Source: Desulfovibrionaceae bacterium (GTDB lineage: Bacteria > Desulfobacterota > Desulfovibrionia > Desulfovibrionales > Desulfovibrionaceae). Taken from it: DNA of 56,954 nt. Every line of letters begins with the position of its first letter. Positions within the stretch are counted from its first letter, which is position 1. Where the stretch lies: positions 1 to 56,954 of the forward strand of contig JACCQI010000021.1 in NCBI GenBank assembly GCA_015709315.1, given 5' to 3'. Positions 1 through 56,954 of this stretch are shown here, in pieces. A program made the translations under genes and the position numbers. The notes below the pieces were generated by a model. That model worked only from the letters and a program-made list of their open reading frames with translations, was not told the origin of the DNA and searched no databases.

Positions 1-253
1 GCGCCGCCGTCAAAAAGCACTTGCCATAGGGGCGGGTCCATATATGCTTACTTTTGGTCGCTTTGGTCCAAAAGTAAGTCGCCGTAAAGGCGAAAAAGGG
101 AGTAATGATAACAGGCGAAGTCGAACGCGGAGCGCGGTCGGTCCTCTGCCGCCGTGCCGCTTGAACAGAAAAAAAGAGGGGCGCGAGCATTCATCGCGTT
201 CCTCCCCGGCTTCGGCACCGCCGAAGCCTTCTTCCGGCGCGCTGCCTCAAGCG
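1..253. other. Non-coding leader with hairpin elements
   Basis: No gene is supported here although a frame is open. Three inverted repeats are visible. One has an 11-bp stem (47-57 with 68-78). Another has an 11-position stem (176-186 with 194-204) that includes two G-T positions. The third has a 9-bp stem with a 3-base loop (213-221 with 225-233, approximate to 1 base). The second and third belong to an element repeated near 48947. A protein reading through this stretch would be a low-complexity Arg/Ser-rich extension of the dehydrogenase, which its family does not have. Confidence 0.6.
160..233. repeat. Dispersed hairpin element, copy A
   Basis: GAACAGAAAAA precedes a stem of 11 positions (176-186 with 194-204; two G-T pairs if read as plus-strand RNA) and a GGCTTCGGC/GCCGAAGCC hairpin. 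Copy B is at 48930-48997. Confidence 0.65.
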
Positions 254-282
254 TTGACACTTCATCACCCCCGCCGTAGTTT
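254..282 (+). promoter_or_regulatory. Sigma-70-type promoter of the GlcD operon, probably leaderless
   Basis: A perfect -35 TTGACA (254-259) is followed by a 17-base spacer and a weak -10 TAGTTT (277-282, 3 of 6). Transcription would start about base 289-290, exactly at the proposed ATG, which has no Shine-Dalgarno sequence. That fits a leaderless message. The weak -10 limits confidence. Confidence 0.45.
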
Positions 283-289
283 CCAGCCC

Positions 290-1675
290 ATGCCATACGC
301 CCAAGCCCTGACCAAGGCACACGCCGCCTTCCTGACCGACCTGTTCCCCGGGGACGGATGCCTTCTCACGCCTGAGGAAATGAACGTGTTCGCCACGGAC
401 GCGGGCCGCAAACGGGCCATGCCGTGGGCCGTCGTGCGGCCCGAAAACCGTGAACAGGCGGCCGAACTGCTCCGCTGGGCGGACGCCGAACGCATTCCCG
501 TGGTGCCTCGGGCGCGGGCCACCAACCAGGTGGGCGCGGTCGTGCCCGTGCATGGCGGGGTCGTGGTCTCGCTGCTGCGGATGAACCAAATCATCGACGT
601 GGACGAGCGCGACTTCGCGGCCGTGCTCCAGCCCGGCGTGGTCACGTCGGACCTTCAGGCGGCCTGTGCGGAAAAACGTCTTTTCTACCCCCCGGACCCG
701 GCCAGCGTGAAGACCTCCACCGTGGGCGGCAATATCTCCACCTGCGCGGGCGGGCTGCGCGCCGTCAAGTACGGCGTGACCCGCGACTGGGTGCTCGGCC
801 TGGAAGCCGTCCTGCCGGGCGGCCGCGTGCTGTCCATGGGCGGCCGGTCCCACAAGGACGTGGTCGGGCTGGACCTGAAACGGCTCTTCGTGGGGTCGGC
901 GGGCAAGCTCGGGCTGATCACCGAGGTCACGGTCAAGCTGGTGCCCCTGCCCGAGGCGTCGGCCTCGGTGCTGGCCGGTTTCCGCGATCTCGCCTCCTGC
1001 ATGGACGGGGCGCAGGCCGTTTTCCGGTCCGGGCTGCTGCCCTCGGCCTGTGAATTCATGGACGGGGCCGTGCTGGCCGTGACGCGCATGGTCGGCGACG
1101 TCCCGGTGGCGTCGGACGCTCAGGGCGCGCTCCTGTTCAAGGTGGACGGCACGCGCGAAGCCGTGGACGCCGAGGTCCGGCGGCTGACCGAGGCGCTCGG
1201 CACCGTGCAGCCGCTGTCCGTGGAAGTGGGCGCGGGCGAGGCCGAGGAGGCCATCTGGGAGGTGCGGCGCACCATTTCGCCCGCCTCCTTCCTGCTGCGG
1301 CCGGACAAGCTGTCCGAAGACCTGGCCGTGCCGCGCGGCCGCGTGGCCGAGATGGTGGAGTCCGTCCACAGCATCGGCCGGGAACACGGGCTGCCCGTGC
1401 TCTGCTACGGCCATCTGGGGGACGGCAATATCCACTCCAACATCCTGTTCGACAAATCGGCCGAGAGCGAGGAAGCCAAGGCCCACGCGGTCAAGGACGA
1501 GCTGTTCCGGCTGGCGCTCAGGCTCGGCGGCACCATCTCCGGCGAGCACGGCACGGGCCTGGCCAAGGCGTCCTTCGTGCCCGAGCAGCTTTCCGCGGAC
1601 GAGCTGCGAATCATGGCGGACATCAAGGCGGTCTTCGATCCCCACTACATCATGAATCCCGGCAAGGGCTGGTAG
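290..1675 (+). CDS. glcD: FAD-linked oxidase subunit, GlcD / D-lactate dehydrogenase type
   Basis: Predicted flavoprotein of 461 residues that oxidises a 2-hydroxyacid such as D-lactate or glycolate and passes electrons to the FeS partner just downstream. The N-terminal half has the PCMH FAD-binding fold, including VVPRARATNQVG and TSTVGGNISTCAGG. The C-terminal half is the FAD-oxidase C domain, including YGHLGDGNIHSNIL and the closing SGEHGTGLAKASF, a family signature near the flavin. The ATG at 290 gives the usual family length; an upstream in-frame start would add an unrelated Arg/Ser-rich tail. Only 2 bases separate it from the next gene, so the two form an operon. Substrate cannot be told from sequence; lactate is the common one in Desulfovibrio. 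Confidence 0.87.
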   Translation: MPYAQALTKAHAAFLTDLFPGDGCLLTPEEMNVFATDAGRKRAMPWAVVRPENREQAAELLRWADAERIPVVPRARATNQVGAVVPVHGGVVVSLLRMNQIIDVDERDFAAVLQPGVVTSDLQAACAEKRLFYPPDPASVKTSTVGGNISTCAGGLRAVKYGVTRDWVLGLEAVLPGGRVLSMGGRSHKDVVGLDLKRLFVGSAGKLGLITEVTVKLVPLPEASASVLAGFRDLASCMDGAQAVFRSGLLPSACEFMDGAVLAVTRMVGDVPVASDAQGALLFKVDGTREAVDAEVRRLTEALGTVQPLSVEVGAGEAEEAIWEVRRTISPASFLLRPDKLSEDLAVPRGRVAEMVESVHSIGREHGLPVLCYGHLGDGNIHSNILFDKSAESEEAKAHAVKDELFRLALRLGGTISGEHGTGLAKASFVPEQLSADELRIMADIKAVFDPHYIMNPGKGW

Positions 1676-1677
1676 CC

Positions 1678-2802
1678 ATGACCGGCCAATGCATCCTGTG
1701 CGGCAAGTGCATGGAGGTGTGCCCGCTGCTGCGCGCCACCAATCGCGAGGAGCTGGCTCCCAGGGCCAAGTCCGAACTGTGCCGCGTGCTGGAGGCGTCG
1801 CCGGGCGAGCTGTCGGAAATCGACGCGGCCCGGCTGGCCGGGCTGTGCCTGGGCTGCGGCCGGTGCGCCGAGATCTGCCCCCAGGGGGTGGACGTGCCCG
1901 CGTTGGTGGCGGGCCTGCGCGGCGCGCACCCGAATTTCAAGTCCTGGCTCTGGAAGACCTGGCTGACCCGCGCGAAGCAATTGTGGGCACCGGGATCGGC
2001 GGCCGCCAGGCTGGTGCCCGAGGCGTTTCACATCGGCAACCTCGGCCCCATGCTCAAGATGCTGGCCGGGATGTCGGGCGGGTCGGGCCTTGAGCCGTTC
2101 GCGGAGATCGGCAGGTTCCCGGACACCTGGCGCGGGGAGCGGATGCTCCTGTTCGCGGGCTGCACCGCCAACTATGTGCAGAGCCGCTGGCTCGCGGCCG
2201 CGCTCAAGCTGTTGGACGGCCTGGGCGTGGAGGTCCTGCCCGGCGATTTCACCTGCTGCGGCTCGGGCCTCAAATGCGCGGGGTTCGCGGACGAGGGGGC
2301 GGACATGGCCGCGCGCAACGTGGCGGTCTGGCGCGCTGCGGGGCGGCCGAAAGTCGTGACCTTCTGCACCTCCTGCCTGGCCGGGCTGAGGGCCTATGAC
2401 GGGTGCTTCGAGGACGAGGCCGAGCAGGAAAAATGGCGCGAATCGCAATTCCCTTTATCGAGAATTTTACATCACGCCGACTTCATGATATCCGACAACG
2501 TGCCGGAAAAGCTGGGGTATCACCATCCCTGCCACGCGGGGAAGGCGGACCCGGACCGGGACCTGCTCGCGGGCGTCCTGGGCGGCCGTCTGGTGGCGGC
2601 CACGGACAGGCAGTGCTGCGGCTTCGGCGGCGTCATGCGCCTGGCCGCGCCCGGAGCCACCGACCCGGTCAACCGCGAGTGTTGGGACGCGCTTCAGGGC
2701 GCGGAGGTGGTCCTCACGGGCTGCTCGGCCTGCCTGGCCCAGCTTTCGGCCACCGCACCGGAGGGGGTGAAGGTGGGCCACTGGCTGGAAATCATGAAGT
2801 AG
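1678..2802 (+). CDS. FeS electron-transfer subunit with CCG domains, GlcF-like
   Basis: Partner of the flavoprotein upstream, 374 residues. It begins with two ferredoxin-type [4Fe-4S] motifs, CILCGKCMEVCP and CLGCGRCAEICP, within the first 70 residues. Two cysteine-rich CCG segments follow: CCGSGLKCAG with a later FCTSCLAG, and CCGFGGVMRL with a following TGCSACLAQ. This order (two ferredoxin clusters, then two CCG domains) is that of GlcF, LutA and heterodisulfide-reductase-like subunits, which carry electrons to quinone or another carrier. No membrane segment is evident, so it is probably soluble or peripheral. It is a dehydrogenase subunit; the final acceptor is unknown. Confidence 0.87.
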   Translation: MTGQCILCGKCMEVCPLLRATNREELAPRAKSELCRVLEASPGELSEIDAARLAGLCLGCGRCAEICPQGVDVPALVAGLRGAHPNFKSWLWKTWLTRAKQLWAPGSAAARLVPEAFHIGNLGPMLKMLAGMSGGSGLEPFAEIGRFPDTWRGERMLLFAGCTANYVQSRWLAAALKLLDGLGVEVLPGDFTCCGSGLKCAGFADEGADMAARNVAVWRAAGRPKVVTFCTSCLAGLRAYDGCFEDEAEQEKWRESQFPLSRILHHADFMISDNVPEKLGYHHPCHAGKADPDRDLLAGVLGGRLVAATDRQCCGFGGVMRLAAPGATDPVNRECWDALQGAEVVLTGCSACLAQLSATAPEGVKVGHWLEIMK

Positions 2803-2895
2803 CCCACATGCAGGGCGTGGCCCCGGTTTTACGCCCGGCCCCGGATGTGATATTTCCGATCACGCAGTGAAACCCCGATTTTCACCCGTCCGACG

Positions 2896-2923
2896 TTGAC
2901 TTTCCCGCTTATGACTATATGTA
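2896..2923 (+). promoter_or_regulatory. Candidate sigma-70 promoter for secA
   Basis: TTGACT (2896-2901), a 16-base spacer and TATGTA (2918-2923) lie about 75 bases before the secA ATG. The -10 match is modest (3 of 6). The rest of the 197-base gap shows no gene. Confidence 0.35.
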
Positions 2924-2999
2924 CGAAGGCAACGGCTGGGCGGCCGATTCGTCTTTTGGCCTGCAATACGCCATTTAATTTTTCAGGAGACCCCCCATA

Positions 3000-5543
<2,544 letters not shown>

Positions 5544-5577
5544 GCCGCGCCGTACGCAGCCTTCGTTTGCCGGCGAC

Positions 5578-5616
5578 AAGGCCGGTCCTCCCGTGTGGGA
5601 GGACCGGCCTTTATAT
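5578..5616 (+). terminator. Terminator of secA
   Basis: Perfect 15-bp stem (5578-5592 with 5597-5611) around a GTGT loop, followed by a short T/A-rich tract. It lies 34 bases past the secA stop. Confidence 0.75.
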
Positions 5617-5718
5617 ATTGCCGTCCCTGCTGGGCGAGGGAAGAAGCGGACGCCGGACCCGTCTTACGGGGTAAGTTGGCCCTGCGTCCGGTTTTCCCCC
5701 GCGGTTTCGAGGTATCTT

Positions 5719-5757
5719 CTCTCCGGGCCGGGGGGGGCCGCGGGAGAGAAGGGGAGG
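5719..5757 (-). repeat. Hairpin just past the chemoreceptor stop
   Basis: A 9-bp inverted repeat (CTTCTCTCC with GGAGAGAAG) encloses a G-rich loop immediately downstream of the minus-strand chemoreceptor. No T tract follows on that strand, so it is only a possible 3' end structure. Confidence 0.35.
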
Positions 5758-7776
5758 TTACGCCGGTACAGGGACGGCCTCAAGCTCGGGAGCGGGCATG
5801 GCGTCGTGATCCCGCTCTCTGAGCATGTCTTCCATCATGGCCTCCAGTTCCTCGGCCATCGCGGCCAGGGACCGCACCGCCGAGAACGAGGCGTTCATGC
5901 TTTCCATGGATTGCTCGGCTATGTCGTTCACCTCGATGACCGCGACGTTGATCTGGTCCGAGGTGGCGGACTGTTCCTCGGAGGCCGAGGCGATTCCCTC
6001 GATCTGCATGGTGTTGAGGTCCACCAGCTTCAATATCTCTTCCTGGGCCTCGCCGGTCTCGATGGCCAGTTGCGTGCTCCGCTTCACCGCCTCCACCGCC
6101 GCGCGGGTGTTGTCGATGTTCTTTTCCGAGGCCACGCAGATGGCCTCGATGTTACGCCCCACCTCCTGGGTGGCCTGCATGGTCTTTTCGGCCAGCTTGC
6201 GGACCTCGTCGGCGACAACGGCGAAGCCGCGTCCCGCATCCCCGGCCCTGGCGGCCTCGATGGCGGCATTCAGGGCCAGGAGGTTGGTCTGGTCGGCGAT
6301 CTCGCTGATGACGTCCATGACCTGCCCGATGCTCTCCACCTGAAGCTCCAGGTCTTCCATGCCCGCGCGCATGTTGTCGGTGTGGTCGTTGACCGAGGAT
6401 ATCGCCTCGACCACGTTTTCAACGAGCTTTGCCCCGGTCTTTGCCTTGGACTTCGTTTCCTGGGCGTTTCCCGAGGCGTCGCTTGCGCTTTTGGCCACCT
6501 CAAGCACGGCGGCGTTCATCTGCTCCATGGCCACGGCGGTCTGCTGCATGCGCTCCGTCTGGAGCACGGCTCCCTGCTTGGCCTGGGAAACCATGGCCGA
6601 GAGCGCCTCGGCGCTTTGGGTCAGGCGCGAGGTGAAGCTTTCCGCCCTGGTTGCCGAATCCTTCATCTTGTCGCGCAGGGCCAGGGCCTGCTCCTGCTGC
6701 CTCTGGGCCTCCAGCATGGACTCGTGCGCGTTTTCCGCCTGCTGCCGCGCCTCGACTTGCCTGGCCTCGACCTCGGTGAGGCGCTTCTTGAGTTCCTGGA
6801 CCATGTCCGAGATGTCGTTGCACAGCACCTTGAATTCGGCCTGGAACCGGCCCTGGGGGACGGCGTCCAGGTTGCCGCCCGCCACGTCGTGGGAATAGGC
6901 CGTCAACTGGGCCAGCGGCCGGGTGATGGACAGGATGACCCAGATGGAGATGAGAATAATGGACGCGACGGTGAGGGCGCCTATGGCCGTGACCCACATG
7001 GTGACCTGCCGGTCGGACAGGGCCTTTTCCTCGGCGAAGCGGTTGCGGTTGTCCACGATGATCGGGTCCAGGGCGCGGGTGGTTGTGATGATATCCGCCG
7101 TGAGGGCCTGGCTCTCGTCCCAGGCCCGGGCATAGTCGTCGAAGGCGGCGGCGTAGGCGGCGAGCGCGTCCAGCATGGCCGTCCGCGATGCTTCGTCCAC
7201 GTCGAGGCCGTTGACCTGGTCCCGCAGGATGGCCGTCCTGTCGTGGACCGCATTCAGGGCCTCTTCCGAGTGCCGGATCATGTAGTTCTTTTCCTGTCGC
7301 CTGATCTGAAGCAGGGCGATGAGGATGGCGTCCTCGGTGGCTTTTTTGAACTGCGCCTCCAGGGCGCGGGCGGCGGCGATGAACTGCCGGCGGATGCCCT
7401 CGGTCTCGGTCAGGCCGATCTTCTTGGTGGCGTCCACCAGCCGGGAAAATTGGTCCCCGTAGGCCGTCAGCAGTTCGATGGCCTGGTCCAGGCCCTGGCC
7501 GGTCTCGGGGGCCTTGCCGAGGATCGTGCCCAGGGATTGCTGCAACTGCGCATACGCCGCGTTGAATTTCCCGACGTATTCCTCGTCCAGCCTTTGCAGG
7601 AAGTTCTTTTCCTGGCGGCGGCACTGCAAAAGGGAAATCTCCGCCCGGGTGGCCTGTTTTTCGAGCCGCTCCATGGCTGCGGTCGTGTTCTGGCCGATCA
7701 TGTCGGCCGTAAAAATGAGCGCGTACCCCGTGACGGACACCAGGAGCAGCACGATGAGCTTCAATTTGACTGACAT
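5758..7776 (-). CDS. Methyl-accepting chemotaxis protein with helical bimodular sensor
   Basis: Membrane chemoreceptor of 672 residues. An N-terminal membrane segment (about 5-25) is followed by a long helical periplasmic part with two similar elements, [10 protein letters not shown] and [11 protein letters not shown]. These are typical of the HBM (helical bimodular) sensor class, which binds small organic acids in characterised members. A second membrane segment near 285-305 leads into a HAMP region and a coiled-coil signalling domain with the hairpin tip [18 protein letters not shown]. It signals to CheA/CheW; the ligand is unknown. It overlaps the 3' end of the upstream PAS-HD-GYP gene by 16 bases, so the two are cotranscribed. 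AAGGAG precedes the ATG. Confidence 0.92.
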
Positions 7777-9098
7777 AGAATCACTTCTCCTTTTTGGGCG
7801 GTGATGAAGCCCTGGTCGACGATGTTGCGCACCGAGTCACAGACCGCTGGATCATATTTGCTCCCTCTGTGGGCCTTGAGTTCATCCAGGGCGGCCTCCA
7901 GGCCCAGGGCCGGGCGGTAGGGGCGGTGCGCGCCCATGGCCTCCAGGACGTCCGCCACGGCGATGATCCGCGCGCCCAGGGAGATGGCGTCGCCCTTGAG
8001 CCCCGCCGGGTAGCCCGAGCCGTCCAGGCGTTCGTGGTGTTGATGGATATAGTCCCCCACGGGGTGGGGGAAGGGGATGGCCTTGATGATGTCCAGGCCG
8101 TTTTTGGGATGGTTGCGGACCATCTCCATCTCGCTGGGGGACAGGCTCGACGGCTTGCTCAGGATGGCCATGGGGATGCATATCTTGCCGATGTCGTGCA
8201 GCACGCCCGCTATGTGGATGGAGTCGAGCAGGTTGGGGTCCAGCCCCATGTCCTGGCCGATAGCTTGGGAGATGCAGGCCACTTTCTGTTGGTGCCCGGC
8301 GGTGTACTGGTCCCGCTTCTCCAGCGTCATGGACAGGGCGTTGACCGTTTCGTCCAGAATGTTCCGTAGCTTGGCGTGGCTCCTGCCGAGGGCCAGTTCC
8401 GATTCCTTGCGCTCGGAGATGTCTCTGGAGACCAGGGACACGGCGCAGGGCCTGCCGTTGGAAAAAATGGGCGAATAAGAGTCCGAGACCGGGAAGTTGA
8501 CGCCCGCCCGGTTGCGCCGCAGGGTTTCCAGGCGAACCACGTGGCAACGCTTCCGCACCTCCCGCAGCACCCTCCGCATCTCGTGCTTCAGGTGCGGGGG
8601 CGTCAGGTCGTAGATGGAGCGGTCGAGCAGTTCCCGCGCGGTATACCCATAGAGTCCGGCGGCGCTCCTGTTGGCAAAGAATATTTTCCCGTCCAGTGCC
8701 ATGGAAAGCATGGCGTCGTTGGAGGAATTGATGATTTCCAGTTGGTGATGAATTTGTTCCTGGGCCTTGAAGCGCTCGGTGATGTCCGAACAAATGGCCA
8801 TTGCCTTCGGGCCTGTCTCCGGGCCGTTGATCCTGGACAGGCGGACGTTGAAGCGCCTGGGGCCGGAACCGGGGGCTTCCCAGTCCCGTTCGATGAGGGC
8901 GTATGCCTCCCTGCTTTTCAGGAAGTCGGTCACTTCGTCGGCCAGCCAGTTGCGAATCGCCCGGGCTGTGTCGGCCCCGTTCTTCGTGTCGGAGAAGGTC
9001 GATTGCGCGGAAGCATTCGATTCCAATACGGCGCCCTCGGGAGACAAGAGAATAGCCGGGAGGGGGATGTTGCTGAAAATCGTCTTGTGATCGGGCAT
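7761..9098 (-). CDS. PAS-PAS-HD-GYP cyclic-di-GMP phosphodiesterase
   Basis: Cytoplasmic protein of 445 residues with two PAS-like sensor domains (about 5-115 and 120-240) and a C-terminal HD-GYP domain. The metal-binding core is visible as LHDIGK and the family signature as [18 protein letters not shown] proteins hydrolyse cyclic-di-GMP, usually to GMP. No membrane segment is seen, so the input is probably a cytosolic ligand, redox state or PAS-bound cofactor. An AAGGA site lies before the ATG. Its end overlaps the chemoreceptor start, which suggests that motility signalling and cyclic-di-GMP turnover are coordinated (inference). Confidence 0.9.
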
Positions 9099-9684
9099 AT
9101 AGCTTCCTTGATGGCGAGATGCAACGGGTGGCCGGATGCGATTCCAGCGGATATTTCGTTCGGACGACCGTTTGGATGGGGAGCAATCCGCGTGCCATCG
9201 CGATAATTGCGCGCAAAGCGGGGCGTGTTGAACCGCAATTTATTCAACAGATTGTTTTACATGGCTATTTTTGTTGAATGAAAGTCGCAAGAATAGTTGC
9301 GAATTTGCCAGATAAACGTGCAGTTGCCGTTTGTTTTGTGAAGAATCACGCAACGGTTCAGAAGCCGGCAACCGCGAACGCGCTACATAAAATATATAAC
9401 GATAGGTCTATTTAACAGGGGTGGTTACAGGGGGACCGGGCCGGTTGCTCCGGTCTGTCGGTGGGACGGGGAAAGAACCGGGCCGCGGCTTTCCTCGGCG
9501 GACGGCCGCCGGCAGGGAGCAGTCCGTCCGGGCCGGTTAGCGCCCTTTCCGACGGCCTGTCGCAACGCCCTTTTCCCCCTGATTCGTGCAGAAATACGTA
9601 AAAAGGCGCGATGCGTAATCAAATGGACGATCGATCCGTAAACATTCAGTCCGTCAAATAGTCCAACCAGGCGTTTTCCCGGCT
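9099..9684. other. Long intergenic stretch without a supported gene
   Basis: The part near 9240-9420 is AT-rich and probably holds the promoter of the minus-strand HD-GYP operon, though no clear -35/-10 pair was fixed. From about 9420 to 9560 it turns GC-rich with several short inverted repeats, for example CGGCGG with CCGCCG, and GGACGG with CCGTCC. No known riboswitch signature was recognised. A 101-residue minus-strand frame (9425-9730) has Arg/Pro-rich, shadow-like composition and is not called. Confidence 0.5.
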
Positions 9685-9763
9685 GAGGGGGGCATCTGCA
9701 AGGCGCAAGGGCGAAGCTGCGGCCTTCCACAGCGAGCCCGCAGCAACGCAGCAGATCCCCCTC
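9685..9763. other. Nested inverted repeat, possible structured RNA
   Basis: An outer stem pairs 9685-9699 with 9751-9763, allowing two unpaired bases. An inner 7-bp stem pairs GCTGCGG (9716-9722) with CCGCAGC (9738-9744). The element lies directly beside the terminator of the Nif11-like gene. Transcription and strand are unknown. Confidence 0.35.
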
Positions 9764-9769
9764 TCAAGC

Positions 9770-9817
9770 TGAAAAAAAGAATATGCGGATGGTTGGGAGG
9801 GGCAACCATCCGCATAT
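9770..9817 (-). terminator. Strong terminator of the Nif11-like gene
   Basis: Perfect 15-bp stem (9781-9795 with 9803-9817). On the minus strand it is followed by TTCTTTTTTT. It lies 73 bases past the stop of the small gene, whose transcript it should end. Confidence 0.85.
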
Positions 9818-9890
9818 CTTCCACTATCCCCAACGGCGTTGGAGAAATTCCTTTCAGCGTCCGGGCAGCGCCCGTGACGGTGTCGGCTTC

Positions 9891-10103
9891 CTACCCGACC
9901 CCGTCCATGGCCTTGGGCAGCCCTGCCAGAACCTCGGCGGCCATGGCCCAAACCTCGGCCAACTCTTGCTCGGTCAGGTCGTATCCCCTTGCGGCGACGA
10001 ACGATTCCAGGGACGCCTGATCCGTGAGGGTCATGGCCTCGGCCAGCATGGCCTGGTCGGACATGACGTCGTTCACCAGCCGCGAGACCTCTTCCCGGCT
10101 CAT
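9891..10103 (-). CDS. Nif11-domain small protein (orphan RiPP-leader-like)
   Basis: A 70-residue protein starting MSREEVSRLVNDVMSD and containing FVAARGYDLTEQELAEVW. That segment has the helical pattern and the GYDLT-EEL-type core of the Nif11 family, whose members serve as leader peptides for ribosomal natural products or are of unknown function. The ATG at 10101-10103 has AGGAA upstream; a longer frame upstream lacks family likeness. The end, LPKAMDGVG, has no Gly-Gly cleavage site followed by a Cys/Ser/Thr-rich core. No lanthipeptide, cyclodehydratase or radical-SAM gene is in the window. It has a good promoter at 10230-10258 and its own terminator, so it is a single-gene unit. Family assignment is by eye. 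Confidence 0.7.
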   Translation of the reverse strand: MSREEVSRLVNDVMSDQAMLAEAMTLTDQASLESFVAARGYDLTEQELAEVWAMAAEVLAGLPKAMDGVG

Positions 10104-10229
10104 GCCGCGTTCCTGTTGCCGGGGCGGGCCGTTCCGCGCAACCGGAAAACAAATGGCCGGGCGGCGGACAGACGGTCCGTAGCCGCCCAGGGAGTTGTCT
10201 TGAAAAAATCTAGAGAAACCATAGACCAT

Positions 10230-10258
10230 TCTATAGCAAGGGTGCAGGGAGATTGCAA
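10230..10258 (-). promoter_or_regulatory. Sigma-70 promoter of the Nif11-like gene
   Basis: Read on the minus strand: -35 TTGCAA (10253-10258), a 17-base spacer and -10 TATAGA (10230-10235). Transcription would begin near 10223, giving a leader of about 120 bases before the ATG. Confidence 0.6.
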
Positions 10259-10400
10259 GAGGAAGGATCTGTCGATGAAGGGTGGCCGTATTGTGAAGAA
10301 AAACAGGGAACGAGGCGGTCGATTCGGCTTCGGACAGGCGGCCGCACCGCGCAAATCCGCGCCGTGCCTCCTATGTCGTGCGCTCGTGCAGCCGAAATGG

Positions 10401-10438
10401 AAAAGGGGGGTAGCACGGCACCCGCCGCACTTCCCCCC
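10401..10438 (-). terminator. Terminator of the RND efflux operon
   Basis: Minus-strand GGGGGG (10433-10438) pairs with CCCCCC (10405-10410), with an inner GCGGC/GCCGT-type stem, and is followed by TTTT. It lies about 30 bases past the RND stop. Confidence 0.55.
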
Positions 10439-10465
10439 TCTCACGGGTTTTTGTGTCGCGGCGCG

Positions 10466-13400
10466 CTATGCAGCCCCTTTCCTGGCCCTTTGGCGGGCCG
10501 CGGCCCGTTGCTTCATGCCGTGCTGCAGGGAGCAGAGGCAGGGAACCACCACCAGGGTGAGCAGGGTGGCCACGCCCAGGCCGAAGATGACGGCCACGGC
10601 CATGGGGCCCCACCATTGGGATGTCTCGGAGCCGAGGTCCAGGCGGAGGTTGATGAAGTCGAAGCTGACGCCCGTGGCCATGGGCACCAGGCCGAGCACC
10701 GTGGTGATGGCGGTCAGCATGACCGGGCGGAACCGGGTGAGTCCCGCCTCGATGATGGCGTCGCGCGCTTCGATGCCGTTCGCCTTGAGCTTTTCGTAAT
10801 AGTCGATGAGCACGATGGCGTTGTTGACCACCACGCCCGCCAGGGAGAGTACGCCCACGCCGGTCATGATCACGCCGAAGGCCGTGCCGGTGATGAGCAG
10901 GCCGAGCATGACCCCGGCCAGGGACAGGATGACCGAGGTCAGGATGATGAACGGCGTGGTCATGGAGTTGAACTGGGTGACCAGGACGATGAAGATCAGG
11001 AACAGGGCGGCCACGAAGGCGCGTTCCAGGAAGGCGGACGCATTGTTCTGCTCTTCCTGCTCGCCGGTGAATTTGTAGCTGTAGCCGCGTGGCCAGTCAA
11101 AGTCCGCGAGCCGGGTTTCGATGTCCTTGATGACGTCCTCGGCCAGCCTGCCGGACACGTCGGCGGACACGGTGACCACCCGGTTCTGGTCGATGCGGTT
11201 GATGCCGCCCAGGCCGCCGCCCATGGTTATTTCGGCCAGGGAGGTGATGGGCACGGGCTTGCCGCTTGGGCCGGAGACCGTGATGCGCCGGATGTCTTCA
11301 AGCGTGCTGCGTTCGCTCTTGGGCAGCCGGGCCACGATGTCGTATTCGTCCTTGCCCTCGCGGTACACGCCCACCTTGAAGCCGTTGACGGCGGTCTTCA
11401 CGGTCTGGGCGATGGTGTTGGCGCTGACTCCCATGAGGGCGGCCTTTTCCTTGTCCACGTTGACGCGGATCTCGGGTTTGCCCGCCACGAAGTCGTCCTT
11501 GAGGTCCACCAGGCCGGGCACCTCCGCGATGCGCGTCTTGATTCCGGTCGCCAGTTCGCCGAGCGTCCGCAGGTCGGCACCCGTGATTTCCATGTTCACC
11601 GGGTCGCCGGTGGGCGGTCCCATCTTTTCGGGTTCGGCGCGCACCTCCGCGCCCCGGATGGACTCCTGGAGGCGTTGGCGCATCTCGTTGGTGATGGCCG
11701 AGGAGGGACGGGACCGATCCTGGATGTCCTTGAAGTCGAGCTTGACCAGGGCGTAGTGGGTGCCGATCTCGTCGGACGCGCCCGACTCGCCCGTGTTGGC
11801 GATGATGTACTTGATGTCCGGGTACTCGGCGGCCATCTTTTCCGCCACTCTGACGAATTTGTCCGTGGCCTCCAGGTTGGTGCCCACCGGGGCCTTGATC
11901 TTGACGTCAGCCCGCTTGGGTTCGGTCGCGGGCAAAAATTCCACGCCCTTGCCGAACAGTCCGAAGGCCGTGATCGACAGGATGAGCACGCCGAAGGAGA
12001 GGCCCAGCACCGTCCACCTGTGGTCCAGGGACCAGACCAGCACCGGGCGGTAGAGGTCCCTCATGGACTCCATCATGCGGTCCACCAAGGTGGGCTTGGC
12101 GTCCTTGTCCGTCTTGGGGATGGTCTGGAACTTGGCGGACAGCACCGGGTTGATGACCAGGGCGATGAACAGGGAGGCGAACAGGGCGATGATGACCGTG
12201 ATGGGCAGGTAGCTCATGAACTCGCCCATGATGCCTGGCCAGAAGACCATGGGCAGGAACGCGCCCACCGTGGTCAGGGTGGAGGCGATGACCGGCCAGG
12301 CCACTTCGTCCGAGGCGTCGCGGGCCGCTTCGAGCCGGGTCTTGCCCATCTGCATGTGCCGGTAGATGTTCTCCACCACCACGATGCCGTTGTCCACGAG
12401 CATGCCCAGACTCAGAATGAGCGAGAAAAGCACGACCATGTTCAGGGTGAAGGACATGGCCTCCAGCACGATGAACGTGATCAGCATGGACACCGGGATG
12501 GCCAGGGACACGAACACGGCCGAGCGCCCGCCGATGAAGGCGAAGACCACCACCAGGACCAGGAGCAGTCCGGTGATGATGTTGTTTTCCAGGTCCGAGA
12601 TCATCTGCCGGATGTCCTTGGACTTGTCGGCGGTCATGCCGATCTCGAGCGTGGGCGGCAGGATCTCCTGTTCCTCCTTGATGATGCGCTTCACCTCGTC
12701 GATGATGGCGATGATGTTTTCGCCCGCCCGCTTCTTGACCTCGATGGTCACGGACTGCACGCCGTTGAACCGGCTGATGGAGGTCGGGTCCGCGTAGTGG
12801 TCGCGGATGGTGGCCACGTCGCGCAGGTACACGGGTTTGCCGTCGTGGGAGTAGATGACGATGTTGAATATTTCGTCCGGGGTCTTGAAGTCGGCCGGGA
12901 CCCGGACTAGGTACTTGGCCTTGCCGATCTCCACCGAGCCGCCCGGGGTGTTGACGTTGGCGCTGGATACCGCGTCGAGCAGGGAGGAGACCGGGATGTT
13001 GTAGTAGGTCACCCGGTCCATGTCGAACTCCACGAGTATCTCGCGGTCCAGGCCGCCGATGATGTCCGCGTCCAGCACTCCCTGGATGGACTCGATGCGG
13101 TCCTCCAGGTCCTCGGCGAAGACCTTGAGGCGCTTGAGGGAGAACGGCCCGGACAGGACCACGTTCAGGATGGGCAGCTCGGACAGGTTGACCTCGTGGA
13201 TGGTCGGGTCGTCCGGCAGGTCGGCGGGCAGGTCCGGCTTGGCCTGGTCCACCTTGTCGCGCACCTTTTGCAGCGCGTCGTCGATGTCCACGCCGGGGTT
13301 GAACTCCACCTTGATGAGCGACACGCCGTCGTCGGAGATGGAGGAGATTTCCTTGGTGTCGGACAATCCCTTGAGCTTGCGCTCCAGGGGCATGGTGACG

Positions 13401-13585
13401 AGGGTTTCCATGTCCTCCGGAGCCACGCCCTCGAAGTTGGTCTGCACGAAGATGTAGGGGATGGTGATGTCCGGTTCGTCCTCGCGCGGCAGGGCGAAGT
13501 AGCTGGCCAGCCCGGCGACGATGATGAAGACCAACAGCACGACGACCGTGGACTGCCGGTGCAGTGCGGCTTTGTTGATGATCAT
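10466..13585 (-). CDS. RND efflux permease, AcrB/HAE1-like inner-membrane pump
   Basis: Proton-driven pump of 1039 residues that moves drugs or other amphipaths out through a tripartite complex. It has the RND layout: a first membrane segment (about 12-30), a large periplasmic porter/docking loop, a central membrane block including GGRSAVFVSLAIPVSMLITF and GMLVDNGIVVVENI, a second periplasmic loop and a final membrane block with GVVVNNAIVLIDYYEKL. The start overlaps the stop of the adaptor gene as ATGA, giving translational coupling. Regulation is by the TetR protein encoded first in the operon. No outer-membrane TolC-type gene accompanies it, so a channel encoded elsewhere must be used. Substrate is unknown. 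Confidence 0.93.
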   Translation of the reverse strand: MIINKAALHRQSTVVVLLVFIIVAGLASYFALPREDEPDITIPYIFVQTNFEGVAPEDMETLVTMPLERKLKGLSDTKEISSISDDGVSLIKVEFNPGVDIDDALQKVRDKVDQAKPDLPADLPDDPTIHEVNLSELPILNVVLSGPFSLKRLKVFAEDLEDRIESIQGVLDADIIGGLDREILVEFDMDRVTYYNIPVSSLLDAVSSANVNTPGGSVEIGKAKYLVRVPADFKTPDEIFNIVIYSHDGKPVYLRDVATIRDHYADPTSISRFNGVQSVTIEVKKRAGENIIAIIDEVKRIIKEEQEILPPTLEIGMTADKSKDIRQMISDLENNIITGLLLVLVVVFAFIGGRSAVFVSLAIPVSMLITFIVLEAMSFTLNMVVLFSLILSLGMLVDNGIVVVENIYRHMQMGKTRLEAARDASDEVAWPVIASTLTTVGAFLPMVFWPGIMGEFMSYLPITVIIALFASLFIALVINPVLSAKFQTIPKTDKDAKPTLVDRMMESMRDLYRPVLVWSLDHRWTVLGLSFGVLILSITAFGLFGKGVEFLPATEPKRADVKIKAPVGTNLEATDKFVRVAEKMAAEYPDIKYIIANTGESGASDEIGTHYALVKLDFKDIQDRSRPSSAITNEMRQRLQESIRGAEVRAEPEKMGPPTGDPVNMEITGADLRTLGELATGIKTRIAEVPGLVDLKDDFVAGKPEIRVNVDKEKAALMGVSANTIAQTVKTAVNGFKVGVYREGKDEYDIVARLPKSERSTLEDIRRITVSGPSGKPVPITSLAEITMGGGLGGINRIDQNRVVTVSADVSGRLAEDVIKDIETRLADFDWPRGYSYKFTGEQEEQNNASAFLERAFVAALFLIFIVLVTQFNSMTTPFIILTSVILSLAGVMLGLLITGTAFGVIMTGVGVLSLAGVVVNNAIVLIDYYEKLKANGIEARDAIIEAGLTRFRPVMLTAITTVLGLVPMATGVSFDFINLRLDLGSETSQWWGPMAVAVIFGLGVATLLTLVVVPCLCSLQHGMKQRAAARQRARKGAA

Positions 13586-14619
13586 TGCGCGTCCACCTTG
13601 GTGCCGTCCTCGACCATGGTTTGGCCGGACACGATGAGCTTTTCGCCCGCCTTCAGCCCTTGGAGGATCTGGGCGCGGTCGGCGTCGATGACGCCGATCT
13701 CGATGGTCCTGGCGCGGGCCGTGCCGTTTTCGTCCACGTAGAGCAGCCGCTCGCCGCCCTGGTTGATGATCGAGTAGAGCGGGGCGGTGATGGCGTCGGG
13801 TATGGTGCGTCGCTCAAAGGACACGCGGGCGAGCATGCCTGCGCGGATGGCCCCGTCCCCGTTGTCGGTCAGCACGCGCGTCTCGAAGGTCTTGGACGTG
13901 GGGTCGGCCTTGAAGGAGACGAACTCCACCGCGCCCTTCCACTTGCGGCCCGGGATGGCGTCCACGGTCAGCATCGCCTCCTGGTCCTTGCGGATGAACG
14001 GGATGTCCATCTCGGGCACGTTGACCGTGACGCGGATGATCGACGGGTCCACGATTTCCACCACCTGGCCGCCCACTTCAAGGCGTTCGCCCTGGTCCAC
14101 GAAGCGCTTGTTGACGATGCCGGACACCGGGGCGCGGATGACGCCCTGGTCCACGCCGACCTGCATCTCGCGCAGGGAGGCGTCGGACTCTTCAAGCTTG
14201 GCGGCCATCTGGTCGAACTCCTCCTGGGCCAAGACGCCCTTTTCCAGCAATTCGCGGCGGCGGCGCAACTGCTCGGCGGCCAGCTCGCGGGACGCCTTTG
14301 CCTGGTCGAGGCGCGCGCCGCTGGAGGCCACGTCCACTCGGGCGATGATCGCGCCCTTCTTGACGTGGTCGCCCTCGCGGACGCCCAGCCATGTGACCGT
14401 GCCCGCGGAATCCGAGGACACGAACACGTCGTCTTCCGGCTCGGTCTCGCCGGGCAGGGTCAGGATGTCGTGGAGGACCATCGGGGTTACGGTCATGGTC
14501 TTCACCTTGACGACCCGTTCGGGCGCGAAGGCGTTGGCGTTGGAATCCTCGTTGCCGCATCCGGCCAGCGCCAGCAGGGCGGCCAGGGCGAGGACGGTGA
14601 GGATGGCTTGTTTATGCAT
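13582..14619 (-). CDS. RND periplasmic adaptor (membrane fusion) lipoprotein
   Basis: Adaptor of 345 residues linking the RND pump to an outer-membrane channel. A lipoprotein signal ends in LALAGC, so Cys20 or so is probably acylated. A split biotinyl-lipoyl-like domain (TVTWLGVREGDHVKKGAII and later VIRAPVSGIVNKRF) flanks a coiled-coil hairpin rich in Glu, Arg and Leu (about 105-155). A beta-barrel and membrane-proximal domain follow. Its start lies inside the end of the TetR gene (8-base overlap) and its end overlaps the pump start by 4 bases, so all three are one transcript. Order regulator-adaptor-pump is common for such operons. Confidence 0.92.
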   Translation of the reverse strand: MHKQAILTVLALAALLALAGCGNEDSNANAFAPERVVKVKTMTVTPMVLHDILTLPGETEPEDDVFVSSDSAGTVTWLGVREGDHVKKGAIIARVDVASSGARLDQAKASRELAAEQLRRRRELLEKGVLAQEEFDQMAAKLEESDASLREMQVGVDQGVIRAPVSGIVNKRFVDQGERLEVGGQVVEIVDPSIIRVTVNVPEMDIPFIRKDQEAMLTVDAIPGRKWKGAVEFVSFKADPTSKTFETRVLTDNGDGAIRAGMLARVSFERRTIPDAITAPLYSIINQGGERLLYVDENGTARARTIEIGVIDADRAQILQGLKAGEKLIVSGQTMVEDGTKVDAQ

Positions 14620-15244
14620 TGTAGCTCTCTTTGATGGCCTTGAGTCCGCCCAGGGCGAACGTTGTCAGAAAATCGGCCGTGGAGTCGAGGTCCTCTTCGG
14701 TCCGCAGGGTGAACCGGCTGTCGTCCAGGGCCCGCAAAAAGTGGTGGGTGGTCAGGGAGGTGGCCGCCATGCAGGCGTCATTCAGGATCGCCGCGTCGGC
14801 ATTCTCGCCGATCAGCTCCCGGATGACCGGGTGGAGCACCTTTTCCTCCACGTTCCTGTGGCTGTTGAGGATGTTCGGGTTGTGGTCCTGCGCGGCCAGT
14901 TCCTGCAGGATGAGCCGAACCTGGTTGAGCTGGAAGCCGGTGCGGTCGTTGGACTGGCACATGTAGCTCAACTCGGCCCGGATGTACGCCCTGAACTTTT
15001 GGGCCGGGCTGCGCGTGGACTTCATGATGTCCATGAGTCCGGTCTTGTCGATGAAGACTTCCAGCCATTCGGACAGGACCTCGTGGAAGAGGTTCTGCTT
15101 GTCGCGGAAATGGTAGTTGACGGCGGCCACGTTGACGTCCGCCCGGGTGCAGATGTCCCGAATGGTGGTCTTGGCGTAGCCCCTGGCTGCGAATTCCTGG
15201 CTGGCGGCGGCCAATATCCTGTCGCGGGTGGTGTCTTTGCCCAT
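14612..15244 (-). CDS. TetR/AcrR-family repressor of the efflux operon
   Basis: Regulator of 210 residues. The N-terminal helix-turn-helix is seen in RILAAASQEFAARGYAKTTI followed by RDICTRADVNVAAVNYHF, which is the CerR/AcrR-like pattern with a NYHF recognition helix. The rest is an all-helical ligand-binding domain of the CerR C-terminal sort. It is first in the operon and sits just behind a promoter flanked by two inverted repeats of GTTTGAA type, so it should repress its own operon until an inducer binds (inference from family and sites). Confidence 0.9.
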   Translation of the reverse strand: MGKDTTRDRILAAASQEFAARGYAKTTIRDICTRADVNVAAVNYHFRDKQNLFHEVLSEWLEVFIDKTGLMDIMKSTRSPAQKFRAYIRAELSYMCQSNDRTGFQLNQVRLILQELAAQDHNPNILNSHRNVEEKVLHPVIRELIGENADAAILNDACMAATSLTTHHFLRALDDSRFTLRTEEDLDSTADFLTTFALGGLKAIKESYNA

Positions 15245-15276
15245 GTGGTGCTCCCAGTGTATGATTGAATCAGCAT

Positions 15277-15293
15277 TTCAAACAGCGTTTGAA
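15277..15293. promoter_or_regulatory. TetR-type operator 1
   Basis: Perfect palindrome TTCAAAC-AGC-GTTTGAA located at the predicted transcription start of the TetR-efflux operon. Confidence 0.7.
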
Positions 15294-15296
15294 CAC

Positions 15297-15325
15297 AACC
15301 TAGCCACGGCAGGGCCGTGTGTCAA
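15297..15325 (-). promoter_or_regulatory. Promoter of the TetR-efflux operon
   Basis: Minus strand: a perfect -35 TTGACA (15320-15325), a 17-base spacer and a weak -10 TAGGTT (15297-15302). It is bracketed by the two operators. Confidence 0.6.
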
Positions 15326-15330
15326 CAAAA

Positions 15331-15351
15331 AAATGAAACAACGTTTGAAAT
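15331..15351. promoter_or_regulatory. TetR-type operator 2 (imperfect)
   Basis: GAAAC-AAC-GTTTGAAAT. The right half is the same as in operator 1, extended by AT. The left half matches 6 of 9 positions of the mirror image. The spacer is again 3 bases. It lies just upstream of the -35. Confidence 0.5.
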
Positions 15352-15491
15352 GTTGTTTGGCCCCGCCGCGCGGGGAATCGGGAGGGCGCTGGAGCGGCCG
15401 GGTTGCGGGGATAAAGAACTCGACGGACCCGCCCCGGCCGTGCTACTGAACCGCAAAAACGAAAGGGGCTTTCCGGTTTCTTTCTTTTTTC

Positions 15492-15547
15492 CCGCCCGGC
15501 TACCCTGACTATGTTGGTCAAGGCCATTTCCCACCGGGCGGTTTTTT
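15492..15547 (+). terminator. Terminator-like hairpin in the leader of the menaquinone operon
   Basis: CCGCCCGG (15492-15499) pairs with CCGGGCGG (15534-15541) and is followed by TTTTTT. No plus-strand gene lies upstream to be terminated, so it may act as an attenuator before the 66-residue gene. The 34-base loop makes this uncertain. Confidence 0.35.
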
Positions 15548-15571
15548 CCTTTTGATTCCGGGAGATAGAAA

Positions 15572-15772
15572 ATGGAAAAATCTGAGAAGCAGGTTCTTCA
15601 GGTGGCCAAGGAAGTGGTCATCAAATTCATCGAGGTGGGGCGCATTTCCCCCTCCAATTTCGGCCAGAATTTCGACGTCATCTACAAGGACATCATGCGC
15701 ACCATCACCGGCCAGACCGCCGGGGACGGGTCCCGCGAGGCCGAGCTGGCGGAAAGGGCGGACGCCGAATAG
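15572..15772 (+). CDS. Small conserved-looking protein before menG
   Basis: A 66-residue acidic, mostly helical protein beginning MEKSEKQVLQVAKEVVIKFI. It has a good ribosome site (GGGAGA) and its stop codon directly abuts the menG start, so it is almost certainly a real cotranscribed gene. I do not recognise a named family. There is no signal, membrane segment or metal motif. The tight coupling hints at a role with the methyltransferase or as an operon leader protein, but this is only context. Confidence 0.75.
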   Translation: MEKSEKQVLQVAKEVVIKFIEVGRISPSNFGQNFDVIYKDIMRTITGQTAGDGSREAELAERADAE

Positions 15773-16639
15773 ATGTCCGGGCCCGAATGCGAATCCCACA
15801 CCGGGGCCACCACCCATGCCGAGCACGGCGAGCGCGTGGCCGCCATGTTCGGCCGCATAGCCGGGTGGTATGACTTTCTCAACCACGCCCTGAGCGGCGG
15901 GCAGGACATTTTCTGGCGCTACAGGCTGGCCAGGGCGGCCCGTCCCGAGCCGGGCGGCATGGTGCTCGACCTGGCCGCCGGGACCATGGACGTGTCCGTG
16001 GAGCTTTTGCGCCAGTACCCGGAATGCCGGGTCGCGGCCCTGGACTTCGCCCTGCCCATGCTGGAAAACGGCAAGCGCCGGAAGCTTAAGGACGGGCGCG
16101 AGGAGCGCATCTTCCCGGTTCAGGCCGACGGCCGGGCCCTGCCCCTGCCCGACGACAGCATGGCCGCGGCCACCATCGCCTTCGGCATTCGCAACATCCT
16201 ACCGCGCGAGGACGCCTATGCCGAGTTCCTGCGCGTGCTCAAGCCCGGCGCGCGGTTGTGCATCCTGGAATTCGGCACCGGCTCGAAAAGGGTCTGGAAG
16301 GGGCTGTACAATTTCTATCTGGACAAGCTGCTGCCGTTCATCGGCGACCGCATCTCCGGCGATTCCTGCGCGTACCGCTACCTGGCGGAGACCATCAAGA
16401 GCTTCCCGGACGAGCGCGCGCTGGGCTGCGAGCTGCTTCAGGCCGGGTTCGAGCGGGTCTACAACGTGCCCATGATGTCCGGCATCGTGTACCTGCACGT
16501 GGCCGAGAAGCCGCTGAAGAAGGGCGGTGCGCCGAAGCCCGCGGCCACCAAAAAGGCCGCCCCGAAAAAGGCGGCGTCAAAGACGGGAAAACAGGCGTCC
16601 CGGAGCGTTAAAAGCTCAGGGACCGCCCGAAGGAAATAG
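15773..16639 (+). CDS. menG: Demethylmenaquinone methyltransferase
   Basis: SAM-dependent methyltransferase that performs the last step of menaquinone synthesis. The UbiE/MenG pattern is visible: FGRIAGWYDFLNHALSGGQD near the start, the SAM loop VLDLAAGTMDVS (family form is LD-AGGTGD; here AAGTMD), FGIRNI and LEFGTG in the core, and RYLAETIKSFPD. The family length is about 230-250 residues. This protein has 288 because of a Lys/Ala/Pro-rich tail after about residue 245 (KKGGAPKPAATKKAAPKKAA). The tail resembles histone-H1-like disordered extensions and overlaps the convergent DUF2065 gene. The neighbours mqnB and polyprenyl synthase support a menaquinone role. Confidence 0.88.
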   Translation: MSGPECESHTGATTHAEHGERVAAMFGRIAGWYDFLNHALSGGQDIFWRYRLARAARPEPGGMVLDLAAGTMDVSVELLRQYPECRVAALDFALPMLENGKRRKLKDGREERIFPVQADGRALPLPDDSMAAATIAFGIRNILPREDAYAEFLRVLKPGARLCILEFGTGSKRVWKGLYNFYLDKLLPFIGDRISGDSCAYRYLAETIKSFPDERALGCELLQAGFERVYNVPMMSGIVYLHVAEKPLKKGGAPKPAATKKAAPKKAASKTGKQASRSVKSSGTARRK

Positions 16640-16814
16640 TGAGCAGGCCGAGGATGATCGCGGTCAGCCCGACGAAGCGCAGAAACTTCGGCGGCTGCGC
16701 CGCAAAGGTCAGCAGCCATTTGGGCATGCGTTCGGCAAACAGGAAGTAGGGAATGCCTTCCAGGACGAAGGCCAGCCCCGCTGCCGTGATAAGAAGGGAC
16801 CAGTCGATATCCAT
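16608..16814 (-). CDS. DUF2065 (YjeT-like) small membrane protein
   Basis: A 68-residue protein, MDIDWSLLITAAGLAFVLEG, followed by a second hydrophobic stretch FVGLTAIILGLLTISFG, which gives two membrane helices. The PYFLFAE segment and overall layout match the DUF2065 family of unknown function. The ATG at 16812-16814 gives family length; the ribosome site is weak. It is encoded convergently to menG, and the two reading frames overlap by 32 bases at their 3' ends. Confidence 0.8.
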   Translation of the reverse strand: MDIDWSLLITAAGLAFVLEGIPYFLFAERMPKWLLTFAAQPPKFLRFVGLTAIILGLLTISFGRSLSF

Positions 16815-16874
16815 GGTGGCTACCCTGCCCCAAACGCGGGCCGGTGTCCACCGGGGACCGGGTACGGAGAAAAT

Positions 16875-18197
<1,323 letters not shown>

Positions 18198-18205
18198 GAG
18201 ATGCG

Positions 18206-18895
18206 ATGATCGCGGTTGTCACGGCCACGGCCAATGAGATGCGGGCGGCTTTTCCCGACGCGCCGGTTCCGGCGCAGGGACAGGCCGTCGAATACACTTT
18301 CGGGGGACGCGGCCTGCTGCTGGCCGTGACCGGCGTGGGCGTGGTCAACGCGGCCCTGTCCGCCGGGCGGCTGCTTGCGGGCCGGACGCTCGAAGGCGCG
18401 GTCAACCTGGGCATCGCCGGGGCCTACGACCCGGATGAATATCCCCTGCTGTCCACCTGCTATGCCTGGCAGGAGACCTGGCCCGAATACGGGCTTCTGG
18501 ACGAGGAGGGCGGCGTGGACCCCAGGGGGATCGGCTTCCCCCAGGGCGAGGCGGGCGGAAAACCCGTCTGGAATCGGGTCAAGCTGAACCCGGTCAACGA
18601 CGCCGCCGCCATGGGTCTCGGCCTGGCCGACGGCTGGCTGCGCGCCTCGGGCGTGACCGTGTCCGGCGTGACCGGGACCCCGGAGCGCGCCGGATGGCTC
18701 AAGATGTCCTGCAACGCGGACATGGAGAACATGGAGGGATTCGCCCTGGCCTATGCGTTCATCCAGGCGGGCCTGCCGTTTCTCGAGGTGCGGACCCTGT
18801 CCAACCTGGTCGGCTCCCGCGACTCCGGCGACTGGGAAATGAAGGGCGCGCTCAAGGCGCTCGAAGGCGCGGCGACAACCCTTTTTTCGGGCTAA
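18206..18895 (+). CDS. mqnB: Futalosine hydrolase
   Basis: Nucleosidase of 229 residues that removes the base from futalosine (or aminofutalosine) in the alternative menaquinone pathway. It has the nucleoside phosphorylase/hydrolase fold: MIAVVTATANEMRA at the start, GVGVVNAALSAGRLL, GIAGAYDPDEYPLL, and the C-terminal NADMENMEGFALAYAF containing the E-x-E-A-like purine/ribose contact with Glu. It begins 8 bases after the dehydrogenase stop, with TAGGAG as ribosome site. With menG and polyprenyl synthase nearby, its assignment to menaquinone is firm. Confidence 0.88.
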   Translation: MIAVVTATANEMRAAFPDAPVPAQGQAVEYTFGGRGLLLAVTGVGVVNAALSAGRLLAGRTLEGAVNLGIAGAYDPDEYPLLSTCYAWQETWPEYGLLDEEGGVDPRGIGFPQGEAGGKPVWNRVKLNPVNDAAAMGLGLADGWLRASGVTVSGVTGTPERAGWLKMSCNADMENMEGFALAYAFIQAGLPFLEVRTLSNLVGSRDSGDWEMKGALKALEGAATTLFSG

Positions 18896-18896
18896 C

Positions 18897-18912
18897 GCGG
18901 GGCTTGCCCCGC
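18897..18912. repeat. Small hairpin between mqnB and the polyprenyl synthase gene
   Basis: GCGGGG-CTTG-CCCCGC, without a T tract. It may be an mRNA-processing or stability element. Confidence 0.35.
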
Positions 18913-18940
18913 ACCCGGCAACCTGACATACTAATACGAT

Positions 18941-19909
18941 ATGGACGACCTCTTACGATATTTTCAACGGGAACTCCCCGGCATCAATGATTTTCTTGAC
19001 AAGGAAGCCGAGAGCCTGAACGGCTTGGTCAGGGACGTGGCCAAGCATATCATCGGTTCCGGCGGCAAGCGCATCCGGCCCGTGCTGACCCTGCTTTTCG
19101 CCCGCGCCCTGGGCTACGACAAGGACGATTACCACGCCATCGCCTGCGCGCTCGAACTGCTGCACTCGGCCACCCTGCTCCACGACGACTACCTGGACGA
19201 CGCCGAGCTTCGGCGCGGCAAGCAGGCCGCCCACCTGGTCTTCGGCCGCACCGAGACCATCCTGGCCGGCGACGCGCTACTCGCCCTGGCCAACGAGATG
19301 GGCGCGCGCTACGGCAATGCCCGGCTTTCCTGGCTGCTGGCCAGGGGCATCATGGAGACCGCCATGGGCGAGATCGAGGAAATCACCTTTTCCCGCAATC
19401 CGTCCCTGGACCGGAGCATCTACCTGGACATCATCATCGGCAAGACCGCGCGGCTCATTGAGTGCGCCTGCCGGTGCGGGGCCGCCCTGGCCGGGGCAAG
19501 CCCGGAGCAGGAGGACGCCGCCGGCGAATACGGCCTGAACCTGGGCATCGCCTTCCAGTTGGTGGACGACGCCCTGGACTACGCCTCGCCCACCAGCGAG
19601 ACCGGCAAGCCCGAGGGCGGCGACCTGCGCGAGGGCAAGGTGACCCTGCCGCTGATTCTGCTCATGGAGGACGGCGACGAGGCCGGGAGCGAGGCCCTGC
19701 TCGACGCCCTCAGGGAAAAGTCCCTGACCGAGGCCCAGTGCGAGGACGTCCTGGCCCAGGTCCGGGAGGGCGGATATTCGGAGCGGACCCGGGAAGAGGC
19801 CGCACGCTACGTGGAAAAGGCCAAGGCGTGCCTTGCCGGGTTCGGCCCGGGCGACGAAGCGGCCGTGCTCGGGCAGGCCGCGGATTTTGTGCTGACCAGG
19901 ACCAAGTGA
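18941..19909 (+). CDS. ispB: Long-chain polyprenyl diphosphate synthase
   Basis: Trans-prenyltransferase of 322 residues that builds the isoprenoid side chain of menaquinone. The first aspartate-rich motif is LLHDDYLDD with the following RRGKQAAHLVFG. The second is FQLVDDALDYAS, and GKTARLIECACRCGA is the usual lysine region. Family length is normal. The ATG at 18941 lacks a clear ribosome site, so coupling or weak initiation is possible. Chain length cannot be predicted reliably by eye; octaprenyl-type is the usual annotation. Confidence 0.9.
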   Translation: MDDLLRYFQRELPGINDFLDKEAESLNGLVRDVAKHIIGSGGKRIRPVLTLLFARALGYDKDDYHAIACALELLHSATLLHDDYLDDAELRRGKQAAHLVFGRTETILAGDALLALANEMGARYGNARLSWLLARGIMETAMGEIEEITFSRNPSLDRSIYLDIIIGKTARLIECACRCGAALAGASPEQEDAAGEYGLNLGIAFQLVDDALDYASPTSETGKPEGGDLREGKVTLPLILLMEDGDEAGSEALLDALREKSLTEAQCEDVLAQVREGGYSERTREEAARYVEKAKACLAGFGPGDEAAVLGQAADFVLTRTK

Positions 19910-19913
19910 TCAC

Positions 19914-19944
19914 AGGCCGGTCCCTGGTGGGGGCCGGCCTTTTC
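19914..19944 (+). terminator. Terminator after the menaquinone genes
   Basis: AGGCCGG (19914-19920) pairs with CCGGCCT (19934-19940), extended by four more pairs including one G-T, followed by TTTT. It lies just before the purL ribosome site. Confidence 0.65.
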
Positions 19945-19967
19945 CATATCAGAGGAGAGAGCGAACC

Positions 19968-22964
19968 ATGCTGTGCCGTGTACTTGTCGGTTTGAAGGAA
20001 AACGTGCGTGACGTCTTGGGCGAGCGGGTGGCCCGCAAGATCGCCGGGGAACTCCATATGGACGTGGGCGGCGTGCGCATCGTCAACGTCTACACCCTGG
20101 AAGGGCTGGACCAGTCCCAGGTGGACCTCGCCCTGGAGCGTGCTGCCCTGCACGACCCGGTGCTGCACGAGGCGTCGCTTTCGCCGCTGGCCCGCGATTT
20201 CGACTGGATCATCGAGGTCGGCTTCCGGCCCGGCGTGACCGACAACGAGGGCCGTACCGCCAGGGAGACCCTGGGCGTGGCCCTCGGCCTGGACAAGCAG
20301 GCCCTGGAGTCCGTCAAGGTCTACACCGCCCGCCAGTACCTGATCACCGCCGACCTGTCCGGTGCGGACATCGAGCGCATCGGCCGCGACCTCCTGGCCA
20401 ACGAGCTGATCCAGCGCTTCGAGTACAAGTCCGCCGCCGACTGGGCCGCGAATCCCGGATTCGAGGCCAAGGCCGCCCGCGTGACCGGCGAGGCGTCCGA
20501 CGAGGTGAACACCATTCCGCTCTCCACCATGTCCGACGACGCGATGATGGATTTTTCGCGGGCCAACACGCTCGCCCTGTCCCTGCGCGAGATGCACGAC
20601 ATCCGGGCGTATTACGCGGACCCGGCCGTACGGGCCGGCCGCGAGGCCATGGGCCTTTGCGCGGACCCCACGGACGCCGAGATCGAGGTCCTGGCCCAGA
20701 CCTGGTCCGAGCACTGCAAGCACAAGATTTTCTCCGCCAGGATCAGCTACGAGAACACCGAGACCGGCAAGACCTCGGAGCTGTCCAGCCTGTACAAGAC
20801 CTTTATCCAGGGGTCCACGAAGCAGATCCGCGCGCGCAACGCCGCCACCCGCGAGGGCGGCGACTACTGCCTGTCCGTGTTCAAGGACAACGCGGGCGTG
20901 ATCGCCTTTTCCGACACCACCAACGTCTGCGTGAAGATGGAGACCCACAACTCGCCGTCCGCGCTCGACCCCTACGGCGGAGCCCTGACCGGCATCGTGG
21001 GCGTCAACCGCGACCCCATGGGCACGGGCATCGGCGCGAACCTCCTGTGCAACACCGACGTGTTCTGCTTCGCCGATCCCTTTTACGAGGGCGAGCTGCC
21101 GCCGAGGCTGCTGCACCCGCGCCGCGTGTTCGAGGGCGTGCGCGAGGGCGTGGAGCACGGCGGCAACAAGTCCGGCATCCCCACGGTGAACGGGTCCATC
21201 GTCTTTGACGAGCGCTATTTCGGCAAGCCGCTGGTCTACTGCGGTACCATCGGCATCATGCCCAAGACAGTGGCGGGCAAGCCGTCCCACGAGAAATGCG
21301 CCCGGCCCGGCGACGTCATCGTCATGTCCGGCGGCCGCATCGGCGCGGACGGCATCCACGGCGCGACGTTCTCCTCCGAGGAACTGCACGAGGGAAGCCC
21401 GGCCACGGCGGTCCAGATCGGCGACCCCATCACCCAGCGCAAGATGTACGATTTTCTCATGCGCGCCCGGGACCGGGGGTTGTACAACGCCATCACCGAC
21501 AACGGGGCGGGCGGCCTGTCCTCCTCGGTGGGCGAGATGGCCGAGGACTCCGGCGGGTTCGACATGGACCTCGAGAAGGCCCCGCTCAAGTACGACGGGT
21601 TGCGGCCCTGGGAAATCCTCATCTCCGAGGCCCAGGAGCGCATGACCATGGCCGTGCCGCCCGAGAAGCTGGACGAGTTCATGGCACTCAGCGCCGAGAT
21701 GGACGTGGAGTCCTCCGTGCTCGGCGCCTTCACCGATTCCGGCAAGTATCTGGTGCGCTACGGCGACAAGGTCGTCACCTGCCTGGACATGGATTTCCTG
21801 CACAACGGCGTGCCCCAGATGGAGCTTGAGGCCGTGTGGGAACGGCCGGTCCACCCCCGCGACGAAGTGCCGGTCCCGGCCGACCAGGGCGGGCTGCTGA
21901 AGAGCATGCTCGGACGGCTCAACATCTGCTCCAAGGAGTACGTGGTGCGCCAGTACGACCACGAGGTGCAGGGCCGGTCCGCGGTCAAGCCCATGGTGGG
22001 CGTGAAGGCCGACGGCCCGTCGGACGCGGGCGTGGTGCGCCCGGAGTACGGCTCGGACCGGGGGCTGGTCGTCTCCCACGGCATCTGCCCGCAGTTCTCC
22101 GACTACGATACCTACTGGATGATGGCCAACGCCATCGACGAGGGCATTCGCAACGCCGTGGCCGTGGGCGGCGACGTCAATTACATGGCCGGCGTGGACA
22201 ACTTCTGCTGGTGCGACCCGGTCCAGTCCGAGTCCACCCCGGACGGCCGCTACAAGCTCGCCCAACTGGTGCGCGCCAACCAGGCCCTGGCCCACTATTG
22301 CCTGGGCTTCGGCGTGCCCTGCGTGTCCGGCAAGGACTCCATGAAGAACGACTACAAGGGCGGCGGCAAGAAGATTTCCATCCCGCCCACCGTGCTCTTC
22401 TCTGTCATCGGCGTCATCCCGGACGTGAACAAGTGCATGACCTCGGATTTCAAGAAGCCGGGCGACCTGATCTACGTGCTCGGCATGACCCGCCCCGAGC
22501 TGGGCGGCGCCGAAGTGGCCGACGAACTGGGCTTCTCCAACCCGGACGTGCCCCAGGTGGACCTGGTTTCGGCCAAGGCCCGGTACGAGGCCGTGTTCCA
22601 GGCTTCGCAGCAGGGGCTGCTGACGGCCTGCCACGACTGCTCGGACGGCGGTCTGGGAGTGGCCCTGGCCGAGATGTGCATCGGCGGGCGTCTGGGCGCG
22701 GAAGTGGACCTGGACGCGGTCCCCGCCTGCGGCGGACCCAATCTGACCGGGCTGCTTTACGCCGAGTCCGCAAGCCGGTTTGTGGTCACCGTGGATCCGG
22801 CCGACCGCGACGCGTTCGAGGCCCTTTTTGCCGGACAGGTGCTTGGCCTGCTCGGTAAAGTCACGGATACACCTAAATTGATTGCCGAACATGCCGATAA
22901 GACGGTGTTGGCGGAGGAGGTGTCGGCATTGGTCGATGCGTTCAAGCGAACGCTCGACTGGTAG
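19968..22964 (+). CDS. purL: Phosphoribosylformylglycinamidine synthase, PurS-PurL fusion
   Basis: Purine-pathway enzyme of 998 residues. It converts FGAR to FGAM using ATP and an amide nitrogen. The first ~190 residues look like PurS-type small-subunit sequence (MLCRVLVGLKENVRDVLGE...). The remainder is a large PurL with WSEHCKHKIF, the ATP-site region ETHNSPSALDPYGGALTG and a second AIR-synthase half containing CHDCSDGGLGVALAEMC. The glutaminase (PurQ) that large-type enzymes carry at the C-terminus is absent, so a separate PurQ must exist elsewhere. GAGGAGAGAG precedes the ATG. Single gene, terminator on the upstream side. Confidence 0.92.
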   Translation: MLCRVLVGLKENVRDVLGERVARKIAGELHMDVGGVRIVNVYTLEGLDQSQVDLALERAALHDPVLHEASLSPLARDFDWIIEVGFRPGVTDNEGRTARETLGVALGLDKQALESVKVYTARQYLITADLSGADIERIGRDLLANELIQRFEYKSAADWAANPGFEAKAARVTGEASDEVNTIPLSTMSDDAMMDFSRANTLALSLREMHDIRAYYADPAVRAGREAMGLCADPTDAEIEVLAQTWSEHCKHKIFSARISYENTETGKTSELSSLYKTFIQGSTKQIRARNAATREGGDYCLSVFKDNAGVIAFSDTTNVCVKMETHNSPSALDPYGGALTGIVGVNRDPMGTGIGANLLCNTDVFCFADPFYEGELPPRLLHPRRVFEGVREGVEHGGNKSGIPTVNGSIVFDERYFGKPLVYCGTIGIMPKTVAGKPSHEKCARPGDVIVMSGGRIGADGIHGATFSSEELHEGSPATAVQIGDPITQRKMYDFLMRARDRGLYNAITDNGAGGLSSSVGEMAEDSGGFDMDLEKAPLKYDGLRPWEILISEAQERMTMAVPPEKLDEFMALSAEMDVESSVLGAFTDSGKYLVRYGDKVVTCLDMDFLHNGVPQMELEAVWERPVHPRDEVPVPADQGGLLKSMLGRLNICSKEYVVRQYDHEVQGRSAVKPMVGVKADGPSDAGVVRPEYGSDRGLVVSHGICPQFSDYDTYWMMANAIDEGIRNAVAVGGDVNYMAGVDNFCWCDPVQSESTPDGRYKLAQLVRANQALAHYCLGFGVPCVSGKDSMKNDYKGGGKKISIPPTVLFSVIGVIPDVNKCMTSDFKKPGDLIYVLGMTRPELGGAEVADELGFSNPDVPQVDLVSAKARYEAVFQASQQGLLTACHDCSDGGLGVALAEMCIGGRLGAEVDLDAVPACGGPNLTGLLYAESASRFVVTVDPADRDAFEALFAGQVLGLLGKVTDTPKLIAEHADKTVLAEEVSALVDAFKRTLDW

Positions 22965-23092
22965 GATGATAAACCCTCCAAAAGACAATAACTGCTTTAC
23001 CTGATTGAAAAATGCTTCTATAGGTTCTAGTCAGTAGTAAAGGCGGCTGGGGTATGTCGCTGCGTCACGGTTATCGCTACGGGGGTTGGTAC

Positions 23093-23578
23093 ATGTCATT
23101 CTCATCTTTTTGGTCGAAAGGCTGCCTCATGTTCTTTGGGGCCGCCTTTTTTGTTGCCGTCTGCATGGCGGGAACGGGACGGTCGAACTCCGGGCAGTTC
23201 GTCGGTTCCGCCGCATGCGAGGAGTGTCACGAAACCGAATACGGAAATTTCAAGAAATTCGCCAAGAAGGCCCACTCCGGTCAATCGGTCAAGCTCATGT
23301 CCGGTGATTTGACCGAAACCGAACTCAAGGAGTGTTTCCACTGCCATGTGACCGGATACGGGCAGCCGGGAGGGTTCGTCAGCTTCGAGGAGACGCCGGG
23401 TATGTCGGACTGCGGTTGCGAAGTCTGCCACGGGCCGGGGTACGACCATGTGGAATCCGGCGGCGACTCCGAGCTGATCAAGAGCAGCCTGGACATGGAA
23501 GACTGCGTTGTCTGCCACAACCCGGAACGGGTCAAGGCGTTCGACTTCAAGCCGCTGTTGTACGGCGGGGCGCACTAG
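23093..23578 (+). CDS. Periplasmic tetrahaem cytochrome c
   Basis: Exported protein of 161 residues with a signal segment (FFGAAFFVAVCMA, about 13-26). It has four CxxCH haem sites: CEECH (42-46), CFHCH (81-85), CEVCH (109-113) and CVVCH (138-142). The opening FVGSAACEECHETEYGNF is typical of the cytochrome c554-like multihaem family. The ATG at 23093 gives a compact signal peptide; an in-frame ATG at 23054 would add 13 residues. It ends 9 bases before the haem chemoreceptor, so the two are cotranscribed and may exchange electrons in the periplasm (inference). Confidence 0.88.
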   Translation: MSFSSFWSKGCLMFFGAAFFVAVCMAGTGRSNSGQFVGSAACEECHETEYGNFKKFAKKAHSGQSVKLMSGDLTETELKECFHCHVTGYGQPGGFVSFEETPGMSDCGCEVCHGPGYDHVESGGDSELIKSSLDMEDCVVCHNPERVKAFDFKPLLYGGAH

Positions 23579-23587
23579 GGGGACGGC

Positions 23588-25606
23588 ATGAATTTCATCA
23601 GCAAATCCCTGGGCGTCAAGGTTTCCCTTCTTTCGTCGATCCTGACCATCGTGGCCTTTACCGGCCTGTTCGTCTACACCTCCATTTCCACCAGGGACCA
23701 TACCCTGCATGAGGTGGAGGCCGCGGCCGAACGCGTGGCCGACATGCTCTACATCGCCATCGAGGACCCCATGGCCGTGGGCGACAACGAGGGCACGGCG
23801 ATCAAGTTCCTGCAGATGGCGGAACGGTACCCGGACACCATGGTCTACCTGACCGACTACAAGGGCGAGGTCACCTATTCGACGGTTGACGAGGCCGTCC
23901 GCAAGCCCATTTACGAGGTGCGCGGCGAAAACGGCCTGCCGGGCATGATCCGGGAGAGCCTCGGCGAGAGCCAGCGCATGGGCGAGCTCATGGAGATCAA
24001 CGGCAAGCTGCATTTCGCCGAGGTCAAGTCCATCGAGAACAACCCGTTCTGCTACCACTGCCACGGCGGCAGCCGGAAGATCCTGGGCACCATGGTGGTG
24101 GCGGTGGACGTCAGCCCGCAGTTCGAGGCCCTGCAATCCAACCAGCTCAAGTCCGCGGGCATTTCCGTGATCGGCGTCATCGCCCTGCTGGCGGCGCTGA
24201 TCATCTTCATGCGCCTGTCGGTCATCAAGCCCATCACCTCCATCGCGGCCACGGCCGAGGAAGTGGCGGGCGGGGATCTGGACGCACAGTTCCACGTCAA
24301 GGGGCAGGACGAGATGGCCAATCTGGCCGGATACCTGACCAGCATGGTGGATCAGATCAAGAACCAGCTGCAATACAACCAGTCGGTCCTGAGCGGCATC
24401 GTGGTTCCGCTCTTCGTCACCGACGCGTCCATGCGCTTCCAGTTCATCAACCCGCCCTTGCAGCGGATCCTGGGCGTTGCCGAGGAGGACGTGAAGGGAC
24501 AGATCGTTGCCGACGTGTTCGCCTGCGACGACGATGACGCCAGGACCTGCGAGGCGGACAAGGTCATGGTGACCGGCGAGCCCGTCACCGGCCGTTTCCA
24601 TTTCGACCGGAAGGACGGCGTGACCTTCCCGCTCCTGTTCGAGGCGTCTCCGCTCAAGAACGCCGAGGGCGAGTGCGTGGGCGTCATCTGCGTGCTCATC
24701 GACCTCACCCGCGAAGAGGAGGACAGGAAGAACATCGAGCTGCAGCGCCAGAGCCTGCTCGAGGTGGCCAACGAGGTCACCGAGGTCGCCACCAAGCTCA
24801 ACGAGGCGTCCGACAAGCTGTCCTCCCAGATGGATCAGCTCGCCAGCGGCGTGGACACCACCGCCGACCAGACCGGCCAGGTGGCCACGGCCATGGAAGA
24901 GATGAACGCCACGGTCCTGGAGGTCGCCAAGAACGCCTCCGAGACCGCCGAGGCGTCCAGCCGGGCCAACAAGGTCGCGGCCGACGGCGGCGTGGTGGTG
25001 GGCAAGACCGTGGATGAGATCAACGCCGTCGCATCCACCACCGAGAACCTGGCCGAGGCCCTGAGCGCCCTGTCCAGCCGGGCCGAGAACATCGGCCAGG
25101 TCATGGCGGTCATCAACGACATCGCCGACCAGACCAATCTGCTGGCGCTCAACGCGGCCATCGAGGCCGCCCGGGCGGGCGAGGCCGGTCGCGGGTTCGC
25201 GGTGGTTGCCGACGAGGTCCGCAAGCTGGCGGAAAAGACCATGGACGCCACCAAGGAAGTCGAGGGCGCCATCTCGCTCATCCAGCAGTCCACCTCGGAC
25301 GTGGTCAAGGAGATGGACACCGCCCGGGAACGCGTGGTCAAGACCTCCGGCATGGCCCAGGAAGCGGGCGGCGTGCTCGAGGAGATCGTCAACCACTCGA
25401 ACTCCATCGCGGACATGGTCAACGGCATCGCCACCGCGGCCGAGGAGCAGTCCAGCACCTCGGACGAGATCAACACCCGCGTCACCCAGATCAACAACCT
25501 GTCGCAGGAAGTCCTGGCCGGGATCAATGAATCCAACCGGGGAATCCAGGTTGTTTCGGCCATGGCGCAGAACCTCGCCGAACTGGTGGCCAAGTTCCGC
25601 AATTAA
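23588..25606 (+). CDS. c-type-haem chemoreceptor, DcrA-like
   Basis: Chemoreceptor of 672 residues. Membrane segments lie near 10-30 and 194-214. The periplasmic loop between them carries one c-type haem motif, CYHCH (residues 155-159), as in DcrA of Desulfovibrio vulgaris, which senses oxygen or redox state. HAMP (about 213-265) is followed by a PAS-like domain (about 280-380) with LSGIVVPLFVTDASMRFQFI, then the signalling coiled coil with [18 protein letters not shown]. Input could therefore come from both the haem and the PAS domain. Pairing with the tetrahaem cytochrome immediately upstream suggests a redox relay to the receptor. A strong terminator follows. Confidence 0.92.
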   Translation: MNFISKSLGVKVSLLSSILTIVAFTGLFVYTSISTRDHTLHEVEAAAERVADMLYIAIEDPMAVGDNEGTAIKFLQMAERYPDTMVYLTDYKGEVTYSTVDEAVRKPIYEVRGENGLPGMIRESLGESQRMGELMEINGKLHFAEVKSIENNPFCYHCHGGSRKILGTMVVAVDVSPQFEALQSNQLKSAGISVIGVIALLAALIIFMRLSVIKPITSIAATAEEVAGGDLDAQFHVKGQDEMANLAGYLTSMVDQIKNQLQYNQSVLSGIVVPLFVTDASMRFQFINPPLQRILGVAEEDVKGQIVADVFACDDDDARTCEADKVMVTGEPVTGRFHFDRKDGVTFPLLFEASPLKNAEGECVGVICVLIDLTREEEDRKNIELQRQSLLEVANEVTEVATKLNEASDKLSSQMDQLASGVDTTADQTGQVATAMEEMNATVLEVAKNASETAEASSRANKVAADGGVVVGKTVDEINAVASTTENLAEALSALSSRAENIGQVMAVINDIADQTNLLALNAAIEAARAGEAGRGFAVVADEVRKLAEKTMDATKEVEGAISLIQQSTSDVVKEMDTARERVVKTSGMAQEAGGVLEEIVNHSNSIADMVNGIATAAEEQSSTSDEINTRVTQINNLSQEVLAGINESNRGIQVVSAMAQNLAELVAKFRN

Positions 25607-25627
25607 CTCCCATCAACGAATCGCAAA

Positions 25628-25660
25628 AACGGTCCGGGGCAGCCCGGGCCGTTTTTTTTT
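25628..25660 (+). terminator. Terminator of the cytochrome-chemoreceptor operon
   Basis: A CGGTCCGGG/CCCGGGCCG stem (one G-T pair) with a short loop is followed by nine T residues. It lies about 25 bases past the stop codon. Confidence 0.85.
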
Positions 25661-25802
25661 GTATGGAACAGCCTTTTGCGGGCGGGCGGTTTGTCCGGCG
25701 CATATTGATGGTATTCAGATGTTTGCAGGAAGAATGATTCTGTTGTACGGGTGTACAGCGCTGGCGGGTAGCATGACCGCTTGACATTCCGGCGCCAAAA
25801 GA

Positions 25803-25816
25803 ATAGTAATTGTTAT
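25803..25816. promoter_or_regulatory. Possible Fur/PerR-type box before perR
   Basis: The AT-rich near-palindrome ATAGTAATTGTTAT sits about 25 bases before the perR ATG. It resembles Fur-family sites, and autoregulation is usual for PerR, but the match is imperfect. Confidence 0.35.
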
Positions 25817-25840
25817 CGCATTGTAGCTGGAGGGAATTAT

Positions 25841-26239
25841 ATGGCGCATGAAATGGGTTTTCGACTTTCCAAGCAAAGGAAAGTGATTTTGGAAGAGTTG
25901 CGGAAGGTTAAGAGCCATCCCACGGCGGACGAGGTCTACGACATGGTCCGCAAGATCATCCCGCGCATCAGCCTGGGCACAGTCTACCGCAATCTGGAAT
26001 TCCTTTCCAGCAAGGGGTTGGTCCTGAAGCTGGGCGGGCCGGGGGAACAGAAGCGTTTTGACGGCACGCCCGCCCCGCACCCGCATATCCGTTGCGAGGT
26101 CTGTACGGCCGTTGCCGACGTCGAGTGCGACATCGACATCCCTCAGCTCCCGGAATCCTGCGCCGATGGTTACAAAATACTGAGCACCAACGTCGAGTTC
26201 GTCGGCATTTGCCCCAAGTGCCAGAAAGCCAGGCAATAG
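25841..26239 (+). CDS. perR: Fur-family peroxide-responsive repressor PerR
   Basis: Metal-dependent repressor of 132 residues. The winged helix is seen in LSKQRKVILEELRKVKSHPT and ISLGTVYRNLEFLSSKGLV. The metal/dimer domain has RFDGTPAPHPHIRCEVC and a closing CPKC, so the structural zinc site is two CxxC pairs. The HPH and nearby Asp residues match the iron/manganese site that senses peroxide. GGAGGG precedes the ATG at 25841; an upstream start would add a non-family tail. Its position before rubrerythrin, desulfoferrodoxin and roo supports PerR rather than Fur. The regulon probably includes these neighbours. Confidence 0.85.
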   Translation: MAHEMGFRLSKQRKVILEELRKVKSHPTADEVYDMVRKIIPRISLGTVYRNLEFLSSKGLVLKLGGPGEQKRFDGTPAPHPHIRCEVCTAVADVECDIDIPQLPESCADGYKILSTNVEFVGICPKCQKARQ

Positions 26240-26260
26240 CCTGAGCATTTCCGATTTTCT

Positions 26261-26299
26261 CGGCCGGTCACTGCATGTGGCCGGCCTTTTCTTTTTTCT
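26261..26299 (+). terminator. Terminator of perR
   Basis: GGCCGGTCAC pairs with GTGGCCGGCC (one G-T pair) around a short loop, followed by TTTTCTTTTTT. It ends the perR message before the rubrerythrin promoter. Confidence 0.8.
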
Positions 26300-26307
26300 T
26301 CAGGGGG

Positions 26308-26340
26308 TTGACAAGGGGAAACTTCATAAGTAGGAATAAT
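26308..26340 (+). promoter_or_regulatory. Rubrerythrin promoter with overlapping AT-rich palindrome
   Basis: TTGACA (26308-26313), a 17-base spacer, then TAGGAA with AATAAT overlapping it. The small palindrome GAATAATTC straddles the end of the -10 region and is a candidate PerR site. In the leader, AAAAAACGCCC (26347-26357) can pair with GGGCGGTTTTTT (26417-26428) with one bulge, a possible attenuator. Confidence 0.5.
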
Positions 26341-26468
26341 TCTCAGGAAAAAACGCCCGGGCAAGGCCTGTTACGTTTTGACGGCGATCAACGTTCCCGC
26401 ACAAAATAATACGACAGGGCGGTTTTTTTCATGTATGATCCAATATACGTTTCAAACAAGGAGGACAT

Positions 26469-27041
26469 ATGTCGCTTAAAGGTACGCAGACGGAAAAGAA
26501 TCTTTTGACCGCATTCAGCGGAGAGTCCCAAGCCCGCAACAGATATACCTATTTTGCCAGTGTGGCCAAGAAAGAGGGCTACGTGCAGATATCCAAGATC
26601 TTCGAGGAGACCGCCAACCACGAGAAGGAGCACGCCAAGCGGCTGTTCAAGTTCCTTGAGGGCGGCCCGGTGGAGATCACCGGCACCTTCCCCGCGGGCA
26701 AAATCGGCACCACCCTGGAGAATCTCCGTTCCGCGGCCGAGGGCGAGCATGAGGAATGGGAATACATGTATCCCGAGTTCGCCAAGATCGCCCGCCAGGA
26801 GGGCTTCAGCGACATCGCGGCGGTCATGGAAAACATTGCCGTGGCCGAGGCGTACCACGAGGAACGCTACAAATCCCTGATCGCCAACATCGAGTCCGAC
26901 AAGGTTTTCAGGAAGGATACCGAGATCGTCTGGCGCTGCCGGAATTGCGGATACAACCACAAGGGCACCACCGCCCCGGTCAAATGTCCGGCCTGCGATC
27001 ATCCCCAGGCCCATTTCGAGATCAAGGACACCAACTGGTAA
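26469..27041 (+). CDS. rbr: Rubrerythrin (NADH-linked peroxide reductase component)
   Basis: Di-iron peroxidase of 190 residues that reduces hydrogen peroxide to water in anaerobes. The four-helix bundle supplies di-iron ligands in GESQARNRY, EETANHEKEH, EGEHEEWEY and AVAEAYHEERY. A C-terminal rubredoxin-like domain holds one iron through CRNCG and CPACD. Length and order are normal for the family. A strong ribosome site (AAGGAGG) precedes the ATG. It is followed after 23 bases by desulfoferrodoxin, so both are cotranscribed and likely controlled by PerR. Confidence 0.96.
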   Translation: MSLKGTQTEKNLLTAFSGESQARNRYTYFASVAKKEGYVQISKIFEETANHEKEHAKRLFKFLEGGPVEITGTFPAGKIGTTLENLRSAAEGEHEEWEYMYPEFAKIARQEGFSDIAAVMENIAVAEAYHEERYKSLIANIESDKVFRKDTEIVWRCRNCGYNHKGTTAPVKCPACDHPQAHFEIKDTNW

Positions 27042-27064
27042 ACGAAATCACAAGGAGCGATATC

Positions 27065-27448
27065 ATGGCTATCAAACTGGGTGAAGTGTACAAGTGTGAA
27101 GTGTGCGGCAATATCGTCATGGCCATCCACGAGGGCGTGGGCGACCTGGTCTGCTGCGGCCAGGACATGGTCCTGATGACCGAGAACACCGTGGACGCGG
27201 CCGTGGAGAAGCACGTTCCCGTGGTCACCAGGGACGGCGACACCGTCACCGTCAAGGTCGGCGGCGTGCCGCATCCCATGGAGGAAAAGCACTACATCGA
27301 GTGGATCGAGATCCAGGTGGGCGAAACCGTGCTGACCAAGATGCTCCAGCCCGGCGAGGCCCCGGAAGCCGAGTTCTGCGTCAAGGGCCTCAGCGGCGAC
27401 ATCGTGGCCCGCGAGTACTGCAACATCCATGGCCTCTGGAAGGCGTAG
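27065..27448 (+). CDS. dfx: Desulfoferrodoxin (superoxide reductase)
   Basis: Protein of 127 residues that reduces superoxide to peroxide without making oxygen. The N-terminal desulforedoxin domain has YKCEVCGN and the adjacent pair CCGQ, forming the FeS4 centre I. The C-terminal neelaredoxin domain supplies the catalytic His4-Cys iron through EKHVP, HPMEEKHYIEW and YCNIHGLW. AAGGAG precedes the ATG at 27065. It follows rubrerythrin and precedes a terminator, then the rubredoxin gene that should reduce it. Confidence 0.96.
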   Translation: MAIKLGEVYKCEVCGNIVMAIHEGVGDLVCCGQDMVLMTENTVDAAVEKHVPVVTRDGDTVTVKVGGVPHPMEEKHYIEWIEIQVGETVLTKMLQPGEAPEAEFCVKGLSGDIVAREYCNIHGLWKA

Positions 27449-27537
27449 GGGCAACAGGCCGCGGCCGTCCGGCTGTTTCGGCAACGCGCATTCGCGCCGT
27501 CCCCGACCGTTTCAGGTCCTTATCGGATTATGATGAA

Positions 27538-27563
27538 GGGCGGGCCTTGCGGCCCGCCCTTTT
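27538..27563 (+). terminator. Terminator after desulfoferrodoxin
   Basis: Perfect 9-bp stem GGGCGGGCC-TTGC-GGCCCGCCC followed by TTTT. Confidence 0.7.
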
Positions 27564-27564
27564 A

Positions 27565-27588
27565 CCCCTCCCCCGGCCGGGGGAGGGG
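27565..27588. repeat. Perfect 24-bp palindrome
   Basis: CCCCTCCCCCGG (27565-27576) is followed immediately by its reverse complement (27577-27588). It lies right after the terminator and 20 bases before the rubredoxin gene. Role unknown. Confidence 0.6.
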
Positions 27589-27607
27589 GATATTGCCAGG
27601 AGATCAC

Positions 27608-28057
27608 ATGGCGTTGCCTGAAGAAATATACCAGTGCCAGACCGTCAATTGCGGATACATCTACAACCCCGACAAGGGGGACCGGAAGGGGAAGATCCCC
27701 AAGGGCACCAAGTTCGAGGACCTGCCGGACGATTGGCGCTGCCCCATCTGCGGGGGGACCAGGAAATGCTTCCGCCCGCTGGCCGGTCCCGGTTCGACCA
27801 AGTCCGACTGCGAATTGCCCGTTGAAACCGACCCGGAAAAGTTGACAGCCCCGGCCGCTGCTGAGAAGGTACACGATACTAAGGAGAACGATCCCATGCA
27901 GAAATACGTTTGCGAGATTTGCGGCTACGTGTACGACCCCGCAGTGGGCGACCCTGATACCGACATCCCGGCCGGCACCGCTTTCGAGGACCTGCCGGAC
28001 GACTGGACGTGTCCCGTGTGCGGCGCGACCAAGGACAGTTTCGTCCCGGAGGGCTAG
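27608..28057 (+). CDS. Fused two-domain rubredoxin with internal start
   Basis: A 149-residue electron carrier made of two rubredoxin domains. The first uses a widened CQTVNC pair plus CPICG, the rubredoxin-like (Rdl) form. The second, from residue 97, is a standard 53-residue rubredoxin with CEICG and CPVCG. They are joined by a linker of about 35 residues rich in Pro, Ala and Glu. Inside the linker AAGGAG stands 9 bases before an ATG at 27896, so the second rubredoxin can also be made alone. The first start has AGGAG upstream. It should donate electrons to Roo, encoded next, and to desulfoferrodoxin and rubrerythrin. Confidence 0.9.
27885..28057 (+). promoter_or_regulatory. Internal ribosome site and start for a free rubredoxin
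   Basis: TAAGGAG followed after a suitable spacer by ATG at 27896, in frame with the longer gene. Translation from here gives a 53-residue protein of exactly normal rubredoxin length beginning [11 protein letters not shown]. Confidence 0.6.
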
Positions 28058-28081
28058 TCTCCCGGGAAGGTTTTTTCATGC

Positions 28082-28116
28082 AGGAAGCGCGTTCCGGTCA
28101 GGTCGCGCTTCCTTTC
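28082..28116 (+). terminator. Weak terminator or attenuator between rubredoxin and roo
   Basis: AGGAAGCGCG (28082-28091) pairs with CGCGCTTCCT (28104-28113). Only a broken T tract follows, so partial read-through into roo is expected. Confidence 0.4.
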
Positions 28117-28155
28117 CATTTGCCAATAGCCTGACCGCGCAATGTGGAGTTTTGA

Positions 28156-29355
28156 ATGAAACCAGTTGAAATCAAGAAAGACGTGTATTGGATCGGCGCG
28201 GTGGATTGGGATCGCCGCAGCTTCCACGGCTACTCCGTGGCTCCCATGGGCACCACCTACAACAATTTTCTCATCGTGGACGAGAAGGTTACCCTGATCG
28301 ACACCGTGGCCGAGGAATTCTGGGGCACGCTCCAGTGCAACATCGCCAACGTGCTCGGCGACCGGAAGATCGACTATTTTGTGGTCAACCACCTGGAGCC
28401 GGACCATTCGGGCTGCCTGGCCAAGGCCATCGAGAAATACAAACCCGAAAAAATCTACACCTCCCCCATGGGCCAGAAGGCCATGAAGGCCCATTTCCAC
28501 TACAAGGACTGGCCCGTTGAGGTCGTGCCCACCGGCACGGAGATCAACATCGGCAAGCGGACCCTGACCTTCATGGAAACCCGCATGCTGCACTGGCCCG
28601 ATTCCATGTTGACCTACTGCCCCGAGGAAAAGATCGCCTTCACCAACGACGCCTTCGGCCAGAACTGGGCCACCAGCGAACGGTGGGCGGACGAGGTGGA
28701 CCGCGCCAAGCTCGAGGAACTGATGCGCTTCTACTACGCCAACATCGTGCTGCCCTACTCCCCGGTGGTCCTCAAGACCCTGGCGGCCCTCAGGGACATG
28801 AACCTGGAACTGGACGTGATCTGCCCGGACCACGGCCTGCTGTTCCGGGGCGACGACTGCGCCTGGGCCATGGAAAAGTACCAGGAGTATGCCGAGCAGA
28901 AGCCCAGGAACCGGGCGGTCATCATCTACGACACCATGTGGCATTCCACCGAAAAGATGGCCAAGGCCGTTGCCTCCGGCCTGGTGGACGAGGGCGTTTC
29001 CGTGCGCCTGATGTCCATGAAGTCCAACCACCACTCCGAGGTCATGCTCGAAGTGTTCGACGCGGCCGCCGTGATCGTCGGTTCCCCGACCCACAACAAC
29101 GGCATCCTGCCGCTCATGGCCGACATGCTGACCTACATGAAGGGCCTGAGGCCCCAGAACAAGATCGGCTCGGCCATCGGTTCCTTCGGCTGGTCCGGCG
29201 AGTGCGTCAAGGTGCTCACCCAGTGGCTGGAGGACATGAACATGGAGGTGGTGCAGCCGGTCAAGACCCAGTTCGTGCCCGACCACGAGGCGCTGGGCAA
29301 ATGCTACGAGCAGGGCAAGGCCATCGCCGCGGCCATCAAGGCCAAGCTTGGGTAG
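28156..29355 (+). CDS. roo: Rubredoxin:oxygen oxidoreductase (flavodiiron protein)
   Basis: Flavodiiron protein of 399 residues that reduces oxygen to water (or nitric oxide) with electrons from rubredoxin. The N-terminal metallo-beta-lactamase-like domain has the di-iron ligands in NHLEPDHSG and later ICPDHGLLF. The C-terminal flavodoxin domain binds FMN: VIIYDTMWHSTEKMAKAV, GSPTHNNGIL and GSFGWSGECV. Length and order match Desulfovibrio Roo. GGAG lies before the ATG. It closes the oxygen-defence block and is ended by a two-way terminator. Confidence 0.96.
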   Translation: MKPVEIKKDVYWIGAVDWDRRSFHGYSVAPMGTTYNNFLIVDEKVTLIDTVAEEFWGTLQCNIANVLGDRKIDYFVVNHLEPDHSGCLAKAIEKYKPEKIYTSPMGQKAMKAHFHYKDWPVEVVPTGTEINIGKRTLTFMETRMLHWPDSMLTYCPEEKIAFTNDAFGQNWATSERWADEVDRAKLEELMRFYYANIVLPYSPVVLKTLAALRDMNLELDVICPDHGLLFRGDDCAWAMEKYQEYAEQKPRNRAVIIYDTMWHSTEKMAKAVASGLVDEGVSVRLMSMKSNHHSEVMLEVFDAAAVIVGSPTHNNGILPLMADMLTYMKGLRPQNKIGSAIGSFGWSGECVKVLTQWLEDMNMEVVQPVKTQFVPDHEALGKCYEQGKAIAAAIKAKLG

Positions 29356-29402
29356 CGGCCGACGAAAGACGAACAGCCCCGGCCATCGGCCGAAGAAAAT
29401 GG

Positions 29403-29437
29403 AAAAAAGCCCGGTCTCCAGGAGGCCGGGCTTTTCT
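29403..29437. terminator. Bidirectional terminator between roo and ywbE
   Basis: AAAAGCCCGG pairs with CCGGGCTTTT. T tracts follow on both strands, so it can end roo (plus) and ywbE (minus). Confidence 0.8.
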
Positions 29438-29480
29438 GTCGGCGGCGGGCGGCCGCCAAGACAGGAGGAAACCCGCTGGG

Positions 29481-29675
29481 CTAGCCGTCAAGGATCGCCT
29501 TGACCCGGCCCACGCGGCCGTCTTCGAGCCGGACCTTGATCCCGTGCGGATGGGTGGGCGACTTGGTCAGCAGGTCCCTGACCACGCCCTCGGTGAGCCG
29601 CCCGGACCGTTGGTCCTGCTTGAGCACGATATGCACCCGCATGCCGGGCTTGATGTCTTTGCGCGGAATACCCAT
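29481..29675 (-). CDS. ywbE: YwbE family protein
   Basis: A 64-residue basic protein, MGIPRKDIKPGMRVHIVLKQ, with the conserved THPHGIKVRLEDGRVGRV ending seen in the YwbE family. It probably folds as a small beta barrel; the function is not established. The ATG at 29673-29675 is used here, though a GTG one codon earlier is possible. The ribosome site is weak. It is transcribed toward the bidirectional terminator. Confidence 0.85.
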   Translation of the reverse strand: MGIPRKDIKPGMRVHIVLKQDQRSGRLTEGVVRDLLTKSPTHPHGIKVRLEDGRVGRVKAILDG

Positions 29676-29784
29676 CACGTCTATCTAGTGGAAGCGGCTC
29701 TGGTCGTTTCGTCCGTGTGGGAAGGGCAGACCCGGACCTTGCAGCCGGGGAATCGGTCGCCATGTGCAGGACGCACGGAAAATG

Positions 29785-30315
29785 CTATTGCCAGCTGCCG
29801 TTGGTGTAGCAGAAAATCTGGGCGTTGGGCCGACGGATCTTGGGGAGGAACTCGCCCCTCCGGCATTCCTCGGGGGTGGAGCCGTGGGATTCGTAAACGA
29901 CCTCCACGAAGCGGAAGGTGCCGGAGTAGCCGTGCTTTTCCTTGGTCACCGTGAACAGCTCGCCCCGGCCGTTTCTTTCCTCGTCCAGATACTGGCGGCG
30001 CATGAAGTACACGGCCTTGTAGCTGCCGTCGGACATTTGCTCGATGCGCGGCTTGCGGCGGGAGGGAAGCAGGTGGGTGTTGGCCTTGGCCATCCACTCC
30101 AGGGCGGAGTGGACCAGTTCCCGCTGCTTGTGCGCCAAGTCCTTGTTCAGGTTGGACAGGGCGGACTTGCCCGGAGACCCGGTGTCGCATTGGGGGATGG
30201 ATGCGGTCTTGACCGGAGGACTCGCCAGGGCCTCGCTTTGGGCCTGGGCAGTGGACGCAAATAAGGCCCCGGTCAGAAAAACGGCCAAAAAAAGAGATAT
30301 TGCGGGTCGTTGCAT
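29785..30315 (-). CDS. Secreted protein of unknown function
   Basis: A 176-residue protein with a clear signal peptide (MQRPAISLFLAVFLTGALF, cut likely after AQA). The mature part is basic and contains three Cys and a C-terminal IFCYTNGSWQ. No family was recognised. It lies 69 bases downstream of the VWA-OmpA gene on the same strand, with a hairpin between them, and may be cotranscribed and act in the same envelope compartment (inference). Confidence 0.7.
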   Translation of the reverse strand: MQRPAISLFLAVFLTGALFASTAQAQSEALASPPVKTASIPQCDTGSPGKSALSNLNKDLAHKQRELVHSALEWMAKANTHLLPSRRKPRIEQMSDGSYKAVYFMRRQYLDEERNGRGELFTVTKEKHGYSGTFRFVEVVYESHGSTPEECRRGEFLPKIRRPNAQIFCYTNGSWQ

Positions 30316-30344
30316 GGGGTCGTATCCTTCCAGCCAGAGCAGTG

Positions 30345-30369
30345 GGCTGGGCGGCAGTGCCGCCCAGCC
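30345..30369 (-). repeat. Hairpin between the VWA-OmpA gene and the secreted-protein gene
   Basis: GGCTGGGCGGC (30345-30355) pairs with GCCGCCCAGCC (30359-30369), an 11-bp perfect stem with a 3-base loop. No T tract follows on the minus strand. It may act in mRNA processing or as a weak terminator. Confidence 0.5.
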
Positions 30370-30384
30370 GTTGGTACTATATAT

Positions 30385-31437
30385 CTACTTGGTTTGGATT
30401 TCAACCCTGCGGTTCAGCCTGCGGCCTTCCTTGGTCGTGTTGTCGTACTTGGGCTGGGATTCGCCGTAGCCCATGGCCTCCAGACGGTCGACGCTGATGC
30501 CGTTGGCGGTGAGCCAATTCATGACGGAACCGGCGCGGCGCTCGGACAGCCCCTGGTTGTAGGCGTCGGTGCCGGTGGCGTCGGTGTGTCCGGAGATGAC
30601 GTAGGTAGCGGACGGATCCTGTTCCAGGAGCGCCTTGGCCCTGCTCAGGATCGGGGTCATTTCATCGGTGATCTCATACTTGTCGAAGTCGAAGTTCAGG
30701 TTGAAGGAGATGGTTTCCTTTTCCATGGGGACCGGGGCGGGCATCGGCGCCGGCTTGGGGGCGTCGGCGACTTCCTCGTAGAACACGGCCTTCGCGTAGC
30801 GGTCGAGGGCACCTGCGTCGGAGAAGGTGGCGGCGTCGGCGGCGACCGTACACGGGAACGCTGCGCGGATGCCTTCGACGACGGCCATGCCTTCAGCGGT
30901 GGTGGCGTAGGAAACCACATGCACGCAGAGCCTGTCGCCGTACTTGGTGCGCATGGCCTGGGCCTTGGCGACCGGGTCGGCGCCCACGTTGGACGCGCCG
31001 TCGGTGAACATGATCAGCGCGGTCTTGCCGCCAAGAGAGGACAGGGTCCCGTCGATGCTGTCAAAGCCCGCGCCCATGGGAGTGCGGCGGTTGAAGACCT
31101 CGAAATCCGTGTCGATGGCGCCGACCGCGCCGGCCACATTGGACTTGGCGTAGGGCTTCATGGAGCACATTTCGGCGTACGGGGCGAACAGGTACACGCC
31201 GGAACTGTAGTCCAGTTCGGGAATGGCCTGGTTCAGGGCCATCATGTTTTCCTTGGCCATCATGATCTTCTTCATCGGATAGCCGGCCTTCATGGCCATG
31301 GACCCGGATTGGTCAACGAACAGGATGAAGTTGTCTACCTTCTTGACCATCTTGGCTTGCGCCGTGGCTGCGAATGCAAAGGACAAGGTGAGCAGGGCCG
31401 CCAGGGCTAACAGGGTTAATCGCTTCGGATTCATCAT
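30385..31437 (-). CDS. Envelope protein with von Willebrand A and OmpA domains
   Basis: A 350-residue exported protein. A signal peptide (LTLLALAALLTLSFAFA) is followed by a VWA domain with the MIDAS core DQSGSM, plus TPMGAG and FTDGASN. A Pro/Ala/Met hinge (PKPAPMPAPVPM) leads to an OmpA-C domain with the peptidoglycan-binding elements SGHTDATGTDAYNQGLSERRA and RRVEI. It should therefore anchor on peptidoglycan and present a metal-dependent binding domain. AAGGAG precedes the first ATG of the ATGATG pair at 31437. The promoter at 31555 lies upstream. Confidence 0.88.
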   Translation of the reverse strand: MMNPKRLTLLALAALLTLSFAFAATAQAKMVKKVDNFILFVDQSGSMAMKAGYPMKKIMMAKENMMALNQAIPELDYSSGVYLFAPYAEMCSMKPYAKSNVAGAVGAIDTDFEVFNRRTPMGAGFDSIDGTLSSLGGKTALIMFTDGASNVGADPVAKAQAMRTKYGDRLCVHVVSYATTAEGMAVVEGIRAAFPCTVAADAATFSDAGALDRYAKAVFYEEVADAPKPAPMPAPVPMEKETISFNLNFDFDKYEITDEMTPILSRAKALLEQDPSATYVISGHTDATGTDAYNQGLSERRAGSVMNWLTANGISVDRLEAMGYGESQPKYDNTTKEGRRLNRRVEIQTK

Positions 31438-31554
31438 GTTTCTACTCCTTATAATAATAATTCTTAGAAATTTCACGACAGGGCAAAGCCTTCAGTTTGG
31501 GACAATACAAAAGAGTGGTTTTCGACGCAAGGGGGGAATGCAGAAAATAAAGGA

Positions 31555-31563
31555 ATTATAACA
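31555..31563 (-). promoter_or_regulatory. Extended -10 promoter for the VWA-OmpA gene
   Basis: The minus strand shows TGTTATAAT, a perfect extended -10. No good -35 was seen, which is normal for this class. The predicted start is near 31548. Confidence 0.55.
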
Positions 31564-31670
31564 CGATTCCGCGGCATGGGGCGGTTCGTTCAGGTTGCGT
31601 CCGAGCCGGGAACACCGTATAAAAAGACGTTTAGACCCCGAGGATTGCCTCGGGAGAGCAAGGAGAAAGC

Positions 31671-32651
31671 ATGTACATAGTCACGGGCGGCGCGGGTTTC
31701 ATCGGCAGCGCCATGGTCTGGAAGCTCAATCAAATGGGCATCGACGACATACTGGTGGTCGACAATCTGTCCACCTCCGACAAGTGGAACAACCTCGTGG
31801 GACTGCGGTACCAGGACTACCTGCACCGCGACCAGTTCCTCAAGTTCCTGGTCGAGGGGGACGACCCCTTCGAGACCACGGCGGTGGTCCACATGGGGGC
31901 CTGCTCCTCCACCACGGAGGCGGACGCCGACTTCCTCATGGAGAACAACTACCGCTACACCCAGCACGTCTGCCGCTTCTGCCTGGAGCACGGCGCGCGG
32001 TTCGTCAACGCCTCCTCGGCGGCCACCTACGGCAACGGCGAGTTCGGCTTCAACGACGACCACGCGGGCATCGACCGGCTCCGGCCGCTGAACATGTACG
32101 GCTATTCCAAGCAGCTTTTCGACCTGTGGGCCAAGGACGCGGGCGTCCTCGACCGCATCGTCAGCCTCAAGTTCTTCAACGTCTACGGTCCCAACGAATA
32201 CCACAAGGACGACATGAAGTCGGTCATCTGCAAGGCCCACGCCCAGATTCTGGAGACCGGCAAGCTCAAGCTGTTCAAGTCCTACCGGGACGAGTACCCC
32301 GACGGCGGCCAGAGGCGCGATTTCGTCTACATCAAGGACTGCGTGGACATCATGGCCTGGTTCCTGGAAAACCCGGACAAGGGCGGCATCTTCAACGTCG
32401 GTACGGGAACTGCAAGGACGTGGAACGACCTGGCCCGGGCCGTCTTTGCGGCCATGGGGCGGGAGACGAACATCGAGTACATCCCCATGCCGGAAACCAT
32501 TCGCGATAAATACCAGTATTTTACGCAGGCCGATATGGACAAGCTCAAGGCGGCCGGGTATGACAAGGAAATGACGGATTTGGAGAACGGCGTTAGGGAT
32601 TACGTCCAAAACTACCTGGACGAGGACGACGGATATCTCAAATCCCGCTAG
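31671..32651 (+). CDS. hldD: ADP-L-glycero-D-manno-heptose 6-epimerase
   Basis: Epimerase of 326 residues that completes the ADP-heptose used for the inner core of lipopolysaccharide. It is an extended SDR enzyme: VTGGAGFIGS binds NADP, MGACSSTTE and NASSAATYGNG follow, and the catalytic Tyr-Lys is in NMYGYSKQLFD. FFNVYGPNEYHKDDMKS is characteristic of HldD/RfaD. AAGGAG precedes the ATG. It lies 12 bases before lptD, so lipopolysaccharide synthesis and assembly are linked in one operon. Confidence 0.93.
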   Translation: MYIVTGGAGFIGSAMVWKLNQMGIDDILVVDNLSTSDKWNNLVGLRYQDYLHRDQFLKFLVEGDDPFETTAVVHMGACSSTTEADADFLMENNYRYTQHVCRFCLEHGARFVNASSAATYGNGEFGFNDDHAGIDRLRPLNMYGYSKQLFDLWAKDAGVLDRIVSLKFFNVYGPNEYHKDDMKSVICKAHAQILETGKLKLFKSYRDEYPDGGQRRDFVYIKDCVDIMAWFLENPDKGGIFNVGTGTARTWNDLARAVFAAMGRETNIEYIPMPETIRDKYQYFTQADMDKLKAAGYDKEMTDLENGVRDYVQNYLDEDDGYLKSR

Positions 32652-32663
32652 CCCGAGGTATAT

Positions 32664-35054
32664 TTGAAACGCAGGTCGCGCATATCCATCCTAACCGGGA
32701 CGCTTCTCGTCCTCGTGCTTTGTCTGCCCTGGACGCTCATCGGCAAGACGCCCGACGGGAACCGGGTCAGGAAGTACGTGCCCGAGGCTCCTGTGGCGCA
32801 GCCCCGGCAGTCGGAGTGGACCTTTTCCGCCGACCGCGTGGTGGGCGACCACACCAGCGAGTACGTGGAGGCGTTCGGCAACTGCTCCCTGAGCCTGGGC
32901 GAGAACCAGCTCAGGGCGGATTTCGCGCGCTACTACCAGACCACGGGCTGGGTCTTTCTCAAGGGCAACATCCGCGCCCACTGGGGCGGCGACTTTCTTC
33001 AGGCCGACGAGGCCGAGTTCGACCTCAACAACATGACCGGGTGGCTCAAGAACGGCAAGCTGTTCATGGCCAAGCCCCACATCTACGTGGAGGCCGAGCG
33101 GGTGGGCAAGTCCGTGGGCGACTCCTACAGCTTCAAGAACGCCAAGGTCACGGCCTGCTCCGGGGAGAAGCCCGCCTGGTCCGTGACCACCCAGGAGGGC
33201 GACGTAACCCTCGACGGCCGCGTCCACCTCTACCATTCCGCCTTCCGCATCAGGGACGTGCCGGTCTTCTACTGGCCCTACATGGCCCTGCCCGGGGCGT
33301 CCAAGCGCCAAAGCGGTTTTTTGGTGCCGTACATGTCCAGCTCGGACAAGCTCGGCTTCCAGATCAACCTGCCCTACTATTGGGCCATCGACGACGAATC
33401 CGACGCCACCTTCTATCAGAACTACATGAGCAAACGCGGCTACATGCAGGGCATCGAGTACCGCCACGTCAACGACTCCGCCACCAAGGGCGTCTGGCAG
33501 GCGGACGTTTTGCTCGACGCCAAGCGGGCCTCCCACGAGAAGGACGAATGGGACGACTACCAGGGCGACGGCCTGGCCCGCAAGAACCGCGACAGGTGGT
33601 GGGTCCGCTCCAAGTACAACGGCTGGCTCGGCAGCCCCAAGTGGCGGGTCAAGCTCGACCTGGACCTGATCTCCGATCAGAACTACCTGCGTGATTTCCA
33701 GAACGGCCCGAACGGGTTCGAGGCGTCGCGCGAGCAGTTCCTGGACGCCTTCGGCCGAGACATCGAGAACATCGACTCCCTGTACCGGCGGAGTTCGGCC
33801 TATGCCAGCCGGAGCTGGGACAGGTTCGGCGTCACCGGCCTGATTCAGTACGACGAGGCCCTGGAATACCGCAACGGCAACAACCCGTCCGGCAAGGACC
33901 CCACGGTCCAGAAATTCCCGGAACTGGACGCCTTTGCCTTTCAGCAGACCCTGCTGGGCATGCCTCTCGAGGCTTCCATGGGGGCCAAGTACAACTATTT
34001 TCACCGTGAATACGGCAATTCGGGGCATCGGCTGCGGCTCACGCCGGAGCTGAAGATGCCGCTGAAGACCGATCTGGTCACGGTCATCCCGTCCCTGGCC
34101 CTGGACCACACCTCCTACGACCTGACCAATCACGAGAAGACCGGGGTGATGACCCTCAACGGCACGGGCGGCAGGACCGTGTCCATCGACACCGACGTCA
34201 TGAAGGACGGCTTCCAGAGCCGCACCTCCTGGTCGGGCGGTTTCTCCGCCTTCTCGGAGATGACCCGCGTGTTTTCCCTGGCCGACGACCTCAAGCCCGA
34301 GCCGACCTTGGCCGGAACCAGCCGCTGGACCCGGCTCAAGCATTCCGTGGTTCCCCGCGTGGAGTACGGGTACGCCCCGCATGTCGGGGGCCAGCAGAAG
34401 CTCCCCTATTTCGACGCCCTTGACCGGCTGGAGGCGCGCAACAGGGTGACCTATTCCCTGACCAACGTGCTCGACAGGCGGCGGGACACCGTGGTCCTGA
34501 CGCCGGGCGAGGGGGGCGGCCAGCCCGTGACCTCGGTGGCCAGCGACTACCTGGACTTCATCCTGTTTCGCGTGGAGCAGTCCTACGACCTGCGCGAGGC
34601 CGACCGCAGGGACGAGCGGGCGCAGTACGAGCGGCGGCCCTTTTCCGACGTCCTGGTGGAGCTGAAGGTCAGGCCCCGGACGTTCGTGGACATCCTGACC
34701 CGCAACTGGTTTTCGCCCTATCTGGCCAGCATGACCGAAAGCGAGACTTCCATCCGGCTCCACAAGAAAGGGCTGGGCGAGATCACCGTGGGTTACGACT
34801 TCCTGGACAAGGTGGACGAGTACGCGCGCACCCGGGACGACAGGATGTCCATTCTCAACCTGGGGGCCAAGTGGGAGGTCTCCGAGGACTTTTCCCTCGA
34901 CGCGCGGTACCGGCACGACTTCGCGTCCGGCAGGGACCTGGAGCGCACCCTCAAGTTCAACTGGGACGCGGAGTGCTATTCGTTCTACTTCTCCTTCACC
35001 CAGAAGCCCAACGACAACCGTTTCGAAATCGGTTTCGACCTTCTGAATTTCTAG
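32664..35054 (+). CDS. lptD: LPS-assembly outer-membrane protein LptD
   Basis: Outer-membrane barrel of 796 residues that inserts lipopolysaccharide into the outer leaflet together with LptE. A signal segment (SILTGTLLVLVLCLPWTLI) is followed by an OstA-like periplasmic domain (about 45-200), with WTFSADRVVG and ADEAEFDLNNMTGWLKNG, then a long beta-barrel rich in alternating aromatic residues ending in FEIGFDLLNF, a typical terminal barrel strand with final Phe. The start codon is TTG at 32664, with GAGG a few bases upstream; the next in-frame Met is far inside the gene. It follows hldD and precedes mutL. Confidence 0.9.
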   Translation: MKRRSRISILTGTLLVLVLCLPWTLIGKTPDGNRVRKYVPEAPVAQPRQSEWTFSADRVVGDHTSEYVEAFGNCSLSLGENQLRADFARYYQTTGWVFLKGNIRAHWGGDFLQADEAEFDLNNMTGWLKNGKLFMAKPHIYVEAERVGKSVGDSYSFKNAKVTACSGEKPAWSVTTQEGDVTLDGRVHLYHSAFRIRDVPVFYWPYMALPGASKRQSGFLVPYMSSSDKLGFQINLPYYWAIDDESDATFYQNYMSKRGYMQGIEYRHVNDSATKGVWQADVLLDAKRASHEKDEWDDYQGDGLARKNRDRWWVRSKYNGWLGSPKWRVKLDLDLISDQNYLRDFQNGPNGFEASREQFLDAFGRDIENIDSLYRRSSAYASRSWDRFGVTGLIQYDEALEYRNGNNPSGKDPTVQKFPELDAFAFQQTLLGMPLEASMGAKYNYFHREYGNSGHRLRLTPELKMPLKTDLVTVIPSLALDHTSYDLTNHEKTGVMTLNGTGGRTVSIDTDVMKDGFQSRTSWSGGFSAFSEMTRVFSLADDLKPEPTLAGTSRWTRLKHSVVPRVEYGYAPHVGGQQKLPYFDALDRLEARNRVTYSLTNVLDRRRDTVVLTPGEGGGQPVTSVASDYLDFILFRVEQSYDLREADRRDERAQYERRPFSDVLVELKVRPRTFVDILTRNWFSPYLASMTESETSIRLHKKGLGEITVGYDFLDKVDEYARTRDDRMSILNLGAKWEVSEDFSLDARYRHDFASGRDLERTLKFNWDAECYSFYFSFTQKPNDNRFEIGFDLLNF

Positions 35055-35185
35055 CCGGGTGGCCCCAATGCCCGATTGCGCCGCCGCTTCAAAAAGGGCA
35101 GACTTTCGCGCAGGCAGGCCGTGCGCTTTTCCCGCGCCCGGCACTCGGGTCGTGTTGAACCGCTTGGATGACGTTTTGTGGAGCC

Positions 35186-36988
35186 ATGATGAAACCTGCT
35201 GAAATCCGTATCCTGCCTCCGGGCCTGAAGAACCAGATCGCCGCGGGCGAAGTGGTGGAGCGCCCGGCCAGCGTGATAAAGGAACTGGTGGAGAACTCAC
35301 TGGACGCCGGGGCCACCCGCGTGGACGTGACCGTGGAAAAGGGCGGCCGCTCGCTCATGGTGGTCCAGGACAACGGGTCCGGCATCCCGCCGGAACAGCT
35401 CGCACTGGCCGTGACCCGGCACGCCACCAGCAAGATTCGGGACTTTGCCGACCTGACGGCCATCGGCTCCTTCGGCTTCAGGGGCGAGGCCCTGCCGTCC
35501 ATCGCCTCTGTGTCGCGTTTTCTGATGACCTCCCGCGCCGAGGGCTTTGAGGCCGCCTTCATCGAGGTGCGCGCGGGCGAGGTGACGGAAGAAGGCCCGG
35601 CGGCCCTGGCCTCCGGCACCCGGGTGGAGGTGCGCGACCTGTTCCAGTGCATCCCGGCCCGGCTGAAATTCCTCAAGACCGAAGCCACCGAGAACCGGCG
35701 CTGCCAGGACGCGCTCATGCGCATCGCCCTGGCCCATTCGTCCGTCGGGTTTTCCCTGACCCTGGGCGGGCGCGAGGCGTTTCGCCTGCCGCCGGGCCAG
35801 GCTCTGGCCGCCCGGCTGGCCGCGTTCTGGCCCCCGGCCGTGTGCGAGGGGTTGCGTCCCTTCGACTTCGAGCGCAACGGCCACCGCGCCCACGGTGTGG
35901 CCGGGTCGCCCGCCACGGCCCAGGGGAGGGGCGACCGCATCCTGCTCTACGTCAACGGCCGCCCGGTGCAGGACAAGCTCATGCTTTCGGCCGTGCGCCA
36001 GGCGTACAAGGGCATGCTCCTGTCCCGCGAATACCCGCAGATGGTCCTCTTTCTCGAACTGCCCCGGGAGGAGGTGGACGTGAACGTCCATCCGGCCAAG
36101 ATGGAGGTGCGCTTCACCGACGAGAGCGCGGTCTTTTCGACCATTCGCGGCGGCGTCATGCAGGCCCTGGGCGACCTTTCGGTCGGAGAGGACCGTGGCG
36201 GAACACACTCCTGGCCGTCGTCCCGAGCGGTCGCGTCAACGGCCTGCCCGTCGCCCGCGCCGGTCAGGCGCGGCCACCTGCCCGTGTCCGAAGACGGCGG
36301 CCCGAAATTTTCCACCTACCGGGCGTTTTCGTCCGAATACGTCCCGCCCAAAGACCTGGACCTGCCCGTGACCCCGTCCGCGCCCATGGCCCGCGAATCC
36401 ATGGCCCCGGTCCCGGACGTATCGGAAGGCGCCCGCCTGGGGTCCTCCGGCCTGACCTATCTCGGCCAGGTGGCCGACACCTACCTGGTGGTACGCGACG
36501 GGGATTCCCTGATGCTGGTGGACCAGCACGCCGCCCACGAGCGCGTCCTGCTGGAGGCCATGCGAAAGGCCCGGACGCGGGGCGATTCCCAGCCCCTGGC
36601 GCTGCCTCTGGAGATATCCCTGCATCAAAGCGAGGTCGAGGTCCTGCTCGCCATCAACGACGACCTGCGCGCCATGGGCTTCGTCATCGCCATGGACGGC
36701 CCGCACCGGGCGTTGGTGCGCGGCATCCCGCCCACCCTTGACGCGGCTTCGGCCCGGGAATATCTCACGGATGCGCTGTCCGAAAAGGCGCGCGGTCTTG
36801 AGGACTTGTGGATCATGATGTCCTGCAAGACGGCCATCAAGGCCAACCAGCCCCTGGCCGTGGACGAGGCCCTGGCCCTGCTCGAAACCTGGCTGGCCGC
36901 CCCGGACAGGGAATACTGCCCCCACGGGCGGCCCGTGGTCCTGCGCTGGTCGCCCCATGACCTGGAAAAGCTTTTCAAGCGGAAGTAA
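35186..36988 (+). CDS. mutL: DNA mismatch repair protein MutL with endonuclease motif
   Basis: MutL of 600 residues. The N-terminal GHKL ATPase has ENSLDAGAT, DNGSGIPPE and GFRGEALPSIASVS. A linker (about 345-420) rich in Pro and Ser precedes the C-terminal dimerisation and nuclease domain. That domain carries the metal-binding endonuclease motif DQHAAHERVLLE (from residue 446), which fits DQHA-x2-E-x4-E, and CPHGRP near 578. It is thus the nicking type found in bacteria that lack MutH. GGAG precedes the ATG at 35186. It is followed after 32 bases by the toxin-antitoxin island. Confidence 0.95.
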   Translation: MMKPAEIRILPPGLKNQIAAGEVVERPASVIKELVENSLDAGATRVDVTVEKGGRSLMVVQDNGSGIPPEQLALAVTRHATSKIRDFADLTAIGSFGFRGEALPSIASVSRFLMTSRAEGFEAAFIEVRAGEVTEEGPAALASGTRVEVRDLFQCIPARLKFLKTEATENRRCQDALMRIALAHSSVGFSLTLGGREAFRLPPGQALAARLAAFWPPAVCEGLRPFDFERNGHRAHGVAGSPATAQGRGDRILLYVNGRPVQDKLMLSAVRQAYKGMLLSREYPQMVLFLELPREEVDVNVHPAKMEVRFTDESAVFSTIRGGVMQALGDLSVGEDRGGTHSWPSSRAVASTACPSPAPVRRGHLPVSEDGGPKFSTYRAFSSEYVPPKDLDLPVTPSAPMARESMAPVPDVSEGARLGSSGLTYLGQVADTYLVVRDGDSLMLVDQHAAHERVLLEAMRKARTRGDSQPLALPLEISLHQSEVEVLLAINDDLRAMGFVIAMDGPHRALVRGIPPTLDAASAREYLTDALSEKARGLEDLWIMMSCKTAIKANQPLAVDEALALLETWLAAPDREYCPHGRPVVLRWSPHDLEKLFKRK

Positions 36989-37020
36989 AAAGGGTTACCG
37001 TTGGAGGAAGGAGAGAACTG

Positions 37021-37911
37021 ATGCTTACATATCTTGCAAGCAGTATTTGGCAATCGCCTGCGCAGACTATAGTGAATACCGTCAATACCGTTGGAGCAAT
37101 GGGAAAGGGGATAGCCCTTCAGTTCAAGAAACAATATCCAGAGATGTATCAGCGGTATAGGGAATTGTGCAATAAGAAAGAACTGATTGTTGGAAAACTT
37201 TGGTTATATAGGGCAGATGACCGATGGATTATTAATTTCCCGACAAAAAAGCATTGGAGATATCCATCCAAGCCGGAATATGTCGAAAGTGGCTTGAGCA
37301 AGTTTGTCGATGTATATGAACAGTTCGGTATAACCAGCATTTCGTTTCCTCAGCTCGGAACAGGACACGGTGGCCTTGACTGGGATTTAGTGGTTAAGCC
37401 GATGATGGAGCATTATCTTAAGCCGCTACCTATTCCTGTTTATATTCATCTGCGCGGCAATCAAAAGCAATTCGTTCCAGAGTATCTCCGATCAGTGAAT
37501 GAGGCAATTCCCTTTGCCGTACTGTTGGACGATGTTCGTTCACTTTCGGGTACATGGCTGGAGACGCTCGTGCGCAAAAGACGGTTCTATTTTTCCGGCA
37601 TAGATGAAGAGTATCTCGTCTTTAAGGTGGGAAGCGCACAGCGGGAAAAAAAAGTGCCCCTTGAACATCTTCGGATGTTGTGGAGCGATTTAAGTTTCAG
37701 CAAAGTCCTTCGCTCCAATCGAGTCCCCGGCGAAATAGCGCAGCAATACGGATATATTTTTGCCCTGTTGAACCGCATTCCCTATGTTGCAACGGTCGAT
37801 GCTTCCGACTCCCCTGATTCCCTTTCCTCCAATCCCGCGAAAGCGCTGATGCTGGCAAGCGAGGACGTTCTCGACAGACAGGCGGAGGCGCAGGCGGAAT
37901 TGCCGTTATGA
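37021..37911 (+). CDS. darG: DarG-like macrodomain antitoxin
   Basis: A 296-residue protein. The N-terminal macrodomain (about 1-155) has VNTVNTVGAMGKGIALQFK, TKKHWRYPSK and FPQLGTGHGGLDWD. This matches the DarG/TARG1 type, which removes ADP-ribose from DNA. The C-terminal part (about 160-296) is helical, including VPLEHLRMLWSDLSF, and may bind the toxin as DarG C-domains do. It precedes and overlaps the toxin gene by 4 bases (ATGA). AAGGAG lies before the ATG. The gene is clearly AT-richer than its neighbours (23 G+C in bases 37201-37260, versus 45 in 36841-36900 of mutL), a sign of transfer. Confidence 0.85.
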   Translation: MLTYLASSIWQSPAQTIVNTVNTVGAMGKGIALQFKKQYPEMYQRYRELCNKKELIVGKLWLYRADDRWIINFPTKKHWRYPSKPEYVESGLSKFVDVYEQFGITSISFPQLGTGHGGLDWDLVVKPMMEHYLKPLPIPVYIHLRGNQKQFVPEYLRSVNEAIPFAVLLDDVRSLSGTWLETLVRKRRFYFSGIDEEYLVFKVGSAQREKKVPLEHLRMLWSDLSFSKVLRSNRVPGEIAQQYGYIFALLNRIPYVATVDASDSPDSLSSNPAKALMLASEDVLDRQAEAQAELPL

Positions 37912-38867
37912 CCAAACCTTGGGTCGAAGAGGTCGAGCGGCATATCTCCTACTGGAGCGGCCGTCTGTCAAACCATGGCTGGTGGGCGCGCCATGTTTTT
38001 CATTACACCGACGTCAACAATGCCGCCAGGATATTGGAAAGCGGGCGGTTGTTGAGCCGTGCCCAAATAGAACGGGAGGATACGGAGTTCGTAGACGGGG
38101 CCTGTCGCAGTGTGATCCATCATACCCTGGCGGCGCATAAACAATTTGTCCGTTTCTACTATCGGCCGAGAACGCCCACGCAGTATAGGAATGAAGGGAT
38201 AAGACCGCCCGAGGACCGTTGGGAGGAAGCACATTGCCCAGTCCCGGTTTTTTTTCTTTTCGATGCGCTGGACACCATGGCCCGTGACGATGCCCAATAT
38301 TCCAATGGCAACATGGGGTCGGGCGATGTTTCCTATGGCCCTGGTCGTGATGATTTTTTGGCTATCCCTTTTACGAAAGTGTTTCATGACGGGACGTTCG
38401 ACCCTCATGCCAATCCAGAGATTATTTTTCATCGCAACGCGGAATTGCTGATACCTGGAGAAATGGACCTCAGCGGTTTGAGATGGATTGCGTGTCGGAG
38501 CCATGGGGAACGTTCGACCTTGATGCATCGTATGAGTCCTGCGGCCAGGATTCGCTGGGGGAATGCTGTACGGGTAGGTGATAGCTCCCTTTTCCAGAAA
38601 GAATGGACGTTTGTGGATCGGGTGGAAATCGGGGAACGGCGGTTCGTGTTTCATTTTAATCCGAACAGCAAGTGTTCGCGGAACCTTCGATCTCGTGTGG
38701 TTTTGGTTCGTCCGGATGGAACCGTCGCGGAAATCGAAAATGAACTCAGTCCGCGCGGAAAGTACACGATAACATTGAGCGAGGACTACCCGTTTTTGAA
38801 TGTGTCATTATTTCTTGAGGATTCCTTGGCGTATGCCAATCAGTTAACATTCAACGATCTGCTTTAA
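37908..38867 (+). CDS. darT: DarT-like DNA ADP-ribosyltransferase toxin with extra C-terminal domain
   Basis: A 319-residue protein whose first ~215 residues match the DarT (DUF4433) fold: FHYTDVNNAARILESGRLLS for NAD binding, AAHKQFVRFYYRPRTPTQY in the DNA-contact region, and RNAELLIPGEMDL, whose Glu179 fits the catalytic glutamate. DarT attaches ADP-ribose to thymidine (or guanosine) in single-stranded DNA and blocks replication. Known DarT proteins are about 200-230 residues. Here about 100 extra residues (225-319) of strand-like pattern follow, which I do not recognise. The order antitoxin then toxin is the reverse of the usual darT-darG. It ends 9 bases before alr. Confidence 0.8.
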   Translation: MTKPWVEEVERHISYWSGRLSNHGWWARHVFHYTDVNNAARILESGRLLSRAQIEREDTEFVDGACRSVIHHTLAAHKQFVRFYYRPRTPTQYRNEGIRPPEDRWEEAHCPVPVFFLFDALDTMARDDAQYSNGNMGSGDVSYGPGRDDFLAIPFTKVFHDGTFDPHANPEIIFHRNAELLIPGEMDLSGLRWIACRSHGERSTLMHRMSPAARIRWGNAVRVGDSSLFQKEWTFVDRVEIGERRFVFHFNPNSKCSRNLRSRVVLVRPDGTVAEIENELSPRGKYTITLSEDYPFLNVSLFLEDSLAYANQLTFNDLL

Positions 38868-38876
38868 CGGTTGTAC

Positions 38877-40004
38877 ATGACTATCGACTACAACAAACTC
38901 AGCGTCCGCATTCACCTGGACAACCTGCGCCACAACTTCCGCCTGTACAAGAAGCTTCACGACAACGTCATCCCGGTCATCAAGTCCGACGCCTACGGCC
39001 ACGGACTGGCCGAGGTCTGCCGGGCCCTGGAGCCCGAAGGCGCGACCACCTTTGCCGCAGGCTTCGTGCCCGAGGCGGCCAAGCTGCGCGAGACCGGCTG
39101 CACGGCCCGCATCCTGGCCCTGCTCGGCCCGGTGGACGACGGGGACATCGAACTGCTCTTCAAGCACGACGTGCTGGCGGCCATCTCACACCTGGACCAG
39201 TTGAAGCGGGTGGCGGCCGCCGCCGAGCAAAACGGGCCGCTCGACATCGGGCTCAAGTTCGACACCGGCATGCGCCGCCTGGGCTTTCGGCCCGACGAGT
39301 TGGATGCGGCCATCGACGTGATCCGAGGCTCCCGGCTCAATCCGGTCATGGCCACTTCCCACCTGGCCTCGGCCGACGTGCCGGAACACCGGGCCAACGT
39401 GGAAGGGCAGATCGCGGCCTTCCAAGCCATGGTCGATCGGCTGGCCGACGCGGGCTACCCGGTGGAGGCCAACATCGCCAATTCGGCCGGGGCATTGGTC
39501 TTCGAGCGGTGCCGCATGGACTCCCTGCGCCAGGGCATCACCCTGTATGGCGGCAACCCGTTCGACGGCACGGAGCTGGAATCCCTGGGCAGGGAGTTTT
39601 TGCCCGCCATGGAAGTGACCGCGCCGGTCATGCAGGTCCACGACCTGAAAAAGGGCGAGTCCATCAGCTACGGCTGGACGTACACGGCCGAGCACGACTC
39701 CACGGTGGCCATCATCGGGGTTGGCTACGCGGACAACTACAGCCGGAAGCTGTCCAACGCGGGCGAGATGCTCATCCACGGCAAGCGCGCGCCCATTCGC
39801 GGGCGGATCTGCATGCAGATGACCGCGGTTGACGTGACCGGCCACATGAGCGAAGGTCTTGCCGTCGCCCCCGGAGACAGGGCCTTTCTTCTGGGCGGGC
39901 CGGGGCCGGACGCCATCACCCCCAAGGAACTGGCCGGGTGGTGGGGGACCATCGACTATGAAGTTTTCTGCCTGCTGGGCATGAACCGGCGGGTCTACAC
40001 GTAA
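38877..40004 (+). CDS. alr: Alanine racemase
   Basis: PLP enzyme of 375 residues that makes D-alanine for peptidoglycan. The PLP lysine is in VIPVIKSDAYGHG. The C-terminal catalytic tyrosine region reads ESISYGWTYTAEHDSTVAIIGVGYADNYSR, given here in parts: ESISYGWTY, then VGYADNYSR. RGRICMQMTAVDVTG is also conserved. The ATG at 38877 fits the family; a TTG at 38871 is an alternative. It has no strong ribosome site and starts only 9 bases after the toxin stop, so its expression may depend on upstream transcription. GC content returns to the high background here. Confidence 0.93.
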   Translation: MTIDYNKLSVRIHLDNLRHNFRLYKKLHDNVIPVIKSDAYGHGLAEVCRALEPEGATTFAAGFVPEAAKLRETGCTARILALLGPVDDGDIELLFKHDVLAAISHLDQLKRVAAAAEQNGPLDIGLKFDTGMRRLGFRPDELDAAIDVIRGSRLNPVMATSHLASADVPEHRANVEGQIAAFQAMVDRLADAGYPVEANIANSAGALVFERCRMDSLRQGITLYGGNPFDGTELESLGREFLPAMEVTAPVMQVHDLKKGESISYGWTYTAEHDSTVAIIGVGYADNYSRKLSNAGEMLIHGKRAPIRGRICMQMTAVDVTGHMSEGLAVAPGDRAFLLGGPGPDAITPKELAGWWGTIDYEVFCLLGMNRRVYT

Positions 40005-40017
40005 GAAGGAGATCGAC

Positions 40018-40239
40018 ATGCCTGCGGTACAGGACGACGAATGGGTCGTGGCCGAGAGCTACCCCGTCAAGGATATGGAGGAGAAGGGTGTGACGCCCGA
40101 ATGGCTCGTCGGGAAATGGCTGGACGTGGCCGAGGACATGGCGCTCATTCCCGAGAACAACGTCCGGCTCTTCGAGGAGAACGGCGTCTGCCGCGTCGAG
40201 GTTTCCACGTATCTCATGGAGTGCATGCGCGGTTTCTAG
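40018..40239 (+). CDS. Small acidic protein after alr
   Basis: A 73-residue acidic protein, MPAVQDDEWVVAESYPVKD, with a very good ribosome site (AGAAGGAG) 13 bases after alr. No family is recognised; it has two Cys, no signal and no membrane segment. It is likely cotranscribed with alr and ended by the hairpin at 40283. Confidence 0.75.
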   Translation: MPAVQDDEWVVAESYPVKDMEEKGVTPEWLVGKWLDVAEDMALIPENNVRLFEENGVCRVEVSTYLMECMRGF

Positions 40240-40282
40240 CTTCGGGGCTCAAGCCGCATGGGACATTTCATTTCAGCCGTTT

Positions 40283-40338
40283 AAGGACGGCAGGGCCAAG
40301 GCGCGATCTCTCCTGCGCCTCGGCCCTGCCGTCCTTTC
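40283..40338 (+). terminator. Terminator after alr and the small gene
   Basis: A 15-bp perfect stem (40283-40297 with 40322-40336) contains a second inner stem AGGCGC/GCGCCT, and is followed by TTT. Confidence 0.65.
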
Positions 40339-40519
40339 GTTTCGCCTCCGCACCTTCTTCACGACGGGCGTTTCCGTCTGGGCGGCGCACATCCCGAAAG
40401 TGGCTGGCAGGATTGTGGGATTTCGCGCGCGAGGGCTGCATGAGGCTCTTTTTTCATGTTTTTACGGGCTGGCCGGACGGTTCGTCATGCCTTGCGGGCA
40501 GCGGGCTTCGGGCGGGCTT

Positions 40520-40574
40520 TGTAACAGAACTGTAACAAAGGATTGCGTTACAATTTCGTTACGATTGTGTTACA
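40520..40574. promoter_or_regulatory. Pho-box-like array of five 11-bp-spaced units
   Basis: TGTAACA occurs at 40520 and 40531. Its reverse complement GTTAC(A) occurs at 40547, 40558 and 40569. Within each group the spacing is exactly 11 bases, as for PhoB direct-repeat units. The array lies just upstream of a PhoR-like kinase and a phosphate transporter. Confidence 0.7.
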
Positions 40575-40655
40575 CAGCGCACGCGCTCGGCGAAGCGGGA
40601 TAGCGTGACCCGCTTATCCCAATTTCAACCGCCGCCGCGCAACGAGGTACAGGGT

Positions 40656-42437
40656 ATGAGGCTCGGATCGTTTCAGATGCGAATCCTTTTGTGGACGTGG
40701 GCGCTTCTGCTCGCCGTCCTGGGCGTGATCTTCTTCTACTCCACTTCCGTGGTGGAGAAGGAACTCGTCGCCGATATCGAAATCCGCTCGAAGAGCGAGA
40801 TCGAATCCATCAAGTGGCTCATCCGGGATCACGCCGCCTTTGCCGACGAGAGGGATTTCTCCGAGTGGGTGGACGCCTTCGGCTACAGCCTCGGCTCGCG
40901 CATCACCTATATCGCCGACGGTCGCGTCGTGGCCGACTCGGACGTCCAGTTCGGCGACCTCGGCGACCTCGACGACCACTCGGCGCGGCCCGAAGTCGTG
41001 GCCGCGCTGGAACACGGATGGGGGGCCAACGTCCGCCGCTCGGACACGCTGGGCAAGGACATGCTCTACGTGGCCTCGAAGATGGAAGCCGCCTCCGGCG
41101 TGCCCGAAGGGGTGATCCGGCTGGCGGTCTCGTTTTCCACGGTCAGTGAGCGGCTGGCCCTCCTGCGCCGCAACATCCTGTGGATATTCGTGGCCACCTT
41201 CGGCGCGGCCCTGGTCCTCAGCCTGATCATGTCCAACAACATGACCCGGGAAATCCGATCCTTTTCCGCCCTGGCCGAGTCCATCGGCAGGGGGGAGTAT
41301 TCCAGGCGGCTTCGGCGCGTGCCCGGCGGCGAGTTCAAGCCGCTGGCCGAGTCCGTGAACGCCATGGCCCAGTCCATCGAGCGCAGCATGCGGATCGTCC
41401 ACGACCAGAAGGGCCAGCTCCAGGCCATCTTTCAGGGCATGCACGAGGGGGTGCTGACCCTGGACGGCGAGGGGCGCATCGAGTCCTTCAACCCGGCGCT
41501 CGACGAGATGTTCAACATGCCGGAATCCTCCAAGGGGCGGACGCCCATCGAGGTTTCCCGGCGATTCGAGATACAGGACCTGGTGGATTCCATCCTGGCC
41601 GATCCCGGGGAAGGGTCGCGGTCCGTGCAGATCGACCTCCTGGACGACCGGACCGTGGAGGTCAAGGCCGAGACCTACCAGGACCAGAACGGCGTCCGCA
41701 AGATCATCCTGGTCTTCCACGACATCACCGAGATGAAGCGCAGCGAGAAGGGGCTGAGGGATTTCGTGGCCAACGCCTCGCATCAGTTGCGGACTCCGCT
41801 GACATCCATCAAGGGGTACACCGAAACGCTCATCGACATGCCCCCGGCCGATCCCGAGGCCGCCAGGGGATTTCTGGAGACCGTGCTCAAGAACGCGGAC
41901 CACATGGACAAGGTCATTTCCTCCATGCTCGCCCTGGCCAAGTCCGAACAAATGGGGAAGCGGCTTGAGCTCAAGCCCGTGTCCGGCCGGGAGCACCTGT
42001 CCCGCGCGGTGGACGACCTGACGCCGTGGGCCTCGGAACGGTCCATCACCTTCGAGACCAGGACGCCCGAGGGCGAGATGATGGTCATGGGCGAGACCGA
42101 CGGGCTGCTGCACGTCTTCCACAACCTGATCAACAACGCCGTGAAATACAGCCCCGATGGCGGCCGGATAACGGTCAGCGCCGAGGACGACGGCGAGTCC
42201 ATCGTCTTCTGCGTGGAGGACCAGGGGCCGGGCATATCGCGCGAGCTTTCGACCAAGGTGTTCGAGCGGTTTTATCGGGTGGACGAGAACACCATCGACG
42301 GATCCGGCAGCGCCGGACTGGGGCTGGCCATATGCCGTCGCATCGTGAAGAATTTCGGCGGAGAAATCTGGCATGACGGATACGGCGAGGACATCCGCGG
42401 GGCGCGGTTCTGCTTCCGTCTGGACAAACCGGCGTGA
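40656..42437 (+). CDS. PhoR-like membrane sensor histidine kinase
   Basis: Sensor kinase of 593 residues. Membrane segments lie near 8-28 and about 165-190 and enclose an acidic periplasmic domain. HAMP follows, then a PAS-like domain (GMHEGVLTLDGEGRIESF...), the HisKA site FVANASHQLRTPLTSIKGY with the phospho-accepting His, and the HATPase with HNLINNAVKYSP, DQGPGIS and SAGLGLAICRRIV. This layout matches PhoR. A response-regulator gene is not adjacent. The ATG at 40656 has GAGG upstream; a GTG at 40605 is possible. The array upstream and the Pit transporter downstream argue for phosphate sensing. Confidence 0.88.
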   Translation: MRLGSFQMRILLWTWALLLAVLGVIFFYSTSVVEKELVADIEIRSKSEIESIKWLIRDHAAFADERDFSEWVDAFGYSLGSRITYIADGRVVADSDVQFGDLGDLDDHSARPEVVAALEHGWGANVRRSDTLGKDMLYVASKMEAASGVPEGVIRLAVSFSTVSERLALLRRNILWIFVATFGAALVLSLIMSNNMTREIRSFSALAESIGRGEYSRRLRRVPGGEFKPLAESVNAMAQSIERSMRIVHDQKGQLQAIFQGMHEGVLTLDGEGRIESFNPALDEMFNMPESSKGRTPIEVSRRFEIQDLVDSILADPGEGSRSVQIDLLDDRTVEVKAETYQDQNGVRKIILVFHDITEMKRSEKGLRDFVANASHQLRTPLTSIKGYTETLIDMPPADPEAARGFLETVLKNADHMDKVISSMLALAKSEQMGKRLELKPVSGREHLSRAVDDLTPWASERSITFETRTPEGEMMVMGETDGLLHVFHNLINNAVKYSPDGGRITVSAEDDGESIVFCVEDQGPGISRELSTKVFERFYRVDENTIDGSGSAGLGLAICRRIVKNFGGEIWHDGYGEDIRGARFCFRLDKPA

Positions 42438-42485
42438 CGATCGTGACAACCCTCTAACCAACTCCCTCGAAAGAGGGGCACAAAA

Positions 42486-43724
42486 ATGGATATATACGAT
42501 TTATTCCTTTATATGTCCGTGGGCGCGGGCTTCCTCATGGCCTTCAATCTCGGCGCAAACGACGTGGCGAACTCCATGGCCTCGGCCGTGGGGGCGCGGG
42601 CCATCACGATCAAGCAGGCCGTGTTCATCGCCGGGACCCTGAACTTCGTCGGCGCGGTGTTTTTGGGGTCCCACGTCACATCCACCATCAGCAAGGGCAT
42701 CATCAACCCAGAGGCCATAACCGATCCCAAGCTGCTCATGGTCGGCATGTTCGCCGCGCTCCTGGCCGCGGGGATTTGGGTGCTGGTGGCCACGTTGACG
42801 TCGCTGCCGGTCTCGTCCACCCACTCCATTGTCGGGGCCATCACCGGGTTCGGACTCATCGCGGGCGGTCCCGACGTGGTCAACTGGCTTAAGATGGGCG
42901 GCATCGTCCTGTCGTGGATCATTTCGCCGTTCTTTGCCGCGCTCATAGCCTTCTTCATCTTCTCGCACATCAGGAAGTACATTCTGTTCAAGCGGGATTT
43001 CATTCATCAGGCCAAGAAATGGGCACCCATCTGGGTGGCCGTGACCCTGTCCATGATCTCCCTGTCCTTCCTGTACAAAACCCCGGCGGGCAAGTCGCTC
43101 AACCTGCACTGGACCGCGTCCCTGGGCGTGGCCGCGTTCCTGTCCTTCCTGGCCTGGCTGGCGGCGCGGTATTTCGCGTCCAAGATCGTCCTGAACGAGG
43201 AGGAGGGCGCCGAGGGCGTGGAGCGGATATTCAGGAAGATGCAGGTCGGCACATCCTGTTACGTGGCCCTGTCCCAGGGGGCCAACGACGTGGCAAACGC
43301 CATCGGCCCGGTGGCCGCCATCTACCTCATCGCCAAGGAGCACGTGCTGCTCTCCGAGGCCGCCGTGCCCTGGCCCATGCTGGTGCTGGGGGGGGTGGGC
43401 ATCGCCGTGGGCATCGCTCTGCTCGGCCACAAGGTCATGGCCACCGTGGGGCATAAGATCACTTCCCTGACCAATACGCGCGGGTTCGCCGTGGACTTCG
43501 GGGCCGCCTCCACCGTGCTGGTGGCGTCCAACATGGGGCTGCCCGTTTCCACCACCCACGCGGCCGTGGGCGGTGTGGTCGGCGTGGGCCTGGCGCGCGG
43601 GTTCCATGCCGTGGACTTCCGCGTCCTGTTCAGGATCGTCGCCTACTGGGTGGCCACCGTTCCCATTGCCGCCCTGACCAGCATAGTCATCTTTGTGCTG
43701 CTCAAATGGTTGTGTTATAATTAA
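42486..43724 (+). CDS. pit: PiT-family inorganic phosphate transporter
   Basis: Membrane permease of 412 residues with about ten helices. The two signature repeats are LGANDVANSM near the N-terminus and QGANDVANAI in the second half. SSTHSIVGAITGFG and STTHAAVGGVVGVG are the matching paired motifs. PiT proteins move phosphate with metal ions, driven by protons or sodium. It lies 48 bases after the kinase and 40 bases before its DUF47 partner, forming a kinase-transporter-accessory operon. Confidence 0.93.
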   Translation: MDIYDLFLYMSVGAGFLMAFNLGANDVANSMASAVGARAITIKQAVFIAGTLNFVGAVFLGSHVTSTISKGIINPEAITDPKLLMVGMFAALLAAGIWVLVATLTSLPVSSTHSIVGAITGFGLIAGGPDVVNWLKMGGIVLSWIISPFFAALIAFFIFSHIRKYILFKRDFIHQAKKWAPIWVAVTLSMISLSFLYKTPAGKSLNLHWTASLGVAAFLSFLAWLAARYFASKIVLNEEEGAEGVERIFRKMQVGTSCYVALSQGANDVANAIGPVAAIYLIAKEHVLLSEAAVPWPMLVLGGVGIAVGIALLGHKVMATVGHKITSLTNTRGFAVDFGAASTVLVASNMGLPVSTTHAAVGGVVGVGLARGFHAVDFRVLFRIVAYWVATVPIAALTSIVIFVLLKWLCYN

Positions 43725-43764
43725 AGTATAACTGGACGACTAACTGCTAAGAGAGGTCATATAT

Positions 43765-44439
43765 ATGTCTTTGCGCCTTCCCTTTTTCGGCCTGTTGGCC
43801 AGCCGGTGCCCCATGGACGGACTCGTCGAGCACTACGACAAGATCGCCGAGTGCATAGCGGCAATCGACGATTCGCTGGAATGCTACGTGTCCGGCGGCG
43901 TGTGCCGCGAGTTCGAGGAGTTGACCAAGTCGGTGGACGAGATCGAGAACCACGCCGACTCCATCAAGCGAAACATCCGCAACCACCTGCCCAAGGGGCT
44001 GTTCATGGCGGTGGAGAAAGCGTTGTTTCTCTCCTACACCAAGAGCCAGGACAACATCCTCGACTCCGCCCAGGAGGCCCTGTACTGGCTGGCCATGCGC
44101 AAGGTGCTCATCCCCGAGGACGTGCAGCGGGAGATGATCTACCTGCTCGATTCCGTGGCCAAATGCACCGTGCTCCTCGGCCCGGCGCTCAAGTCCACCA
44201 TCGCTCTGGTTCACGGCGAGTCCCTGGACCGCGAAGGCACCAAGGAGTGCTTCCGCAAGGTGCGCCGCGAGCGCGACGACGTGCGCCGCCGCAAGAATGC
44301 CCTGCAAAAATTGATTTATGAAAAGGATATCGATTTCAAGGATATCTACCAGCTCATCCACTTTGTGGACTGCCTGGACAAGATGGGGCACGACACCGAG
44401 AACTGCGCCGAGCTGCTGCGTTCGATGATCGCGCGCTAG
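43765..44439 (+). CDS. DUF47 (PhoU-like) Pit accessory protein
   Basis: A 224-residue all-helical protein of the DUF47/TIGR00153 family, which resembles PhoU and is often paired with Pit. Acidic metal-binding helices are visible, such as EIENHADSIKRNIR and KSQDNILDSAQEA. It probably modulates the transporter at the cytoplasmic membrane face. GAGAGG precedes the ATG. Confidence 0.88.
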   Translation: MSLRLPFFGLLASRCPMDGLVEHYDKIAECIAAIDDSLECYVSGGVCREFEELTKSVDEIENHADSIKRNIRNHLPKGLFMAVEKALFLSYTKSQDNILDSAQEALYWLAMRKVLIPEDVQREMIYLLDSVAKCTVLLGPALKSTIALVHGESLDREGTKECFRKVRRERDDVRRRKNALQKLIYEKDIDFKDIYQLIHFVDCLDKMGHDTENCAELLRSMIAR

Positions 44440-44554
44440 GGCGGCCGCCCTCTGCCCGGTTCCCGGCTTGCGAAGGCGGGCCTGCCGCGTGGTTTTCACC
44501 GGGCGCGCCTTGTCCGGCAAAGTGATCGGGCCGTCGGCCCGGAGATCGTATTGC

Positions 44555-44590
44555 AAGGCCCTGCCGGGCGGACCGGCAGGGCCTTTGTTT
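44555..44590 (+). terminator. Terminator of the Pit operon
   Basis: A 13-bp perfect stem (44555-44567 with 44573-44585) with a 5-base loop and a following TTTGTTT. Confidence 0.75.
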
Positions 44591-44689
44591 GTCCGTTGCA
44601 CGGAATCGCCGGGTGCGCCTTTCAATTCCCCAATCCTTTGCCGATAGGTCTCTATCGGTTCCATGGCGTGGATTTATGGGAAAAATTAC

Positions 44690-44718
44690 TTGAAATTGAA
44701 AATCAAATTCAATACACT
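44690..44718 (+). promoter_or_regulatory. Promoter with Fur-like palindrome
   Basis: -35 TTGAAA (44690-44695), a 17-base spacer and -10 TACACT (44713-44718). A near-perfect inverted repeat, TTGAAATTGA-AAA-TCAAATTCAA (44690-44712, one mismatch), fills the space from the -35 to the -10. Its form resembles Fur-family boxes. Confidence 0.6.
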
Positions 44719-44866
44719 CCGCGCATGTCGATCAACATGGCAATCCAAGGAGGGCGGGTGTGCGGCCCGATGCATGGACGGCGGCCGTCCGTTCCGGTCC
44801 GGGCGCGATGTATGGGCCGGTCCGCGCGAGTGCGGGCCGGTGTTCAAACCCGAAAAGGAGAATGTG

Positions 44867-45190
44867 ATGAGCAGATTGAAAATGGTCGGCATGTTGAATC
44901 GGGCAGGCATGAAGTCCTTCAACGAGGGGCGCACGGCTGACGCCCTGTTCCAGTTGGTCCAGGCGGACCGTTTGGCGCGGTCCATGAAATCCCCGCTGCA
45001 ACAGGCCAAGGTCCGCAACAATATCGGGCTGGTGCATCAGGGGGTGGGCAACCATGAGGAGGCCCTGGCCTGCTTCAGGCTGGCCGCCCGGAACGCCGTC
45101 AAGGGCGCGGGCGAGGGGAACGTCCTGCACAAGGCCATTGTCCGCAACATGGCCCGGCTGGAGGACGGAAAAGCGGAGCAGGCCGCCTAA
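44867..45190 (+). CDS. Small TPR-like protein
   Basis: A 107-residue basic helical protein. The segments AGMKSFNEGRTADALFQLVQ and NNIGLVHQGVGNHEEALACF fit the helix pairs of two tetratricopeptide repeats, a protein-protein interaction fold. AAAAGGAG precedes the ATG at 44867. Its stop is 1 base from the HD-GYP start, so the two are translationally coupled and may interact. Confidence 0.8.
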   Translation: MSRLKMVGMLNRAGMKSFNEGRTADALFQLVQADRLARSMKSPLQQAKVRNNIGLVHQGVGNHEEALACFRLAARNAVKGAGEGNVLHKAIVRNMARLEDGKAEQAA

Positions 45191-45191
45191 C

Positions 45192-45878
45192 ATGTCCACC
45201 ATGAAGACCGGCCTGGCGGACAGGCTCTCGGCGGATGCGGCGTGCGCCCTGGGTTCCGCGCATTGCGTGACCACGGTGCTGCACCAGTTCGCCGAGTCCC
45301 TGGGCGCGGCCATCGACGCCAAGGACCCGCACACGTCCATGCATTCCGAGGAGGTGGCCGAAACCTCCCGCGTCCTGGCCCTGGCCATGGGGCTGTCCCC
45401 GCGCGAGGCGGACATCATCCACGTGGCCGCACACCTGCACGACATCGGCAAGATCGGCGTGCCCGACGCGGTCCTGGGCAAGCGCGGACCGCTCACTCCC
45501 GTCGAGTGGCGGGCCATCCGGCGGCACCCGGAGTTGGGAGCGAACATCCTCCGGCCCGTGGCCGCCCTGTGCCGCCTCGGCGTGGTGGACATGGTCCTGC
45601 ATCACCACGAACGATTTGACGGCCAGGGGTACCCGGACCGGCTCGCGGGCGCGCGGATTCCGCTGGGCGCGCGCATCATCGCCCTGTCCGACTCCCTGTC
45701 CGCCATGCTCCAGAACCGGCCCTACCGGCGGGCCATGGGCTTCGACCGGGCCTGCGACGAGATCCGCCGCTGCTCCGGCGCCCAGTTCGATCCCGACGTG
45801 ACCCAAGCCTTCATTCGGTCCGCCGACGCGGTCCGGGATATCCTTTCCGACCTGTCCGACGACACCCGGGCCGCCTGA
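45192..45878 (+). CDS. HD-GYP cyclic-di-GMP phosphodiesterase
   Basis: A compact 228-residue HD-GYP protein with no other domain. DAKDPHTSMHSEEVAE supplies the first His, HLHDIGKIGVP the HD pair, and HHHERFDGQGYPDRL the GYP signature. It should hydrolyse cyclic-di-GMP. Sensory input probably comes from its TPR neighbour or another partner. The Fur-like palindrome upstream suggests that iron or a related signal controls expression (inference). Confidence 0.88.
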   Translation: MSTMKTGLADRLSADAACALGSAHCVTTVLHQFAESLGAAIDAKDPHTSMHSEEVAETSRVLALAMGLSPREADIIHVAAHLHDIGKIGVPDAVLGKRGPLTPVEWRAIRRHPELGANILRPVAALCRLGVVDMVLHHHERFDGQGYPDRLAGARIPLGARIIALSDSLSAMLQNRPYRRAMGFDRACDEIRRCSGAQFDPDVTQAFIRSADAVRDILSDLSDDTRAA

Positions 45879-45898
45879 CGCTTCCGTGCCGCACCCCG

Positions 45899-45938
45899 CG
45901 AAAAAGCCCCCCGGCCGTGCTTGACGACCGGGGGGCTT
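45899..45938 (-). terminator. Terminator of the mrp operon
   Basis: On the minus strand an 11-bp stem (AAGCCCCCCGG with CCGGGGGGCTT, 45904-45914 and 45928-45938) is followed by TTTTT. It lies just past the mrp stop. Confidence 0.75.
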
Positions 45939-45951
45939 GAATGTGTAGTGA

Positions 45952-46827
45952 CTAACCGGCCTTGGGCGGGTCGGGCAGGTTGAGCATGGGTTCGATGATC
46001 TTCTCGAACGCCTTGCCCGTGACCGTGTCGCGGTGGACCTTGAGGAAGGGGTAGCCCTCGTCGCCGGAGGTGGCCACTTCGGGATCGAGGGGGATGCGGC
46101 CCAGGAACTGGACGCCCGCTTCCTTGGCCAGCGCCTCGCCGCCGCCGGACTTGAAGATGTCATGCACCGTACCGCAGTTGGGGCAGACGAAGCCGGACAT
46201 GTTCTCCACGATGCCGAGCACGCGGTTGCCCACCTCGCCCACGAAGGACACGGAGCGGCGCACGTCGTCGATGGCCACGCCCTGCGGGGTGGTGACGATG
46301 ACGCCGATGGCCGTGGTGCCGAGCGTCTGCAGGGTGGACAGGGGCTCGTCGCCGGTGCCCGGAGGGCAGTCCACGATCAGATAGTCAAGGTCGCCCCACA
46401 TGACGTCCTCCACGAACTGTTTGATCAGGCCCATCTTGACCGGGCCGCGCCAGATCACGGCCTGGCGGTCGTCGGGCAGCAGGAAGCCGAGCGACATGAC
46501 GGACAGGTTCTTGGACCACGGGACGGGTTCCATGACCTGGTCGCCCATGTGCGGCTGCTTGCCCTTGAGCGACAGCAGCCGGGGCACGCTGGGGCCGTGA
46601 ACGTCCACGTCCAGCAGGCCGACCTTCTTGCCGGCCAGGGACAGGGCAACGGCGATGTTGGCGGCCACGGTGGACTTGCCCACGCCGCCCTTGCCGGACA
46701 TGACCACGATCTTGTGCTTGATGCGGGACAGGGTCTTGTTCAGTTTTTCCTCGGGATTGGTGCATCCGCTCTCGCTGGAGCAGGAACCGTCGGGCGCTGC
46801 GGATGCGCAGCCTTCACAACCGCTCAT
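45952..46827 (-). CDS. mrp: Mrp/NBP35-type P-loop ATPase (FeS carrier)
   Basis: A 291-residue ATPase of the Mrp/ApbC family that carries or assembles iron-sulfur clusters. The deviant Walker A is MSGKGGVGKSTVAANIA. The C-terminal CPNC pair is the usual bridging cluster site. A Cys-rich N-terminus (CEGCASAAPDGSC...) adds more ligands, as in the Desulfovibrio orange-protein Mrp. AGGAGA precedes the ATG at 46827. It has its own candidate sigma-70 promoter overlapping the end of the NifX-like gene. Confidence 0.88.
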   Translation of the reverse strand: MSGCEGCASAAPDGSCSSESGCTNPEEKLNKTLSRIKHKIVVMSGKGGVGKSTVAANIAVALSLAGKKVGLLDVDVHGPSVPRLLSLKGKQPHMGDQVMEPVPWSKNLSVMSLGFLLPDDRQAVIWRGPVKMGLIKQFVEDVMWGDLDYLIVDCPPGTGDEPLSTLQTLGTTAIGVIVTTPQGVAIDDVRRSVSFVGEVGNRVLGIVENMSGFVCPNCGTVHDIFKSGGGEALAKEAGVQFLGRIPLDPEVATSGDEGYPFLKVHRDTVTGKAFEKIIEPMLNLPDPPKAG

Positions 46828-46913
46828 GGCTTTCTCCTGAAAACGGCGGCCGGGGACCGCCTTTGAAGTGTCTGTGGACGTCGGCCCGGGATCGCTTCCC
46901 GGCCGGGACATAC

Positions 46914-46942
46914 TTTAATAATCACGGACACGGTTTTGTCAA
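46914..46942 (-). promoter_or_regulatory. Sigma-70 promoter in front of mrp
   Basis: Minus strand: -35 TTGACA (46937-46942), overlapping the stop codon of the NifX-like gene, a 17-base spacer, then -10 TATTAA (46914-46919). It would allow mrp expression apart from the sigma-54 promoter. Confidence 0.55.
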
Positions 46943-47289
46943 ACGCCCGTGCCCGGCATGGCCAGATCGGCCAGCGAGTCCTTCAGGTATCCCCTGAGGA
47001 CCTGTGTTTCGGAACCTGTGATCCAGGGCAGGACCGTGATGCCTCCCGCCTCCAGCGAGCGTCGCGTCTGGTTGCGGATGGCGCCGCATAAAAAAGTAGT
47101 TACCCCGCAGGCCAATATGGCGGATGTCCTGTCCATAGGGTCCTTTGAGGGAAGGGATAGGAGGCCTGCGGGGTAAAATTTATCGTCGCGTATTTCAAAA
47201 AGCTTGTATCCGTCGGCGTTTTCGCACACCGAGGCCAGGCGGTCCCGGTAACATGCCAGACAGATAAGCTCGGGGGTTGCTGTTTTCAT
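46939..47289 (-). CDS. NifX/NifB-type cluster-binding protein (ORP-like)
   Basis: A 116-residue protein resembling the dinitrogenase FeMo-cofactor biosynthesis (NifX/NafY/YiaC-like) fold. The stretch GVTTFLCGAIRNQTRRSLEA followed by GGITVLPWITG is the family core. Additional Cys residues (CLACYRD near the start) could bind metal. Its place between a sigma-54 regulator and mrp parallels the orp locus of Desulfovibrio vulgaris, where a protein of this fold binds a Mo-Cu-sulfide cluster and works with Mrp ATPases in cell division. Whether this protein does that is unproven. Confidence 0.72.
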   Translation of the reverse strand: MKTATPELICLACYRDRLASVCENADGYKLFEIRDDKFYPAGLLSLPSKDPMDRTSAILACGVTTFLCGAIRNQTRRSLEAGGITVLPWITGSETQVLRGYLKDSLADLAMPGTGV

Positions 47290-47340
47290 CGCATTAAAAC
47301 TCCATACACGGCAGGACCCGAGCCGGATGACTTGATAAAA

Positions 47341-47355
47341 GCATAATGCGTGCCA
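47341..47355 (-). promoter_or_regulatory. Sigma-54 promoter of the NifX-like/mrp unit
   Basis: Minus strand TGGCACGCATTATGC. It has the -24 GG and -12 GC with exactly 10 bases between them, and a perfect TGGCACG. The start should fall near 47330, about 40 bases before the ATG. Confidence 0.8.
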
Positions 47356-47407
47356 CAAAATAAATTAAATAAAATCAAGCAATTATGTTTTGAAGCAGGA
47401 GAATAAA

Positions 47408-47424
47408 GGGCTAAAAATACGCCC
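47408..47424. promoter_or_regulatory. Candidate activator site, GGGC-N9-GCCC, copy 1
   Basis: GGGCTAAAAATACGCCC, 53 bases upstream of the sigma-54 promoter. It shares its form with the site at 47439 and, less exactly, with 48820-48836. Confidence 0.45.
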
Positions 47425-47460
47425 AAAAAAACGAAATAGGGCGAATTATTTGCCCTTTCG
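47425..47460 (-). terminator. Terminator of the sigma-54 regulator, overlapping activator site copy 2
   Basis: Minus strand: a CGAAA/TTTCG plus GGGC/GCCC stem followed by seven T. It includes the stop codon. The inner part (47439-47455) reads GGGCGAATTATTTGCCC, again GGGC-N9-GCCC, 31 bases from copy 1. Confidence 0.55.
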
Positions 47461-48777
47461 GGAGGTGGCGAGCAGTCTCCGCAGGGTGTCCTTGGTGATG
47501 CCCAGTTCGCGGCAGGCGGCCATTTTCTTGCCGTTGTTCCGTTTCACGGCCTGGCGGGCGGCCCGCCGCTTGATGGCGTTCATGGTGCCGCGCAGGGGGT
47601 CCGGACGGCCTGGGGCGCCCGGTTCGGGCTGGAGGTATTCCGGGAGGTGCTCCATCTGGATGAATCCGCCGGGGCAGAGGATGAAGGCGTATTCCAGGAT
47701 GTTTTCCAGCTCGCGGACGTTGCCGGGGTAGTCGTGGTGCAGGAGCACGTGCAGCGCGTCCTCGCTCACGCCCCGGATGTCTTTGCCCTGGCTGGCTTCA
47801 AGCTCGCCCAGGAAGTGGTCGATCAACAGGGGCAGGTCCTCTTGCCGGGCGGACAGCGGCGGCAGGGTGAGGGTGACCACGTTGAGCCGGTAGAAGAGGT
47901 CCTGGCGGAACGTGCCGTCGGCCACGGCCTGTTCCAGGTTGCGGTTGGTGGCCGCGATGACGCGCACGTCCGCCCGCACGGGCTCCACGCCGCCCAGCGG
48001 CTCGTAGAATTTATCCTGGAGGAAGCGCAGCATCTTGACCTGGAGCTTGCCCGGCATGTCGCCGATCTCGTCCAGGAAGATGGTGCCGCCGTGGGCCAGC
48101 TCGAACCGGCCCGGCTTGTCCTTGCGCGCGTCCGTGAACGCGCCCGCCTTGTAGCCGAACAGCTCGGATTCCAGCAGGGTCTCGGGCAGCGCGCCGCAGT
48201 TCACGGCCACGAACGGCCCGCTTCGGCGCGGGGAGAGGTTGTGGATGGCCCGTGCGAACAGTTCCTTGCCGGTGCCGGACTGGCCCAGCAGCAGGGTGGT
48301 GGCCTCGGAATCGCTGATGCGCGGCAGGATGGCGAAGATCTTTTCCAGGCCGGGGCTGCGGCCCACGATGTTCTCGAAGCGGTAGATGTCCTTGGCGTCG
48401 CGGCGCGCGGCGTGGATTTCGGTCAGGTCGCGGAAGGTCTCGACCCCGCCCACCACCTTGCCGTCCCCGTCCCGCAGGGCCGAGGCGGAGATGGACACCG
48501 GCAGGGTGGAGCCGTCGCTGCGGATGATGAAGATGGACTTGTTGACGATGCGCTCCTCGCGCTCCATGCAGTCGGAGATGGCGCAATTGCCGTCGCACAG
48601 GGAGGAGCGGAACACGTCCCAGCATTTGCGCCCCACGGCCTCGATGGGGAGGATGCCGGTGATGCGCCCGGCAGCCTCGTTGAAGTAGGTGACGTTCCAG
48701 TCCGCGTCCACGGTGAACAGGCCGTCGGCGATGGAGGCGAACACGTCTTCGAGCGGGAGGTCTTTCGGGAAGGACAT
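47446..48777 (-). CDS. PAS-type sigma-54-dependent transcriptional activator
   Basis: Enhancer-binding protein of 443 residues. A PAS domain (about 8-125) carries a Cys cluster (C52, C61, C65, C70) that could bind a cluster or sense redox. The AAA+ domain has Walker A GQSGTGKE (165-172) and the sigma-54 contact loop GAFTDA (212-217) in place of the usual GAFTGA. A Fis-type helix-turn-helix ([16 protein letters not shown]) closes the protein. It lies upstream of a perfect sigma-54 promoter and probably activates the NifX-like/mrp genes. It resembles the regulator of the orp genes. Confidence 0.9.
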
Positions 48778-48819
48778 GCGAGCAGCTTACGCCCGACACA
48801 GCGTCTTGCCAAGAAAAAT

Positions 48820-48836
48820 GGGCGAAAAATTCTCCC
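48820..48836. promoter_or_regulatory. Near-copy of the activator site upstream of the regulator gene
   Basis: GGGCGAAAAATTCTCCC differs from GGGC-N9-GCCC at one arm position. It lies about 43 bases before the regulator start, suggesting autoregulation. Confidence 0.35.
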
Positions 48837-48946
48837 ACTTTTCGGGCGTTGTGACGGCTCCCGATTCGCTGCCGGCGAGAATGCCTCGGTCCGTTCGCGG
48901 CACGGCGGCTTTAAGAGGACCGTGCCGCGCGAACAGAAAAACAATC

Positions 48947-48997
48947 GAGGAGCGCGAACATCCATCGCGCTCCTCCCCGGCTTCGGCGATGCCGACG
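48947..48997. repeat. Dispersed hairpin element, copy B
   Basis: A perfect 11-bp stem (48947-48957 with 48965-48975) is followed by CCCCGGCTTCGGC and a partial second hairpin. It matches the element at 160-233, including the preceding GAACAGAAAAA. It lies between the trmJ 3' end and the sigma-54 regulator promoter. Confidence 0.65.
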
Positions 48998-49027
48998 CCT
49001 ATCCCAGCCTGTCCCGCTGTGGCGAAG

Positions 49028-49768
49028 CTACTTGGAACCGTGCGTCCGCACGAACCACTGCACCTGGCGGCAAATGCCCATGAGCAAATTGAACTCGTTG
49101 CGCTTCAGGTTGATTTTGGAAAAGAACCGTCGCACGGGCAACATCCAGTAGTCGGGATTGTCGTCTTTCAGAAAATCGATGGCCAGCAGGGTCTCCTGCA
49201 GGTTGTCGAACAGGGCCTCCTGCTCCCGCACGGTGGTGGGCCGCTCCTCGGGAGGGCCGTCCGGCGTGAACGGCGCGGCCAGCGCTTTTTTGAAGCATTC
49301 GTAAAGCACGACCACCACGGCCTGGGCCAGGTTCAGCGAGGTGCCCTCGCGGCTGGTGGGTATGGTCATCAACCCCGAGCATACCGAGGTTTCCTCGTTG
49401 GTCAGCCCCTTGTCCTCGGGGCCGAAGACCACGGCCACGTTGCCGCCGCCGCGCAGCCGCTCGTACACCACCCCGGCCAGGGTCTCGGGACTCATGATCC
49501 CCTTGCGCCACCCGCCCGTGCGGGCGGTGGTCCCGTATACCGCCGTACACCCCTCGACCGCCTCGGCCAGGGTGTCCGTGATGCGCGCCGACTCCAGAAT
49601 GTGCCGGGCGTGGGCCGTTGCCAGGGGCAGGGCCTTTTCCATGTCGAAATTGCGCGGGTCCACGATCACCAGGTCGGTGACGCCCATGTTCAGGCAGGCC
49701 CGGGCGACCGAGCCGATGTTTTCCGGGTACTTGGGGTGAAACAGGACCACCCTGATGTCTTGCAGCAT
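49028..49768 (-). CDS. trmJ: TrmJ/TrmH-family RNA 2'-O-methyltransferase
   Basis: SPOUT methyltransferase of 246 residues. VVLFHPKYPENIGSVARAC is the classic N-terminal motif, VAVVFGPEDKGLTNEE the SAM-knot motif and IPTSREGTSLNLAQAV the third. This combination fits TrmJ, which modifies position 32 of tRNAs. The C-terminal extension, about 75 residues, ends in NEFNLLMGICRQVQWFV as in TrmJ. GGAGG stands 5 bases before the ATG at 49768; a GTG two codons upstream is less likely. Confidence 0.88.
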   Translation of the reverse strand: MLQDIRVVLFHPKYPENIGSVARACLNMGVTDLVIVDPRNFDMEKALPLATAHARHILESARITDTLAEAVEGCTAVYGTTARTGGWRKGIMSPETLAGVVYERLRGGGNVAVVFGPEDKGLTNEETSVCSGLMTIPTSREGTSLNLAQAVVVVLYECFKKALAAPFTPDGPPEERPTTVREQEALFDNLQETLLAIDFLKDDNPDYWMLPVRRFFSKINLKRNEFNLLMGICRQVQWFVRTHGSK

Positions 49769-49774
49769 ATGCAC

Positions 49775-50074
49775 CTCCGTGGCGACGACTGGGCATGTAC
49801 CACACCTCGTCCCGATGTCAAAAGGGACGAATCCCGCCGTTTGGAGCGGCCGGGACTGACTGCTCGGTCAAAAAAGCCAATGATATTAATTTTCTAATAA
49901 AATCAATGAGTGACGAATCGCATTTAAGAGAAAAGACGTTGAAAAAAGTGACATCCTATGACACAACAGGCTACCGGTAGGAAATTTCCACCGGGGTGTA
50001 TTTTGCCACGTTATAGATTGATGGCAAAATGAGTTGCGGTCCATATTAACTTTTGCGGTCCTTTAGGAGGAATC
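49775..50074. promoter_or_regulatory. Upstream region of the TAXI operon with inverted and direct repeats
   Basis: The AT-rich stretch holds a perfect 8-bp inverted repeat TTTTGCCA (50001-50008) / TGGCAAAA (50022-50029), 13 bases apart. The direct repeat TTGCGGTCC occurs at 50034 and 50053. They are likely operator sites for the transporter. No gene is present. Confidence 0.45.
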
Positions 50075-51043
50075 ATGAAACGGATTATCATCCTGGCCCT
50101 CGCCCTTGCCGTTGTCCTCGGCATGTCTTTCAGCGCGCAAGCCAAAAAGCGCTACGTTTTCGGCGGCGGGCCCGCCGGCGGCACGTTCCAGGTCGTCGCC
50201 AACGGCATCCAGGTTTTCCCGGCCATCAAGAACAACCCCAATTTCGCTATCAAGGCGCAGTCCTCCGCCGGTTCCACCGAGAATCTGCGCACCGTCAACC
50301 GGGGCCGCTCCGCATTCGGAACCGTTTACGCGGGCGAGGTCTTCCTCGGCCGCTCCGGCAAGCTGGCCGGCGACACCAACAAGTATGAGAACGTCCTGGT
50401 CTGCGGCTACCTCTACGGCGCTCCCGCCCAGTTGGTGGTCCGCAAGGGGTCGGGCATCAAGTCCGCCAAGGATCTGGTCGGCAAGAAAGTCGGCGTGGGC
50501 AACGCCGGTTCCGGCGCCTTCGCCAACTGCGAACGCTTCTTCACGCATCTCGGCATCTGGGACAAGATCGAGCGCAACGCCATGGGCTACAACGACGCGG
50601 CCCAGGCTTTCGGCAACGAGCAGCTCGACGCCTTCTGGCTTTTGACCGCCTTCCCGTCCGGCGCCGTCATCATGGCCGCCCAGACCAACGACATCGAGCT
50701 GGTCCCCGTGGGCAAGGACGCCGAGGAATCCGGCTACTTCAAGGCATTCCCGGTCTTCGGCAAGCTGACCATCCCCGCGGGCACCTACCGCGGCGTGGAC
50801 GTGGACACCCCGTCCTTCTTCGACGCGGCCCTGCTGGTCGCCAACGCCGACATCCCGGCCGAGCACGTCTACGAACTGCTCTCCGCGATCTGGTCCGATG
50901 CGGGCCTGCAGCACATGGTCGGCCAGAAGAAGACCTTCAAGGCCATGTCCGTGGAGGACGGCCTCAAGGGCGTGAATCCCGAGGCCACCCCCCTGCATCC
51001 CGGCGCCATCAAGTTCTGGAAGGAAAAGGGCGTCCTCAAGTAG
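50075..51043 (+). CDS. TAXI-family TRAP transporter solute receptor (soluble)
   Basis: Periplasmic binding protein of 322 residues. The signal peptide is MKRIIILALALAVVLGMSF...AQA. The mature protein starts RYVFGGGPAGGTFQVVANG and contains YGAPAQLVVRKG, VGVGNAGSGAFA and LHPGAIKFW, features of the TAXI class that binds glutamate-like or other organic acids. AGGAGG precedes the ATG. It delivers its ligand to the fused permease encoded next. Ligand unknown. Confidence 0.92.
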   Translation: MKRIIILALALAVVLGMSFSAQAKKRYVFGGGPAGGTFQVVANGIQVFPAIKNNPNFAIKAQSSAGSTENLRTVNRGRSAFGTVYAGEVFLGRSGKLAGDTNKYENVLVCGYLYGAPAQLVVRKGSGIKSAKDLVGKKVGVGNAGSGAFANCERFFTHLGIWDKIERNAMGYNDAAQAFGNEQLDAFWLLTAFPSGAVIMAAQTNDIELVPVGKDAEESGYFKAFPVFGKLTIPAGTYRGVDVDTPSFFDAALLVANADIPAEHVYELLSAIWSDAGLQHMVGQKKTFKAMSVEDGLKGVNPEATPLHPGAIKFWKEKGVLK

Positions 51044-51068
51044 GCCGCACTCGCTTTGCGACACATAC

Positions 51069-51098
51069 AACCGGGCGGGCAGAGGCCCGCCCGGTTTC
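51069..51098 (+). terminator. Hairpin after the first TAXI receptor
   Basis: 12-bp perfect stem AACCGGGCGGGC-AGAG-GCCCGCCCGGTT with a short T tract. It probably lowers transcription into the permease so that the receptor is made in excess. Confidence 0.6.
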
Positions 51099-51262
51099 AA
51101 AAGGCCACCGAGCCTGTTTGACCAACCAGTTCATATTTATGACCTAACGCCACTCCGTGAGCGCGGCATGCTGTTGCGAATCCGACAGTTCCCGTCCACA
51201 GCGCCGACGCGGGGAGTGGAGTGTTTCAAACTGCTGCCTCCCAAGGCGGTTGCGAGTGCATC

Positions 51263-53191
51263 ATGTACGAAAAACTGAATAAATTCGAACAATTCCTGTT
51301 TGATTTCCTGTCCGTCGGCCTGGTACTGTTCTACTCCTGGTCCGCGATCTTCGAGCCCGCGGCCACCCAGTATCACCGGGGCATCTACGTCATCGTGACC
51401 TATATCCTGGTCTTTCTGATCTACCAGTCAAAGACCATCTTCTTCCGCATCCTGGACTACCTGCTCATGATCGCATCGACCGTGACCGTGGGATACTGGA
51501 TCCTGAATTTCGAGGTCATCAACTATCGCATGGGCATCGAGACCACCACGGACCAGTGGATGGCCATGATCGGCGTGCTCCTCGGCGTGGAGCTGGCCCG
51601 GCGCGTGGTCGGCAACGTGTTCGTCATCATCGGCATCGTCATGCTCCTGTTTGGCATGTTCGGCGCGCACATGCCGGACCTCATCGCCCACGCGGGCGCG
51701 ACCTTCCCCGAGCTGTGCACCTCCATCTTCTACCGCTCGGACGGCGTGTTCGGCATCATGGCCAACGTGCTGGCCACCTACATCATCCTGTTCGTGCTCT
51801 TCGGGGCCTTCCTGGAACGGTGCGGGGCGCAGCGGTTCTTCATCGACTTCCCCCTGGCCGCCGTGGGCCACAAGGTGGGCGGCCCGGCCAAGGTGTCGGT
51901 CATCGCCTCCGGCCTGTTCGGGTCCATCTCCGGCTCGGCCATCGCCAACACCGTGTCCACCGGCACCTTCACCATCCCCATGATGAAGAAGGCGGGCTTC
52001 AAGCCCCACGTGGCGGGCGGCATCGAGCCTGCGGCCTCCATCGGCGGCATGTTCATGCCCCCGATCATGGGCGCGGGAGGCTTCATCATGGCCGAAATGA
52101 CGGGCCTGCCGTATTCCACCATCATGCTGATCGCCATCTTCCCGGCGCTGATGTACTTCTTCTCGGTCTTCGTCATGGTCCATTACGAAGCCAAAAAGGA
52201 CAACGTGGTCGGCGAGCGGTACAAATACTCGGCCAAGGAAATATTCAGGAGGGAATGGCTGTACACCCTGCCGCTCGTGGGCATCACCATCTTCATGCTG
52301 GCGGGCTACTCCCCCGGCTACTCGGCCATCGTGGGCCTGGCCACCTGCATCGGCCTGTCCTTCAAGGACGAGGGCAACCAGATCGACCCGACCCTTTTGA
52401 TGATAATGTCCTTCATGGTCATCTGTCCGTGGGTGGTGAAGCTCATCGCCAAACTGGGCGGCCCCGAGGCGGCCAACGCGATCCGGCCCTACCTGTCGGG
52501 ACGCATCCTGCTGCTCTACGGACTCATCGCGGCCGCGGCACTGTTCGCCTACCGCCGCCAGACCGTGGCCGGAATGAAATCCGAGCTGGGGCAGTTCGTG
52601 GTCGCCGCCCGCATGGGCACCATCAACTCGCTCAAGATCGGGGCCACGGTCGGCGTCATCGGCATCATCATCGGCGTGCTCACCTACTCCGGCCTGGTGC
52701 TGACCTTCGCCGACATCGTCATCGAACTGGCCCACGGCTCCCTGGTGGCCACCATCCTGCTCATCGCGCTCGCCTCGCTCATCCTGGGCATGGGCGTGCC
52801 GGTCACCGCCGCCTACCTGATCACCGCGGTCGTGGCCGTGCCCGCGCTCACCCACCTGGGCGTCAACGAGGTGGCCGCGCACATGATCGTGTACTGGCTG
52901 TCGCAGGATTCCAACATCACCCCGCCGGTCTGCATCGCGGCTTTCGCCGGTGCGACCATCGCCGGGGCCAACATGTGGAAGACGGCGTTCACCTCGTTCA
53001 AGTTCGCCAAGTTCCTCTACCTGGCGCCGTTCCTGTTTGCGTACGTCCCCGCCTTCTCCCTGAACGCCGATCCCATGAACATCGCCATGTGGTTCGGCAT
53101 CATCGCCGCCTGCGTATTCGCTTACGCATGGTTTCTGTCCGGCATCTGGTTCGCCCCGCTGAAGAGGATGTTCGGCGGCGCGGCCGCCTAG
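51263..53191 (+). CDS. TRAP transporter fused permease (4TM+12TM)
   Basis: Inner-membrane permease of 642 residues in which the small and large TRAP subunits are fused, as in TAXI systems. About 16 or more helices are expected. The GSISGSAIANTVSTGTFTIP and PAASIGGMFMPPIMGAGGFI segments and their later echo SNITPPVCIAAFAGATIAG are typical. The ATG at 51263 gives MYEKLNKFEQFLFDFLSVG; a GTG at 51221 with GGGGAG upstream would add 14 residues. Transport is driven by an ion gradient, normally sodium. Confidence 0.92.
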   Translation: MYEKLNKFEQFLFDFLSVGLVLFYSWSAIFEPAATQYHRGIYVIVTYILVFLIYQSKTIFFRILDYLLMIASTVTVGYWILNFEVINYRMGIETTTDQWMAMIGVLLGVELARRVVGNVFVIIGIVMLLFGMFGAHMPDLIAHAGATFPELCTSIFYRSDGVFGIMANVLATYIILFVLFGAFLERCGAQRFFIDFPLAAVGHKVGGPAKVSVIASGLFGSISGSAIANTVSTGTFTIPMMKKAGFKPHVAGGIEPAASIGGMFMPPIMGAGGFIMAEMTGLPYSTIMLIAIFPALMYFFSVFVMVHYEAKKDNVVGERYKYSAKEIFRREWLYTLPLVGITIFMLAGYSPGYSAIVGLATCIGLSFKDEGNQIDPTLLMIMSFMVICPWVVKLIAKLGGPEAANAIRPYLSGRILLLYGLIAAAALFAYRRQTVAGMKSELGQFVVAARMGTINSLKIGATVGVIGIIIGVLTYSGLVLTFADIVIELAHGSLVATILLIALASLILGMGVPVTAAYLITAVVAVPALTHLGVNEVAAHMIVYWLSQDSNITPPVCIAAFAGATIAGANMWKTAFTSFKFAKFLYLAPFLFAYVPAFSLNADPMNIAMWFGIIAACVFAYAWFLSGIWFAPLKRMFGGAAA

Positions 53192-53215
53192 GCCGGGCCA
53201 ACCCATCGACCCGCA

Positions 53216-53249
53216 GGGGGGACCGGCTCGCCGGTTCCCCCTTTTTTTT
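53216..53249 (+). terminator. Terminator after the TRAP permease
   Basis: A GGGGGACCGG/CCGGTTCCCC stem (one G-T pair) with a CTCG loop and eight T residues. Confidence 0.75.
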
Positions 53250-53361
53250 CACCGGCCATTATAATTTCCCCCCGGCGCGTTGATATTGCCCCCACCCTGT
53301 GCCACTATCCGCATACACGCAGAAATCCCCGCGTGGTACCTGTTGCCTGAACGGAGAAAGC

Positions 53362-54387
53362 ATGCGCCGTACCGTACCCCTCGCCCCGATCATCGTGCTC
53401 GGCCTGTGGTCCGTCTTCCTGGCGGCATGCTCGTCCGACGGCGACCGCGACCGGGCCGGCAACGAGCGGCCCAGGGAGACCGTTTCACTGGTCTTCAACG
53501 GCGGGCCGTCCGGCGGGACATTCAATTACTTCGCCAACAAGATGTCGTTCCTGATCACCAACGGCGTTAAATGGCTGGACGTGATGGCCAGGGGGTCGCA
53601 AGGCTCCCCGGACAACATCTGCGCCCTGAACCTCGACCAGGCGGATATGGCCATCCTGTACGCGGGGGACGCCTTCCTGGGCCTCAACGGCAGGTTGGAA
53701 TGCCAGGCCGGGCGGCTCGACAGGGTCCGGTCCCTGGCCTTCCTGTACGGCGCTCCGGCCCAATTGGTGGTGCGGGCGGATTCCGACATTCATTCGGTCT
53801 TCGACCTGAAGGGGAAGATCGTGGCCGTGGGCAATGCGGGTTCCGGGGCGGCGCTGGCCGCGGAACGTCTGTTCCGGCACCTGGGCCTGTGGGACCAGGT
53901 GGACCACCGCAACCTGGGCTATTCCCGGGCGGCGGCGGACTTCGGCGCGGGCAGGGTGGATGCCTTCTGGGTTCTTGTGGGCTACCCCAACACCTCGGTC
54001 ATCGAGGCGTCCACGCTCGCCCCCATCCGGCTCATCGACCTGCACGGGGCCTGCGTGGATTTCGGCTTCTACGACCTGTACCCGTTCTACGGCTGCACGG
54101 TGATCCCGGCCGGGACCTATGACGGTCAGGCCGAGCCGGTGGCCACTTTCCAGGATGCCGCCATCTGGTGCGCGAGCAGGGAACTCGACGAAGAGGCCGT
54201 GTACCGGTCGCTTCAGGCCATCTACAGCCCGGAAGGGCTCGAATCCATGCGCGCCGCCCACAAGGCGGCCTGGTCCATGTCCCTGGAAAGCGGAATTCTC
54301 AACCTGTCCGTGCCCATGCATCCGGGAGCGGTCCGCTTCTGGTCCGAGGCGGGCCGGGAGATCCCGACCATCCTGCTGCCGAACTGA
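53362..54387 (+). CDS. TAXI-family receptor lipoprotein (second receptor)
   Basis: A 341-residue TAXI receptor with a lipoprotein signal ending in FLAAC, so it should be membrane anchored. Conserved positions shared with the first receptor are GGPSGGTFNYFAN, YGAPAQLVVR, AVGNAGSGAALA and MHPGAVRFW. The rest differs clearly. ACGGAG precedes the ATG at 53362; a longer in-frame start would place the lipobox too far inside. It probably shares the permease but binds a different ligand or senses the ligand. A terminator lies between, so it may be separately expressed. Confidence 0.88.
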   Translation: MRRTVPLAPIIVLGLWSVFLAACSSDGDRDRAGNERPRETVSLVFNGGPSGGTFNYFANKMSFLITNGVKWLDVMARGSQGSPDNICALNLDQADMAILYAGDAFLGLNGRLECQAGRLDRVRSLAFLYGAPAQLVVRADSDIHSVFDLKGKIVAVGNAGSGAALAAERLFRHLGLWDQVDHRNLGYSRAAADFGAGRVDAFWVLVGYPNTSVIEASTLAPIRLIDLHGACVDFGFYDLYPFYGCTVIPAGTYDGQAEPVATFQDAAIWCASRELDEEAVYRSLQAIYSPEGLESMRAAHKAAWSMSLESGILNLSVPMHPGAVRFWSEAGREIPTILLPN

Positions 54388-54678
54388 CCCGCCGCGCGGG
54401 CGGTTGCCGCGTATGCGGCTTCGGCCGAAATATCTTTCTCCCTCCGCAGCCCGGATATCGGCGGCGAAGCCCCGAAACGTGAATCATAATCCAGCATTGG
54501 AATGGGCGAGAACACCGAATTGATTGGACGCTCAACCAGGAGTGGTGTATAGGGACCGGAAGCGCCGGATCAGGTTGCGCGACGGAGTGAACGGACCCGA
54601 TCGCGCCTGGGAAAGGCCCGAACCGCGAGGGGTGCGGCGTGACCACATTTTGAACGGAACGACAAGGGAGGCCGGATC
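54388..54678. other. Upstream region of the malic enzyme gene
   Basis: Contains small hairpins (CCGC-GTAT-GCGG) and a weak promoter candidate, TTGGAC with TATAGG 18 bases later, near 54523-54553. No gene is supported. Confidence 0.35.
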
Positions 54679-55998
54679 ATGGCATTGTTCACCAAGGAAG
54701 AGGCTCTGAATTACCACTCCGCCAAGCGCAAGGGCAAACTGGAAGTCATCTCCATCAAGCCGTGCAGGAACCAGAAGGACCTGTCCATGGCGTACAGCCC
54801 CGGCGTGGCCGAGGCGTGCCGCGCCATCCACGCGGACACGGAAAAGGTCTACGACTACACCAACAAGGGCAACCTGGTGGCCGTGGTCTCCAACGGCACG
54901 GCCGTGCTCGGCCTGGGCAACATCGGCCCCGAGGCGGGCAAGCCGGTCATGGAAGGCAAGGGCGTTTTGTTCAAGGTCTTCTCGGACATCGACGTCTACG
55001 ACCTCAACATCGACGCCAAGACCCCGGACGAGGTCGTGTCCTTCTGCAAGATGCTGGAACCCACCTTCGGCGGCATCAACCTGGAAGACATCAAGGCCCC
55101 GGAATGTTTCGAGATCGAAACCCGCCTCAAGGCGGAAATGGGCATCCCCGTCTTCCATGACGACCAGCACGGCACGGCCATCATCTCCGCCGCCGGCATC
55201 CTCAACGCGCTCGAAATCTCCGGCAAGAAGATCGAAGACATCAAGATCGTGGTCTCGGGCGCGGGCGCGGCGGCCATCGCCTGCTCCACTCTGTACGTCC
55301 ACATGGGCGTCAAGCGCGAGAACATCCACATGTTCGACTCGCGCGGCCTGATCCATGCCGGGCGCGACGGCCTGAACGAATTCAAGCAGCGGTTCGCCCA
55401 GCCCGAGGACAAGGGGTCCCTGGCCGACTGCATGGTCGGCGCGGACATGTTCCTGGGTTTGTCCGTCAAGGACGCCATCAATCAGGACATGGTCAAGACC
55501 ATGGCCGAAAACGCCATCATCTTCGCCTGCGCCAACCCGGACCCGGAAATTCCGTACCCCGACGTCAAGGCGGTCCGCCCGGACATCGTCATGGGTACCG
55601 GCCGGTCCGACTTCCCCAACCAGGTGAACAACGTGCTCGGCTTCCCGTTCATCTTCCGGGGCGCGCTCGACTGCCGCGCCACGGCCATCAACGAGGAAAT
55701 GAAGCTCGCCGCGGCCGAGGCCCTGGCCGCCCTGGCCAAGGAGCCGGTCGCCCAGGACATCTGCGACGCCTACGGCGTGGACAAGCTGGAATACGGCATC
55801 GACTACATCATCCCCAAGCCGCTCGACCCGCGCGTCCTGACCTGGCTGGCTCCGGCCGTTGCCAAGGCCGCCATGGACACCGGCGTGGCCAAGGTCCAGC
55901 TGGACCTCGACCAGTACCCCAAGGACCTGGAAGCCCGCATGGCCGCCTCCAAGGCCCGCACCGCCAGCGTGGTTGATTCCTTCGGCTACGACATCTAG
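54679..55998 (+). CDS. Malic enzyme (oxaloacetate-decarboxylating malate dehydrogenase)
   Basis: A 439-residue enzyme converting malate to pyruvate and carbon dioxide with NAD(P). The N-terminal malic domain includes [16 protein letters not shown], the catalytic Lys-Asp region [13 protein letters not shown] and [14 protein letters not shown], which binds the metal. The Rossmann domain has [13 protein letters not shown]. It lacks the phosphotransacetylase domain of MaeB fusions. AGGGAGG precedes the ATG. In sulfate reducers it links lactate and C4-acid metabolism. Coenzyme choice is not decided by eye. Confidence 0.93.
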
Positions 55999-56020
55999 AG
56001 GCTGAGAGCCTCCGGCGGCC

Positions 56021-56075
56021 GGGGGAAAGGGAGAGGGAAACCCTTTGAGAAGGGTTGTCCCTCTCCCTTTCTCCC
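56021..56075 (+). terminator. Long hairpin after the malic enzyme gene
   Basis: A 13-bp stem (56026-56038 with 56058-56070) continues through a one-base bulge into AACCC/GGGTT, with an 8-base loop. It starts right after AGCCTCCGGCGG, which also occurs just before the terminal G run. Confidence 0.65.
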
Positions 56076-56161
56076 GGACCCCCAACCCCTTTTCCTTCCT
56101 AAACTTTTTATCTGCGCTTCGCGCGGTTGCCGCAGGGCCGGCTCTTCAGTATGATCGATAT

Positions 56162-56341
56162 ATGGACCAGGAACTGGAAGCCAAATTGCGTGAACTGGCC
56201 GCTGAAAACGGCATCGACCCGGACGAACTGATTTCCCTGGCCGAACAGGCCGGGCTGCCCGACGGACTGGATCAGGTGGTGGAGAGTGTGCTCGGCGACG
56301 TGGCCACCTACGCCCGCGCCCTGGACAAGCTCAAGGAATGA
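56162..56341 (+). CDS. Small acidic helical protein upstream of thpR
   Basis: A 59-residue acidic protein, MDQELEAKLRELAAENGIDP. Its stop overlaps the possible upstream ATG of thpR (ATGA), which suggests translational coupling. There is no recognised family. The ribosome site is weak, but the coupling and clean end make it plausible. Confidence 0.6.
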   Translation: MDQELEAKLRELAAENGIDPDELISLAEQAGLPDGLDQVVESVLGDVATYARALDKLKE

Positions 56342-56343
56342 CC

Positions 56344-56901
56344 ATGGCCCGGCTGTTCATCGGCATCGCCCTGCCCGCCGCCTACCAGGAGCGCGTCCAC
56401 CCCTTCACCCAGGCATTGGGCAACGACCTGGCCTCGTCCGTGAACTGGACCCGGCCCGGCAACTGGCATCTGACCCTCAAGTTTCTCGGCGATACCGACG
56501 AGGCCCGCATCCCGGCCATCATGGACGCGCTCGAAACCGTCGATCTCCGCGCATTCCCCCTCCAGGCGGGCGGGGCCGGGACCTTTCCCAACCCCCAGCG
56601 CCCCAAGGTCCTCTGGCTCGGATTGAAGCAGGGCGCGCGGGAATGCGAAGCCCTGGCCCAAGCCGTCGAAGACACGCTGGCCGCCATCGGCCTCTCCAAA
56701 GAAAAAAAGCGCTTCCGCCCGCACCTGACGCTCGGTCGCGTGCGCCGCGACCACGACGACAACTGGCAGGCCGTACTGGACAAAGCCGCGTCAAAAGACT
56801 GGCCCGCCTTCACCGTGGACCACTTCATCCTCTGGCAAAGCCAGCTCGCCCCCACCGGCGCAGTACATACCGCCGTCGCACAATTCAGTTTGAGGAAATA
56901 G
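56344..56901 (+). CDS. thpR: RNA 2',3'-cyclic phosphodiesterase
   Basis: A 185-residue enzyme of the 2H phosphoesterase family (ThpR/LigT) that opens 2',3'-cyclic phosphates on RNA. The two catalytic HxTx motifs are HLTLKFLG near residue 37 and HLTLGRVR near 128. RLFIGIALP at the start is typical. The ATG at 56344 is 6 bases from AAGGA and is preferred over that at 56338. The stop codon lies 8 bases before the terminal G run. Confidence 0.92.
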   Translation: MARLFIGIALPAAYQERVHPFTQALGNDLASSVNWTRPGNWHLTLKFLGDTDEARIPAIMDALETVDLRAFPLQAGGAGTFPNPQRPKVLWLGLKQGARECEALAQAVEDTLAAIGLSKEKKRFRPHLTLGRVRRDHDDNWQAVLDKAASKDWPAFTVDHFILWQSQLAPTGAVHTAVAQFSLRK

Positions 56902-56908
56902 CCTCCGG

Positions 56909-56954
<46 letters not shown>

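Follow-up and report, generated by a model that had tools for sequence, protein, structure and literature searches.

How many proteins, and from how many messages, does a gene yield that joins two rubredoxins in a single reading frame? In Desulfovibrio vulgaris, rdl and rub are described as separate genes, as the original prediction had stated, rdl in the perR-rbr-rdl operon and, apart from it, rub in rbo-rub-roo, and their products, Rub and Rdl, are reported as common electron donors (PMC545781). The same source reports strongly constitutive expression of the D. gigas rub/roo operon, driven by a sigma70 promoter. The paper on Pseudodesulfovibrio methanolicus 5S69T gives the cluster with a plain "rub" and places homologous clusters in all type strains (PMC11505543). 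The stretch of DNA analyzed here, the window, comprises 56,954 nucleotides of a Desulfovibrionaceae bacterium (assembly GCA_015709315.1, contig JACCQI010000021.1). It carries one open frame encoding two rubredoxins and, in the linker between them, the signals of a second gene start, both as first described. The parts of the gene are as follows.

27598 to 27602, + strand: Shine-Dalgarno sequence AGGAG for the full-length start (sequence reading)
27608 to 28057, + strand: rdl-rub fusion open reading frame of 149 amino acids, made up of an Rdl-type rubredoxin domain, a linker and a standard rubredoxin (open frame, uninterrupted in 31 of 36 genus genomes)
27608 to 27781, + strand: Rdl-type domain, residues 1 to 58, first motif C-x4-C (CQTVNC), bounded by the linker at 27782 (profile match and alignment)
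27782 to 27895, + strand: linker, residues 59 to 96, carrying a promoter-like element and a ribosome site (alignment)
27880 to 27886, + strand: internal Shine-Dalgarno sequence TAAGGAG (AGGAG ahead of the start codon at all 36 genus loci)
27896 to 28057, + strand: predicted free rubredoxin of 53 amino acids from the internal ATG (ATG in 30 of 30 distinct fused genes)

Both halves of the protein are rubredoxins by profile. PF00301 matches two stretches (149.3 bits in total, cut-off 23), and NF045768 scores 150.5 against a cut-off of 90. The four iron-binding cysteines of each domain (C10, C15, C45 and C48; C102, C105, C135 and C138) are invariant among 16 aligned proteins, the first pair of the Rdl-type domain being C-x4-C. 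An AlphaFold2 single-sequence model (mean pLDDT 73, pTM 0.39) assigns pLDDT values below 50 to linker residues 73 to 79 and 81 to 94, as would be expected of a flexible linker. AlkG-type rubredoxins of alkane oxidizers also hold two rubredoxin domains per chain, but their linker is given as 70 residues, against about 38 here, and AlkG serves alkane hydroxylase, whereas the present fusion has an Rdl-type first domain and oxygen-defense neighbors (PMC3604635). Among its immediate neighbors, namely rbr, rbo, roo and a PerR-like gene, there is no genetic link of the AlkG type to alkane hydroxylase or rubredoxin reductase.

25838 to 26239, + strand: FUR-family regulator, PerR-like (PF01475; PerR models match below their own cut-offs)
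26469 to 27041, + strand: rubrerythrin, rbr (NF045767 above cut-off)
27065 to 27448, + strand: desulfoferrodoxin/superoxide reductase, rbo (TIGR00320 above cut-off)
27538 to 27563, + strand: terminator-like hairpin and T run in the gap between rbo and rdl-rub (9-bp stem, then TTTT)
28083 to 28112, + strand: hairpin GGAAGCGCG...CGCGCTTCC in the gap between rub and roo, then TTTCC (sequence reading; loop of 12)
28156 to 29355, + strand: flavodiiron protein of the roo type (PF19583 and PF00258; best NCBIfam models below cut-offs, the name "roo" resting on gene order and literature)

The protein families and the oxygen-defense gene set are those that the accounts of D. vulgaris describe (PMC545781, PMC3125180). 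The arrangement is different, i.e., rdl and rub stand apart in D. vulgaris but are adjacent and fused here, with the signals of rub inside a coding linker.

The internal start is a regular feature of the gene. TAAGGAG precedes the in-frame ATG at 27896 by 9 nt, a spacing normal for a gene start, and the 53-residue product would have the size of a rubredoxin, as foreseen. Across the 31 fused genes of the genus, taken to be Pseudodesulfovibrio, AGGAG stands at start-like spacing before 31 of 80 internal in-frame ATGs, and one of the six-base forms AAGGAG, TAAGGA or AGGAGG before 26 of 80. The corresponding counts in the rbr, rbo and roo genes of the genus were 12 of 934 and 0 of 934; long open reading frames of the window, picked mechanically and perhaps not all genes, gave 1 of 187 by either measure. 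The internal ribosome site and its ATG occur more than chance would allow, and AGGAG with an internal ATG is present in 36 of 36 genus loci. A genuine fusion whose internal start is kept throughout the genus is likely to make two products, and the plain "rub" annotation likely conceals them. Pairs of products from one frame by way of an internal start have been described for Cas11b within cas8b (PMC11899642) and for bacterial N-terminal proteoforms (PMC11005335). Of the 26 proteoforms in the Salmonella set of the latter study, 25 had both starts on shared transcripts, either annotated or detected. The present linker differs from these proteoforms in having a promoter-like element of its own, which is kept after loss of the fusion.

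This element, TTGACA followed by 14 nt, TG, one base (a) and GAAGGT, occupies positions 27842 to 27870 just 5' of the internal ribosome site and had been overlooked in the first reading.

27842 to 27847, + strand: -35-like TTGACA, codons 79 and 80 (35 of 36 genus loci; TTG and ACA each in 29 of 30 distinct fused genes)
27862 to 27870, + strand: extended -10-like TG, one base and the weak hexamer GAAGGT, 2 of 6 to TATAAT (TG and second hexamer base A each in 35 of 35 loci, sixth base T in 30 of 35)
27876, + strand: predicted transcription start of a short rub message, sixth base past the hexamer (A in 27 of 35 loci)

The linker element has the geometry of a sigma70 promoter as read from its letters: a consensus -35 (6 of 6), a 17-nt spacer within the 16- to 18-nt range and, less clearly, an extended -10-like part. 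The distance from TTGACA to TG is 14 nt in all 35 TTGACA-bearing genus loci; that from TTGACA to ATG is 45, 47 or 48 nt, every length difference lying downstream of TG. At the -10 position, the TG and the A at -11 are invariant, and the T at -7 is present in all but five of the 35. The hexamer is remote from TATAAT in many genus loci, and a promoter scan whose rule requires 4 of 6 at the -10 gave no call at the linker site. The pattern TTGACA-N14-TG-NN-A-NNN-T matches twice in this genome, the linker site included, which by our own estimate is about chance. By itself the exact pattern proves nothing; its conservation does. A search of this genome for TTGACA-N17-TANNNT gave 16 matches, and the reversed control 3, which suggests that the genome makes use of this consensus.

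The main result against the promoter reading concerns the basal clade of the genus, where the missing T at -7 and the sole loss of TTGACA both fall. Its five TTGACA-bearing loci (L027, L028, L029, L032 and L035) all have A instead of T at the sixth hexamer base, and its sixth member, L031, has lost TTGACA and kept the fusion and the ribosome site. A second rubredoxin match is found elsewhere in 30 of 36 genus genomes, so free rubredoxin need not come solely from the fusion locus. The six genomes with no second match are those of the basal clade (G003, G011, G028, G010, G017 and G027 for L027, L028, L029, L031, L032 and L035, respectively); since they have no other rubredoxin match, the promoter would be expected to matter most there.

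Selection on the DNA letters, rather than on the protein, was read from a codon alignment of 30 distinct fused genes (the 31 minus L015, identical to L014) and from a codon-change tree of 28 taxa, L026 and L027 being left out for want of a clean roo match. The element is written in rare codons: in the rbr, rbo and roo genes of the same species, TTG accounts for 10.5% of the codons for Leu and ACA for 4.6% of those for Thr. Leu column 79 shows no codon change among Leu-bearing sequences; the other 26 conserved Leu columns show at least 3 each (median, 9). Codon 85 ends in T in 29 of 29 sequences, whether it encodes Ala, Thr, Pro or Asp. Among control 4-fold sites at 90% occupancy, 9 of 211 have 2 changes or fewer, and codons 80 (1 change) and 85 (0 changes) fall at the 2.8th and 0.5th percentiles. 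At 85% occupancy, each of the 18 slow control 4-fold sites is fixed for either C or G, the outcome expected from codon preference; codons 80 and 85 are the only ones fixed for A or T.

The lowest 6-nt windows of the rdl-rub gene are AGGAGA (1 change), AAGGAG (2) and GTTGAC and TTGACA (3 each), against a mean of 20.8 changes over its 442 windows. AAGGAG and TTGACA are the two slowest nonoverlapping 6-nt sites in the gene, and the residues that flank them vary freely in fused genes. Slow windows by themselves are not unique to the linker: among the 717 codon-pair windows of the control genes rbr, rbo and roo, at least 12 also have 0 to 3 changes, mostly Met, Trp, Asn, Gln, Lys or His codons in invariant proteins. 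As a cause of the constraint, a conserved RNA structure was rejected, RNAalifold finding no shared fold in the linkers of the 30 fused sequences (0.0 kcal/mol; column shuffles, -0.31, standard deviation 0.66).

Loss of the fusion separates it from the signals for free rubredoxin. All 36 Pseudodesulfovibrio genomes give a match; in four loci outside the 31 (L030, L033, L034 and L035), stops or a frame change separate Rdl from Rub, and in L036 no Rdl adjoins rub. Genome completeness is 87% for L030 and 81% for L035, and 99 to 100% for L033, L034 and L036. All five unfused loci keep TTGACA, the 14 nt to TG, and AGGAG with a start 5' of rub. Spacing between the -35 and the -10 is intact in L035, in which TTGACA stands 47 nt from the ATG, out of frame with the 48-nt linker, and it is still intact in L036, which has no Rdl. 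The survival of the element in these loci is the strongest evidence that it would serve rub by itself. The unfused loci are nested among fused ones, and the fusion has therefore been lost about five times in Pseudodesulfovibrio; the losses in L033 and L034 might be one event, since the two are close relatives and share an extra rubredoxin-like stretch. That stretch, seen in L034 (G005) and L033 (G022), is divergent and follows Rdl, upstream of both TTGACA and rub. Judged by these losses, the fusion appears dispensable, and the signals for free rubredoxin mostly do not.

The history of the linker was followed on a tree of 54 loci built from PerR, Rbr, Rbo and Roo and rooted on two g7 loci with the same gene order and separate rdl and rub. 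Genus g29 branches outside g28 and Pseudodesulfovibrio with support of 100, several inner genus nodes being weak (down to 31). Fused genes occur in 13 of the 14 g29 loci read (15 genomes searched; L041 has a TAG two codons before the internal ATG) and in all three g28 loci. The occurrence of the fusion in g29, g28 and Pseudodesulfovibrio makes a single origin before the genera split most likely. Linkers of g28 and g29 are about 18 codons shorter and have no TTGACA. Before the internal ATG, g29 has GGAGA in 14 of 14 loci read, and in the three g28 loci the internal ribosome site is weak or very near the ATG. Outside the fused genera, 0 of 20 unfused rdl-rub junctions (8 in g7 and 12 in other families of the order) contain TTGACA; in L198 and L199, a further rubredoxin-like frame precedes, and the junction was read to the next rubredoxin frame.

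The original prediction had inferred that an intergenic region became coding. That view may hold for the ribosome site and the start, but finds no support for the TTGACA part: a linker derived from an ancestral promoter-bearing spacer was rejected on the 20 TTGACA-free junctions, and the sister genera are fused with no TTGACA. By parsimony, the promoter-bearing part of the linker seems to be later than the fusion. The simplest order would be a fusion with a short linker and an internal ribosome site, followed by gain of the promoter-bearing stretch in Pseudodesulfovibrio; two independent linker shortenings are a possible alternative.

Rubredoxin fusions of other makes were also seen. In L088 (G166, genus g42), a reverse-order fusion, rubredoxin then Rdl in one frame, begins at about position 1385 downstream of desulfoferrodoxin; behind it come a nearly identical free rubredoxin, in a frame of its own, and roo. 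In L094, L095 and L096 (Desulfobulbaceae; about 3001 to 3405), Rdl-Rub fusions with other linkers, in another bacterial order, are likely independent. These three show no consistent internal ribosome site and hence give no support for dual products there.

How the long message arises is suggested by the gaps around the gene. A hairpin scan found terminator-like sites in the rbo-rdl gap of 21 of 36 genus loci and in the rub-roo gap of 18 of 36. When the latter gap was shuffled by mononucleotides, 24 of 360 shuffles had such a site. The scan counted loops of up to 10, so that the post-rub hairpin of the window (loop of 12) is not among them. By reading, the space between the first hairpin and rdl is usually too small for a promoter, and in L021 rbo and rdl are only about 10 nt apart. 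With so little room, and no evident promoter between hairpin and rdl, the fusion would be read from transcripts of the upstream operon that run through from rbo.

Two further observations concern the region downstream of rub. In the roo leader (window positions about 28120 to 28150) and in the rub-roo gap of L002 to L036, a short inverted repeat stands 5' of the roo ribosome site, AACGGT...ACCGTT in some species and AGCGGT...ACCGCT in others, overlapping a TTGA...TCAA palindrome. By eye it seems to covary between species, and the window copy is degenerate. In 13 of 14 g29 loci (L038 to L045, L067 and L080 to L083, not L068), TTGACA lies 46 to 59 nt past the rub stop within a GC-rich hairpin, perhaps a roo promoter overlapping a terminator.

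We propose that two transcripts probably give two proteins, a di-rubredoxin from the upstream operon and a free rubredoxin from a promoter in the linker. Transcripts of rbr-rbo passing the post-rbo hairpin would be translated from 27608 into the 149-residue di-rubredoxin. The sigma70-type promoter of the linker (TTGACA at 27842, 17-nt spacer, TG-extended -10 at 27862 to 27870) would start a short message at about 27876, some 4 nt ahead of TAAGGAG and with a leader of about 20 nt, and translation from the ATG at 27896 would yield free rubredoxin of 53 residues. What the DNA shows is the element and how well it is conserved; its activity as a promoter is inferred. The long message may also feed the internal ribosome site, and the protein sequence of the linker would in part be dictated by promoter letters. 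The likely use would be a steady supply of free rubredoxin, a common electron donor of oxygen-defense enzymes, independent of the operon controlling the fusion. The D. gigas rub-roo unit, reported as constitutive from a sigma70 promoter (PMC545781), is alike in this respect, but the promoter-like element of Pseudodesulfovibrio lies inside the coding frame of the upstream gene. A bolder form of this reading, to which we give slightly better than even chances, is that a working sigma70 promoter was built into the linker of the existing fusion in the Pseudodesulfovibrio ancestor and held by codon selection. It would have uncoupled steady free rubredoxin from a stress-controlled di-rubredoxin, and the linker amino acids would largely be a by-product of the promoter.

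The original prediction was that both products may arise from one message. Two products are likely; as to the single message, the conserved promoter-like element favors a separate short one, which we regard as the better reading, production of both proteins from the long message being possible. With a single message, the internal ribosome site alone would count, and TTGACA and TG would owe their conservation to something else. Retention of AGGAG and ATG in 36 of 36 genus loci, the TTGACA-less L031 included, is in its favor, as is GGAGA in every g29 locus read, where the ribosome site alone seems enough in a linker that has no TTGACA. The internal ribosome site is predicted to be moderately accessible in both the short and the long message (0.54 and 0.55, respectively), values that fail to separate one message from two; the rdl start entered this calculation with coordinates shifted by one base. 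A single message nevertheless leaves unexplained the rare-codon TTG ACA, the fixed 14 nt to TG, the invariant A at -11 and the survival of TTGACA and TG in five unfused genomes, and RNAalifold offers no shared linker RNA fold in its aid. We therefore consider it unlikely.

Less probable still is that the element is a DNA site of another kind, e.g., one that binds a regulator or some other protein, with free rubredoxin made from the long message. Such a site would fit the many loci whose -10 hexamer bears little likeness to TATAAT, and the basal clade with no T at -7. Against it, the kept parts and their spacing match an extended -10 sigma70 promoter placed just before a ribosome site, and TTGACA-N14-TG is not a palindrome and is kept before rub in unfused loci. 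We give very little credence to the idea that only the di-rubredoxin is made and that the internal signals, ribosome site and promoter alike, are relics left from an earlier layout; the frame is indeed open in 31 of 36 genomes, but relics should decay, yet both sites are the slowest in the gene, and it is the fusion, not the signals, that 5 of 36 genomes have lost. Loss of a stop codon between the domains through faulty sequencing or assembly, a sequencing error having been named at the outset as a way for the fusion to fail, is rejected as next to impossible, since the same open frame recurs in those 31 genomes and in the sister genera and nothing was found in its favor.

We thus favor two transcripts, one of them started within the coding linker. 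A fusion whose coding linker carries a promoter-like element for its second half, and an element that outlives the fusion, seem to be new; in the literature searched, with most subscription journals outside its scope, we noticed no description of an rdl-rub fusion or of a linker promoter. If true, the locus would cleanly exemplify a single piece of DNA that is protein linker, promoter and ribosome site. Natural experiments separate these roles, as five genomes have lost the fusion and kept the signals, and one has lost TTGACA and kept the fusion. The locus would show how a gene fusion is tolerated while the single domain stays available, and the role of a di-rubredoxin in oxygen defense would become testable. 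Should the bolder reading also be true, the linker would be dual-coded, its amino acids being dictated by what the DNA does.
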